Made by a program: the position numbers and the translations under genes. Under the pieces are notes generated by a model. The model saw nothing but the letters and a program-made list of their open reading frames with translations. It was not told the DNA's origin and searched no databases. From Trametopsis cervina (Eukaryota; Basidiomycota; Agaricomycetes; Polyporales; Irpicaceae): a stretch of DNA of 64,000 nucleotides. This document shows, in pieces, positions 1-64,000 of this stretch; positions within the stretch are counted from its first letter, which is position 1, and each line of letters starts with the position of its first letter. The DNA lies in contig MU278358.1 of NCBI GenBank assembly GCA_022385755.1, positions 759,133-823,132 of the forward strand, given 5' to 3'.

Positions 1-1165
1 CCATCACGAAATCAAGCTTTCGGTCGGGTCTCTTCCTCATCTCAAGCTACGGTTGACGACCATATACACGAGAACATGAAATTTGGGAGCATCTTTAAAC
101 CACTACTTCCCTCAAGCACAGACACAACACCCTTTCGTGTCTGCTACATAGCGCATCACTCCTCACTCTTCACTGGCTACATTTCCTCACGTCCAACTCA
201 ACGCAATCCAGAATCAAGTTCATATACGCGCCAACCGGAATTGACACACAGGTTTGGGAGAAATGTAGAGGAATGGGAGTGGAGGAATGTGTACTGTGCG
301 GTCGGATAACGTACGTGGATCATGTGAGATGACGAACTGTCTGTTCTAGAGTAGCCATTGAATGCTTTCCAGACCGGTCAAATGTGTCGACCTGAAGCAA
401 AATACAATTGAGGATCCTAGTCACGACTTGTCCAGCAACGATTCCGCCTCGGCCGTGCGGGACCACCTCATCATGCGGCAGGAGGCATACGCGCTATACA
501 CAGCTCGGTTTAAACTGTACGCGCACAATATGGGCGACATGCTGAGGTATAGGCCCAAACGCCGTCGTGTGGGATCTTGACTGTATTCTGAGCTTCTATG
601 TTCGTCCGCTCTTCCTGAATCAGCAATGCGCGTGCGCGTACTGACGAATGGCGATGGTCTCAGAAACCTCTATGGTCTCTTGTACGGATCCCTCATAAGT
701 CAATATCTTGTGAACACGTACGTACAGTTTTATTTACCCATTTCCTGTACATGCTAAGGTCCTATAGCATCTTTCTCTTCAGAACGGCAGGCCTACGATG
801 TCTCTGTAGAGAGATGCACAGAGGCAGGGCTAGCACACGGTTGTGAGGCATTCGTGTCTCACCAAGCGCTATAGGTCGGGCCTGGTGCATGCTGTTTACC
901 TAAAAACGACAGGGAGGGTCTTTCGATGATCCCTGATTGTATCGAGAACTTCATAGACGGCGGCTCTTCACTCTGCGATCTCAGGAATTCTTACCGCCGG
1001 CTGTGTGCCCAGTGAGTGCATCTCACATGAATAATCCCTTATCTCTCTGACAAGCTATATACCTCCTTGAAATACTGCAGACCCCTGTCGTGTGGCCGCA
1101 AAGTGCGTTTGAGCTGCATCAAGCCACATCCGGTGATGGGGCTGAAATCCTGGATCACTCCCAGT
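1..1165. other. No recognisable gene
   Basis: Only short open frames occur here (for example 362-580, plus strand). None continues through plausible introns into a known family and no promoter-like arrangement was seen. It lies outside the part that aligns with the second thaumatin locus. Confidence 0.5.
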
Positions 1166-1633
1166 TTCGTTCGAAGTCCGATCTTACCCGCCAAGCGGTA
1201 CCCTGTAACGATAACGCGCCCTTCGATCCGCCTTCTTGCAGAGGACGTCGTAGATGAACTGCTCCACGTTGGTCGCGATGCCTCGCGTACAAGCTTCAGT
1301 GTCATGTCCGCAGAACCTGATGCCGGATGTCAGCATTGGCCTGTTACTCCGCCCGATCGATTCCAAGGCCATTGAAACCATACGCTACGCAAGCCGATCC
1401 TCGTGTTCAGTAATACTGTCAGTCTCAGATTGCGAGCACAAACCGTGATGGCGGTGATATTCCGCAGGGCGACCCTGTGACACCAATAAGCAGCGGTAGG
1501 CTTGTCCAGGAGCGCCTTGGTAGCTCTTCGAGGCCAGTGGTGATAGACCGCCCAGGAGTGCGTGGATCCATATTATCGTGTATTGTGCTGCCATTAATCA
1601 CGGCCCGCACTTCTACAGCGCTCTAGCATTGTT

Positions 1634-2005
1634 GTGTACTCACAGCGCGGTGTTGACATCACCCATGTGTTCTTTGCAGATGGGACTTTACCTCTGCCCG
1701 GCACCGTATGCCCGCCCGACTTGCTTTCATTCAACTCAGTCGATATGACCTTCGCGTCGACGGAAAGCGCGTGGAAGGCTCGGTTTTATAGCGTCATTGC
1801 TCGAGCAATGCACCTCGCACGTTTGGAAGTACGTCTGGATTCATTACCAGACGAAATATGGATAGTCCACGAGGCCAAGTGGTTTGACCGCAGGAATGAA
1901 ATGAAGGGTCAGATCTTGCATATCCCGGCTCAAGACGGCAGATGTACCAGGTACGTCATTCCCTTTATTACACAAGGTACCTTTGATCATGTACCTCATA
2001 CGTAG
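1634..2005 (+). CDS. Unassigned open frame inside the extra 1 kb segment
   Basis: An open frame of up to 123 residues, possibly an exon, lies in the segment missing from the right duplicate. Its composition looks protein-like (mixed charged and aromatic residues, for example W-K-A-R-F-Y and I-W-I-V-H-E-A-K-W-F). A donor-like GTACGT follows codon text ending D-G-R-C-T-R near 1950, so the frame may be one exon of a longer or decayed gene. I recognise no family. It could be a gene fragment carried by an insertion, or chance. Confidence 0.25.
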   Translation: MYSQRGVDITHVFFADGTLPLPGTVCPPDLLSFNSVDMTFASTESAWKARFYSVIARAMHLARLEVRLDSLPDEIWIVHEAKWFDRRNEMKGQILHIPAQDGRCTRYVIPFITQGTFDHVPHT

Positions 2006-2924
2006 GCAACATAAGCTTGAGAATCGTTAATGGCTACGAGTGCTTTATCACCAAGCACAACCTCTGTGATTATCAAGTAGAACATGATCGGAAGCCCGTT
2101 GACATCCTGACATCACTCGTCTCGAAGAGTCTGTGGCCCATGATCTTACCAGTCACGAAGACACCTCAGGTGACATCCTGGTTAGCGACCACTGTATTTG
2201 TACAGCATGTAGCATCCGCTACGACGGATCACATGGCATGACCGTATGTGATAGTTCGCATCAAGCGTCTGCCGCAGTCGCTCATTGTTACATTACGGTC
2301 GTCTTCCATCGCACAGCGATTATGCAGGTGAGCACATGCGCTACGGTGTCCTGTATCGATAATCGCAACAAGACACCAACGTTGGTCATAGGAGATGTTG
2401 TGTCCACGCCAGACACTGTTGCCGCAGCCGCCTTCTCGCCTTGTTGGCGGTCATGTTCGCGCGGCATATTCGTCTTCGAAGTGTGAGCACTCGGGCATAG
2501 AACAGATGCTTCGCCGCTCCTCGTCAGTCCGGGCTGAACACTCATCTAACCTTTTTTTTGCCGCTCATCAAGCTTTCGGGGCTCGCGGTGGTAATATTCG
2601 GCTGAGGCGTCCAGTCCGGCGAGCGGTAAGGCTAGACGACAGGCACATTGTCCATAGGCCAAAGTACCAGAGCTCGACCCACCGAAGATGGTCGTGCCCC
2701 AAATCACGCTGGCGAAGAACTGTGATGCGGAAATATATCATCATACCAGCCACATGCTGCTACGCGTCCTCGTCAAAAGAACCCAGTCATGGGTCCGAGA
2801 TATCGAAGGACCTCCATGCTCTGCAGGCCGTAATCTGTCAGTCTCAACATATCTCGGAGCCTTCTTTGCACAACCTGTGAACTTCCGGGCAACGCTGCGT
2901 TCGTCTGACGCTCAGTTTCGTGGA

Positions 2925-2933
2925 CATAAAAGG
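2925..2933 (+). promoter_or_regulatory. TATA-like box of thaumatin copy 1
   Basis: CATAAAAGG lies about 75 nt upstream of the ATG at 3003. The right copy has CTTAAAAGG at the same distance. A conserved CGTCTGACGCTCAGTTT element lies about 10-25 nt further upstream in both, differing by one base. Confidence 0.6.
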
Positions 2934-3002
2934 TCGGAAGGGGCATGGTAGTCGGTCAGCCTCCTACATCGAGCTGCGAGCCTTCCGATCCGCTTTTCAA
3001 GT

Positions 3003-4306
3003 ATGAAGCTCTTCTCCAGTGCCGTAGTTTTTCCTTTCATCGCGAGTGCTGCTGCCCGTACATTTACCGTCTACAATGCGTGTCCGTTCACAATTTGGTA
3101 AGTAATTGCTTCGTCGAATACATGCTCAGCTCAGCAACTCTGTTTCAGGCCTGCAGTACGTGTATATCACAGCTTTTGTTACAACGTCTTCTTACAGGGT
3201 CGCTGCAGATGTTTACCGACTTGAATGTCGGCAGTGCTACGCCGAACTTCGCAACCGGGTACGCCATCGAGTTCGCGCGCAGGTTACCACATCATACTAA
3301 TCACCTGTTTAGTTGGCAAGCTAACTCGTTCACATCGGTCTCTTTCTCAGTTCCGGACAACTGGAAGGCGGGCCGCATCTGGGTTTGTACGACTTCTATG
3401 AGATGGAAGCTTGTGTTTGATGATCTTCCAGGCACGCCGTAACTGCAACTTCAATGATCCCAACCCGGCTACACAGTGCCTGGATGGAGGCTGCAACGGC
3501 GGTTTACAGTGCGATCCGCACACCGGCACGGTAAGTACCTACACATTCTGGCTCATTCGTATGCTGATGTACAACTCTGCTGTAGGGCGTGCCCCCCGCC
3601 AGCTTGGCCGAGTTCACATTGCAAGGAGACGGGTTCCAGGACTTCTATGACGGTGCATCTTTCTATTTTCTGCTCATCTGCGCAAGTGACTTATGTGACT
3701 CCAGTATCCCTGGTTGATGGCTACAACCTACCGGTTCGAATCGACAACAATAAGGGCTGCCCTGTTCCGAAGTGTGCAGTGGATCTTGGGCCGAACTGTA
3801 AGTATACACGTCAAGTAGCTAGATTCGGGCGTTATTTATGTCGTTGATAGGTCCGGCTCCCTTGAAGGGCCCATATGACTCCACTGGATTCCCTGTGGGA
3901 TGCAAGAGCGCATGTGAAGCCAACTTGGATGGCAACCAGGGTACGCATCGTATCTACCATGAAATAGCATCATCGCTGAGTCCAGAGTTCCCCAGCCAAC
4001 TCCCCGAACTGTTGCAGTGGCCAGTACAACACTCCGCAGACATGCCCCTCTTCCGGGGTTGCCTATTACTCGTACTTCAGTGCGTATCACATTGAATTCC
4101 TCGCCTCCTGATCTGCTACTCATAGCTTACTTTTGATTCGCAGAGAATGCTTGCCCCACTGCATATGCGTACGCGTACGGTATGTATTCCGCGGCACGAT
4201 CAAGTCAAGTCAACTGACAACGCCAACAGATGATATCAACTCGTTGTTCCGATGCGATTCCAACCTTGCCGCCGACTATACCATCACTTTCTGTCCCGCC
4301 TCCTAG
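3003..4306 (+). CDS. Thaumatin-like protein, copy 1
   Basis: Secreted thaumatin-like protein (GH64/TLP fold) of 255 residues. Exons: 3003-3097, 3149-3155, 3209-3258, 3313-3382, 3432-3530, 3586-3652, 3705-3797, 3851-3940, 3996-4079, 4144-4179, 4230-4306; phases agree throughout. The second exon is only 7 bp. A hydrophobic signal peptide precedes R-T-F-T-V-Y-N-A-C-P-F-T-I-W, the family's usual mature start. Later family signatures are N-W-K-A-G-R-I-W, the cysteine-rich C-L-D-G-G-C-N-G-G-L-Q-C and the C-terminal D-S-N-L-A-A-D-Y. Many cysteines suggest the usual disulfide-rich extracellular fold. Fungal members bind or cut beta-glucans and may remodel the cell wall; activity cannot be told from sequence alone. 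The start is the only ATG giving a signal peptide. Confidence 0.9.
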
Positions 4307-4460
4307 TCGGTCACACTCCCAAGGAATCTTTGTGTACGCGTATGGTTCTAGTATATGGGTTGCGAATTGGGTAGCACGCCCGGCGACATCTCAATATGCA
4401 AATTGTATCACGATAAAACTTCGTACTAGGAGTAATTGATGATGATCATGCAGATCTCCA

Positions 4461-5291
4461 GGGTCAGTGACTGCAGGACACTAAGTCTCCAGCGTAAAAT
4501 CATGACCACCACGATGGAATTACGGAACAAATACCTAGGCTTCGAATACCGCTGCAGAAGCAGGGAACACTGGCGCATGAGCAGTACTGAATCTTGGGTG
4601 TCAACAATATGTGGATCGCCGATCCCTAACACCGCTTGCGATGGTATGACTTTCAACATCTCGGCGGGGAGCCTTGCTCCCGGTGCCTCCTTTGCCTCGA
4701 AGTGAGGTGGATAAATGGTGGCCCGCGATTGCTGTGCGGATGGTATCCGGACGCAATGGAGTGTTTCATCCTGTGTTGTCCCTGTTATTGAGAAAATATT
4801 GTCTAATCGACAGCGTGCGTGATACGTGGGACGGTAGTACTGCATGTTAGCTGCTGACAACTCGATGAGGAGATATCCTGCACAAGAGCACTTCAAACGA
4901 GCCTCGCTGCGAAGTATACGAGCAAGCTTCCTACGACGTGGGTGACGAAATCCAACAGGCAAGGCAGTGAATCGAGTAGAGGCTGACAATCTAAAAATAA
5001 TCGTCAGAGAAGAGCATGCTTCGATCTTCGACTTGCCCCTTCGCTAGTACGCAGCAGACCTGAGTCGGATGTTACAGAAGACTGTATATTTATGAGCCGC
5101 CTATAGCCTGATCCAGCACGCGAGAGCAGGTACGATTCGGCGGGACTAGTGCTTGAGAAGAAAACGCATACTTCGACCACTTGTCCAAATCGGGCGAGAC
5201 TGTGCTTCTTTCCAACCATTGTTTGGTCGACGTCAGCCGTACTCAACCTCCTACTTCCACATTCGGCTTTGTTTGGTCCACCCCGTCGAAG
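4461..5291. other. No recognisable gene
   Basis: A long minus-strand open frame (4426-4989) overlaps the thaumatin 3' flank, but it has no family resemblance, no signal peptide and no splice continuation. I treat it as chance. Confidence 0.4.
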
Positions 5292-5480
5292 ACATATAAA
5301 GTTGGTTCAACTCCCGTCAACCCATCCTCCACTCCTCTCCCTTCATCCACCACCTCCTCCTCGATTCCCCTCTGCCGAAGGTCCCCAAGCGTTGCCCAAC
5401 AATTGAACTTCAACAACACCAACATAGCAGCCCAACAGATGGGAAAACCGCGTCGTTACCGGGGTAGGCGGTGTTCACAG
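5292..5480 (+). promoter_or_regulatory. Promoter-like segment with TATA and pyrimidine tract
   Basis: CATATAAAG at about 5291-5299 is followed by a long CT-rich tract and a CAACA-rich leader to an ATG at 5438 (M-G-K-P-R-R-Y-R). This is the layout of a basidiomycete promoter and 5' leader. The frame closes after 14 codons unless spliced, and I could not build a convincing gene downstream. Possibly a decayed gene. Confidence 0.3.
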
Positions 5481-5885
5481 TAGTGCCATTCTCTGCTTTG
5501 AGTCGGTGGCCTTGTTCCAATACCGTCCTTAGCCGTTGGCAAGGCGGGTGCGTTCATGTGCTGTCGCTTGGTGGGGGTGGTCGTGGGCATCGTCGATCCT
5601 CGGCGACGATGAACGGTACGTGCTTACTCCATTGCAACATCTCCATGCTCACCGTCCGTTGTCCAACACACAGACACACCTCTGCGGCGCACCAAGAGGC
5701 GGGGTCGTACCACTGTCGTTGGGGTGGGCGGTGTCTGCGTTCTCATTGTCGGCTTTGAGCCTCGTCGGCGTCGTCCAGTTACGTCCTTGGCTGTTAGCAA
5801 GGCGTCCGAGGCTTCTTCCGATGGGGCTTGGTCGGGGATGCCCGTGGGCATCGTTCATCTTCGGAGCAGACGGGGATGAGGTCGA
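5464..5885 (+). repeat. Pair of ~160 bp direct repeats
   Basis: 5464-5625 and 5722-5885 align with a 258 bp offset. Shared stretches include GGTRGGCGGTGT, GCTTTGAG, CGTCCTTRGCYGTTRGCAAGGCG and CCGTGGGCATCG-like segments. The flanks differ. No coding logic is evident, although several frames are open. Possibly repeated exons of a decayed gene. Confidence 0.6.
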
Positions 5886-6149
5886 CGCCTTGTCCTTGTC
5901 TGTCCTCGACGATGGGGTCGGCTGACATTTGTCTACCGCTGCGCTGCAGTAACAGTACGTCGTCACTACTACCATTGATTGCTGATTCTTCTACGCATAC
6001 TAGCTCCTCTTGGGTTGTGGTCGCGGATGGATGTGGCCTCTGGCTTTTCCCATCTCGTGGCCCGGAGGTGCGTCTTCGAGTGGCTCAAAGTCGGGCTGAT
6101 TTCTGTGACTTGTAGACTGTCGACGACAACGGCTGGAAGACCCGAAGAT

Positions 6150-6810
6150 CATCAAGACACTAGCACCCGCGAGGGTGGCAGGGAGAGGCGGGTGGGCTGG
6201 TGGGTGAATTGCAGCTGGCGACGGCTTGCGGTTCAACGTCTCTCCCTCTCTGGTGAGCTTTCTCTCCCCTCTATCGTCTCTGATCATTGTCGGGTTTCTT
6301 GACAGATGAAAGCCCCATATTTGTGCATGGGGAAGCGGGCGGGTGGTGGGTAAGGTGCAGCCTGTTATTGGTTGCACTTCAACGTCTTCCCCTTCGAGGT
6401 ACGCACTGTCTTGATCTGGAAAAGGCTGACGAAGCAAGTGTTGCAGAGCCTCAAGACGTTGATACCGCCAAGCGGGTAGGGAGAGGCGGGCGGGTGGTGG
6501 GTGAATCGCAGCCGGCATCGGCTTGCAGTTCAACGTCTCTCCCTCTTAGTGAGCTTTCGCTATCTCTGCGTTGATGCTGACAGTTATCAGCCCCCACCAC
6601 AGACGAAAATATCGAAAGGAAGGGCGTACCGTTGCCTTTTGGGTCTCAACATTACGGGTGTTCCCTCTCAGGCGAGCCCTCTCATCATTTATCGTTGATC
6701 ATTGAAATGTCTTATCAGGGTTATCGACATGCAATACCAGGGAGAGGCGGGTGGGCGGTGAGCCAATTGCCGCCAATAGTGGCCTGCGATTGGACGTCTC
6801 TCCCTACGGT
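6150..6810. repeat. Degenerate tandem array of ~140-150 bp hairpin repeats
   Basis: Copies begin near 6180, 6328, 6478, 6617 (very diverged) and 6739. Each core starts AGGGAGAGGCGGG and ends ACGTCTCTCCCT about 65-70 bp later, so the ends are complementary. An inner pair (around GCAGCC and GGCTTGC) is also complementary. Flanks such as TCAAGACRYT upstream and GTGAGCTTTC downstream recur, so the unit is the whole ~150 bp. Open frames on both strands here (for example 6000-6533 minus) are by-products of the repeat. Confidence 0.65.
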
Positions 6811-7687
6811 CAGGAAAGATACGGGTAGATGCAACGAATCCAGCCACTTCTCGCTTGTTGCCCTACACGGACCGTCTCAGCTTCATGTGTCCTTAGCTCG
6901 CGACTTGTTGTCTCCATCTACGTAGTCTGTATGTTGCCGTATGTGTCTCCTGCAAATCAATGGGCGTGTGAGGTCCTGCTAAATGGCCGGATCGCTTCTT
7001 TCGGTGTAATCAAAAGCACACTGGCACTCACCTTTGAAGTATGTCAGGTCTGCGGCAAGGTTGCGTTGACGAGATGTAGACATCAGCCAAAAGTTCAGAT
7101 TTTGCTCTGACATGTCGTATATGAGACCATATTCCGCTGGCATCTGGGGTGTGATCACATTGTTGGGTCTGGTATGTGATGTGATGAGCGTGTAGCCGTG
7201 AGAGGTTGCAAAGACAAATGTATGTAGCGGGGATGTGGCGCTTCCCTTGATTTACCCACGCCACAAAGGGGATCTGTTCCGGTTACTCCGAGATTCGGTT
7301 CGCTCTCATGGAGTTCGTCTCGATTGGATTGGCTTGGCTTGTTCACACAGTCTTATGGACATTCAATGCTCAGTTCTCAAAAGCTACGTTCGACAGATGA
7401 ACATACTATGCGCTGGCAAGGTGTTCGTGGTATAGCACGTCTGGTGCGAACGACGCACCCCTCGAGGAGACTGAAGACGATTTACCCGGCTATGTGCCCA
7501 AGACAAACCGTGTTACATGTGTATTTCACTCTCCGCGACACGTATGGTCAGTAGATGCGCACAAGCTACCAGCTGGGACCAATTTTTGTTCATTCGAAAT
7601 GTGAGTACATCCCCCATAGATATTCATACATTCTTATGAAGTGCTACAGGACATCTATTGAATGGTAGTGCACTCGCGACCACTTGC
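6811..7687. other. No recognisable gene
   Basis: Short open frames only. No family match, no splice-consistent model and no clear repeat was seen. Confidence 0.45.
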
Positions 7688-8386
7688 AGCTTCGCCCAAA
7701 GTTTGAGTTTACCCGCCAAGCAGTGTCGTGAAACGACCCCGCGCACTTCGATTCGCCTGCCATAGATGACGTGGCTGCTCTACGTTTATCTCAACGTATC
7801 CCGCGCAACCCATGCGTCGTCCCATTCCGCCCGCCTTCCATCGCACATTGATCATACAAACACATGCGCTACCGTGTCCAACACTGATCATCGCAACGAG
7901 ACACGATCGTCTGGTATGGGAGATTTGGCGTTGATCGCGGAGACTACTGTATCGCCGCGAATGACTTCTTGTCTTGTTGGCAGCCTTATTCGCTCGGTGG
8001 ATCCAGGCTCGAAGCGTGGTCACCCGGTTGTGGGACGAATACTTCGCTGCTGGCTTGGCGTGCGTCTAACCTTTTCTTTGCTTCTCGTTGAGCTTGCAGC
8101 ACTCGCGGTTGCTAGGCTGAGACATCCCGATGGGCGTGGGGCAAGGCTGGACAGCAAGCATACAGTGCATAGGCCAATATACACCTTCATGCAAGCCACA
8201 TGCTGTTGCGCATCTTCGTTCCAAGAATCCAGTCATGGATCCGAAATATCGAAGAACTCTATGCTCTACAGCGCTACAATCCGTCAGCCAATATATCGCG
8301 GCGCCTTCAATATATCACGAAACCTTCTTGCATGATCCTGGAGGTGCCGGCCAATGTTGAGCTCGTCTAACGCTCAGTTTCACCAA

Positions 8387-8395
8387 CTTAAAAGG
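8387..8395 (+). promoter_or_regulatory. TATA-like box of thaumatin copy 2
   Basis: CTTAAAAGG sits about 75 nt upstream of the ATG at 8465, at the same spacing as CATAAAAGG in copy 1. The change from ATAAAA to TTAAAA may alter promoter strength. Confidence 0.5.
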
Positions 8396-8464
8396 CCAGC
8401 AGGGGAAACGTAGTCGGACAGCCTCCTGCATCTAGCTGAGAGTCCTTTCCTTCCGTTTGCGAGT

Positions 8465-9774
8465 ATGAAGCTCTTCTCTGGCGCCGTCGCTCTCTCGTTC
8501 GTCGCGATTGCCGCTGCTCGTACGTTTACTGTCTACAATGCATGCCCGTTCACAATTTGGTGAGTCGTTGCCTCGTCGGATGCGTGTTCAACTCAACAAC
8601 TCTTCTGCTAGGCCCGCAGTACGTGTGGACCACATGCTTCGTTGCAACAGTGTCTGACCGAGATTTCGCAGATGTTTACCGACTTGAATGTCGGCAGCGC
8701 CAGGCCAAACTTCGCAACTGGGTGAGACATATCGTTGTTAAGCTTGTACATTGTACTCAACAGCCGCGTCTCTTTCAACAGCTGGCAAGCTAATTCCTTC
8801 ACCTCGGTCTCGTTCTCAGTACCGAACAACTGGAAGGCAGGCCGCATCTGGGTTTGTGCAATTTTTTTTTTAGATGGCATCTTGTATCTGATGATCTTGC
8901 AGGCACGCCGTAACTGCAACTTCAATGATCCCAACCCGGCTACACAATGTCTGGATGGAGGCTGCAACGGCGGTTTACAGTGCGATCCACACACCGGAAC
9001 GGTAAGTACCCATATATGCTAGTTTGCCCATATGCTGACCTATGACTCTGTCGTAGGGCGTGCCCCCTGCCAGCTTGGCTGAGTTTACGCTGCAAGGAGA
9101 CGGATTCCAGGACTTCTATGACGGTGAATATTTATCTTTTCTTCCTGTCATCTGCGCAAGCGACTTATGCGGCTCCAGTATCCCTCGTTGATGGCTACAA
9201 CCTGCCTATCCGTATCGACAACAACAAAGGCTGTCCCGTTACAAAGTGTGCGGTAGACCTTGGACCGAACTGTAAGTACTTGGGGACGCTGGCTAAGTTT
9301 GCGGTTGCTGATGTCGTTGACACAGGTCCCGCTCCTTTGAAGGGCCCGTACGACTCCACCGGATTCCCGGTGGGGTGCAAGAGCGCATGTGAGGCCAATT
9401 TGGATGGCAACCAGGGTCAGCACCGTGCCTCCTATGAAAAACCATTGACTGAGTGCAGAGTTCCCTAGCCAATTCTCCGAACTGTTGTAGCGGCCAATAC
9501 AACACTCCACAAAGGTGCCCCTCATCCGGGGTCGCCTTTTACTCGTACTTCAGTGCGTATCGTGCAGAAATCCTCTAATTCTGTTACTAATGAGACACTT
9601 GTGATTCGCAGAGAATGCGTGCCCCACTGCTTATGCGTACGCGTACGGTATGTACCCCGCGGAAAGGTCGAGACGAGTCAACTGACAGCATCGACAGATG
9701 ATATCAACTCGTTGTTCCGGTGTGATTCCAACCTCGCTGCCGACTACACGATTACTTTCTGCCCTGCGTCTTAA
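8465..9774 (+). CDS. Thaumatin-like protein, copy 2
   Basis: Paralogue of the gene at 3003, also 255 residues, with all eleven exon lengths identical. Exons: 8465-8559, 8612-8618, 8672-8721, 8782-8851, 8903-9001, 9057-9123, 9179-9271, 9326-9415, 9469-9552, 9612-9647, 9698-9774. It has the same signal peptide, N-terminal R-T-F-T-V-Y-N-A-C-P, cysteine pattern and C-terminal D-I-N-S-L-F-R-C-D. Substitutions are scattered (for example S-A-T-P-N to S-A-R-P-N, and Q-T-C-P to Q-R-C-P). No stop or frameshift is present, so both copies appear functional. One intron contains a run of nine T. Expected to be secreted and to act on cell-wall glucan or as an antifungal-type protein. Confidence 0.9.
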
Positions 9775-9945
9775 ACGAACAAACACAATCTCACCTCGTA
9801 AGAAATCTTCTTTCTTTTCGTACTTGTATCGGTGTATGCTGGTTGCGAAATGGGTAGCACGCCTGATCACTTCTCCATATGCAGGCCGTACAGTATGATG
9901 ACGATTCGAACTAGAAGTGCTGACTGATGTTCATGTAGTTCCGTT

Positions 9946-10709
9946 TCTGAAGAACTGTGGGGCAGGTGTCTTTGAGCCAGGGTGATTGAATCTACGTTTA
10001 TTCTGCCGGTGACAAGAGTTTCCATCTTTATCCCTTCGACGCCGGGACGACTCAATTTTGCAGTTTCAGACCACGACTCGTCCACATACGCAGCACTATA
10101 TAGAATGGCTGTTGACATGCTCAGAATCCAAAGATCACGAGGATGAGATCGTGGCTATGCTCTCAACACAGAATGCAGAATCTGTCGTCGAATAGCACGG
10201 CGCTGGGGACCAAGAGATGGAATTGCGCTGGCAAGATGGAATCTCCCTATCATCCCTCACGCGGATCCTCTATCACGAATGTCTCCAAGGGTGCCGACGG
10301 CGCCTCCATCGAGGTGAGTCCGCTGGTTGGCATCTGGTATCAAATATGGCTGTGTATGAACCGACAGAGGTCTGGATGCACAAGAAAACACTTGTTACGC
10401 TTGATTCCCCAAGTCTCGATACAGAGTCTTGCTAAACAGCCTCGATGTCTCGCTCACAAAATCTTGCCCGTGTACGGAAAGACCTGCAAGTGCTATAACA
10501 CACGTCACGATATTGATATCCGACAAAATATATGCGCCGGTGGCTAAGCTACATTCTTAAGGCTAGTAATACAGAAGTATACAACAATGTTAGATATGAA
10601 TACATAACCATATGTTGGGCGTTCCGACCTAGCGGATTGTTCTACAGACGCATGAGGGTCTCTTTCAAAAGAGCAGCGAATAATAAAAAATGAAAAAGAG
10701 GCTCGGAGC
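9946..10709. other. No recognisable gene
   Basis: A 134-codon plus-strand frame (10143-10547) shows no family features and no splice partners. AT-rich sequence near 10550-10700 probably holds the 3' end of the minus-strand gene that follows. Confidence 0.4.
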
Positions 10710-12223
10710 TCATGTGAGATGATGAGCGAGCTGACGCCTATCTGGGGCGAGCACACAAAGCGCGATGAAAGAACCGATGAGCAGACCCGTCAGGAAACAG
10801 GAGGTCGTTCGAGCGACTGCCTCGAACGTCCTCGCGCTGTTGTGAGGACGGAAGACCTTCACCTGTTCACTAGGCTGAGTGAGGTCTTCAAGAACTATGT
10901 TCGCAGCAATCCCTTCCGCTTCTTTTACCACTGCGACCTCTTTCTCTGTGGGCTCCTCGACATCCGTCATATCGTCAGTGAGGATATCAATAGATCCCAT
11001 ACGGAACTTCTGCATGCTGGCTGCCGGAGAAGGGGGAAGCGTAGGCGAAGGTGAAGGCGCGAGAGAGAGAGGCATATTTGCTATGAGTTTTCTCGGCCTG
11101 TTCCGAGCTTCGTACGCCTGCGCCAACTGCTCGATGCCTCCAACGATCTTCTCCATCCGAGTTGCGTCTGCAAGCGTCTGCACGCGCTTTGCCTCGCGCA
11201 TCTCTTCCCCTACCATGTGTACAATGCACCGAATTAATTCCCGGATCTCGGGGTGCTCTCGTGACCACCACTGACCGGGCCATTGGGCGATGACACAGGA
11301 GAGGTCGTAGACGTATGCCGTTGCGGTTGTGAAGTCATCCGAGATGTGTTTGTGGAAGTAAGGGCGAAGCAAGGCTATCGCGAGGCGCACGGAGCCTGCG
11401 GTCGTGTCCCTTAGCCGCTTTTCAAGCGGTAGTTGCAAGAAGCGGTCGGAGACCACCTTGCAGAATTGGCGGTAGCTCGGCTTTTTGCGAGTGTAGTCCC
11501 AGCCAAGTCTGAAAAGAGGCGAGTTTTTCGCGTCGTTGATGTCGTGGCATAGAAAATATGAGGGAAGGCGATTGAGAATTTGAAGAAGGGGAATGGACGC
11601 CAATACGGCACTGCCTGGGATGCGTCCGCCTACTAGGACGTCTTGAGACTCGAGGGCGAATCGGTACCATCGCCAGTGATCTTTGTGTCGTCTGCAGGAA
11701 GGACATAAGTCACATATTCAGCCGGTATAAAAGACGATGCTTACTCTTGGGGTGTACCCTGCATGAGCAGTTCAACTGCCGTGACGGAATGCCCAGCGAC
11801 AGCTCTGGCATCGATAACAGCGATCTCTACGTCGTGCTTCACATTTGTGTGATACCGTCTGATCGCCTCCCATATAGCCCATGCAAAGCTGAAAGATGTC
11901 GAAATGTAGGGTGATGCTGAGCGAGTGGTCCAGTCCATATGCTGGATCACGTCGGCATAGGTCGATGCCGTGGGCGTAGAGGAAGCAGAAGTGGACGGAC
12001 CCGGGTCATCAGAGGAGATGTCACTGCCAAACTTGCTACCAACAAAGTAGGAATCGGCACTGTCATCCTGTGGAGGCTGCCCCTTGGGGGTATACACGCG
12101 ATACAAGAACGGATTCCCGGAGAGGAGCGTGTTGAAGGTCACTTCGGACCCGAATCCGTACTGTGGAAGTGCGTTCATATCAGTGGATGATAACGCAGGA
12201 CTCGTTGGCCTGGGGGACGCCAT
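10710..12223 (-). CDS. Tail-anchored protein, DUF7587-like
   Basis: Two exons: 12223-11745 and 11691-10710, giving 486 residues. The intron (11744-11692, 53 bp) is GTAAGC...CTGCAG. The start is the first ATG; a further upstream start would need TTG. The N-terminal half contains F-L-Y-R-V-Y-T-P-K-G and, later, H-M-D-W-T-T-R-S-A-S-P-Y and H-D-V-E-I-A-V-I-D-A-R. From memory these match fungal proteins annotated as DUF7587, whose function is unknown. A Ser/Pro-rich acidic linker follows. The last ~30 residues carry one hydrophobic segment (F-L-T-G-L-L-I-G-S-F-I-A-L-C-V-L) near the C-terminus, typical of a tail anchor. It is downstream of, and on the same strand as, the repeat precursor gene. Confidence 0.75.
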
Positions 12224-12329
12224 GATGCGCAATCGTCAACGATGCCAGCGGGACGAAGTGTAAGTGAGTAAAGTAATCGGGCAAGGAGGTGGAAAGGTGC
12301 TCACCTCGACCGGGCGAAGTACATATACT

Positions 12330-13160
12330 CGGGCTAGCCCATGCTTGAGCAATGCTGCACAATCGGAGGGTGACCACGCCTAGACCACGAGGCATTCATC
12401 TCGTCCGCAGAAATGCGAAGGGGGAGAACGGCTCCAGGATCAGCGGGTTCGCGGATATCGTGATCAAGTGGACCCGGCGAGGGCTGAGCCCAATCGATGA
12501 GGAGAAAGGCGCGTCGAGCCATGTCTCCGCGGTGTCTCGCTTCGGAGTAGAACCTGCTTGACGAGATAGACGGCGAGGGACACGTGTCCAGCGCTACAGC
12601 TCAAGTAGAACGGAAATGAAGGGCTGCATTTAGCATACTTGGGGTGTCCATCCGCTATGAAATGACCCATAAGATAAACGGGTCGTGCCAAAATCGGAGA
12701 AACAGTACTGACTGCAGCTCTTAAGGACGCACCCTCGCTGAGCAATGCCGCCGATGTTGTGTCCACAAAAGCATGAATGAGCGGCATCCACACTAAACTA
12801 AATACTCAGGTGTTGTAGCCGCGAGTATCGGTGGTGCAAGCAATATAGGCTGCCGAGAATATTGAGATGAGATCGACTGGTATGGTGAGGGGTAATGCAC
12901 GCACCGTAGCTATCCGCCTGCGTCCGGTGAGTTTTTGTCTCTCCTCAGGATGCTGCCTACGCATCACAGTTGGTGTTGAGAATAAGACATACGTCATAAC
13001 AGTGATTGAAGAAAGAGCAGAACTGAGAAATACAGTATCTCTCATGAGGTGTGCGGGAATGTTGTATTTCGTCGAACGTAAGCCTGAGGTTTGATGGTAG
13101 GTCGGCAATGAGCCGCCCGCGCGCATTCCAGCCCCACAAATGGCCCAGAAAGCTGAACTT
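12330..13160 (-). pseudogene. Possible decayed or unrecognised gene
   Basis: Several minus-strand frames look protein-like: around 13050-12810 a hydrophobic stretch (V-F-L-S-S-A-L-S-S-I-T-V-M-T-Y-V-L-F) followed by basic residues and a second hydrophobic stretch, and around 12790-12470 another frame. I could not join them into one intact gene with convincing splice sites. It could be a small multi-pass membrane protein, a pseudogene or chance. Confidence 0.25.
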
Positions 13161-13289
13161 CACTCCTAAAATAGAAATCATACACACATGGAGGAAGGTA
13201 TGAGGCTCAGTCACAATCGTAAATTTCGTAAATACGAGTACACCATTTCCCTAAAGAAATAAACCATACACCATCGCATGTCACAATGC

Positions 13290-14797
13290 TCAGTCAAGGT
13301 CGTTAAGGCTGCGGAGGATCACAGGGTGGAACCCTGGGATCGCACTAAAGTGGGGGAAGGATGGCACCTGACCAGATCCAGGGAGTAAGACTATGGGCCT
13401 GATTGAAACACGGGTAAACACGGTGAAAACATCACATGAGAGATATAACACTTACTCGCGACGTTGGGGGAGTTTATTGTTACCACTGAAGAGGGTTTCG
13501 AGCACATCGGCTAGCTCGTCACGGCGCTGGTTGTTGTCTCCGCCTAAAAGGGGTCCCAGAGTGGACAGAGCGAATTTGAACAGTGACCCAAGCCCAAGGG
13601 CCTGGCTGTCTGCATCTTCACGAAGCTGGAGGCTGGCCGATCCGTCAAGAATCTGCTTCAGGACCTCGTGAATAGCATCGGCATCAGCACGACGCTGGCT
13701 GCCGTTGTTGTCATTGGATCCACCTCCGAAAAGGGCGCCAAGAGCCGTCTCCGCGATCTTGAAAATCGAACCGAAGTTGATAGCCTCACTTGTGTCCGCC
13801 CCGTCACGACGCTGAATACTGTGCGAAGCTTCGAAGATTTGCTTCAGCACCTCTTGAACATCGTCACGGCGCTGGTTATTGTCACCCCCGCCAAACAGAG
13901 AGCTGAGGGCGGTCGTGGCAAACTTGAATAAGGAGCCTAAATTGAGAGCCTGACTGTCCACATCGTCGCGAAGATGGAGACTGCCAGAGGCATCGAAAAG
14001 ATGTCTCAGTACTGCGTCGGAGTCGGCACGACGTTGGTTGTTATCATCGCTGGAGCCTCCACCAAACAGGGAGCCCAACGCTGTCGTTACGACCTTGAAG
14101 ATCGAGCCGAAGTTGATAGCTTCGCTAGCATCACCATCTTCACGACGCTGCAGGTTGCCAGATGCTTCAAGGATTTGCTTCAGGACGTCCCCGATGTCAT
14201 CGCGACGCTGGTTGTTGTCGCTTCCACCAAAGAGCGAACCGAGTGCAGAAGCGGCAAACTTGAAAAGAGAGCCAAAGCTCAGCGCGCCGCTCGTGTCGTC
14301 GCTCCCGCTCGCGTCAGTTGAGTTGGCTACAGTGTTATCGGCGCCTGGTGAAGAGAGGCTGCCAAGCAATGACTGGAGGAGGGGCCCAAGATCGGGCGTG
14401 CTGCCGTTAGTGGAGTTGCTTCCTGCACCCTCGAAGGCGGTGATCGCGTCTTGAATTAGCGAGCCGAGGTCGACAGGTTGGCTGTTGTCCCCGGGTGTGT
14501 CCGTAGGCGCGGATGTATCGTCAGTGTTCTCGCCATCGCGGCGTAGTTGCTTCCCGAAGCCCACAGCACTCTCGGCTTTTTCTTTTAGCTCCTCGAAGAA
14601 GGAACCGATGTCCAGTGCGCTACTATCCGAGCTATGGTGTTTCGCATAAGGATGTTGTATTACAATGATAATCGAGGTGAGACTTACGAAGCAACCGGGT
14701 TGCTGACTTGACGCCCAGAAACAGGGCGCACGGGAGCTGCAAGCGCAGGAGAGGCAGCGGCGACAAGAGCGATGGCAACGAGGGTGGAGGAGCGCAT
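13290..14797 (-). CDS. Secreted Kex2-processed repeat peptide precursor
   Basis: Three exons: 14797-14688, 14631-13456, 13398-13290; phases agree, 464 residues. Residues 1-20 form a signal peptide ending A-L-A. From residue 66 the chain is cut into segments by nine dibasic sites R-R (67-68, 179-180, 199-200, 237-238, 291-292, 311-312, 350-351, 406-407, 427-428), nearly all written Q-R-R and followed by D, E or A. Two unit types alternate five times. Type A (~32-38 residues) carries G-S-L-F-K-F-A-x-T-A-L-G-S-L-F-G-G. Type B (~18-22 residues) carries E-V-L-K-Q-I-F-E-A-S. This is the design of fungal KEX2-processed repeat proteins, relatives in layout of pheromone precursors and repellent peptides. 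Residues 430-464 are a non-repeat Pro-rich tail. If the last intron is not spliced, the protein stops at E429. The function of the peptides is unknown. Confidence 0.85.
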
Positions 14798-14890
14798 GCT
14801 GGTATATATAGATGTATGGTTAAGAGGTTGGTTGAGATTAGGAAGAGGTCGTAGAGTACGAAAATGAGCGAAGAACTGTAAAAGGTCGAA

Positions 14891-14940
14891 CTGCAAGGGT
14901 GGTCAAAATCCATAGCAGTCGGGTATACGAACCTACTCAC
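14891..14940 (-). other. 5' UTR intron of the repeat precursor gene
   Basis: On the minus strand GTGAGTAGG... to ...CCTTGCAG, 50 bp, lies in the leader about 95 nt upstream of the ATG. It has good consensus and a typical length. Confidence 0.5.
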
Positions 14941-15020
14941 CGGCCGGCGTCGACTGAAGGGAAAGGTGGCTCAACGAAAGGAGTGAGGAGCTGAAGAACA
15001 TGGCAAGGGCATGTGCGGCT

Positions 15021-15026
15021 CTTATA
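15021..15026 (-). promoter_or_regulatory. TATA-like box of the repeat precursor gene
   Basis: TATAAG on the minus strand, about 225 nt upstream of the ATG at 14797, or about 175 nt once the 5' UTR intron is removed. Confidence 0.4.
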
Positions 15027-15059
15027 CCTGTAGACGAAACATAAGCTGTGCATCAATTG

Positions 15060-17955
15060 CATTGCAACGCCCCTGAAAAGACGGGGATGCACGGGCGCAA
15101 TACCTTCTGAGCCCGGATGCGATGCAGTCTATTCGCACAACTGAATATCCCATCACGTACAGACCGAGAGGCCAGGCTCGGGCTGACAAGGACTGATGCG
15201 CTGGCGTGGCATCCCTGCGGGGATTTCTCTGAGATCATCCCGGACAGGACCAGAATAGGTGGCCATCAGTTCTGCAGCGGGAAGGTGTAGACGATGCCGC
15301 GAACAAGCTTACCTCAAAGAGAGACAGAGATCAAGGACAAGGACAGCCTTCTGTGTTTCAGGCAACGGGTCGCGGTGGGGCTACCGGTAAGTCCAAACGT
15401 GATCGACAAAGAGGAGCCCTGTCCATGACGCTGTGTCGCAAGATCTGCCGGAACCGAGGCTATAATTGGCTTCTTGAAGTCTGGAGTGCTTCCTAAAATA
15501 GCGTTACCACCGGTGCTCGTGAGTAGTCGATCATAGCACTGAGCCTCTATTGATTTACCCAAGAGTATACGCATCTATTCAAGACATTCACGGGGAGCAG
15601 AATAGCAAGAGGCTGCATTACGAACCAAAAGTGCACATTGCTAACGGGGGGTCCATATCTGGAAGTTCGCCCGGTCCTACTCAATTTCGAGTCGGTCCTT
15701 CATAGCGTTTCAAGTTGTGCGTTCATGCATTATGTCGCAGAGGCTCCATGCGATGTTTCGTCGTCTGTTGGTTCAGCTCACCCAACCAAGGCGATAGATA
15801 GTCGCGTAGAACGTAAGTTACGAGTTGCGATGACATGTCCGAACTTCCGATGCTTCAGGCGCCCGCGCCGCTGAGCGCTCCGTGGCAAACCTATCACGGT
15901 GGCCAGTCTGACCCGTCACGGTATCCTACCGCGATCCACTCACGCATACACACTGATGCAATAGGATGGAAGAATCAAGCATTGCTGACGCTCACATCAA
16001 ACTTGGAAGAGATAGCCTACCTGCGGATTGGTAAAGTTGAATAACTAAGTGCCGAGCGACGAGATTAACAACGTGGATAATGGACACAAACCTGACCGCC
16101 TTCACGGACGCAACTTATGTATAGATGAAGCACCCCTCGGGCTATTGGAGTACTCGTCTAAAGACCACATTAGAACAAGTGAGCGATGCGATAAAGTGCT
16201 CGTTGTGGGACGCGTAGTGATATAGCACCATCATCAGCACAGACAAAATGCAGTGCACGCAGCATCGCTAGAAGTCAGCCCCGCTGAGACATGGCGCGCG
16301 GGACGCTCCCTATGTGTGCGTCGTCTCGAGTGTCTTCCATGTTTGGTTTACTTACCACGCCTGTCGCTGCAGTCGTTGTATCAGCGCATCAAGCTGTTGC
16401 ATACTTTTCACGGTTTGACTGTTGTCGATGCGTAGGTTTGAAAGGCTTATATATGCGTCATTAGCGGTGGAGGTGAGCCCCCTATATGCTACACCGTGCA
16501 CATGCCGACTCACACATATCTATCTAGAAATCGACTAGAATCAAAGGTCCGACAAGCATGCCATTGAGCCGTCACCATCCCGTCGTTCCTTGACCTCGGG
16601 TTGGTCTGCGCATGCCAAGACCAAAGCCACTTTGGCAGCACGACGACCATCCAGAGCCATCATCGCCGTGTTTCCCTCCACGGCCGTGTGCGTGGCTACC
16701 CAGCTTACCCACAGTGCGTCGTTTGAACGTAGTTAACTGGCCAGACCCTCGTGAGTGCAGTCAGAACACACGTTGAATTTGATTATCATTCAAATTCACC
16801 GACCTCCACTTTGACAGCATTCAGTCAAGCACGGATGTCGACACAAGCGCGTGAACGGCATTTTGGAGGGGCGTGATTTCTTCTATCCGAAATGTTACCC
16901 AGATTATGCTGGTAAGCCCGCATACCAGTCTGCCGTTTTGCCCGGTGTTCATACGAATGCAGCATTTAGGACCCAGACTCTCCTTTCGCGGCTTTATCAG
17001 CCGTCGTTACCTTGCGTACTCATCGTGGTTGTCTTTGCCAAGGTGATCACGGGCCAAGTTGTACCAATCAGCCCGTCATTGACGTCGCGAACGTTCCGGC
17101 CAGTGTGCTACTGTAGCCCTTCTGCACGCTGTACCTGTGAACACAAATCAGGCATCAGCTGTCCTGAAATGGCGGGATCAGTTGCTAATGCTTTCTTGCT
17201 TCAGATAATGGGACTCTCACTGATGTCAGAATCCGAGGCACTAAGAACTGTAAACACGCGCGCTGGCGCACGCGTAGGTAGATCTTATATATGATTTTAA
17301 AATATACTTCTCAGATCCCTCGTCCTTTCAGGTCAAATTTGATGGTGCATCTTATAGAAGAGCGTATCGAGAAGTGCAGTTCAAAGATGCTTGGCAGTCG
17401 AAGACACAATCGTGACAAAAAGGCTCGGAACAGATTCCTCGGTCTCTCGACGAGAGATGCCTCGAGATAAAACGTGGAGCCTCCCATCGACAGGTCTGAT
17501 GGCTTGTTTCGTGGCGATTGTGCGGCCCTTCAGCAAGAGTCTGCGGCCTTGCCTCCAACGCAAATAGACCAATGTCCTTTCCCTCGTCTTTCAATCTCTT
17601 GCAAGGTCGATGCGCCCTGATTTACCAACCTTCGCTGGTTGGCTGTAGATGACGTCAAAGGCAGGACAATTTTATGATCACACAAGCGTGCGCGGCTGTC
17701 AGATGTCCGTTTCTCTCGATGGCCGGCAAATTCTCCAGCGACACGCCCTCACGCCGTAAACCCGCACCAACGCCGCAACAGGTTCCTGGCCTAATAAGGC
17801 AACTGAACTTAGACGGTATCATTTCTTGCATTCTTGCGATATTGGATTGTGCTGTGTACAAGACGCACTCCCATGGTTTATAATGAAGTCCGACAGCTCA
17901 ATAGGCCCTCAACCTCTTCTTACTGCCCTGCACCTCTCGTTGGCCGTACGCAGTC
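15060..17955. other. Gene-poor stretch, nothing recognised
   Basis: About 2.9 kb with only short frames, the longest being 16851-17294 on the plus strand (147 codons). None shows family motifs, a signal peptide with cysteines, or a workable exon chain. No long repeat, terminal inverted repeat or transposase-like frame was seen. Confidence 0.45.
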
Positions 17956-18632
17956 ATGTCAGCCGCTACGTCGATGCGCCAAGCCATTCAAGCTTCACAA
18001 CACTCAGTAGCTCGAAAAGCCCCCCTCCCCCACACCAGCCGTCGCCCTATGGTCACTACCTCTGCTATGTCCCTTCCGCTGGACGATTCCCCCGTTATCG
18101 ACCTCCACATATTCGACATATTCGACGCGCCCCATCGCCTCGGGGAATCGAGCAAGCTACTCTCTCATGCAGCCTCCAAGGGGTCTGCCAGCGGCCGCAC
18201 GGAAAGGCTGATCTCGTCGGCAGCGACGATGTCCCGACATGTCTCGCCGCTCCCTAATCCCATCCTGTTCGACGGTCCCGCTCGACCGGCACACCTCTCG
18301 CACGGCACACTACGAGCTCGTCGTACCCATTCTCATGCGCCGTCGACCGCCCAGTCCAGTCAACGAGAGCCGGTGTCGCCGCTGCCCCCTCCGATCACCT
18401 TCGACGGCCCCTCGCGCCTACGACCGTATGTCCGTGGCGGATCTTCATCCGACGAGTCGGTAAGCACCCTCCGACTTCTCTGCATCGCCCTCGGCATTGG
18501 CTGACGCCACCGGACCCATAGAATGTTTCACCGACGACGCTGTTAGCGGTAGCAGCGACCGGGGCCGTTGTTCTTGCGGGATACAGTGCTACGAAGGAAG
18601 AAACTCGTCCCCAGCGAGATCGTGGACAGTGA
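17956..18632 (+). CDS. Small probable mitochondrial single-TM protein
   Basis: Two exons, 17956-18459 and 18522-18632, 204 residues; intron GTAAGC...CCATAG. The first ~40 residues contain Arg, Lys, Ser and Thr but no Asp or Glu (M-S-A-A-T-S-M-R-Q-A-I-Q-A), which fits a mitochondrial presequence. The middle holds two copies of V-S-P-L-P-x-P-I-x-F-D-G-P, about 45 residues apart. Exon 2 encodes one hydrophobic segment (T-T-L-L-A-V-A-A-T-G-A-V-V-L-A-G-Y) and a short charged tail. I recognise no family. The layout suggests an inner- or outer-membrane protein with its C-terminus anchored; the targeting is inferred from composition only. Confidence 0.7.
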
Positions 18633-19914
18633 GTTTACTCGCATTGTCGGCGTGCGAGTTCTCGTGCTGAATCACACGAATCAGAATGAGGCGCTCAGAT
18701 CATGGTGATGTCCACACGCTGTAATTTTAGAGTTCATCTTGTATAGAAGTAGACTGCGCGCGCGGTAGTGCATCGCTGGCCGTTGTGGGCGGTATAGACT
18801 CATGGACAGACTAAACTGCGGGCATACTTTGGTCTCTGTTGTATTTTTAATAGATATTTCACGCTTACGTAGCCATATACTCTGGCCTATATACATATCG
18901 CGATGGAGGGGCAGCCAGAAATTATCCACCAAGACAAAGGGTATCATATGGCGGTCAAGTAGGGAACCCCATGGTATTCGCACTACTATGATAAGGAAGA
19001 AAAAACACGCTGCTAGCTAATACCTCCCATGAATCGACCCGAGTCTGAATCGAATATCAATGATACGGCGGCATATTTACCCGTGTATGTGCTCGTAAGA
19101 GTGGGTGCGCTCTGGTTAGAGGAGAGTTGGCAATTTGGAGAAGGTGCAGCTTCTTATTCTGATTGCGATTAAATTAAACATGTGGAAGGCTACGCCAACT
19201 TCCCAATCAAACCGAGGATTCAATAGTGGTAGCCAACTCTGTCGGATAATCAGCAGCTGGCGGTGATGTGTTCACGTTCGTCGACACTTTTACGGGTAGT
19301 ATCATCTCGATATCAAGATGTTTGCGAGATAGAGGAGGTTTAAAGTCAAAGAAGCATATGTTGAGTTCATGCTAAAAATTTCTCGACTGCTAATCTATGC
19401 GGATATGTGTCATACCACATTTGGCGTTGGCCACGGAGTTGCAAATTCGCTCTGATCTCAAACAGGCGTGAAGTTGACTGTACTGTATTAGTGATGGTTA
19501 TCATTCTAGCGGGCGTGCCTTCCGCCCTTAATGACGCATGATGGGCCCGAGTGAAGTGCATCAATGTACCATACACCTTCCTTCTTATCCTCATATCGAG
19601 CACCCATTGCGCTGCTGGTTCGTACTCTTCAGAAGAGAATGCTACTGATGTGGTTCAGATCATCTTATCTATTACCTGATACGCCCAGCAGAAGTCACTC
19701 AATGAACTTGAGATTACGCCCGCAGATTGAGACCATTCGTGTACTCCGGTTCCGGAGTAAGGCTTCGCCAAACATAGACGTGCAGGCAAGTAGAATCGAG
19801 ATGGGGCATACGAATTATCCAGATACATTATAGGATGGAGACCAGCGATCTAACATGAGCGTACAACAATCCAGCAAACATAAGCGCGACAGTAAAAGAG
19901 TTCAGTCAAGCCGA
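18633..19914. other. No recognisable gene
   Basis: Short frames only, AT-richer than the flanks. It probably contains the 3' ends of the two flanking, convergently oriented genes. Confidence 0.5.
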
Positions 19915-22900
19915 TCAATCAATTGGAAGTGAATTAACTTTCGGTGGTGGCAGAGTATGTTCTGCGCCGATGGCAACGTTGGATAATCGAGGGTTATTTA
20001 AAGATGGATGTGGAAGAGCGGCAGGGAAGATACTCGGAGATGATGGATGCGCCTTCTGTGTCGATGGTGGCCCTCCGACTTGGGGATGCACTGAGATTCC
20101 TGGTGATTCGGAATGACCAAGGGGAGGTGGCGTTCGTCGAAGGAGTTGCGGACTAATTGGCTTTGTTGAAGAACCAGGAACACCGGGCAGCGGCTGAGAG
20201 ATACGGAGAGGCGAGCGAGAGTTCGGACCCAGAGACGGGCTAAGGGGAGGGAGACGTACAGGGTTGTGTCTGGAAGGGGAAATCATTGCAGGGCTGCGCT
20301 GGTTTGGTAGTAGGGGTGAAACCTGCTGATGCGTGGTTGAGTTCATCATTGTCTGTGGAATTCGCACAGGATTTTGAAGTGTGGAATTGAGGTGTGCGGC
20401 AGCCGCAGAAGGGTGCAGTGGCCCATAGTCGTCCGCTCCGCTCCAAGATCCTCTCCTAGATGGGGCTTTCGAAGCAGGTGCAGTAGATGTTCCGTGCCCG
20501 CGCGGAGATGACGGGTAGCTAGGAGGTGGCACAGCACGTTCACGACCTGAAGGTGCGCCAGTAAGTCGACTTCTTTCATGAATATCGCCCGTGATATTTG
20601 ATGATTCGTTATTCTTCCATGGATGAGTGGGGCCTGAGGAACTTGGTTTTTTGGTGAGCTCATTCAGTTCGACTGGTGCACCAGAATGGCCACGGCGCTC
20701 GATGTCGCGGTGTGGATGAGGGCTGGCATTCCTTGATGTCGGCCCATTGGAAGGCTGCAAAGAAGTGACATTCGCCGACGGTCCTCCAGGACCTTGTCCA
20801 GGTCCATTGGATCCGTTTGTAGGATGGTGATGGTGGTGTACATGGTGATGGTGGTGATGGTGGTGATGCGGCGGATGAGTAGCTCCAGCTTGGGTGCTGG
20901 ATGGATGTAGATGCGCGGGAGTGTGTGGATGAGGTGGAGGTCTTTGCCCTGTATGAGGTAAGTATCCAGCTCGGTCCATGTCATGTTCACGATCTCGTTC
21001 CCTGGCGCGCTCTCGCTCAAAATGGAGATCATTGCTCATCTCCCGGCCCCTATCGTCTTTGTCCCTGGTCTTGTACACATCCGGAAACCGGTCCCGTTCT
21101 CTCTCTCGTTCAAAACCATCGCCGTCAGGTGGCCTTGTACCCGATCCATGTCGTTTGTGATCTTTCACAGACTGAGGGATAACGGGCGCAATATTACGAC
21201 CGCCAGTCTTTCCTGAAGGCGGTACTCCCCCAAGTGACATACCGCCAGGAGTCACTACGGCCTGCACAGGGACAGGAGAGATAGAGCGTCGCATAAAGTT
21301 CATAGGCATATTGGATGGGTAGTGTATCATGTGAACGTCTGGAGGCAAACCAGAGCCTGGACGATGGAGATGAATTCCGTCATGCTCTAATAGCATTTGC
21401 GTGTGAGCGCTGGGCAGCGCGCCAGGAGGCGCAGAGTGGTGATGAGTGAGACGAGGTGCGCTTGGACCGCTCTGCGCTGGATAGCCTGGTATCATGTGGC
21501 CGGGGATGCCCTGCTGAGGAATAGGTTGCTGGAAAGGTATATGTGAAACCCGACCAGAGGAGTCAGATGGCCCCGCGCCAATGCCAATGCCAAAGTGTTC
21601 GTATCCCAATGGCGCAGGAATAGGATGACCACCGAGTATAGGATTGAATCCTACCATACCAACACGTGCTGCATCGAAGCCCATTGAGTTGCGTCGATGA
21701 ACGAGCAGGAAGTCCAAATCCTGCGCAATGTCATGAGGAGACAGCGCACTGAGCTGAGGATATACAAGAGCGGACTCCGGAAGCTGATGTTTCCTATATT
21801 CCGGCGCATCTAGCGAGGAGGATTTGAATATATCACGGATAAACGGCGCAGGAGGCAAATCTTGAGGAGGACTAGGTATACGGCGGACTGGAAGATGGTT
21901 GGAGTCAGCATCAGCTGTAAGATTATAACGATATGCATACCTGGTTGAGGGCGATCGAGTGCACGCCTTTCACGATCCAACTTCCGTCGCTTCCTGTTGG
22001 TCTCGGAAATCATCTGTGTCTGTAATTCGTCTCGTCTTAACTATAGACGGCCACATGTGAGATCCAACACGTCAACGGCTCGAGTTCGCGTATTATCTTA
22101 CCTTCCACCAACTCCAAACACCGTCTTCATCCAGCTTCCGCCGTTTAGTCGCGTTGGCAACTTCAAAGTCGCGTCGGCGGGATGCCAACTCAAGCCGCTT
22201 GTCTCGTCGTTTGGATAACTCCGCATGCAAATGCAACATCTCGGGATGAACTCCTGGAGCCAGATAGCGTTGATCAATAGCTGATAATGTCTCTCAATAT
22301 GCAAACGTACCCTCAGAAACAAGAGCTTCTTCCCAGGCCAAGTTCTCCATCTTGTCAACGTAGATGCTCTCTCTCAGCAATGCATACTTAAGTTCAATAT
22401 TGGCCAGTACATCCAAGGCTTCTGCGCGATGAGCGGGCTGCAACTCCAGCTCTACGTCCATTTCCGGAGAGTCAACGCCTGGGTCGTCATTGTCGCCGTC
22501 GCGGTCCTCGCCGTCGCCGAACTGCTGATCTTGGTCCGCGTCATGATCAAGAGTAGCCTCAGCTTTGGCTTTCCTTCGCGATTTAGTTCGCGCAGATCGG
22601 CCGCCTTTGGGTTTAGCCCTCGTCTTAGCAGAGCCGCGTCTAACTTCAGACTCACGATCCGACAAAGGTTCGGGCGTCGGTGAGCGGGAGGAAGTTGGAG
22701 ATTGATTGGGCGAGGCCACAGACGAATTGGAGGAGGACGGAGATGGGGGGTCTATGACAGTAGAACCGGCCATAATCGAGGAAGCGGCCGCAGCGGCGTG
22801 TATGGGGGAGACTTGCTCAGGCACGGGTGCAGTGTCGACATCCATGAGAGTTAACGTAGAATCCAGAATCTTCGCCGCATTGGCCACAACAGAAGCAGTG

Positions 22901-23739
22901 GGTGGGACGAGAGGGGTTGAAATGTTTGCCAGCATTGGGGCAGATGGCAGCTCTTCGTCACCACCATCCTCCCCCTCATCTTCGGAGTCCACTGTAGGAT
23001 TACCGTATGTACCGTCGTCCTCTTCCTGAGGATACGCTCCCGCTTCGGGTTCTGCGTCCTCTTCTTCTGCATTCTCGTCGTCGGTAGCTTCAGGTGAAGC
23101 CCCACGACTGACACTGGCAAGCGTCTCGTGAGCATCGTCGGTGATGGGACGTGGTCTCTCGTCATCGTCTGAAACATAGTCGGGGTCATTCAAGGTATCG
23201 TCTGCACGATGGGCCACAGAGATTGCATCGGCAGAGGCTTCTTCGTCGTCGATGTCGGAGACATGCCCAACTTCCTCCTCATCGACCTCGTCATCGACCG
23301 GCATGGAGGTGCTACTCTTCCGCTTAGGACGCCGCTCAGGTATTGGACTGATACGTGACCGAGAGCGACTACGCTGGTCAACTTCGTCTTCCTCCTCCCC
23401 GACTTCAGTAGGTCTCGACTGTTCGTCCTCTTCTTCCTCTTCAACCATTTTGGATTTCCACTCTTTCTTGTTGTTCTTGTATGCCCAGTCCCACATAGGA
23501 GCAGGGACTATTCCCCCGCGTTTTCTGCCGCGGCGCGACGGTCGCTCGTTCTCTTCGCGATCGGCCTTGTTGTTGACGTTGTCTTGTTCGTCCTCAGTGA
23601 GTTCTGAGAGTTCTGAGCCACTGTCGAGGCCTACTCCCCCGCCACTATTGTTGGAGGTTGATGCACGAGTATCCGGAGGAGGCGGTGAGGGAGAAGGTGA
23701 TGGTGATGGTGAGCTGAGAGGCTCTAGCGAGCTGGGCAT
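19915..23739 (-). CDS. Sds3/Dep1-like subunit of Sin3-type histone deacetylase complex
   Basis: Four exons: 23739-22311, 22253-22102, 22040-21941, 21887-19915; 1217 residues, phases agree. Residues 1-440 are acidic and disordered with S-E-L-S-E-L-T-E-D-E and many Asp/Glu runs. Residues ~440-560, spanning exons 1-3, hold the Sds3-like domain: a helical segment with A-N-I-E-L-K-Y-A-L-L-R-E, then M-E-N-L-A-W-E-E-A-L-V, H-P-E-M, and a basic coiled coil with A-S-R-R-R-D-F-E. This family (Sds3, Dep1, BRMS1) scaffolds Sin3/Rpd3L-type deacetylase complexes in the nucleus. The remaining ~650 residues are Pro-, His- and Ser-rich, with a run of histidines encoded near 20820-20870 and an Arg/Glu/Asp repeat region. 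The start is the first ATG; the frame upstream begins at TTG. It is much longer than the yeast homologues, as is common in agaricomycetes. Confidence 0.85.
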
Positions 23740-23897
23740 CGCAGACGACGACAAGAGCAAAGAGAACGACGGCGGAAGGGATGAGGCATTCAGCTCTGCA
23801 GGCGTCTAAGGCTGGGTCCGTGGACCGTTGTCTACCGCCGTCGATTGTGGGGTTTATTTGACAATTATTTTCTCCCATGGGCAACTTCCGGTTCATT

Positions 23898-23925
23898 GTA
23901 GTGCAGTCTCTTCAAGCTGCACTAC
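23898..23925. promoter_or_regulatory. Perfect 9-bp inverted repeat in a divergent promoter
   Basis: GTAGTGCAG at 23898-23906 and CTGCACTAC at 23917-23925, separated by 10 nt, in the 421 bp between the divergent starts of the Sds3-like gene and the F-box gene. Possible transcription-factor site or transcript hairpin. Confidence 0.45.
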
Positions 23926-24106
23926 TTACGTGTAGTTCTGGCCGCCTCTCTGCATTTTTCTGGTTATCCGAAGCCTGCCATAGGTTTCTTTCTTTGCGAT
24001 TGCCGTTGTTAGCATCTTCCAGTGGCTAGGGAGGCTTACGGCGCTATTTAGCCTACCAACGTAGCTGGTCCAATAAATAACTCGTTGCTCTCCTTCCAAA
24101 TCTCCT

Positions 24107-24158
24107 GTACGTCTGATACTATGCGTTATGGTAAGCCTCATGTACTAAATACTTATAG
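24107..24158 (+). other. 5' UTR intron of the F-box gene
   Basis: GTACGTCTGATACT...TACTTATAG, 52 bp, ending two bases before the ATG at 24161. It has good donor, branch-like TACTAAAT and acceptor. Confidence 0.45.
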
Positions 24159-24160
24159 CA

Positions 24161-25865
24161 ATGGTCTCTGCGGACAACCTCAATTTCGATTGCCTGGAAT
24201 TGATCTTTGCCCACCTATCTGGCAATGATCTAGTATCTGTGCTGCAAGTTAGCCGGTCTTTTCTCGCTGCCGTTTTACCACAACTCTACCGTACATTGTT
24301 CTTCCATCTGGGAAATGGAAAGCGGTATCCTAAAGTAAGCACAATGTTCTCTCTCGTGTTGTTTGTCATGCGACCTGAACTACTTGTCATTTGAGGTTAT
24401 CACTGCTTTCGATACGGTCAGCCTTCGCCCACACCTCGCGGTACATGTGCATAACATCGGTATGTATGCTCCTCATGAACCACTCAGCCTCCATTCATGC
24501 TCTCAGCAACTAGATATCAGGCTCGTGCCCATGGCTCACCATGGTACCAAGCTACATCCGAAGTTCATGTCCAGCTTGATTCAGACACTGCAGCGGTCCG
24601 TTAACTTGAGAACATTTACCTGCACACCAAGCAACCTGTTGCCACCCTTGATAACCACGTTACGGAATTGTCGCTCGTTGCAAAGTGTTAGGCTCAACCC
24701 GCAGCTGACAGTTGAGCAAGGGAAGCTCTTATTGGAGCTGAAGACCATGAAGAGTATTGCTTTGGACGGTGCCTCTTGGAACGTTGTAGACATGCTTCCG
24801 GCATGGACGCTGTCAGTAAAATCATCCTTGACTTCCTTAATGTTGGTGGTGAGTCTGCTCTGCCTAGCATATGCTCCCTTCACCAACACTGCGTACCCGT
24901 AGAACGTCCAGGAGCTTAATGAACCTATTCTAGCATCCGTTCTGTCCAACCTCCCGCACCTGCAAGGTTTACACGTTATTGCATGCCCCAAAATAGAGCA
25001 CGGCGCTCTACTTCAATCCCTTGTCCATACACCTGCTCTCGAAAGCCTGTCATTCACTGCATGGGTGCGTCTTAATTAACTGCAATGCCGCGTTAAAGCT
25101 CCTAAATCGCATACAGGATAGTAGAACGTTGCCTGAGAACATCTTTCCGCTTTCTCATTTACGTCACCTGACGATCGACGTCAACTTCCACTCACACGTA
25201 ACCGGACCTCCTATCGACGAAACTTTTGAGATATGGAAGCACATGATTCGCAAGACGCGAACGTGGTCCTGCCGTCTGTTGTCCATAATGCTCCGACTGT
25301 CTGACAAGACTCTCTTGCCCAATTCTGTGATCAAAGAGCTTCTCAGCGCGCATGGCAAAACCCTCACCGCCATTGGCTTAGTGAGTTGCGATGTCGATGT
25401 GACGGGCCTGCGGTTAATCGCCAAACGTTGCGATAAACTGGAGAGGCTCGCTGTGAAAATTCCCGCAAAAGAGGTGGTAGGTTGCTTGTCGCTCGCACCC
25501 TCGGTATGCCAGCTCTCAACTTTTCATTAACAGATTGCCTTCGCCGATGCGTTATCACGGAGTCGGCTTCTGCATACTTTGCACGACATCACCGAGACTC
25601 ATACAAATCATGGCACTCCCTTTCTGAATACTTCCAGTGTAAACGTCATTATGGATATAGTGCCATCACTGATGAGAGTCGTCAGCTTGGGTCGCGTGTG
25701 GACGGTATGTTCATTCATTTTGCAAGCATTACACTTTTGGACACATCGTTTAAACACTGAGGTTCCATTTAGTGCGAACGGCAGAGACACCTTCCGCATG
25801 TTTTCACAGTGAAATTGGAAAAGAGGGTTAATCCGCATCTAACCTATTGGTTTTTGCTTCGATAG
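24161..25865 (+). CDS. F-box protein with leucine-rich C-terminal part
   Basis: Six exons: 24161-24334, 24396-24848, 24903-25064, 25117-25476, 25534-25704, 25773-25865; 470 residues. Every intron is phase 0. Residues ~5-50 form an F-box: L-N-F-D-C-L-E-L-I-F-A-H-L-S, then D-L-V-S-V-L-Q-V-S-R-S-F, with a following Y-R-T-L-F-F. The rest has irregular leucine-rich segments (for example L-R-H-L-T-I-D-V, L-E-R-L-A-V-K-I), as in the very large agaricomycete F-box families. Such proteins act as substrate receptors of SCF ubiquitin ligases; the substrate cannot be predicted. If the last intron is retained the protein ends at 25812 with a different tail. It is divergent from the Sds3-like gene. Confidence 0.8.
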
Positions 25866-26815
25866 CAACGGCTCTGTTTGTAGTAGGCAACACTTACTTA
25901 TATGTGCATTCATAGTTTCTCTGACTTCGCTATCATGTAATTAATTTAGCTTTGCCTCTCGAGCTTGTGAAACAGCCACCTGGGATGGCCCATATTGCTT
26001 ATTGAACGACTGATCTTTATGTCCGTCAGACAACAGCGGTTGTGCATAAGTTATATGTGAGTATTGTCGATAACAGATCACCGATCTTCGCATGTGCATC
26101 CATTCGCGTATTAGCAATTTGTTAAGCTTCTATGCAACGAGTATGTCGCTGCCCGCCCTCTTGTGTCTTAAAGAGGCAACCAAGGGCCCCTAGCCGCCTA
26201 ACAATCGAGTTACAGGTGCCACATTAACTGTCATCAGGCCCCTCTGTGGTCAGCTACGGAGACAACAATCAAGTGCAAACTAGCGATAAAGGCCACGAGC
26301 GCGTCGCACCTCGTATATGAAACCGAATTGCATCGGCCATGATAGCGGCCTGCGCAGCGGTCCGGTCAGTTAAACTCCTGTCATAGGCATAACCTCCAAT
26401 ACACCTGTACCTCCCAGCCCTGAACAACTCTGAAACGATATCTCAGAGTCGCATACGAAGGATTTGAAGCAGTAACCAGGTGTTGCAAAATATCGCTGTA
26501 TGTCTCTGTCACCCGTTGACATAATTGAGCACAGAGCAGTGGATGCGAGGGGGGGAAGAAGGGCCTGCAATGGCAGTGTGCATCAGAGTGGGAGGTTCCT
26601 GGATGAGGCGCGTGTGGTCACGCGTGACGACACGCGATTGTGTGATCACGTGCCTCTCTTGGCGGACTCCACGATAGGGAAGCGTCCATGTTAGATGTCA
26701 GTACTTCCATTCATACTGCCTTCCAACATCAACATACTCTAGTCTCCGATGGCACATAAAAGGCTTCTAGACCGGGTGCAGCGTACATATCCCGCTCTTT
26801 CTCTCTCTTACCACC
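25866..26815. other. Spacer with palindromes upstream of the peroxidase gene
   Basis: No gene recognised. The right-hand part holds the palindromes listed separately at 26617-26652, a TATA-like ACATAAAAGG at about 26754 and a CT-rich leader to the ATG at 26816. Confidence 0.5.
26617..26652. promoter_or_regulatory. Palindrome cluster in the peroxidase promoter
   Basis: GTCACGCGTGAC (26617-26628) is a perfect 12-bp palindrome. GTGATCAC (26642-26649) and CACGTG (26647-26652) overlap 13 bp further on. Together they lie about 165-200 bp upstream of the ATG at 26816 and resemble binding sites for dimeric bHLH/bZIP or cell-cycle (ACGCGT) factors. Confidence 0.45.
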
Positions 26816-27941
26816 ATGACGGTTATCGCGGTCAATGTTCTGGTCAGGCTCCTTGCCGGCTTGTCTGCCTGCACTGTATCGGCGTTGACAAGCTTTGGTG
26901 TCTTCGGCTGGGACGCTGCTCTCGCGGTCTACAATCTTGTAGCGCCGAATCGTCCTGCGGATAGAGTCGTGCCAGCTGGCCATCCAGGTTTCAGTGGGTC
27001 CTGGCCTGCATATATACCACCTAAGGAGGGCGATAGCCGATGCTCGTGTCCGGCGCTGAATGCGATGGCAAATCACGGTGAGTGACAACCATGTGTCTTA
27101 ACACTGATGTACTGGGAGGGTCGTGCGAGCATTTATTGACCTCTTGACGAGCCTCCGTATCTCTGACCCCCGCGCACCACGAGCTGATTCCTCTCGTCAG
27201 GTATTCTACCTCGTTCCGGCCGTGACATCTCCTTTAAAGAATTGAATGCAAAAATTCGCACGACATATAATTTTGCGCCAAGCTTCTGCTTCTACGTTCC
27301 CAACTTCGCCGCTCAAATGCTTTCTCGCAACTATTGGACGGATAAATTCGACCTCAGCGACTTAGACGTTCACGGTGGCATTGAGCATGATGCCTCCCTT
27401 ACCCGTATGTAACATGACATAGCGGCTGAGCGACTCGATGATAACACCACGATGTCGTCTAGGAGAAGACGTCGCTGTCTCACCAGACCAAGGAAAGCCA
27501 TCAATCCGCCTCACCGAAGAATTGTTGGAGTGCGGCACTGGACCAAACGGCGACCTTACTCCCGCTGATCTGGCACGAATCTCCGGTAAGCGGCGCACGG
27601 AGTCAAGAGCTAGGAACGGTCAGTTCTCGCTGTCAACGTTCCACAAAATTTTTGGTAGTGCAAAGTGGGTGCTTTGGAAGGTGATTGAGGGTGTCGTTCT
27701 AACACAAAACCAATAAATGATTAGCTCCTCTACCCTTCTTACAATCCTTGGCGGGCGAAAGAAGGACATGCGTCCGTTCCTTCTGGAGGAAAGGATTCCC
27801 GATGGATGGCAACCACGTATTCTCCATCCAATGGGCTTGACCATGGCAGAATTCAATTCGACGGTGTTGCGGGTGGAGTTTGGGATTAATGAAGAGCTTC
27901 CGCCTAGTTTCCAAGCAAAGGAATTGAAGAAGAATATGTAA
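26816..27941 (+). CDS. Heme-thiolate peroxidase (unspecific peroxygenase/chloroperoxidase family)
   Basis: Four exons: 26816-27077, 27201-27404, 27463-27664, 27725-27941; 294 residues, the size of 'short' family members. An N-terminal hydrophobic stretch (V-N-V-L-V-R-L-L-A-G-L-S-A) suggests secretion. The heme-thiolate Cys is expected at C78 in C-S-C-P-A-L-N-A-M-A-N-H-G. The acid-base and cation motif is E149-H150-D151 in I-E-H-D-A-S-L-T-R. Later family signatures are F-S-L-S-T-F-H-K-I-F-G-S-A-N and P-M-G-L-T-M-A-E-F-N. Enzymes of this family use H2O2 to oxygenate or halogenate organic substrates outside the cell. Oddity: the usual P-C-P is S-C-P here. The third intron's donor (GTGGGT, 27665) was chosen because it restores the family sequence. 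Confidence 0.88.
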
Positions 27942-27991
27942 AGCTTTATTGAAAACCGTTGTTCTCATCGAAAGTCATCTTTCCTAGGGGT

Positions 27992-29310
27992 TTAGCTAGC
28001 GGTACGAATACCGGATGTGCTACGCGACCATTGATCATAGTTGAATCTACCATGCAACCGAGTGATGATCTCCATGAAATCCGGTTCATTGTCAGGCGTG
28101 ATTTCCCCATGCCGAATCATGAAGTCAATGAGGGCTGATCGGCGAATAAAGTCAGACCCAACGAAGTTTACCATTATTGCACGAATATGACGTACCAGCA
28201 GCACAATTAGGCTTGAAAAGTCCCGCGCGCATCCTGCTTTTAACAGCTTCGAGCGGTAGAAGCTGGTGATAGTGTCAGTGAAGCAGGTGGTCTGCATATC
28301 GACACGACAACGTACCTCAAACGACTCTACTTCGCCATCGAGGGGTTTCGGTTGGTAGCGTGCGTCGCTCGCATGTTCCGATGGGACGCATAGATCATAC
28401 AAATATCTAGCACGTCGTCAGACTGCCATCATTCAGGCTCAGGCGGCGTAGGCTACATACTCTACTTCGGGCTGCAACCATCCGTCATTTGTACTGATGT
28501 GGCGTTCATGAGACTCGTAAGGCTGGGAAAACAAAATACATACCTGAAGAAATAGCTGATGCTGCCTACCCCTTTGGCGTAATTCCGAACGATATCTTCG
28601 TCAATGCTTGCCTCCTCCATGGCTTCCTTAACCAGAGATTCAAATGGACTGAGGCCAGCGGGTATCCCACCCGCGACTGAATTATCGAGATAGCCCGGCC
28701 AAGTTTGTTTCGTTCTTGCTCGTTTAGGGACCCAGATGCTGTAGCCAACTCGTGGATCGTATACATACACCGACATGTGTACACCATACGTGACGGTCCC
28801 AAACAGTGCACATGCAGCACGTTCCATCCGGAACACGTAATTGGTCGAGTCGTTATCCGTCTCCTCGACAGGTGCATCGTTCTTCCCGAACGGACGACGA
28901 TACACGGGGTACGACTCTCCTCGCCATTTCCCGGGCCCTATAATGTTCGACCACAGTCCTTCGTCTCTCCACTTCTCACAGAGTTTGCGCATCACCTCGG
29001 TGCGCTTGGTGGGCGTGTCTACCCATGGGGCAAAACTGACTTGTTCTCTGCCTGTCGTGGTCATTGTAAAATGCCAAGATTTAGCATGAATGTGAGGCGT
29101 AGCATCGTTTTCAGCCCGGAGCTGTGCGACGATAGGAGGTCGCAGCAGGCCAATTATCGGGGATGACAGCCCAGGCGAAAGTGCCCATGGCACCAAATAT
29201 TCTGTCTGGGCTAAATCCTGCGGAGCTGTAGGATGACCAATACGAAAGTTGTCGACAGTCGCGACGAGATTAAGGTATGTTTGTGGTGCGGTTGGTGAAG
29301 GCCCTGACAT
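27992..29310 (-). CDS. DUF4743/Nudix hydrolase
   Basis: Five exons: 29310-28544, 28493-28461, 28406-28316, 28262-28196, 28134-27992; 366 residues. The N-terminal ~160 residues match the DUF4743 module; a Nudix domain follows. The Nudix box is at about 214-236: G-G-I-P-A-G, F-E-S-L-V-K-E-A-M-E-E-A-S, with Lys in place of the usual Arg of R-E-x-x-E-E. Flanking family motifs are R-T-K-Q-T-W-P-G-Y-L-D-N and G-W-L-Q-P-E-V-E-Y-L-Y-D-L. Homologues (plant NUDT20/24, yeast YJR142W) are often annotated as thiamine pyrophosphokinase-related; yeast and plant members hydrolyse oxo- and oxythiamine diphosphate, so damaged-thiamine removal is a reasonable inference. One exon is only 33 bp. Its 3' end is 50 bp from that of the convergent peroxidase gene, so transcripts probably overlap. 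Confidence 0.88.
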
Positions 29311-29527
29311 GATATGCTATGGTGACTATGATCAGGATCCAAAAACGTGCGAGTCAAGTAGCCGATGGTGCGCGCAAAGCAGCTGTCTCATCATCCGGTT
29401 TGTCTTTTTTCGAAAATCCGATGTGGGTCCAAACCCTTAGCATTAGCGAATTTATTCTACACGAGTATACACAGTAAATGCAAGCCGGAATGTAGAGATG
29501 TTTGAGCTATTGTCAGTGTTCAAGTAA

Positions 29528-31608
29528 CTAGAAATCGCCGAGATCGATTTCGACATTATCCAGGACAGAGGTCTCAAAGTCGTCGTTAGAGTTATCTGGA
29601 GTCGGAGCCGGTGATCCAGAGCCATCGGTAACAGGTTTTTCCGGAGTTCCTTGCCTATCGACAGTGGTAGAAAATGATGCCGCGCACATGAGGTTAATAT
29701 CAACAATGAAGTATTAAAAAAAAGCTAGCGAGAAAAGCAGACTGAGTACTAACCTAGAATCTAAAAGTGCGGAGCTTTTAAGTCTGCTGAGTGGTGTTGA
29801 AGCTAATCCTTCCACCTCGAGAGCTAACAAGCGTTCCTTGCGTGCCTGACGCCGACGTTCAAGCTCGGCTTGCTCAGCCTTGCGCATAGCTTCTACTTTC
29901 GCCCTATGTTCTCGCTGAGCCGCGACGTCTTTATCCGTTGGTGCTGGAGACTGTGGTTTGGAGAGATTGCCAGTGCCACCTAGTTTGGCTAGCTTCTCGT
30001 CAAGTTCCGCCACCTCAGCGTAGTCCTTTCTTCGTAGAGCTAATGTACGAGCTTGATTTAGGCGCGACTTCTCGAGAGTTAAGGCTGCGGCGCTGCGACC
30101 AGCTGACTCGTTCCGTTTCCTGGCAAGCATGGCAGTGATATCCGCCTACAGAGAGGTTTCATAACATAGAAATGATCACTCTTTCCCTGTCTTACCTCGG
30201 TCAATGACGAGTTGACTCTGTCATCTATTTGCTTAGCCTTGGCTTCAAGTTCCTGCTTAGTCGGCAGAGTTAGTTCCGCCAGCTCAATAGCGCTTTTGAG
30301 CTTCTGGAACTCTTTCTGCGTTCATGAGATTAGTGGAAGCCGTATTTCCTCACGACACCGCGATTACCTCGGCAAAAGGAGCGTTAGAGACCTTGTCCAT
30401 GGGCCAAGCTTTCTCTTGGTCGGCATACCGAAGGAGGAACTCCTGGTCAGCGGTACGATTGTTAATGCTGTACTCTTTGACGGTCTTGGGGAGGAGCCCT
30501 ATAAGGCTATGAGTCTCAGAGAAACGAAACCACCACTCTACGCATACGCACGGACGATCTCGCAAATCCTGTATATCGGGGTTTGACGCTCCTTGTCGAA
30601 ACCACAGCTATATCGCACCCAAGCACCTGTGACGCGTCAGTCAAAGCAGACGTAGACGTCATCGAATATTTGTGCGCCCACCCTGTATCAGATCCTCAAA
30701 CCAAGGTTTACCCCAATTACGAGCAATCGTATCTCGGGTAAGCCGAACCTTCATCAAGTCCTCGACAGTTATGGGCCCATCATCTACTTTGGTCTTGCCA
30801 AGCAGGCGGTTTTCCCTCTCATCTTCTTCATCGAACTTGTTGATCTGCCCGTCCTCTTCCTCTTCATCTGACATTTCCATGTCCATTGGGGAAGAAGAGC
30901 GGTCTCGTCTGGGTGAATCGGCCCTCGACTACTCTCGTCAGACGGGATGTCAGTATTATAGGGAGATGGTCCGTACGCGTTTCTTCTCCCCTTTCGCCTT
31001 CCTTCTAGCCTTGAGCTCGTCGAGCTTACGCGATTTCTCCTTCGTGGCCCCGCGCTGCGCGTGTTGCCCTGGTTATGCAACGTCGTAAATTACGGCGAGG
31101 GAGAGTGATATGTAAACTCACTCTTGGCAGCCTTGGATACAGAGCCATCACCTCCGGTTCTATTCTTGAACATTTGGTCCAGATTACGTTTGTCTTGTAT
31201 TCGCTGCAACTCTTCCTGCCTCTGGGCCAAAACATCCTCGCGTTCTACCTCGGGCAATGACAAGAGTCTGACGGGATAGACGGTTCTAGACCGTATCATA
31301 GGGTATGCCGCGTAATGCGTCGTACCTTTCACGGTCCTCTTCATCAATATATTTGCCTTCCAGAGGATATGGGTTTTCAGCCTCTTCATCCTTGTCAGAT
31401 TGGCCATTATCCGAATCAGAATCGGACAAGTCGCCTCTAAGGATTTTGGAATTGACACAATAGGCTAAATATCGCAGGCAAACAGGACTTACGAGGCTCG
31501 CCTTCGTTTCATGGGTTTGCCTTGTGACTGGCGTTTTCTGCGTTTCTTCTCTGAAGCACCTGCCAGCTCGAGAAGCTCGTCGGAAAAGTCCCCTTCTGAG
31601 TCTGACAT
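29528..31608 (-). CDS. RTF1, Paf1-complex subunit
   Basis: Ten exons: 31608-31493, 31436-31326, 31267-31122, 31068-30977, 30928-30682, 30626-30548, 30506-30368, 30315-30196, 30145-29754, 29654-29528; 522 residues, phases agree. It starts M-S-D-S-E-G-D-F-S-D-E-L-L-E-L-A, the acidic/basic N-terminus usual for Rtf1. A charged helical part follows. The Plus3 domain (~210-320) begins at E-D-L-M-K-V-R-L-T-R-D and P-W-F-E-D-L, and continues through W-P-M-D-K-V-S-N-A-P-F. The C-terminal half is a long coiled coil with A-L-R-R-K-D-Y. Rtf1 links RNA polymerase II elongation to H2B ubiquitination. The sixth donor is ambiguous: GTATGC at 30547 or a nearby GTGCGT with a later acceptor, changing a few residues. 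Confidence 0.9.
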
Positions 31609-31768
31609 TGCAGAATATATAGGGTGTCTGTTGGCGACTGGATTTATTTGTGGAGAAAGGAGAGATTGTTGTCGGAGGTGGTTCAGAACAAGAGGGTTTA
31701 CGATGGATTGAAACCAGTGATGCTTGGGTTGCTTGTTCATGTAGCTGTTGTGCGTCCGATCACTTGAA

Positions 31769-31789
31769 CGCACGTGGCCTCCACGTGCG
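31769..31789. promoter_or_regulatory. 21-bp E-box palindrome between RTF1 and SOF1
   Basis: CGCACGTGG (31769-31777), CCT, CCACGTGCG (31781-31789): a perfect inverted repeat carrying two CACGTG cores, in the 257 bp between the divergent start codons. It resembles sites for Cbf1-type bHLH factors and could co-regulate both genes. Confidence 0.55.
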
Positions 31790-31865
31790 GTTATTTTCAG
31801 ATGCAATGGTGCCAATAAACCACTTCCTTTATACGCACTGAATTCTGTGCCGTAGAATCCGGAAA

Positions 31866-33668
31866 ATGGTGGTATGTCGTGTCAGTACACTTCGGAAGAG
31901 AGAGACTAAAAGCTTTCTGCGAAAGAAAATCAACGTCCTTCAGCATGCGCCTGCTACTCATTTGCCGTTACGGCCAGGAGACCCAACTCCTACCTCAAGG
32001 AATCTTGACCCCCTTATGCATCCTTTTGCAAAGGCTCGAGAACGCACTCGAGCACTGAACGCTGTCAAGATAGACCGTATATTTGCAAAGCCATTTGTTG
32101 CGGCGTTGGAAGGCCATATCGATGCGGTTGAGACCATGTCAAGAAGGCCGGACTCTTTGACCGCCGTTGCGAGTGGTAGCTGGGATGGAGGTACGTGCGT
32201 GGATTTCAGTGGTCACATAAGTCTCTCTTCTTACCATAAATTGGTTTTATCTCAGGCCTTATTGTACACGACGTTGCTCAAAGGACAAAACTACTTCACG
32301 TCGAAGCCGCCCATAAGGGGAAGGTTTCTGGCGTGTGCTTCGCGGATGAGACACGGCTCCTGAGCTGTGGTGTGGATCGCAATATTAAGTTATGGGACAC
32401 AAGAGAGACGGGTCTTGACGAGAATGGAGCTGGTCCTTCAGAGGTGCGGGTGCTGAAAGCTACGTCCACGTATCAACTCAGTTCTCGTTTTCAGGCCCGA
32501 AAACCGCTGAGCATTTTCCCTGGGAAAACCGCCTTCAAGTGAGAAATATTCCGTAGGCTGCATTATACCTATTGCTCAACCTGCTTCTAGCTCTATTGAT
32601 CATCACCGTTCCGATGCCCTGTTTGCGACTGCGTCATCTATCGTGCAAGTCTGGGATGAGAATAAGTATGTTGTGATATCCATGACACCGTCAACATTTT
32701 TAATTAAATCTCCTGTAGGAGTGCTCCTATCTCAAATCTCACCTTCCCGACATCCACAGAAACAATATCTGCAGTGAGATTCAATCTGTCCGAATCATCT
32801 GTGCTAGCCAGTATAGGTTCAGATCGAACATTCACACTATACGACATCAGAACCGGGAAGGCTGAGCGGCGGGTAGTCATGCAGGTAAGCCATGACGTTG
32901 TTCTTATGTAGTGGAGCACTCAAGGCATCTTGCAGATGCGAAGTAACGCTCTCGCTTGGTCGCCCACATTCCCTACTTCGGTGCTCCTGGCGTCTGAAGA
33001 CCATAACCTGTATACGTTCGATGTTCGTTCACTCACCGAACCAACGCACATATACAAGGGACATGTTGCAGCAGTGACGTCGTGCGATTGGAGTCCTACT
33101 GGTCTTGAATTCGTAAGTGGGGGTTGGGACCGTACAGTCCGCATCTGGAAGGAAAGAGTTGGAACGCAACCCGAGGTGTACCATACGAAGCGCATGCAGC
33201 GGTACGTACCAATGACTTATCATCTGGCGCACGCACTTACTCTTTATCTGTAGGATAACGTCTACCATTTTCACAGCTGACGCGCGATTTGTGCTAAGTG
33301 GCTCAGACGATGGAAATCTCCGCATGTGGAAAGCCAAAGCTTCAGAGAAGCTTGGAATCATTGATACCCGCGAGCGCGCTGCTATGGAATACCGCGATAG
33401 TCTTAAGGAGCGATGGAAGTTCGATCCCCAAGTTGGAAAGATCTCGCGGTACGTGATCACTCTATCTGCCTTCGCTCTTCGTACTCACATAAAGCCGGTA
33501 TGTAGCACCCGGCATGTACCGAAACCTGTACATAAGGCAGCGCAGCTCAAACGGACTATGTTGGACGCAAGGCGCGTCAAGGAAGAGAGGAGGCGAAAAC
33601 ACACGCGTGCCGGGGAGGCAAAGCCAAAAGCAGAGCGGAAGAAGGTTGTGGTCAAAGAACAGACATAA
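31866..33668 (+). CDS. SOF1 (DCAF13), WD40 ribosome-biogenesis factor
   Basis: Nine exons: 31866-31871, 31926-32190, 32256-32443, 32495-32538, 32591-32665, 32719-32884, 32936-33201, 33254-33448, 33506-33668; 455 residues. Exon 1 encodes only M-V. Splicing at GTATGT...CGAAAG gives M-V-K-I-N-V-L-Q, matching the family start, although the frame is open without splicing. Conserved R-N-L-D-P, H-P-F-x-x-A-R-E-x-T-R-A-L-N and F-A-K-P-F follow. A WD40 propeller (~70-345) includes S-G-S-W-D-G, S-C-G-V-D-R-N-I-K-L-W and S-G-G-W-D-R-T-V-R-I-W. The C-terminal Sof1 domain has R-x-A-M-E-Y, L-K-E-R-W-x-F, H-V-P-K-P-V and a basic tail. It acts in the U3 snoRNP/small-subunit processome in the nucleolus. Divergent from RTF1. 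Confidence 0.93.
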
Positions 33669-33846
33669 TACGTTCGCCCACGTTACAATTATTGCATATC
33701 ACACTATGCTCTCAATTGACGCATTTTCGTCTAATTTCGAGGTGTTTCCATGATGTCCAAGCCAATCAGAGTCGGCGATGCGGCACTGTCGCTCAATGAG
33801 TGGGACGTATGGTGAGATTGTCCTTGGCAAGTGATATTCATAGATG

Positions 33847-35143
33847 CTAAGTGGTTGCGTCCGCCTTGCTCTCAATGATAGATTTTACTAAAGGCGCGGT
33901 CACTTTACGGGTGGCCTGCACATTACCTTGCTCCCATACTTTGAACTGTAGACTCGTGGGTACGTTGTGTTTTGTAGTGCCGTAATCATCCCTCAGATGT
34001 CTCTTCTTCAAGTCCAACACCTTGGCGTGTTTGAGGCCGTGAAACAAGTGCTCCCCGAGCCCTTCGACCAACCCCTCGCGGACCAGGTATAGTTGTTCAC
34101 GGCGATGCTTGCCTTTCTCCGCCGATGCCTCATCGCGGAAGGAGGTTAGAATCCCCAGGACAGCCAGCCCACGGTCATCCATAAACTGTTCAGTGGAACT
34201 CCAGAAGTCACCATCCCGTTTAAACCAGGACTTCAACCCGATAGGAATGGTGGCCAGTCCCACGAGGATGGTAAGGTCTTGCGCAGTAGCCGGAGTCATA
34301 GAGTACTCCTTATAATCACGTCGTAGGAGGTCAATCGTGTTCAGTTGTGATACGTCGCTCTTCTTCGCCGATAGTGTAGAAGTGAGCGACTTGACTTCGG
34401 GGATTTGATGGAGGTCGGTGTGCCCCAGTGAAGCGGTGGCCAACTCGCAACGCGATACCAGATACGCGGCAGCAGCGCGATCTACTTCTTCGGCTTTCCC
34501 TCTTGGCTTCAGGCCATCCGTGTCGATGAGGACGCCACACAGTAGCAACATTGCCAACTCCGAGGGAAGCTGATCGCCACAGCGAGATTGCAGGAATTGA
34601 GCTACCAATGAGCTTGCACTTCCGGCAGGAACTGTGACAATGCGAGGCTCTGCCGTCTCCCTGTGAAAGCCTTCGTCCTCATGATGATCTATGACTGCCA
34701 CTACTCTTGCTTCAGGGTTATCGTGCGAGAAGCGAGGAAGCAGGTGGTTATGATCCACCAATGCAAAGCTGGTCGATGGAAACGGGGATGTAATCGGAAG
34801 TTCGTCGATACAGAGGATGGATGGGTTTGAAGGGTCAAAGCCTGCGAGCTCCAAGGCGTGCAGATTTTCCGCTCGCAGTCGAAGTTCTGAGCGAGGCGTC
34901 TGACATAGGGATACTGTTGGTATATTTTCTACAGCACTTCTGTACCATGCAAAGGCTGTTGCACTGGCAAGTGAGTCGAGATCTGACGTCAAAGCGGTCA
35001 ACTTTAGCAAAATACCTCATTCAAATTGGCTGACCTCCGGCCTCGTTGCCCATGGCCACAGTCCATTTGCTTCCCTGATTACTTCTAACCGCCTCCATGT
35101 ATTTATCCTTCTGTTCCTCCATGTATTTTGCAAGAGTGCTCAT
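33847..35143 (-). CDS. Exopolyphosphatase PPX1 (DHH/DHHA2 family)
   Basis: Two exons, 35143-35035 and 34982-33847; 414 residues from the ATG at 35143. The intron uses GTCAGC...CGTCAG and restores N-E-A-G-D-L-D-S-L-A-S, the family's first metal motif (D37, D39). V-D-H-N (D113) and the signature D-H-H (135-137, V-I-D-H-H-E-D-E-G) follow. D-T-D-G-L-K-P-R is present, and a DHHA2 domain fills the C-terminus. These enzymes release phosphate from polyphosphate (yeast Ppx1), related to Prune. An in-frame upstream ATG at 35299 would add 52 residues, rich in Arg and Asn with few acids, that could target mitochondria. The gene converges with SOF1 and diverges from ORC5. Confidence 0.9.
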
Positions 35144-35475
35144 TTCGACGCGAGTGAAAATATTCGAACGGAGAATAGAAAGGTTGTGCGATTGCTGGGT
35201 TCTGAGTAGGTTGGAACCAAACGCTGTCTTCTCTGGGCTATATGCCAGAAATCTTGGTGTCTTGAGTAAGTTCTTGAATGCGTTGCAGCTTCGCAGCATG
35301 AACGAGGAGGTGGTGTAGCATGGTCGCCCATCCTGACCTGCGCGAAGTGACAAGCAGTGACATCATGCAGCGTGACAGTGAGTAAACCTATCTGGCCATG
35401 CTCTCACTGAGTCTTCATTCTACGCTGCATACGAACAAGACTATCATCTCGCTCTAATAGCAACCGCCTCTGGGG

Positions 35476-37352
35476 ATGGAAATTGGGTACGAAGACACCG
35501 TCTTTCGACTGACATCGTTGATTACGGCATTTCCGCCGCCGTTCATATACATACACGACCCGATAACCCCTCACCTCTTGGCCCCTGCTCTGCGCTCTGC
35601 ACTCGCCCGGGTTCGGGATTCTTCCAACGGAAAGATACGCTATGCATCTATTGACGCAATAATATCCTTCAATAGCAGGCTGCTGTATGACACCGTCCTG
35701 AACGAACTCGCCGAATTCACGCCGGAATGGGAAGAAGGTTGCGCGAACTGGGGCCACTCGTCTAGCACGCAAGGACACAGGTTCAACGAAAACCTAGACT
35801 CATTTTTGCATGGCCTGCGGGCCGTACAATCATCTCTGGCAATCCCCTCGCACGCGGACAGCAGAGACAAAAGCAGAGAAAATGGATTACAAGGCGAGGA
35901 GCCGCGACTTATCATTATGATAGAACGCGTCGCACGCTTGAAAGAATCAATGCCAGAGTTGTTGGTACCATTGGCGCGTCTTGCAGAATTGGTGAGCAGT
36001 TTTCAGTTTCACTGACGCTACATTGCATGAGCCTGGACAGTCCCGCACAGATGTGACCACTCTTTTCATTTCGGATGTGAGCTGGGAAGAGATCAAGCCG
36101 TCCCTTGGTGCAGCCCCTGATCCATACTTCATGGAGGTGGAACCTTTTTCGAAACAAGGTCGGCCCTTATTCTCGGTCCGTCGCAATTCTAACATGCGAA
36201 CAACTGCAGCTACCATTAATCGACTGGCGTCCCTGTTCACTTCGTCCTTGGGCTCGAACGAGACTGAACTAAGCGATACAGACACGTATCATCGTGCACT
36301 TCAGCCGCTTTATGTCCACTTCTTATCCACCCTTTATAGTGTGTGCTCACCGTTCACGACGGATCCCGACGAGCTCGCGTACATTGCGGCAGCAAGATGG
36401 CCCGGATTTGTACGTCCTATCCTCGATGATCATCATAGCCGAGAGTGTAGACAAAGAGAAGATATGGTGAGACTGAAGGGGGACCACGGAGAGGATAGCG
36501 ATGAAAATAATAACTCGCAAGTTGTCCTTGCGCTGCAGCCTCCCACTGAAGATATACGGATACGACTAACGCGGCTTTTCACTCAATCCATGACGGCAGC
36601 CATGGAAGCTTTGTACCCCCGCCTCACATCAGCGCATTCATGGGCTCAAGCGAACGTTCCCCCGCCGGATCTTCTCTCTCTACCCCCTAGGCAGCTTACA
36701 TCTATCCCAGTGAATATGCCCCAAGACCAGGACACGCACCGGACACTGAAGGGTCTGCCGCGCATGGCGAAGTTTATCCTGATAGCTTCCTACATTGCAA
36801 GTAATAATCCGGCTAAAACCGATATGAGGATGTTTGGGCGTGGCCGCGATGAGCGAAAAAGAAAACGGAAAGGAGGAAGCCCTAGGAAAACGACCGCAAA
36901 GAGCACTGCTGTCAAGGTGGGTGGCGGTTCTTCATCTTCGGCGCTCTGGCTCAGATATGGTATAGATACCGCAGAGGCTGTTAGGCCCTACGTCGTTCCC
37001 ATTGGATCGTATGATCGCTATACTAGGGGTGCTGCTCGAAGAGAACGATGCAGACGTCCGCCCAGCGGCCCCTGAGTATAGCATACCCGGCGAATATACC
37101 GAAATGGAGATCTCCAAAATCGCGGTTTTTGCGCAGGTCTGAAGCATGCTCTAAGATATTTCTGTCAATCGCTCACTCCGCCATGAATAGGTCATGGAGT
37201 TAGTATCTGCACACCTACTGTATCAGACGTCTCCTCGAGAAAGACTGGACACGTCGCCTGCGCTGAAATGTGGGATAGGTTTTGAGGAAGCCCTTAGCTT
37301 AGCTCGAGAGCTTGGAGTCACCCTGACTGATATTCTTTGGGATCCTGTGTAG
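35476..37352 (+). CDS. ORC5, origin recognition complex subunit 5
   Basis: Four exons: 35476-35991, 36041-36916, 36975-37136, 37191-37352; 571 residues, all introns phase 0. The N-terminal AAA+-like part has F-P-P-P-F-I-Y-I-H-D-P in place of a Walker A loop, followed by a D-A-I-I-S-F strand and L-I-I-M-I-E-R-V-A-R-L (Walker B-like region). The C-terminal part carries the Orc5 signature L-P-R-M-A-K-F-I-L-I-A-S-Y-I-A-S-x-N-P-A-x-T-D and, after a Lys/Arg-rich linker, L-L-G-P-T-S-F-P-L-D-R-M and the winged-helix end. ORC binds replication origins and loads MCM. A missing Walker A Lys implies no ATP binding by this subunit. Splicing 36917-36974 is required to restore the last part. Confidence 0.88.
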
Positions 37353-37682
37353 TTCTACTTCTGAGTCCAGTTTCGACTACACTGGTGTCACAAAGCACAT
37401 GACTGTGACTCAATGGCACAATGACATAAGCAGTACTGATTAAGACTTAACGGAATTCCTTGAATAACGAAATCTTGCGAAATTGGCTCTCTCAGTCATT
37501 GCACTTGACACCGCTCTGCTCGACGTCGTTCCCCTCGATGCCAGACGAGGCTGGAATTCAACCCCTGCAGACCGCGTTGCTTGTGCATATATTACTTTAC
37601 CTTTGATTGATACAACTCTCACCAACACACCCATCACATTCGAAGTTACACTGCTCTCGGATTAGTGGCAACTTATCCTGAT

Positions 37683-40600
37683 ATGCCGTCGTCTGCAGCG
37701 GCTCAACCTGCGAAACGAACGCCAAGCTCTAACACTGAAAGACCTATACATCGCAGAGTTGAAGACGATGAAGTCAGACCTTATGTGATTGTCAGTGACT
37801 TAGGAAAGGGCAGTTTCGCAACAGTCTATCGGGGATATCATGAGGTGCGTACAAGTTCCGTCATAGAGATCGTCTCTGTGTATCGACGATCATATCTTCC
37901 GTAGGAAACGCATATCCCAGTAGCAATCAAGACAGTCTATCGCGGTAGTCTGAGCCAGAAGCTGTTCGAGAACCTCCGAGGCGAAATAGACATCCTCAAA
38001 GCATTGTCCCATCGTCATATCACACGGTTACTTGACCTCGTGGTATGTGATTGGTCATTGACACGAACGCAGATACATCTGACCCCTCTCTCTTAGTACG
38101 GGGAACGCAATATTTATCTCATCATTGAGTTCTGCGCTGGTGGAGACCTCTCAGCTTACATCAAGAAGCGTGGCCGCGTGGAAGGATTGGAATACGTTCC
38201 TTCGCCAGGCGCAGCACTCACATACTATCCCCACCCACAGACGGGCGGACTGAACGAGATTGTTGTGCGTAGCTTCTTACGACAGCTAGGTATGTGCAAT
38301 GCATCACTCAACCTCCACGTACTGTCTCATGTCATTCTGTAGCACGGGCCCTGAAGTTCTTGCGGAAAAGGAACCTGCTGCATAGAGATATTAAGCCTCA
38401 GGTAGGTCGGAGTTTATAGTACAGTTAGTCAGACTGACAACTTCCTTCAGAATCTCTTGCTCAATCCTGCATCACAATCGGATTTGGACATGGGCCACCC
38501 ACTCGGCGTTCCGATACTGAAGGTTGCGGACTTCGGCTTCGCGCGCTCTTTGTCGCCGGCTATGATGGCAGAAACGTTGTGTGGTTCTCCGTAAGTGATT
38601 ATGGATGAGTCATCACCTCGCCTTGTCTCATAGTTCATAGTTTGTATATGGCACCAGAGATCCTCAGTGGTGAGAAGTACAATGAGACGGCCGATTTATG
38701 GTCTGTTGGTGCCGTCTTGTACGAGATGGCCGTAGGCATACCGCCCTTTCGTGCCCAGAATCACATTGAACTCAGCAAGAAGATCAACAACTCGAAAGGC
38801 ATCAAGTTCCCGGACGAAGATCCTCGAGCTCTTGCCCGCGCACAGGCAAATGGAGAGGAAGTGGCTGTCGTCGCTGAAGACATCAAGAAGCTCATCCGTG
38901 GTCTTTTGAAACGATTGCCTGCCGAGCGATTCACATTTGAGCAGTTCTTCACGAGTACAGCGATGGAAAATTCCAAATTTCCGCGTCCTGTACGTGATGC
39001 CCCTCCTCCTCCCACAGAGGAGGATGACACATCGAACGCAGGCTACTCCTCTATCCCAGACCATCACCGCGTTATACCTCCTGAGGTACTAGATCCAAAA
39101 GCCATTATTCCACCGAGCAAGTTCAATTTCCGACGGAGAGACAGCACAGCTTTAGAAAGGTAGATTGTCGATCTCCAATGTATGTTCCGCGGCTAACGTT
39201 CGGATGTACAGCACATCTCCGCATAGCCCACGTGTCGTATCAGAATCCCCAACAGTCAGTCCAAGGCCGTTGCCCAAAACCTCAGCTCAAGAGGACATCC
39301 CTGGTGAGACTGAGGAAGATGGTTTGTTAAGGCGAGAGTATGTCCTGGTTGATGAAGGGCAGGCGGTAGAATTTCACAAGGCTGTAGATGGTATGCCAGT
39401 TTTCCTGTAGGCAGTTCTGAGCGCTGACGCTTGCACAGAGATACATGCTAATCGAAAACGGCCCCTCGCAGAACGGAGAACCGCCGCTTCTCCCTCAGAG
39501 CGGCCTGTTCTGACGGGTTTCCCCACGTATGAGAAAACAGAAGGACCTATGCCCATTAGCTTTCCGCCCCCTCCAAATCCAAATGCCCCACCTCTTGCCG
39601 GCTCACCGTCGAGCGCCGGTTCACGCACCGGCTCGAACCCATTGACTCGAGCTCTCAATCTCGCCTCGAAGAAATTGTTTGGGACTATGCCTTCCGCACG
39701 AACATCTCCTAATTACCGTGAATATATGTCGTCGTCTCCGCGCCGCCAGCAAATCATCACTTCCCGTAACGGCCTTGGGCTTGACGTCGATGGTATCAGA
39801 GACCCACTGGAGGATCAGTTATTGGAGGGATTGGAGGAGCTAGCTCAGAAAACAGATGTTCTAGGACATTGGGCTGATGAGATGTATGAATTTGTGAAAG
39901 CCATACCGCAGAGTAAGCTCACCTATACGTGTGTCTGACCTCGTTCGCTTATCTATCACTACTGCAGAACCGCTTCCCGACCCAAGCAAGTTCGAGCGCC
40001 GGGAGAACGAAACAGAACGGCAAGCCGTGCGTCGCAGGAACGCTGATATCCAAGCCGAATATAACGCAGTTACTTGCGTCGCGCTATATATGCTCCTGAT
40101 GTCGTTTGCCCAGAAAGGTATCGACAAGCTTCGTAATCATCATGAGCATATGCAGATGCGCGACCCCGATGGAGAGTATGAGGTCAGCGAAGGTTTTGAT
40201 GAAGGTGAGTACTAACTTACTGAGATAACCAGTGATTTTAACATCGCTGTGCAGCTTTGACGTGGTTCAAGGATCAGTTCATCAAATGCCATGATCGAGC
40301 GGCTCTTGTGAAGACATGGCTACCAGCACAATACTCTGGTCCCCCTACTTTCCTTGATCAACTTGTCTATGATCGTGCCTTGACACTTGTATGTGTTCTC
40401 CTCCTCTATTGATACATGCCGGATATTGAATGAAATGCAGAGCCGTACCGCTGCACGAAAAGAATTACTAGACCAAGCCAGTAGTCCTGACGAGTGCGAG
40501 AAGCTCTACGAGGAATCCCTCTGGTGTCTTTATGCGCTGCAGGACGACCTGCTGCAAACAGACAACCCTTTCATGGAAGAAGACCGCACCACTATCGCAA

Positions 40601-40853
40601 CATGTACGTTTTGTGTAACTGAGATGGCTTTTTTCGCTCATCTCTTGTTTTCTTAGGGATCAAGCGGACAAAGCTGCGGCTTGTCCGTTGTCGTGTTCGC
40701 ATGGGCATGACAGACCGCGAGCGGCTCAAGGATGCACGCCTCGATAAGAATCTTGATGATGTGCAACACGATCCTGCACCTTGGGAGGTCGAAAACCTTC
40801 AGAGGCGAGATTCCACGTCTTCTCGAAGGTCATCTCTACCTGGACGCCCGTGA
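37683..40853 (+). CDS. ATG1, autophagy-initiating Ser/Thr kinase
   Basis: Twelve exons: 37683-37844, 37905-38042, 38097-38289, 38343-38401, 38451-38590, 38641-39159, 39212-39390, 39439-39912, 39968-40204, 40255-40388, 40441-40603, 40657-40853; 864 residues. Kinase domain ~34-340: glycine loop G41-K-G-S-F, catalytic K63 in V-A-I-K, H178-R-D180-I-K-P-Q-N, D211-F-G, activation segment C-G-S-P-L-Y-M-A-P-E. Typical of Atg1 is an insert before the catalytic loop. Residues 447-450, R-E-Y-V-L-V-D-E, fit an Atg8-interacting motif at the place known in yeast Atg1. A Pro/Ser-rich linker and the C-terminal Atg13-binding MIT-like region (DUF3543, ~600-830) follow. The start is the first ATG; the frame also opens upstream at GTG. 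Confidence 0.95.
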
Positions 40854-42064
40854 TCATTGTTTGTTTTTTCTCTGCTATATTGTACAGTGTAGACCCGCTG
40901 CTGGTTTTTCTGGTCGATGGCTATTTAATTCTTTGGTAGGGTTGTCAATACCTGGCTTCATGGACTCGACTATTTTCACTGTACACCTGCATCTTAGGCT
41001 CTCATCCCACTTATTATGGCATTGTACTTTTATTCTCATTCATTTCCGTATGCACATGTTGTATAGTCGCGTATATATCCACTCAATACTATGCTTTTTA
41101 GGATCTTAATGTCCCCGGTGAGCACGATCTTGCTTATAAGCTACCGCCAAGGAGACGTACGTGCGAGGCCGATTTTCGCGATCCGCTTTCGGCGCTTCAC
41201 CGTGTACATCCGTGGCGGAGTCTGACTTAAGCCTCTTCGTGGCCACCAGTATGATACGATAGATCAAGTTCAGAACTGAAGAGCCTTCACCGGTAGTCCC
41301 GCAAGATGTGTGCATTGTTTAATGCAGATGCCAGGTCCTTTAGTCCTGCACTAGGTGCGTTCGTATATCTTATATGAGTCACTGAATTTTGTTTCTCATT
41401 TCCTGAGCCTAGACTGAACGAGCCGAATGCATAAGGCAGCGTATGGGCTCACCAAGTGACGGCCTGCACATTGACACTTGCCAAATTGTTGAATGTGGGC
41501 TTGTATTATGGCTTCACTGTAACTAGTTAAGTTATAGATCTTCGTAAGAGCGCATTAAACGGACATTCCCATGGTTCATTGATCAAACAGCTTCTTCCCA
41601 GGTCAATGTATCCTTTGTTGTCCCAGCGACTTTGTTTAGAGACATATTCTCACAGTGGATAGGCTTCTTTGATACGAACCCAGCGCGGTTGTCTCGGTTT
41701 CGTTGCAGCTGTCGACTTCTAGATCCCTCCAGAGCGCCTTCAATACATCGAAGACATCCTCCGACAGGCTTACTTGGTTTCAGGCAGGCCAAGATCTATC
41801 GCTGCTCGAGAGATCGCAAAATTGGTGGCGAGTTACGTTACCCAACCCTCATGGGTCGCTGCCGTGACCTGAGCACAGCACCACCTTGTCGCTCAGAAAG
41901 AAGAGTGCGATTGGCTGTTCTCATCTGTCTATCTATCGTCTGTCTCTTGATATAGGCCCATAGCTGATATAGAGCTGATTCTCCATTTTTCGTCCCATCC
42001 GTTACCCCTCATTCAACAGAGTAGTGGGTGTCCGAGTTCCTCGGAACAGGAAGATCCCTCAGGA
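40854..42064. other. No recognisable gene
   Basis: AT-rich trailer of ATG1 followed by spacer. Frames such as 41632-41955 show no family features. The right end is the promoter of the first seven-TM gene. Confidence 0.55.
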
Positions 42065-42071
42065 TATAAAA
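42065..42071 (+). promoter_or_regulatory. TATA box of seven-TM gene A
   Basis: TATAAAA, 51 nt upstream of the ATG at 42116. Genes B and C have TATATAA-type boxes at about 49080-49086 and 53327-53334, 75-90 nt before their ATGs. Confidence 0.6.
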
Positions 42072-42115
42072 ACGATTCGCAGCTGTATGATCTCTAGAGA
42101 GCATCGTCTTCAAGT

Positions 42116-43589
42116 ATGAATTCCACGCAAACTCCTTTCGAGGCTCAGTTCGGGGTGCTCTCAATAACGGCTGTGATCTTTTCCTCCTTGAGCGCGCTAT
42201 ACGGTGAGTGTCCTCAGTCTCGTTACTAGGTCACCAGACATGAGTTTTGCTGAACGAATCTTACAGGAGCATATGTCATCTTATTTATTCTCGCACTATG
42301 GTCGATACGCAGACGTGAGGAGAAGGGTCATAGTCGTTTGAAGATTGTCACCATCGTACTGTGGGTGTACTATATTCTTATATCTGCTCACGCTGCACGC
42401 TGATAATCATGTAGGTTCGTAGTCCTTCTCATTCATTACATCTGCCGCGCCATTACTCTTGTAAGAGCAAGACGTACGATGCCAGCGGATGACGAGGAGG
42501 GTCGGTTTACCGTCCCGCTTCTATTTGCCACAGCGTAAGTTTAGCTGTGACTTATGCATTTATCGACTGCGCTTTACCATTCTTTCCTTCAGAGCGACTA
42601 CCACCGTGGCCGTGAGTGGATCCGCCGCTGTGTATACGGACCGCGGCTAATGATGACTGCATAGGCCTTTATATTTGATGGTTTACTTGCTTGGAGACTC
42701 TATGTTCTGTACGGTCAACCACGATGGGCGCTGTATCTCCCTCCTATCATTGTCGTTATCAATGCCTGTGAGTACGCTCGATCACCAGCCTGCCGCAAAA
42801 TAGTAGCTGACATAGATACAGTGGTGGGTCTTACTGGAGATTTTCAGAACTTTTCATTTTACCGCAACGCCGCACTATACAATGGTCGCTTGGAGATCAT
42901 AGCTTTTAAGATCAACGTAGCATGGGCTTGGTGTACATTCGCGACCAACACCATTATGACGACTGCCATTATTGGGAAAATCCTGTGAGTTGTCAGTCTT
43001 GTCCTTTATAGTGAAATGAGCCCTCATTGTGTAAATGTCCTAGGCACGCCTCAAATCAAGCAAAGCGCACCATCGTCTCTTCTTTTCCATACAACTTGCT
43101 AATGGAGGCCATCATCGAGTCTGCGCTGGTCACATGGGTTGGTCTGCTACTCTACGAAATCTCGTCTACTGCACCCACACATGGACGTATAACTGTGAGC
43201 TATCATTCCTCTTGTACGTGCGAACTGCTCTGCTAATATAATCACAAGACGGATCTTAACATTGGCTATGTGATTGCCTGCATCCTCCCGATCTTCTTCG
43301 TAAGTCTCTGGAGTTTTGCATCCGTTAACCAGTATTGAAAGAATATGCCACGCCATAGGGTATCTCTCAAGCTCTCATAACTGTTCGATTCGGGCTTGTA
43401 TACAATCCGGGAGACACAACGGAGCCCTGTGATAAGAACAATGGAAAACCGTCCCGGAGCACGCGTGTAGACACCCTTCGATTCGCGGCACATCCGGACA
43501 CAACCAGCATGACTACCGAAACCTCTATAGAGGTGATGCAGTCGGAACACAAAGAGATGGTCGATCTGTCGATCCATGAGGCAGTATAA
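42116..43589 (+). CDS. Seven-TM membrane protein, paralogue A
   Basis: Nine exons: 42116-42203, 42267-42360, 42415-42534, 42593-42611, 42665-42767, 42822-42984, 43044-43194, 43249-43299, 43359-43589; 339 residues. About seven hydrophobic segments are seen: ~12-28, ~32-46, ~62-78, ~97-115, ~130-150, ~175-195, ~218-240, with another before the ~75-residue cytoplasmic-type tail. Characteristic strings are D-G-L-L-A-W-R-L-Y-V, F-K-I-N-V-A-W-A-W and I-L-P-I-F-F-G-I-S-Q. I recognise it only as a member of the many receptor- or transporter-like multi-TM families of agaricomycetes; no ligand or activity can be assigned. It shares intron positions with B and C. The exon of 19 bp is unusual. Confidence 0.82.
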
Positions 43590-44128
43590 AATATAGAAGC
43601 TGGGCACAAATACTCACATTGCGGACCACAGACTCAGCGCAGTACTCATGTCGTATCTATATTCTTCACGCTTGCGACATCAAGCCGTAGCATTCTGTAA
43701 CTTTCAAAGTCAAGGCATCTCCATATGAGGTCTTGCACGCATACACAGTCCTAGCTGATCTCATAGTCCTAGCTGATCTGATACATGACATTCTGTGTTA
43801 AAGTACTCACCAAATTGATCAGCTTTCTCAAGCTAAGCGCCTCAGTCTGACGCAACAGTCCTGATTACACTTCCTTACCTGCCCATAATCTTCGTCTTAT
43901 TCACACAACATACGATACTGGTCGGTGCGCAGGGGGCTAATTATGACCCCATGTATCGAAAGGCACTCTATGTATCGTGATATATACTCTGTCATCCCTG
44001 CTCTATGGGTCAGATTTCACATGCCTTGATACCGACCACTAAAGCTTTCCGAACCGAACACCTTGCTCCGAGTCCTTTCCTACCTGTGAAGACCTTAGCA
44101 GGCTCTTTCAGCAGCTAGGCAGGCACCC
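43590..44128. other. Spacer
   Basis: No gene. It contains an 18-bp tandem duplication (AGTCCTAGCTGATCT repeated at 43747 and 43765) and the carnitine acetyltransferase promoter. Confidence 0.5.
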
Positions 44129-46345
44129 ATGTTGTCCCGCACCGTCAAGTCTGGCCATTCGAGTTTCGTCCATCGTCTGACGCGTACTTTGACGATGACC
44201 TCCAACGCCACCCGCCCTCCCAACTGGAAAGCAGCTGCGCCTGCCCCGCTCCCAGGACCCACCTTTGCTGCACAGGCATCTCTACCTCGACTCCCTGTGC
44301 CAGAGCTTCCGGATACACTCGCGAAGCTGAAAGAAAGTCTGCGCCCGATTGCGTGGTCTCGCGAGGAATACGCCGACGTCGAGAAGAAGATCGACGCGTT
44401 CGCCAGAGGTTTGGGCCTGGAATTGCAGAAACGACTGCAGGCGAGGGCACAGGAACCGGGGAGACAGCATTGGCTGGAGGAGTGGTGGGACGATATTGGC
44501 TACCTTGGCTACAGAGACTCGGTAGTCGTGAATATATCATATTATTGTGAGTTCATCGTCTCGTACGCGCTACCGTCCATCTCAGTGTCTGCGGATCCTA
44601 GATGGCTTCGACGACCATCCAAAACACCTACCGCAACTCCCTGCATCTCGTGCCGCGGTATTGACTCGTGCGATCCTACTATTCAGACAGCAGTACAAAC
44701 AAGGCCAGGTCGCACCGGAGGCAACGCGAGAGGGTCCGATATGCATGGACACTTGGCGATGGATGTTCGACTGCTGCAGGATTCCTGGGCTAGAAGGCTT
44801 AGACTGGAGCGTCTCGTATGCCAAGCCAGGCGATCAAGGAAACACTGGACACATCGTTGTCATTCGAAAGGGTCGTTTTTGGAAAGTCGATGCATGGCAG
44901 AACGGCCGGCTTCTAAGTGCTGCAGAGCTTGAGAAGCAGTTCCAAGCGATTTATGACGGCACTACACACGAATACCCGGCTATTGGGCAGCTTACCGCGT
45001 CGAACCGTGATATTTGGGCAAAGGTATACCGCACTAGCACTGCAGTTGAGGCCAACACTAACAATCTTATAGGACTACGCGACACTCGCCAAAGACCCCC
45101 ATAACGTGAAAATACTAGAGGCCATCCACTCCTCCGCATTCATCGTCTGTCTTGATACAGAAACACCCTCTACACTTGTCGAACATAGCCGAATGCTCTG
45201 GCACGGGGCTGTGACGCATCACGGTACACATACGACCCTCGGACTTCGTAATCGTTGGGTCGACAAACCTGTGCAACTCGTCGTTTTCGACAATGGCAAG
45301 GCTGGGATCATGGGCGAACATTCAGTCATGGACGGCACACCTACGGCCACCATGTGCGACCGCGTCCTTGATCTCGTTGCCGACCCTTCATTCGACTTAG
45401 GCACAGATGGTCCCGCAGCTGTGCCGCAACCGACGCCTCTAGATTGGACCGTTACTCCCGAGATCGAATCCGCTATCGAATCCGCAGGAAAAGACGCCCT
45501 TGGGCTCGTGGATGGCCAGGCGATGGGTATCACACGTACTTCGTACGGTAAGGCCGCCATTAAGGCGTTCGGGGTATCCCCCGATGGCTGGGCACAGATG
45601 GTTGTGCAGCTCGCATACGCGCGGCTGCTTCATTCTTTAGGTCAGAGGCGCCGGGGAGGGACATATGAAGCTGCAACGACACGCAAATTCTTCAAGGGTC
45701 GCACAGAGGCCATCCGTGTTATCTCGGAAGAGAGTGATGCATGGGTGGATAGCATGGACAATGCTTCTGTCAACGTTGCGACCCGGCGGGAGCTGTTCAA
45801 GACTGCTGTGAAGAAACACGGTGAGCGGGCCAGGATGGCGGGTAATGGATTCGGCATAGACAGACACCTATTCGGTAGGTGGCGCTGTGCCAGTGGGTAC
45901 TTGTTTACGTTCTAAATCTCCTTAAAGGTCTGAAGCTGTTGAAACACGAAAGCGAGGAGCTCCCGAGTGTGTACAACGACCCGGTCTTCAAGCGGTCTAA
46001 TAACTGGGTGTTGAGCACATCTGCAATATTCTCGAAGCATTTCCATCCATACGGGTGGGGAGAGGTGAACTCTATTCCCATTTTGTTTCCGCAGTTTCTC
46101 AGTGTTAATATAGGTCGTCCCGGAAGGCTTTGGCGTGGCATATGTCACTGGGTTTGACGGTGGGCTTGAGTCTTCCGCCATACAATATGGATGAACTAAT
46201 CACTATGACTGCAGACTTCCTGCAGTTTACAATAACATCACGGAAGGAGATGCCGAATGAGAAGTTCTGTGAGGAGATTACGAAGGCAGCTGAGGATTTG
46301 TATGAGCTGCACGCCAGTGGCGCAGGCACGAAGGCGAGTCTATGA
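44129..46345 (+). CDS. Carnitine O-acetyltransferase
   Basis: Six exons: 44129-44546, 44602-45023, 45073-45874, 45928-46064, 46114-46159, 46215-46345; 651 residues. The choline/carnitine acyltransferase family shows in L-P-R-L-P-V-P-x-L, the W-W-D-D-I-G-Y-L-G-Y-R-D segment, Y-G-F-D-D-H-P, the catalytic H363 in G-E-H-S-V-M-D-G-T-P, and V-V-P-E-G-F-G-V-A-Y near the end. It moves acetyl groups between CoA and carnitine, letting acetyl units pass between peroxisome, cytosol and mitochondrion. The first ~23 residues are basic with Ser/Thr and no acids, a likely mitochondrial presequence. A second ATG (M-T-S-N) could give a form without it, as in yeast Cat2. The C-terminus A-S-L is at best a weak peroxisomal signal. 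Confidence 0.92.
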
Positions 46346-46819
46346 GCCTGTTTGAAACTCGCCTTTATTATGTATCCTCGGAAAATGTGGAGGTATTTTT
46401 CTTGCTTGTTATTTGAGGTGCTTTTGTTTACCTGCGGTTTCAGATACGTGTTCGCTAGCGCCCTCGACCCTATAGAGTGATGATTTATGTAAGAGCCATC
46501 GAATACTCTGGAATAATAGGTGGAGTTCTGCACTTCTGCACTATCCTTGTCATACATGTGGGAGAACACTCAGTGCATCGGGATGGCACCTTTATTGACC
46601 GACCGCGGTCCGGTGGGCCGGATGTGTACCCCAGCCGCGGTGCCGTGACTGGCATCGAGCTCAGGTGCGATAATGACGACAAGGATAGGACATTCAACGC
46701 GGACCAGTCCCTGTGCCTGAGAATCACCCCACAGCCTGCGATCAAGATATAAGCCAGAGGATCCCGTGTTATCAGGAAACCTCTCTTCTACCTGAACGAC
46801 TAACCCGACTAAACGCGAT

Positions 46820-48298
46820 ATGTCTGCCAACGAAGACGCACCTACACCCGCCACCAGATTGGGCAGATGGCGACAACTTGCTCCCACTGCTGGTATTCAT
46901 GTATCGCCTATCCAGTTGGGTGCGATGAGCATCGGTGACAAGTGGGAGAAGAATGGGTTCGGCGCGATGAACAAGGAGAGCAGCTTCAAGCTTCTTGATG
47001 CTTACTTCGATGCTGGCGGAAACTTCATCGATACTGCCAATGGCTAGTAAGTTTCTTCAAATGCCCAGTAGCGTTCCATTCACTAACATTATGACCGTTG
47101 AAGCCAGGATGGGTCATCTGAGGAATTCATTGGCGAATGGATGGAGCAGCGCGGGAACCGGGAGCAGCTAGTCATCGCCACAAAGGTGTGTATTGTATAT
47201 GTATGATCGCTCAAGTAGATAGCTGGAACATTGCCTAAAAGTACACGGCGAACTACAAACGAGGCGACAAGAACATCGCCCAGAAGGCGCATTTCATTGG
47301 TAACAATGTCAAGTCAATGGTTCAGTCCCTAGACGCGTCACTCAAGAAACTCCGCACAAATTATGTTGATATCTTGTATGTTCACTGGTGGGACTACGCC
47401 ACCAGCATTGAGGAGGTCGTGAATGGTCTCCACAACCTTGTGGTTCAAGGCAAGGTTCTTTACTTGGTAAGCCTTTGTTTTGACTCCAAAGCAAATTGTG
47501 CGCCTAAGAATGTATCTTCAGGGCATTTCTGATACACCGGCATGGGTCGTGGCGAAGGCGAACACCTACGCACGCCTTACTGGAAAGACTCCCTTTGTCA
47601 TCTACCAGGGAGCCTGGAGTGTCTTACAGCGTGATATGGAGCGTGACATTATCCCTATGGCTCGCGAAGAGGGTACGATATTCATCGGCATTGTAACTAG
47701 TAGCCTTTTCTGACGAAGAATTCCAGGTATGGCCATTGCCCCTTGGGACGTCCTTGGTGCCGGAAAGATTCGTACCGACGAAGAGGAGCAGAAGCGTCGA
47801 GAGTCAGGCGAGAAAGGCAGACAGGGCGAGAGCTGGGAGCGTACAGAAGAAGAACGTAAGATCGCCCTCGCACTTGAGGAAGTAGCGAAGCAAGTGGGAG
47901 CAAAGAGCATCCAAGCAGGTGAGACATACTCCGACAGAGACAATACTTGCAAACTAAAACGAGGGTTATAGTCGCTATTGCATACCTCTTGCATAAGACC
48001 ACACACGTTTTCCCCATAATCGGCGGACGCAAAGTTGAGCATCTACGTGCTAACATCGAGGCGCTTGAGATTTCGCTTAGCCCTGAGCAAGTCGCGTTCC
48101 TCGACAGCGCGAAGCCGTATGACAAGGGTTTCCCGTACAACAGATTCGTACGTTCTTGTTTTTCACTATCATCTACGGACAATCGTATTTACAGGGCAAT
48201 ATTCTCAGGGAGACGGAACTGAGTACTTCAAGATCTTCAAAACTGCAGGCGTTTTCGACAAATGGCCCGTCGCTCAGCCCATCAGGCCCTCCGCATAG
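46820..48298 (+). CDS. Aryl-alcohol-dehydrogenase-type aldo-keto reductase
   Basis: Seven exons: 46820-47046, 47104-47185, 47242-47466, 47522-47672, 47727-47918, 47972-48147, 48209-48298; 380 residues. The AKR tetrad is visible: D71 and Y76 (I-D-T-A-N-G-Y), K103 (V-I-A-T-K-Y), H151 (L-Y-V-H-W-W-D). The NADP-binding end has [10 protein letters not shown] and the family's C-terminal [13 protein letters not shown]-type enzymes (AKR9) reduce aryl aldehydes to alcohols, cytosolic, and in white-rot fungi take part in aryl-alcohol cycling linked to lignin breakdown. It lies 474 bp after the carnitine acetyltransferase on the same strand, with its own leader. Confidence 0.92.
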
Positions 48299-49168
48299 GC
48301 TCAGCGAGTTATGTACAGAAGGGAATAAGCTAAGTGGCTGTGTACTTGTAGCTCTCAGGCGCGACATGCCGTGTACATCTGAAGAATCACAGTTGTTCGA
48401 AATGGGTCATCGGCTCCTTTAAACCGATTGAAGTTATGATAAGGGCGCGACCAGTGAACGTGCAGATATCTATCACAGAGACAGACAGTTATTGCCTACC
48501 ATGACTCAGCGGTCCCACCGCCCGGAATATCAACCACCCCCCACCTCTATGGTTCTATGATCTGTTGTGATAATATTCCATTTTACCCGCCAATGATGCC
48601 GAATTGCCGGCCAGTTTTGAGATAGGCATAATCGGTCGTCTTGTCAATACCATAACACGACACCGGCTACGAGAAGAGGCTACACTGCGACAGATACAAT
48701 CCGCCATTCCGCTCCCGGTTCCAAGCCGTACAAGCCGTATGTTTGCTGAAGAATTCTGTGAGCACTCGCTTTTGCATTGCGAACGGAAGTCTTGACTCGC
48801 GATCTCCTTTCCCACAGACCAGTGATGAAGGTGAGCTGCTTATCATTGCATCTAGTACGCCGCTGATACTTACCAGAGTTGTAGCTTCCAGGCCTGATAT
48901 TCATGGTCAAACATACGCACAACTTTGATCTTAATCAGCACGGAGAGAAATGTTGGCATTTTGAACTTTCTCCATGCTCTCTTGCCGTTCCACATGACCC
49001 TTGAGGTATCATTCACAACACTTTGCACAGCATCGAGCGGCGATACGCTACTCTTGTTCAGTGGCCAGCAGCATGAAGCTATATAAACATCACAGTCCGC
49101 CCATTTACATTTAGCAGTCACGGAACCCACTCTCGTACGAGACAGTTGACAGCCCCCTGAAAGCCGTC
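48299..49168. other. Spacer with promoter of seven-TM gene B
   Basis: No gene recognised. A TATATAA-type box lies near 49080. Confidence 0.5.
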
Positions 49169-50676
49169 ATGTCGAGCCCTACCGTAGCTGCCCTTGAGGC
49201 GAGGTTTAACTCGTTCTCCATAATTGCCGTCATCTTTTGCTCGCTCAGTGCCCTGTTCGGTAAGCTATCTCGTGGGTGTGCAGCGCATTCGCTAACTGTT
49301 ACTTTCGGTTCAGGTGTCTACCTGGTGCTGTTCATTCTGGCGATGTGGTCTACCTATAGGCGCAGTAATGGGAACGATGTACGGCTGAGGGTAGTGACTA
49401 TGGTGTTGTAAGTACGATAGTCTATACCAGGGACTTCTCTGATACAAAGCTCTCACAACAGGTTCATGACGTTATTGATTCACTATGTCAGCCGAGCCGT
49501 CCAGTTTGGACGTTCGAGGATTATGACGCCTCCTGCTTCTGAGCAGGCGCACGTCACGGTGCCTCTGTTATTTATCACAACGTATGTATACTTCTTACCC
49601 TACTCAAACATAAACACTGACTCATTATCGTGTTACACTGTTTCCATAGTCTGACAACTACTGTAGCAGTGAGTGTCGCTTCTTATGCTTGATGGCGTTA
49701 GTAGCATCACTGACTTCAATACTAGAGTTTCGTCTCCGACGGTCTCCTCGCTTGGCGGTTCTACGTCATTTTTGAGCGTCGGACATGGACTCTATATGTT
49801 CCTGCGACCGCGCTCACAATCAACGCGCGTAAGTCCCAACATCGCGGGAGGAAACACAGCCCTCGTATCACTCACCTTTTATCCAGTGCTCGGATTCTCT
49901 GGAAACTGTCTCTATTTGTCCTTCTATAACAACCCTGCCCGCTACAGTTATATGCAGAATATTTCCTTCAAGATTAGTGTTGCCTGGGGATGGTCTATCT
50001 TTGCTATCAACACTCTACTGACCATCGCCATCATGGCCAAGATCTTGTAGGTTATCCCTGTTTTCGACCGCAGGGTGAAAAATGCTCATAATAAATGCCC
50101 ACAGGTTGGCCGCGCGCAGGAGCACAGGATTACTGTCGCGTATGCATGGAATCCAATACTCGGTGATAATAGAGGCTCTAAGCGAATCCGCATTTGTGAC
50201 CTGGTTCGGCTTGGCCCTGTTCGAGATCTCGTCTTTGGCGCCGACAGAGGGCCACATCACCGTGAGTGAACTATACCATCTATCCATAATCTTTCACACT
50301 ATATTACGTGCGAGACTGATGTGTTGCTCGAACTTAGAACGCCATGAACTTCGGCTACGTGATGCGCTGCATCATTCCGATTTTCTTCGTCAGTATCTTG
50401 TTCACTTCTCTGTAGTGAACTAGTACAGCAACCTTGAACTCATGGAAATCGCACGGACAGGGTATATCGCAGTGTCTCATTACTGTGAGACTTGGATTTT
50501 CCAGTAATTCCTACTCGATGAGATCGAGCACCGAAACACTCGGCATCTCCGGTCCCAAGGAACTTGATCGGTCAGAAGGCGTGATTACTGTTCAGGCTCG
50601 CCGAGGAGCACCACTTCATTTGGAAGAAGGGATTGCAGCAGTGATGAATGCAAGTGGAAGGGAAGACACAGCGTAA
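49169..50676 (+). CDS. Seven-TM membrane protein, paralogue B
   Basis: Nine exons: 49169-49259, 49314-49407, 49462-49581, 49650-49668, 49726-49828, 49887-50046, 50105-50261, 50338-50388, 50461-50676; 336 residues. Exon lengths match paralogue C exactly from exon 1 to exon 8 and paralogue A nearly so. Shared strings: S-D-G-L-L-A-W-R-F-Y-V, F-K-I-S-V-A-W-G-W, Q-Y-S-V-I-I-E-A-L-S-E-S-A-F-V-T-W-F-G and I-I-P-I-F-F-G-I-S-Q. The acceptor of exon 5 (ACTAG, 49725) was chosen by phase. The tail is hydrophilic and variable. Function unknown; plasma- or internal-membrane location is inferred from the TM segments. Confidence 0.85.
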
Positions 50677-51960
50677 GCCATACCGCGGCGCTTCGCTCAA
50701 GAAAGCCTCAGGCCTCAGACAGAGCTACGCATATCTATTGAATATCCCATTGATTTGTAGTATGAGAGTTTATGTAAGATATTTGGAAAGGATATATTTA
50801 TCATGTAGGGTTCATGTGTAGACTGCCAGGAGTTATGTGACGCGTCCACGTGACCGTCAATTGAGCATCGGCGCATCAGCATGGACTTTCCATCTCACCA
50901 CGTACAATACAGCTCCACTTACGCTGCTGCCCAGTTGTGTCAAACACCACCTCGAGCTCATGGTCGAAGGATAACTTGCTGCGTTGCTTTAGACGCACGA
51001 GTAAACCGCCCATAACGCACTTTTTCGGTTCGTCCGTCCCCATAAAAGCCTGATAATCAGGACGTGTGGCAAAGACAGATATACCGTTTCGCTTTCAAAA
51101 CCACATGACAACTGCATGGAAGGCAAGGAGGACCCCGCCCTGGTACTCTTTAATATCTATGTGACGGGAGCCTGAGAAGTAACCCGAGAGGGAGGGCCGA
51201 CTTTGACGTCGAAGCTGGCTGCGCATGTCTGCAGGACTGACACTCCGTGCGCAGATTCAGCCCACTATGAAGTACTGGACATGCTGTGATATGTGCTTTG
51301 GAAGGAAAGTGTCAATGGGCGTATTGTTGAGCACATTTTGCGAGGGAGTCTCACTCATGACACATCGTGGCAGATTATATGGTGTATCCTGGGTGGGCAA
51401 CTTTGATGTTCTAGCAGCCATGTGAGTACGTTACGGATAGTCTCACTCCCATTATTGACGCGCTACTGTAGAATGCAGATGCTGTTGCATATCGCCTTCC
51501 TAAAATAATACCCGTCTTTTACTCTATTGATGACCACTACCATTACGGCAACATCTTGGATATATGAACTCTCGAGACCTCGCGCGACACGGCTGAGGTT
51601 GCATCACTCGTGGATAATCATTGTACAGCAACCTCTTGTAAAGCAGACTGCATCAGAGAACATCGCATACGAAGTTCATCAAGTTTCGCTGGTGCTTCGC
51701 GAGGCGATGCTATGGGTATGCTCTTTATGTCCAGTATCTCTCAGGCTCGCTTATAGTGTTGGTTCTCCCCAGGTGCCACGACGGCGATGGATAATCGATG
51801 TTCTTCCATACATTTGAAATCAACTGTGAAATAAATGCCACCTTTGGATTCTAGGCTCCCATGCTTACTGGCATAGGCCGCTAAATGAACACTTAGGAAG
51901 AGATGTAGTGAGTTCCAACCTCATACATCCCCGAGCTTACCGTACTCGCATGTCAGGAGT
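50677..51960. other. Spacer, no intact gene
   Basis: Short frames only. 50835-50853 holds a 19-bp element also found after paralogue C. Confidence 0.45.
50835..50853. repeat. 19-bp element shared by 3' flanks of paralogues B and C
   Basis: ATGTGACGCGTCCACGTGA here and ATGTGACGCGCCCACGTGA at 55130-55148, one mismatch, both containing CACGTG. They lie 159 and 251 bp after the respective stop codons. Confidence 0.55.
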
Positions 51961-52930
51961 TTAGTTGCGACTATGGTGCAGCTGCTTTCTTCGTCATTAG
52001 CGCCTTCCTTCGACCATTACGACGGGCTGTTTGCTCCCAGGCGCAACTTCACAGTAGAAGCGGAGCGTACATGGTTGTGTTACAGGTATGTATTGGCTGC
52101 ATACTCATCGATCAGCGTAAGGAACTTGCCGGTACTAGGCCTCCCAGCTGGTTCATCATCCGTCGTTCTCGGCCTGCTCGTCGTCACCCTCCGGCCTGCA
52201 CGCTCGAGAGATCTTCAATACGAGCGCCCCGCGTTGACACTTCCGGTACTGTAGCAGATTATCTGTTGGGATTGTCATTGGAAGCGCACATCGAGCTCTC
52301 CGTGCTCTGCGAAACGTGATGCCGGTGACTTGGTTTACTTTCGTGATATGTGTCGGTATACTCACCTCACTCCTTGTCAGGGGCGTTCATATGACCATTC
52401 TTTCAGACGTAATGCCGAATTCGCAGGAATACGCTACTCCTTACGAGCGTGAGGATCGACCACCAAGACACATGCACGGCGATGATGTCAAATCAGCGTG
52501 TAGAAGGCTGCTTTTGACCGTAACTCTGGCTGTGGTGACTGCTTACACCAGAGATTCTATCACTGCCGTGAATCCTAGGCGGCCATCTGAAGATGGTAGC
52601 TTCGTGCAATGAATCAGTTATACCGCCCATATCAGCGCCCCGCAGCAACATGGCCGACACACAATTACCTTTGCCTCGGAGCTCTCGAGTGCGCCTCCGA
52701 TTGGTTACTTCATGGGAGTCATACACACGTTGCTTTGGACAGAGAGCAAACCCGTCCTGTGCAAGTGAAAGCAATCTGCCAATAGCGCTTGACAATGTGA
52801 TGGTATCTGTGCGTATGTTTATATGGCCGTCTTTATGGCCCCCTCATCTCCCAGGCTAATCTACCTCCTTGATTTTCCCTAGGTGCCACGACGATGATGA
52901 AGAATCATCGCTCGTCACGCAGCCCTGATA
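51961..52930 (+). pseudogene. Possible remnant of a membrane-protein gene
   Basis: Plus-strand fragments look coding, including a hydrophobic run (V-T-W-F-T-F-V-I-C-V-G-I-L-T-S-L-L-V) near 52325-52380 and a possible last exon ending L-V-T-Q-P near 52925. I could not connect them into an intact frame. It lies between two seven-TM paralogues, so a decayed relative is plausible. Confidence 0.25.
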
Positions 52931-53401
52931 TGGCAACCACTCTAGGTTCCTCGTTCTCATTGGCTGTCACATGCTGATGTAGATGTCACGTCAAATACAA
53001 TCGTAGAAACATGCCGGCCCCAAATCTTCCACGGCCTCTCCGCTCCGTTCGCTGCAATCTCCTGCGATCACGCTTCCGCAGGCTGGAGCACGCTGTCCGA
53101 AGACGTCAAGCGAATCTACGCAACAAACTGCCAAGGCGAGTTCTAGTGTTTCGGGCCAGACGTAATTCGTCCATTCACAGCTACCGGAGAAGAGCGACAG
53201 TCGCATATCAGCATGTGCACAATCAGGAGGGATCTTCGGCCCAGCTCGCATCTGGGGTCAGCGGCTTACTGGGAGACGCGAGTGCGTTGGTAAACCCCTG
53301 AACCGTGTGTGTCGCGGTGATCAGACTATATAAGCAATGAGGCAGGCGCGGCGACAAGCCCAGGATCCTCCGAGTCGATCAGCAGTCCACTGGTAGCAGC
53401 C
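52931..53401. other. Spacer with promoter of seven-TM gene C
   Basis: A TATATAAG box lies at 53327-53334, 67 nt before the ATG at 53402. A short coding-like stretch near 53030-53150 on the plus strand could not be assigned. Confidence 0.45.
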
Positions 53402-54879
53402 ATGGCGTCCCCCACCGTTGCAGACCTCGAGAAAAGCTTCAACGCGCTGGCCATTATTGCTATCATTTTCTGTGCACTCTGTGCTTTGTTCGGTACGCTT
53501 TGCGCGATGTTTCTGCAATGCATGCGCTGACTATGGCCGGCCGCGATCCTAGGTGTTTACCTCGTCTTGTTCATCCTCGCGATAACCTCCACGTACAGAC
53601 GTGACAGCGGAACCCACAAGCGACTCAGGATAGTGACCGTCGCTCTGTACGTGCTTTACCGAAATATCCTCCATTGTCACTTCTGACCGCTTCGCGCACA
53701 GATTCGTGAATTTGCTCATCCACTTCATCTGTCGAGCGATTGAGTTCGGCCGTTCGAGGATTATAATGCCGTCGGCGACTGAAGAAGCGCATGTCACGAT
53801 CCCTGTGCTTTTCGTCTCCACGTACGTGTGTCTGTGCAATGTTATCTATTCCCCCACTGACGTCTCCTATTTCATGCGTACTAGCATAACGAGCACACTA
53901 GCGGTAAGTTCTACCATTAAAAGAATGGTAGCGCCGTACAGCATCTGATTCGTCTACCATCAGGGTCTCCTCGCCGACGGTCTCCTTGCTTGGCGGTTCT
54001 ATGTCATCTTCGGGCGTCGGTGGTGGGCGCTGTACTGCCCTATTATTGCCATTACCCTCAATGCCCGTAAGTCCGATCCCTAGCTGCATATCCCAAACGC
54101 TCACTGTCGCTTTTACAGTGCTCGGCTTCGCGGCAAACGGCACCCTTCTCTCTTTCTACCACGACGGCTCAGACTATGGCAGCATGCAGGCCGTTTCGTT
54201 CAAGATTAGCGTTGCGTGGGGATGGTTCATCTTTGCCGTTAACACGGTGATGACCCTCGCAATCATGGGCAGGATCTTGTAAGTCCCTTTCCTTGCTTCA
54301 TTTTCGCCGGTCGACTAGAGCTAAGAAACAATACAGCATCGTTTCTCGACACAGCACGGGAACATCATCTACCCAGCACATCGTGCAGTACTCTGTGGTC
54401 ATCGAGGCCTTGAGCGAGTCCGCATTCGTGACCTGGTTCGGGCTGCTCCTGTTCGAGATCGCGTCCCTGGCACCGACCAAAGGCCACATCACCGTGAGTC
54501 GCACCTTACCCAACCCGTCGATCCGCGCTTACCTATCCCGACAGAGCGCGCAAAACTTTGGCTACGTGATGAACTGCATCCTCCCCATCTTCTTCGTAAG
54601 TCCCCTGTTCACGATCTACACTTTGTTCGTTCGTCAGCGGATCTGATCTGATTCGGACGTTGTTTTTGGTAGGGAATCTCGCAGTGCCTCATCACCGTGA
54701 GACTCGGCTTCGCGAACGACACGTACTCGACGCGCACGTCTGAGACTTCGGGCATGACGGGCTCGAAGGAGCGCGAGGGGACGGTGGGGATCATGGTCTT
54801 CAGATCGCACGCGACCGAGTCCATCCGCTCAGACGACGATGTGGCGATCGAAGTCAAAAGCACGAACGCCATCGTTTGA
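53402..54879 (+). CDS. Seven-TM membrane protein, paralogue C
   Basis: Nine exons: 53402-53492, 53553-53646, 53702-53821, 53885-53903, 53964-54066, 54119-54278, 54337-54493, 54545-54595, 54673-54879; 333 residues. It is closest to B: both begin M-A/S-S-P-T-V-A, and share A-D-G-L-L-A-W-R-F-Y-V, F-K-I-S-V-A-W-G-W and E-A-L-S-E-S-A-F-V-T-W-F-G-L. It is intact. Its coding sequence is more C/G-rich at third positions than B. The hydrophilic tail has a run of acidic and basic residues. Function not known; see A and B. Confidence 0.86.
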
Positions 54880-55277
54880 GGCTGAATAATCTCACCGTTT
54901 GGTTTGTCTGCTTGGCCAGCGGAGGATTGGCTTTGGAGTGCAGGACCACGTGTTGTGTATCGACCGGCTTGATATATGTCTGATCCCAGTGTGTTTTATT
55001 TATCGTATATATAACAGAACAGAGCACGTCTCCACCCGGACCCAGATGTCCAAACAAACTGTCAAAGTACATGTATATATTGTACATCCTATGCGTCGCA
55101 ATACACCCGCTCGTTCCGCGAATCTGCCAATGTGACGCGCCCACGTGATTTCACGCATATTGCAGATCAGGGTCGCGTCTGCCGATCATTCGTTACCAAC
55201 CACACCACTTGCGTTACTGTAATTGCTCCCTCCCGCCCGCCCGCCACTGACCACTAAGTGTATACTTCGACGACGCT

Positions 55278-56589
55278 ATGCCAGGCCCGTGCAGCTCGAA
55301 GAAGAAGAAGAAACTGCAGGCGAAGAAGGAGAAACGTGCGAAGCTGAAGGAGACACCTCCAGCTGCGCCGCATGTCGACATCGACGCAGACCCGTCGCTG
55401 ACCGACGCTCAGTCCGTCCATCCGCCCTCGTTGCCTCAGTCCGTGCACGCCTCATCAACACCTTCACCAGACCTCATCCCCCTCCACCTAAAAGACCACC
55501 CCCACCCCACGCACCCTACGCACCCTACGCACCCCTCCCGCCCCGCATCCGCATCCCCAGACGCAGGCTACGCCTCCTCCCTGCTCAAACTCCAACAATA
55601 CCTCGACTCAATACAAGGCTCCCCCGACGACGTCCCCCACCTCCTGCGCAGCCCGTGCGTCGAAGACCTCGGCGACGGCCCGCGCGTGCGCGACGTCCGT
55701 GCGTTCTTGGAATCGAAGATCGCGGCGCCGGTGTCGGTGGACGACCCGCTGTGTGTGGAGTTTGCGCAGAGGGAGGTGTTGGAGATGTTGTGTTGTGTGC
55801 TGCCGGAGGAGACTGCTATGGTGCGTGTTTCGGTTGCGTAACACGATTAACGTCTGGAAAACCGATGCTCACTGCTCATGGACTGGATGGGCATGTAGAT
55901 CGCGTGGTATAACCTCAGCAGAGCAAAGTCGCGCGTGTGTCCCGCGTGTAAGCGGCTGTACCACCTCGGGGACCACGCGTACGAGCCGTTCGTGTACTCC
56001 TCCGACGAAGACGAAGACGAGGACGACGAAGACGCGGTACAGCGAACCCAAAACGACAGAGGTAGGAGAACCGAAGGGTCGCGCAGGCTCCACGACGAGC
56101 AGGTCATCAGCGGCATATGTGCGTCCCCCCCTCTCCCTTCCGTCTTCCATCCTCCCCTCTCCCCCCTCCCTTCCCATCCTCCCCTCTCCCCCCTCCCTTG
56201 CCCTGTCCATTGAATACTAACACACCCGCACAGGCTCAGCCCTCTGCTACCTCCTAGTAGCCCACGCCTACCCCGGCGCGATGCGCTCCGCCTTCGGACG
56301 ACGCGCAGAGGATATATCGGACGAGGCGTGGGCCGAGCTCGATCGGCCCCTTGTTAGCGTAGGTATAGGAGAGGAGGCCGGAAAGGACGCGATGGGGCTG
56401 GGGATGTTGTTGAAGATGAGTAGGTGTCATGATATGGGGTTGGGGCAGCTTATGTTTCCTGAGGGGGCGAGCGGAGCGAGCGAGGGGGCGGGCGAAGGCG
56501 AGGGTGAGTGGGACAGCGGGGAGTGGGAGTGGGAGAGCGGGGAGGAAGAAGAAAAGGAGGAGGGGGAGGAGAGAGAGGGAGATGAGTAG
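55278..56589 (+). CDS. Acidic protein with a C-P-A-C motif, unassigned
   Basis: Three exons: 55278-55820, 55899-56118, 56234-56589; 372 residues. The N-terminus is Lys-rich (S-K-K-K-K-K-L-Q-A-K-K-E-K), perhaps nuclear. A linker with four H-P-T repeats follows, then a helical region with Y-A-S-S-L-L-K-L-Q-Q-Y-L and C-V-E-F-A-Q-R-E-V-L-E-M-L-C-C-V. Exon 2 has a possible half zinc site, R-V-C-P-A-C-K-R-L-Y-H-L-G-D-H, and an Asp/Glu run. Exon 3 has L-C-Y-L-L-V-A-H-A-Y-P-G-A-M-R-S-A-F-G and ends in a long Glu/Gly-rich tail. I do not recognise the family. Intron 2 contains a duplicated 24-bp pyrimidine-rich unit. Confidence 0.75.
56130..56208 (+). repeat. Pyrimidine-rich tandem repeat in an intron
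   Basis: Within the second intron of the preceding gene, the unit ATCCTCCCCTCTCCCCCC plus TCCCTT occurs twice in tandem, in an almost pure C/T tract. It probably acts as an extended polypyrimidine tract. Confidence 0.6.
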
Positions 56590-56732
56590 CGGCCACACAC
56601 ACACGGGATATTTGGGACTATCGGAATAGAATTTATCTGGGCTGCTAGCGATCTACCTAATCAATGTACTGTATCTTAACATCTTCCCCAACCTAACCAC
56701 CTCCTTCTCTTGCTCCTCCTACAACCTACAAC

Positions 56733-58737
56733 CTACAACCTCGCATGATCCCCCCTCGGCGGCGGGATCCCATACGGATTCCACCTCAACGCATCCTTAT
56801 TCCCATAAACGTCCTTGACAATGCTCTGGTAGCCCGCAACAGTCATCGTGATATCCAGATCCGCCAAAAGGCTCTTCATGACGTGCCGACAGCCCGCCTC
56901 GCCCTCGTGCGCCATGCCCCAGACGTACAGCCGCCCGATGAGGACGGCGTGTGCGCCCAGCGCTAGGGCTTTGAAGATGTCCGAGCCCGTGCGGATGCCT
57001 GAGTCGAAGAGGATCGTCATCTCTGGGTGCGCGGTTAGCGGACTCGTTCTTCTTATGAAGTGACGGGCGAGGGAATGGGATGGCGGGGAAGGGAAGAGGA
57101 GAGGAAGAAGGAAGAGCAGAGGAGGAAGAGGAAAAGGGATAACGCACTGTCCCCAACAGCCCTCGCGATCTCAGGCAAGACCTCCAAACTGCCGACCGCC
57201 CCGTCCACCTGCCGGCCGGCATGGTTCGTGACGACGATGCCCGCGCACCCGATCTCGTGCGCTTTGAGCGCGTCGGGGACGTTTTGGATGCCTTTGAGCA
57301 CGAAGGGGCGGTTGTTGGATATGCGGTTCCACTGTTCGTGAAATGCGTGAGCATTTTATCCTTCTTTGAGGAAGGAGCAGGGAGCGGGGAGGAGGGGCAG
57401 GGGAGAGGAGGAGGATGGGACGCACCTGCTCGATGAGCCACCGGACCTTATCCCACGTATGCGCCTTCCCGTGCCACACACTCGAGTCGATCCACTTCCC
57501 GCTGTCCGTCTCGAACTCCTTCCCGAACTTTTCCTGGAATGCTGGGTCGGACGCGCCGATCTCGTTGCCCACCTACACGATGGACGATGAGTATTCAGTT
57601 AGTGTATTGGTGTTAGGCGAAGCGAAAGAGGGAGCAGGGGTTGGGGCTTACGGTGCCGCCGTAGTAGAATCTGTTATGCAGGGGAGACAAAAAAAAAGTG
57701 AGTCGGGATAGAGATGAGAGAAGAGGGAACAAGGAGGCAAAGTACGTACACGTAGTTCGCGATATTAATGTCCGTCGGCCGCCAGCCAAGCTGCCATGTA
57801 TCGGTCGTGAGCATCAGCACGTCGAACCCCGACTTCCACGCGCGGTTCAGCAGGGAGAGCGTGACGTCGTCGTCGTGCCCCATGTACAGCTGGAAGAAGC
57901 GCGGGCTCTTCGCGGCGCCGCCGTTCGGGCCTGTTCCACCAAACACAATCCATTCAGCTTTCCGCGAAAAAAGCGCGGGGAGGAAGACAGGAGGGAAAGG
58001 ACAAAGGAGAGGCCACACACCATCATACTCATGCACGCAATTACTCTCATTCCGTCCCTCCGCAGCCCTATCATTCGCCGCCGCGACGTCCTCGATGGGC
58101 TGCGAGCCCGCCGTGGACAGACAGTACGGAAGCCCGAGCTCGCCCGCGATGGTTGCGGGCACGAGTTCGCCGCGGGGGGTGTAGAGCTTGTTGATACCGA
58201 TGGGGGCGAAGCAGATGGGCGCGGGGATGCGGTGGCCGAAGAGTGTTGCTGGTGGGTGTTAGTATTGGTGTGGGTGTGGGCAGGGGAAGGCAGGGGCAGG
58301 GGAGGGGGGGAGGTGGGAGGGGAAGGGAAGGGAGAGGGACGTACTGGTTAGGTCGCGAGTGTTGGTATCGACGAGCGTGCGTGGGATGATGCGCCAGCTG
58401 TAGAACGCGTCGCTGCAAGACGGTACTTGAGCTCAGATGTCAAAGGCGAATGAGATGTAAGACGTACCGGTTTGCGCGGTCTGTCCAGCCTAGGCCGGCG
58501 TTGGAGTTGGCGTAGAAGTAGCCGCGGTCATTGAGCTTGTTCTTGGTGCTGTCTTGCAGCTGCTCGGGGTGCACGGAGAACGAAGGGACTGTATGCAGCG
58601 CGCACAATTAGATGGGTCACAGAAAGATGAACGGATGGACGCGCACGTTTCCCGAGCTCGCCACCGCGGCGGAAGACCTCGCGCTGGTAGAGCGAGTAGT
58701 GGGGAGACGGTCCTTTGGGCTTGTTCGTCGGGTCCAT
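56733..58737 (-). CDS. FMN-dependent lactate oxidase/2-monooxygenase-type enzyme
   Basis: Nine exons: 58737-58647, 58588-58468, 58412-58345, 58248-58021, 57930-57750, 57670-57652, 57572-57426, 57331-57148, 57022-56733; 442 residues. Family: FMN-dependent alpha-hydroxy-acid dehydrogenases. Seen: P-A-P-I-C-F-A-P-I-G, L-P-Y-C-L-S-T-A-G-S, R-F-F-Q-L-Y-M-G-H-D-D-D, L-T-T-D-T-W-Q-L-G-W-R, catalytic H322 in V-T-N-H-A-G-R-Q-V-D-G-A, and FMN-binding F-D-S-G-I-R-T-G-S-D and G-A-H-A-V-L-I-G-R. It oxidises L-lactate or a similar 2-hydroxy acid. The R-P-T-D and Y-V-F-Y sequence resembles fungal proteins annotated lactate 2-monooxygenase. Oxidase versus monooxygenase cannot be settled here. The end of exon 4 is uncertain (GTGTGT at 58020 or GTAATT ~20 bp earlier). 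One exon is 19 bp. Confidence 0.88.
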
Positions 58738-60304
58738 TGCGATATCAGTTGCAGTCTGTAGTTTTGAGTGCAGTAGTGTGATGAAGTCCACAGACAAGCC
58801 ACAGGTTGTATTTATACGACTGCTCCGGTGCGCGATGGATGCACTGTGGATGAGGGCTCCATGACATCAACAGCTGCAAGAAGTGGCCGGAGCCCCGCAT
58901 CCGAGAATAACAGCTCTGGCGGGCGTTTGCATCGCGCTGTACTGCACGCTGCAAGGAAGGGGGCGCGCGCAGAGGACGACGGTGTGCCTTTGGTGTGGTG
59001 TTGGGCAGCCACGGCGAAAAGGCCAGCGGAGGACCGCGGGTGAGGCGAATGGAAGGACAGCCGTCGGATTGGCAGCTGCGTGTGGCGCTTCGAGTGTGTC
59101 TGATCTGCGGTGTCGTCCAATCGCGCACTGGATCGATGCTGCACTTGGCGCTCGTTCCGTGTGTCCGTTGCGCACTGCCGCCTTCCGTTCGACTGCTAGT
59201 CCGCGGAGTGCCGGGGACATCGACGCTCAGAGTTGGCGCGGACACGGACGTCCTTGCTGCTTGTGGCGCACATTCGCCTTCTCGCGCTGACAGTGCAAAT
59301 GGCTTACAGGCGCTGTGTGACAGTGAACGCGGCTCCTCCGGCTCGCGATGTGGCTTGAGCTGCGAGGGTGCATTCTGTGTCCTCAAGGTCGACCCGTGTC
59401 CGGTTGACTGAGTATCTGGGTTACAATGCGAACGCTGAATATTTTCTGTGCTATGATATTGATACTGGTGCTAAGGCTACAAGATTCTGATGCTATATTT
59501 CTGTTACAAAATGCGAATATATGCGAGAGTCATTTTTATACGAGCGAACCAGCGGAGACGGAGACTCCAACGTCCACGCTTGCCATTGAGGTGGCGCCTA
59601 TGATTGGGGATAGGCCAATCACAAGCACCGCAAGCAGGAGTTGGAAGAATCCTTGATAAATGTAGAGGCTGTCCAGCTGGGAGGGGAGTGTTGACCCGAC
59701 CTGCTACAGAGCTAGTGTCTTCAAGAACGCGGCGCCAGAGGGGTGTAAATCTGGCGTCGCAGAACTGAGAGTGGGTGATAGCAATGAGGAGTCGAATAGA
59801 TGGTCGCGGGAGTTTGTGGAGGTGATAGATGAAGGATAGCTGGAGGCAAGAGAAGGCGGGAACCGAAATCCGAATAGCTTCGAGTCCGCACAGGTTGCAT
59901 GTGCAAGGAGAGCTAGCGGAAAGTCGGGGGAGGCGATGGAGTTCAGTCTCGGCGCCCAAGAGTAAGGGCATGCTGATTACGGCTCGGATAGTGGGTCCGT
60001 AACCAGATGCGGTAAGGGCGTCGAGGGGAGTTGAATGAACGATCCAGCGTGGGGGAAGAGGAGGGTGTATCGCGTCTCGGCAGTTGGCTCGATTTTTTGG
60101 GAGTTATCTTGATGTTTCTAGCCTATGGACAATCAACTTGTCGGCGGATTTTTCTTGGTGTATCAGATTGTTTCTTTTTATGCGAGGGTTTGTGGTTTTC
60201 CAAATGTCGATAGCGTCGGAGCAAAACGAAAGCTGCAAAGCCAACACAATCAGCAACCCACATCGACCATTATCCAAACGAAAAACTCACCAATACCACA
60301 ACGA
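58738..60304. other. Spacer, no supported gene
   Basis: Both strands have long frames at 58800-59400 because the sequence is GC-rich. A 76-codon plus-strand frame at 59426-59656 begins with a hydrophobic stretch and could be a small secreted peptide, but nothing else supports it. Confidence 0.45.
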
Positions 60305-61958
60305 TCACATCCCCAACAAACCGCTCGGACCAGGCGACAAAGCCCTCCACCTCGCCCTCTCCTTCCGCGTCGGTGTCGAAGTAGGGTCGAACGTGATGCG
60401 GATCCGGCCACACGGCGATGGCGATGGCGAGGGCGCGGATAGATGGATGCCCTGCCGGTGGTCTGCTGGCGACGTCGAAAGAGGTGCTAACATGCGAGGG
60501 GCGAAGAGCATTGCTTGACGGGGTGAGGGAGACGTCGGAGGTGATCCTGTGCGACACAACAACGTGAGCAAACGCATTCAGAAAAAAATAAAAGAAAGAC
60601 GTACGAGGACCACACCCAGTGACCTCCCTAATCCTTACGTCCACGTCGTCCATCCGGGGTTCAGGCGACCAACTGCCATAATCTGATTTGGGAGAGGCGT
60701 AATTGGTGATACTGGCGATGTGCGTGTCTATCTCGTCTATCTCATCCATGGAGGAGGAGGAGCTATAATTGCTGAGCGGAGATCCAGTGACTGACGCGAT
60801 CCGTGCGTCCACCTCGTCAACTACTCGTCGAGGTTTGGGAGTTGTAGGGGGTGCTTTGCGGGGGGCGATGGTCTCCTCGACGTAGGCATAGTCTGTGCTT
60901 TGCTCGTCGGTGTCCTCGTATTCTTGGGATACCTCGCTGGCGAACCACATCCCCAAACCAGCCGACGCCGATTCCACAGGTACCGGCGGAGTCTTCAGCG
61001 CACCCTCATCCCCATCCTCCTCCTCCTCATCGGTGGTGTTGGAAGAGTACAAAGAGGGCGTACGCAACCCGGGAAGGAGGACGGGCGTGTCGACCTCCGC
61101 GTCGTAATTGAGCGAGAGCGAGAAGGAGGGGGAGAGGGAGAGGGAGAAGGAGTCGTGGTAGGCTTCCATGTAGTGGTCTAGGAATGAGGCGAGCGTGTCG
61201 AGGGAGGGGGCGGAGGTTATGTCCATCTCCATCTCTTCTTCTTCCTGCTCTTTCTCTACCTCGACAGGTTCTTGCACCGCAGGTTGCTCTGCGGGCTCGA
61301 CCTGCCCTTGCTCTGCGGGCTCGACCTGCCCTTGCTCTCGAGGTTCTGGCTGCTGAAGACCCTGCGGCTCATCGCACACGCGCACCCTCAACACCCCATC
61401 CTCCCCAAAACACAACTGCGACTCCCAGCTCTCGTGCGGCATCTGCATCGGGAGGTCCATCGTCTCGGATGGGGCGAGCGTCTTCTTCGGGTTCGGTTTG
61501 AATTGGAATAGGCGGGAGAGCCATGATGTGTGAGGGGTGGTTGAGAGGGTGGGAGATGCGGTTGGAGTGTCTTTCTCTGGGAGGTTCTCATCGACAGACT
61601 TCACAACACAATCAGCCACACCACTCAACAACATCGCCGAAGCACGTACCGTGTGAGCCACATCCACCTCCACCCCAGCCTTCTCATCCCCGTCCTTCCC
61701 ACCCACCACCACAACTGCAGGCTTCCAAACAGGAAGAAAAACGCTCCTCGGGACGTGTGCGTCCACATGCGTCGGCAACACCAACTTGGCGTCTTCAGCG
61801 GCTGCGCGATAGCGTTTCAGAAGGGACTTGGTGGCCCACGTTGTGAGGATGGTGAGGAGGAGGGAGGAGAGGACTATGAGGATGTAGATGTAGATCCACA
61901 TCGACGGGGTGGACGCCCCAGGGAGGGAGGGGGAAGGGGTGAAGGGGATTGGGGCCAT
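60305..61958 (-). CDS. Single-pass membrane protein with acidic cytoplasmic region, unassigned
   Basis: Two exons, 61958-60605 and 60546-60305, 531 residues. The intron GTACGT...CGCACAG is preferred. Unspliced, the frame runs on to 60270 with a different tail. A further possible 51-bp in-frame intron lies near 61597-61647. A single TM helix sits at ~20-42 (W-I-Y-I-Y-I-L-I-V-L-S-S-L-L-L-T-I-L) after a Pro-rich start; there is no signal peptide. The rest is acidic and low-complexity: an E-P-A-E-Q-G-Q-V repeat encoded by a 24-bp tandem DNA duplication, Glu and Met/Asp runs, and three motifs of the form D-x-x-D-x-x-I-x-x-[IV]-T. No family recognised. Confidence 0.65.
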
Positions 61959-63362
61959 TGGATTGGATTGTTCTTGGTTCTTGGTTGGTTGGTTCTGGTT
62001 CTTGGTTGGGTTCTGGTTCTTGGAGTTCCTAATTCTTGAGTTTCTTGCGGGCGGACGAAAAAGCAAAGCAATACGAAAGCAGTACGAAAGCAAGATGGAC
62101 TGCCCGAAACCTCACGTCCCACGCCTCTTTATATACCCCCCAGGGATGACTACCTCGGATGTCTCGGATAGCGGGGACGGATGGCGAGAGTGGGCACCCG
62201 ACGTGTTAGCCTCTGCGGATGCGGGTCGGATGGGGCTGGCATGTCGGGTCGGGTGTGGGCTGGGAAAGGACATCATTTCGGGGAGCACTATTAGAGCAGT
62301 AGGAATACACGCCTCTGAGCTGACTCTGCTGTGAGAGTTCGGATGTGGCTGACCTACACAACCGGAAATTGTGCTGTATCGGTGGGATCTGGAAGCGCGA
62401 TCGAATTGCTGGGATGAGTGTAGAACATAGCAGCTATTCGGTGACCCCTCATAAGCAGTATCGCAGAGTCTCCAGCTACGCACCTGCAATCGAGACAAAC
62501 CGCCAGGCCCATCCTCACCAGATCCCCCGCGCCCCAAAACCAGCGAACTCGTGCACCACTAAAACCAGAATCCACAGTGTGCAGCTATGGGCCTCCGAGA
62601 CTGCGCTCGACGGTCACTAGCAACAAACTTTGGAATTTTGGTATTCGTATAGAGACAACACATTCGTAGCATATTTGTTTGGTTGTGCGTGGATTTGGTG
62701 CCTGAGAGGTGAGAGGTGGAGTATGTGGAGGTGGTTCGATTTGGAATTCGTGCGCACGCTCACTGTGGTTTGTGCAGATCTGAGCTGGGTATTCTGCTTC
62801 CTATGACCACCTCGGAGCGTAGGAAAGGTCGGGATGGATGAGGGAACCCTCAACGCATCCTGATATGCTGCTGGAGTTTGAAGTCATGATTGAGCACCAA
62901 GTTGCTGTTATATCTGTTGCAGGCAAACCCACCTCGTTCGTGTGTACATAGGGATTCATCGATCCTTGTTATCCCCGAATTCGTGGAGCATGTCGTTGAT
63001 CATGATAAAGAAGCAAAGGAAAGTGTAAAAGCACCGCGACCTCATCTTGGTGCTTCCAGCGCTACCCAGATTCGATCTCGACTTGCATGGGAAGCTCACG
63101 CTCCAAGATCTGCGCTTCTCTCAAAATCACACACGAGACTGAATATAAGACAACGACCAAGTACGCATTGCCATATACTGTAAGTTCAAACGCGGAGCCT
63201 GCCATATCCCAAAAGGAGAGAAAATAGAATACAAAAGAGCTAGTTATAGCACCTCTACGATGTGATGATTACAATGAGAGAGTACGAAATGTCCGGGCGT
63301 AGGAAGCGACGTGATAGCATGAAGCACAAAAAGAAACAGAGAGATACGAGAGACGCGGGGGC
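61959..63362. other. Spacer, nothing recognised
   Basis: It holds the promoter of the single-pass protein on its left. No family, repeat or splice-consistent gene was seen in the rest; the frame at 62890-63183 has no support. Confidence 0.5.
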
Positions 63363-64000
63363 TTAGGCACCCCAGTTCGTGAGCGCGCTGGCTGGGACGG
63401 CGCCGAGCACGAAGCCCTGCGCGAGCGCGAGGCCCCTGAAGGTGCTGTAGGGCTGCTCGGTCGACGGGTTGATCGCGCCGACCATGCCCTTGCCGCAGTG
63501 CGTCGCGGCGGTGTTGAGGCCCTGGTTGCAGTGGAAGAAGATGGGCTTGGTCTGGAGATGAGGAGTGGTTGTAAGCACGGAGCGGCAGCTAAGGAAGCGA
63601 GGGTACGTACGTCGTTGACTCTGATCGAGAACACTGGACCGGTGGCGCCTAGAGCGACTGGTTGGCTAAGAGCGGGAAAACATTGATGAGAAAGGTGATT
63701 CTGTGATGATATGCAGAATGAAACGTACAAGCCAGAGTCGAATCCGCCGTAGGGCGACGCGCATGGTGCCTGGAATAGGGACTGCGTGACACTGTGGTTC
63801 TTGGGGTTGAAGTGGAACTCGACGATGTCACCAATAGCAGCAGTCTGAACAAACCACACATCAGTCCGAATCACGCATTCCCCACATCGAGAGAGAAGAC
63901 GTACCGTTACGGGAGGGAAGAACTGCAGCGCAGCACTCGAGTTGCTGACCTGGACGACATGCGTCTGGCCAGGCGGGGGCGCAGAGGTCGAGGTCGAGCC
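63363..64000 (-). CDS. Secreted cupredoxin (serine-rich type), 5' end cut off
   Basis: Exons seen: 64000-63905 (enters from beyond the window), 63844-63729, 63665-63611, 63551-63363; 152 codons to the stop, of which 151 residues are visible. Cupredoxin motifs: H-V-V-Q-V-S-N, G-D-I-V-E-F-H-F-N-P-K-N-H-S-V-T-Q, A-P-C and I-F-F-H-C-N-Q-G. Likely type-1 copper ligands are the His of N-H-S-V, the Cys of F-H-C, the His of T-H-C and the Met of G-K-G-M, all present. It matches the agaricomycete 'extracellular serine-rich protein' family. A Ser/Thr/Pro linker (G-S-T-S-T-S-A-P-P-P-G-Q) precedes the visible domain, so a signal peptide and possibly another cupredoxin domain lie outside. Function: extracellular copper binding, role unknown. 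Confidence 0.85.

Follow-up and report, generated by a model that had tools for sequence, protein, structure and literature searches.

A predicted kexin-processed precursor with alternating hydrophobic and acidic units in Trametopsis cervina and its agaricomycete relatives

The precursor gene and its repeat array

Trametopsis cervina is a polypore with a white-rot lifestyle. The window analyzed here, a stretch of 64,000 nucleotides from its 29.4-Mb genome assembly, carries on the minus strand a gene of three exons that extends from start to stop codon over positions 13290..14797 and encodes a precursor of 464 residues. A hypothetical protein deposited publicly for this species (BDW22DRAFT_1429339; Polyporales), referred to below as P0001, has the same sequence as the spliced product, and the initial annotation had given exactly this span, stop codon included. 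Exon 1 (14688-14797) and exon 2 (13456-14631) are separated by intron 1 of 56 nt (14632..14687, GTAAGT...CCATAG), and exon 2 is separated from exon 3 (13290..13398) by intron 2 of 57 nt (13399..13455, GTAAGT...AATCAG). Both are short GT-AG introns, and their splicing agrees with P0001. Retention of intron 2 introduces an in-frame TAA, with the protein ending at 429 residues. A paralogue search of the T. cervina genome, in which few candidates were scored, matched the gene itself and nothing else, and no Pfam match above the cut-off was obtained for P0001 or for its six relatives described below.

The features of the precursor are likewise given by their positions on the minus strand. The chain starts with a signal-peptide-like segment (residues 1–20, 14738..14797) that lies within exon 1 and ends in ALA. 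It was read from the sequence by eye as a hydrophobic stretch up to ALA-AP and is a putative secretion signal; a comparable start (MRSS, MRST, MHSS or MRAS) is found in four of the six relatives. The following pro-region (14538..14737) contains the first RR site (QLRR), a stretch designated N1 (14550-14627) and intron 1. It leads into an 82-residue linker (14292..14537) rich in Asn, Ser, Thr and Asp, which contains three sequons and two further stretches, N2 and N3, and is fused to the first repeat unit.

The repeat array consists of five hydrophobic units (A) and five acidic helical units (B) in the strict order A1-B1-...-A5-B5, so that the five alternating pairs of two unit types proposed in the initial annotation are borne out. 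The first pair comprises A1 (14202..14291), with the C-terminal motif NQRR, and B1 (14142..14201), which ends in LQRR. A2 (14028..14141) again ends in NQRR, and B2 (13968..14027) in LHLR, a single arginine in an L-x-x-R context. These are followed by A3 (13866..13967, NQRR), B3 (13806..13865, IQRR) and A4 (13689..13805, SQRR). B4 (13620..13688) has the second single-arginine end of the L-x-x-R type, LQLR. The array closes with A5 (13521..13619, NQRR) and B5 (13458..13520, PQRR), the most diverged of the B units. The A core has the consensus A-[LI]-x-[FL]-G-S-[LI]-F-K...L-[FL]-G-G. The motif [DE]-V-L-K-Q-I-[LF]-[ED]-[AG]-S is common to B1, B3 and B4, and B2 and B5 depart from it. Exon 3 encodes a C-terminal tail whose last residues are SLNDLD; a terminal DLD is present in five of the seven family proteins, P0001 included.

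The five A units have core identities of 48–81%. Pairwise comparisons of the A cores (n = 10) gave pS values of 0.61–0.96 and pN/pS ratios of 0.17–0.42, and those of the B units (n = 10) gave pS values of 0.52–1.07 and pN/pS ratios of 0.26–0.95. The high synonymous differences, together with the pN/pS ratios, mean that the copies are old, coding and constrained, the A units more so than the B units. The array does not represent a recent repeat at the DNA level; a tandem-repeat finder applied to positions 13000-15000 returned no entries. Resemblance to the A units extends upstream of the array. N1 was equaled as an A-like stretch by 1 of 2000 shuffles, N2 by none of 2000 and N3 by 49 of 2000, compared to 585 and 570 of 2000 for two control stretches of the linker, which are not A-like. 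N1 and N2 look like decayed A copies, and N3 is possibly another. The presence of such copies in the pro-region and the linker suggests that the array was once longer.

The surroundings of the gene were surveyed by a Pfam run on 30 of the 80 window ORFs of at least 130 residues, the precursor gene included. The matches above the cut-off include an ORF with DUF7587, one gene with Nudix/DUF4743 and one with DHH-DHHA2, and also ORC5, a carnitine acyltransferase and a protein kinase. The DUF7587 ORF (E 5e-16) lies on the minus strand at window positions 11744-12235, about 1 kb downstream of the 3′ end of the precursor gene. No RNA families were found in the window, and a viral contig search gave 54 pattern matches, none of which was confirmed.

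Cleavage sites and predicted products

The precursor contains nine RR sites, compared to a mean of 1.0 and a maximum of 6 in 100,000 shuffles of the exon-2 protein. The sequence QRR occurs at eight of the nine, the first site being QLRR, and the next residue is Asp or Glu at seven sites and Ala at two. The near-constant QRR context followed by D, E or A, first described in the initial annotation, is thus confirmed. The published cleavage statistics of Kex2 indicate a preference for acidic residues at P1′, P2′ and P4′ (PMC2515848), with which the acidic residue after seven of the predicted sites agrees.

We compared the precursor with the definition of the KEX2-processed repeat proteins (KEPs), which calls for an N-terminal secretion signal, at least four fragments delimited by KR or RR, at least three similar repeats over at least 15% of the protein, and a kexin in the genome. 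The putative signal at the start of P0001 is a candidate for the first of these features. The nine RR sites delimit ten fragments, the leader and the tail included. The repeats from A1 to B5 cover residues 151–428 of 464, the repeat definition having been applied here directly to the sequence. The T. cervina genome contains one match to P_proprotein, the P-domain of kexin (contig C5). By its repeats and cleavage sites the precursor can be placed among the KEPs, with release of its peptides predicted, and the earlier proposal of a Kex2-type precursor with two alternating unit types is supported.

The number of peptides initially proposed, ten, does not follow from these sites. Since B2 (LHLR) and B4 (LQLR) lack an RR end, RR cuts alone cannot yield ten peptides, and two monobasic cuts would be required in addition. 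Cutting at RR alone would give eight fragments between the first and the last site, of 112, 20, 38, 54, 20, 39, 56 and 21 residues. Just A2, A4, B1, B3 and B5 would be freed in this way; A1 would stay on the 82-residue linker, and B2-A3 (54 residues) and B4-A5 (56 residues) would remain fused. The ends of B2 and B4 fit the extended Kex2 motif, to which L-x-x-R belongs (PMC8528282). Products of mushroom KEPs expressed in Pichia were apparently cut after a single Arg (PMC9769878).

The eight predicted products all have an acidic pI (4.05–4.46), and none contains Cys. The B units have a helical moment of 0.46–0.56 in four of the five copies (column permutation, 0.0028). For the A core, permutation gave 0.0002 over a window of 15 columns that we chose ourselves and 0.059 over the full 21 columns. 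An AlphaFold2 model of B2-A3, for which four units of the same gene served as input, consists of two helices (residues 2–20 and 30–44) with a pLDDT of 64 and a pTM of 0.31.

A family in two agaricomycete orders

Apart from the query, a protein search with exon 2 identified a single relative (E 2.1e-8), P0002, which comes from Flagelloscypha sp. PMI_526, an agaricomycete of the Agaricales and thus of another order than T. cervina. A search with P0002 led to three more Flagelloscypha proteins (P0003, P0005 and P0006) and to P0004, from a JGI contig of 1,609 bases, and a search with an alignment of the six proteins added P0007, from a JGI contig of 1,242 bases; the protein searches scored about 8000 word-sharing candidates per query. 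The contigs of P0004 and P0007 are presumably metagenomic. P0007 is KEP-like, and its source annotation, “putative effector of murein hydrolase”, is probably mistaken. P0003, P0005 and P0006, for which the contig size is the same (3,051,417 bases), perhaps form one cluster.

P0002 aligns to P0001 with 45.3 bits, compared to 13.0 bits for the best of 600 shuffles, which destroy the repetition of the protein. The similarity of P0003–P0006 to P0001 is not above that of shuffles. Unlike these whole-protein shuffles, a test of single units is independent of the repetition. Against a unit of P0002, it gave 0 of 1000 shuffles for A1–A4 and 13 of 1000 for A5. With one unit of P0007, the corresponding values were 0–3 and 25 of 1000, and with another they were 1–10 and 202 of 1000. 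Nothing stood out against units of P0003 and P0005 (best, 14 of 1000). On these comparisons we regard homology of P0001 with P0002 as firm and with P0007 as likely, and P0003–P0006 as joined to P0001 indirectly, through P0002 and P0007.

The layout found in T. cervina recurs in the relatives, with four to eight A copies per protein in regular alternation with acidic segments; the Flagelloscypha proteins P0002, P0003, P0005 and P0006 have the same A/B plan. When the units were cut by patterns written after the sequences had been seen, and with the T. cervina spacers taking in the first, acidic residues of the A unit that follows, the seven proteins contained 39 hydrophobic A units of 27–45 residues (charge −2 to +1) and 32 spacers of 5–37 residues, every one of which is net negative (−1 to −7). 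Some spacers of the relatives are merely ELEAR or DIDELEAR. Outside T. cervina, 25 of 28 spacers end in L/I/V/M-x-x-R; Met is used in five of these 25 and is absent from the P4 list as given in PMC8528282. Of the 39 A units, 23 have an RR or KR end (one P0004 end was read by eye); the other 16 terminate in a single Arg, in ten cases as LFSR. In T. cervina, all five A ends are dibasic, and L-x-L-R is found at two of the four B-A junctions. The Flagelloscypha proteins differ from P0001 in that their spacers mostly end in L/M-x-A-R and span the whole range of 5–37 residues, and P0005 and P0006 also in having a second hydrophobic unit type. P0004, P0005 and P0006 combine two hydrophobic types (GFSK or GLSK...LFGG; AGLAS...FSR) with acidic spacers, which makes three unit types per chain.

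KEPs are widespread, with 7878 members reported in 1345 of 1461 strains (PMC7329392), and their functions are described as largely unknown (PMC9769878). KEPs with two motif types (77 of 1193) and with three (2 of 1193) have been published (PMC6339444). The initial annotation knew of no described member with this two-unit pattern, which does not hold for two-motif KEPs in general; for this particular type, we found no paper that names it. Searches with twelve unit strings, six of P0001 and six of the relatives, returned no paper, and a literature search for alternating KEPs had none on KEPs among the matches listed; in a further search, none of the titles listed dealt with P0001. The main texts of PMC6339444 and PMC7329392 mention neither Trametopsis nor Flagelloscypha, and the type may stand in their supplements. 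The KEPs described in the parts of Le Marquer 2019, Umemura 2020 and Vogt 2022 available to us resemble P0001 in having a signal-like start and at least three repeated units with RR between them. Strict alternation of hydrophobic and acidic units, with L-x-x-R beside dibasic ends, sets T. cervina apart, no such type being named there. CA0365 of Candida albicans has three repeats, each with an internal Kex2 site that gives two fragments per repeat (PMC2515848); it is short, and the likeness is one of description, not of sequence. Within the KEPs, we regard as new this subfamily, in which hydrophobic and acidic units alternate regularly, dibasic ends occur alongside L-x-x-R ends, and members are found in two agaricomycete orders.

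Possible roles of the hydrophobic and acidic units

We favor, at roughly even chances, the interpretation that P0001 is a secreted KEP and belongs to an agaricomycete subfamily whose products are the hydrophobic, glycine-containing and amphipathic A peptides, helices with activity at surfaces or membranes, with B as an acidic shielding spacer. The chain would enter the secretory pathway. Kexin would cut it at RR and KR and, less efficiently, after aliphatic-x-x-R, and Kex1-type trimming would take off the basic residues. The B segments would keep the sticky A stretches in solution and separate from one another up to their release. Outside the cell, the freed helical A peptides could then be active at surfaces or membranes, coating hyphae, for example, or disturbing the membranes of competitors.

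As the spacers vary from 5 to 37 residues while A is kept, A is likely to be the product and B a shielding or solubilizing pro-segment. The closest parallel that has been tested is Ece1p of C. albicans, a kexin-cut polyprotein whose other peptides reportedly protect candidalysin, which is hydrophobic, against intracellular aggregation (PMC12153327). Ece1p differs in having one toxin peptide and seven others with KR sites, and we liken the two by layout, not by sequence. By this analogy, the best reading of B is that it shields A in the same way. The strong helical moment of B in four of five copies exceeds what a mere spacer needs and counts against B as a spacer. The acidic pI of all eight products argues against a classical cationic lytic peptide. 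In the tests reported for Coprinopsis cinerea, kep knock-outs and synthetic KEP peptides gave no phenotype or antibacterial effect (PMC9769878).

Coating of hyphae is central to an alternative that we consider unlikely, in which the hyphae become covered by self-assembled, repellent-like A peptides, in the manner of Rep1 of Ustilago maydis. Rep1 and Hum3 of this fungus contain amphipathic repeats of 31–55 residues with Kex2 sites (PMC4617103), and the precursor layout and peptide length of Rep1 (repeats of 34–55 residues, PMC4617103) are similar to those of P0001, whose A core is amphipathic and whose eight products lack Cys. However, Rep1 and Hum3 have one repeat family each, and Rep1 peptides form fibrils (PMC4617103), whereas helix rather than strand is predicted here; this likeness, too, is by description. 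Furthermore, the T. cervina genome already has at least 10 matches to hydrophobin (PF01185), so that a coating role is not needed. A search of the genome for Hydrophobin_2, which was run without a positive control, found none.

The mixture of dibasic and monobasic ends could also reflect release in two stages, to which we give a somewhat smaller chance than to self-assembly. Dibasic cuts would free a soluble B-A peptide in the Golgi, and a cut at the weaker monobasic L-x-x-R site between B and A, made later or in different conditions, would activate the hydrophobic A helix. The required pattern is nearly complete in P0002 and is present at two of the four B-A junctions in T. cervina. In several paralogues, however, some A units are monobasic at both ends, and the 16 of 39 A units that end in a single Arg make this scheme less probable.

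Less probable again is a two-peptide system, in which both unit types are products that cooperate as a pair. Such a pair, acting jointly in a fixed ratio, was the function envisaged in the initial annotation, and the strict 5:5 alternation, the strong helical moment of B and the constraint on both units would be in keeping with it. The relatives argue against it, since their spacers are variable and B shrinks to acidic segments as short as 5–9 residues (ELEAR, DIDELEAR) while A is kept. In addition, B is the faster changing unit, and B2 and B4 would remain joined to A3 and A5 under cutting at RR alone.

We judge it improbable that the chain stays uncut, as a helical structural or cell-wall protein that is secreted whole. 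An AlphaFold2 model of exon 2 is a mostly helical chain, and by our own mapping eight of the nine RR sites are placed within modeled helices or at their beginnings, with the two L-x-L-R sites between helices. The model is of low confidence, however, with a mean pLDDT of 52, a pTM of 0.46 and no residue at or above 90. A continuous fold with buried RR sites had been named at the outset as a prediction that would speak against cleavage; the model does not decide for or against a folded, uncut protein. The excess of RR over the 1.0 expected, in kexin-favored flanks, and the persistence of basic cleavage-type ends in the relatives while the spacers vary weigh against an uncut protein.

A dikaritin (ustiloxin-like) RiPP precursor with modified cyclic products would have the signal-like start and the Kex2-separated repeats in common with P0001, and is very improbable, as Tyr is absent from the protein and, of five UstYa (DUF3328) matches, the nearest is on this contig at a distance of about 344 kb; a dikaritin cluster was rejected for this lack of a nearby UstYa. 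An ascomycete α-pheromone precursor was also rejected, the host being a basidiomycete and the units 20–39 residues long; none of the eight fragments between RR sites starts with the Ste13 dipeptides XA or XP, and just the tail begins with EP.

The subfamily, with its regular hydrophobic/acidic alternation in two agaricomycete orders, provides a clear and cheap test of whether sticky peptides are shielded by intervening segments in fungi more widely, as has been reported for Ece1p. It also allows one to test whether the timing of release is set by weak kexin sites.
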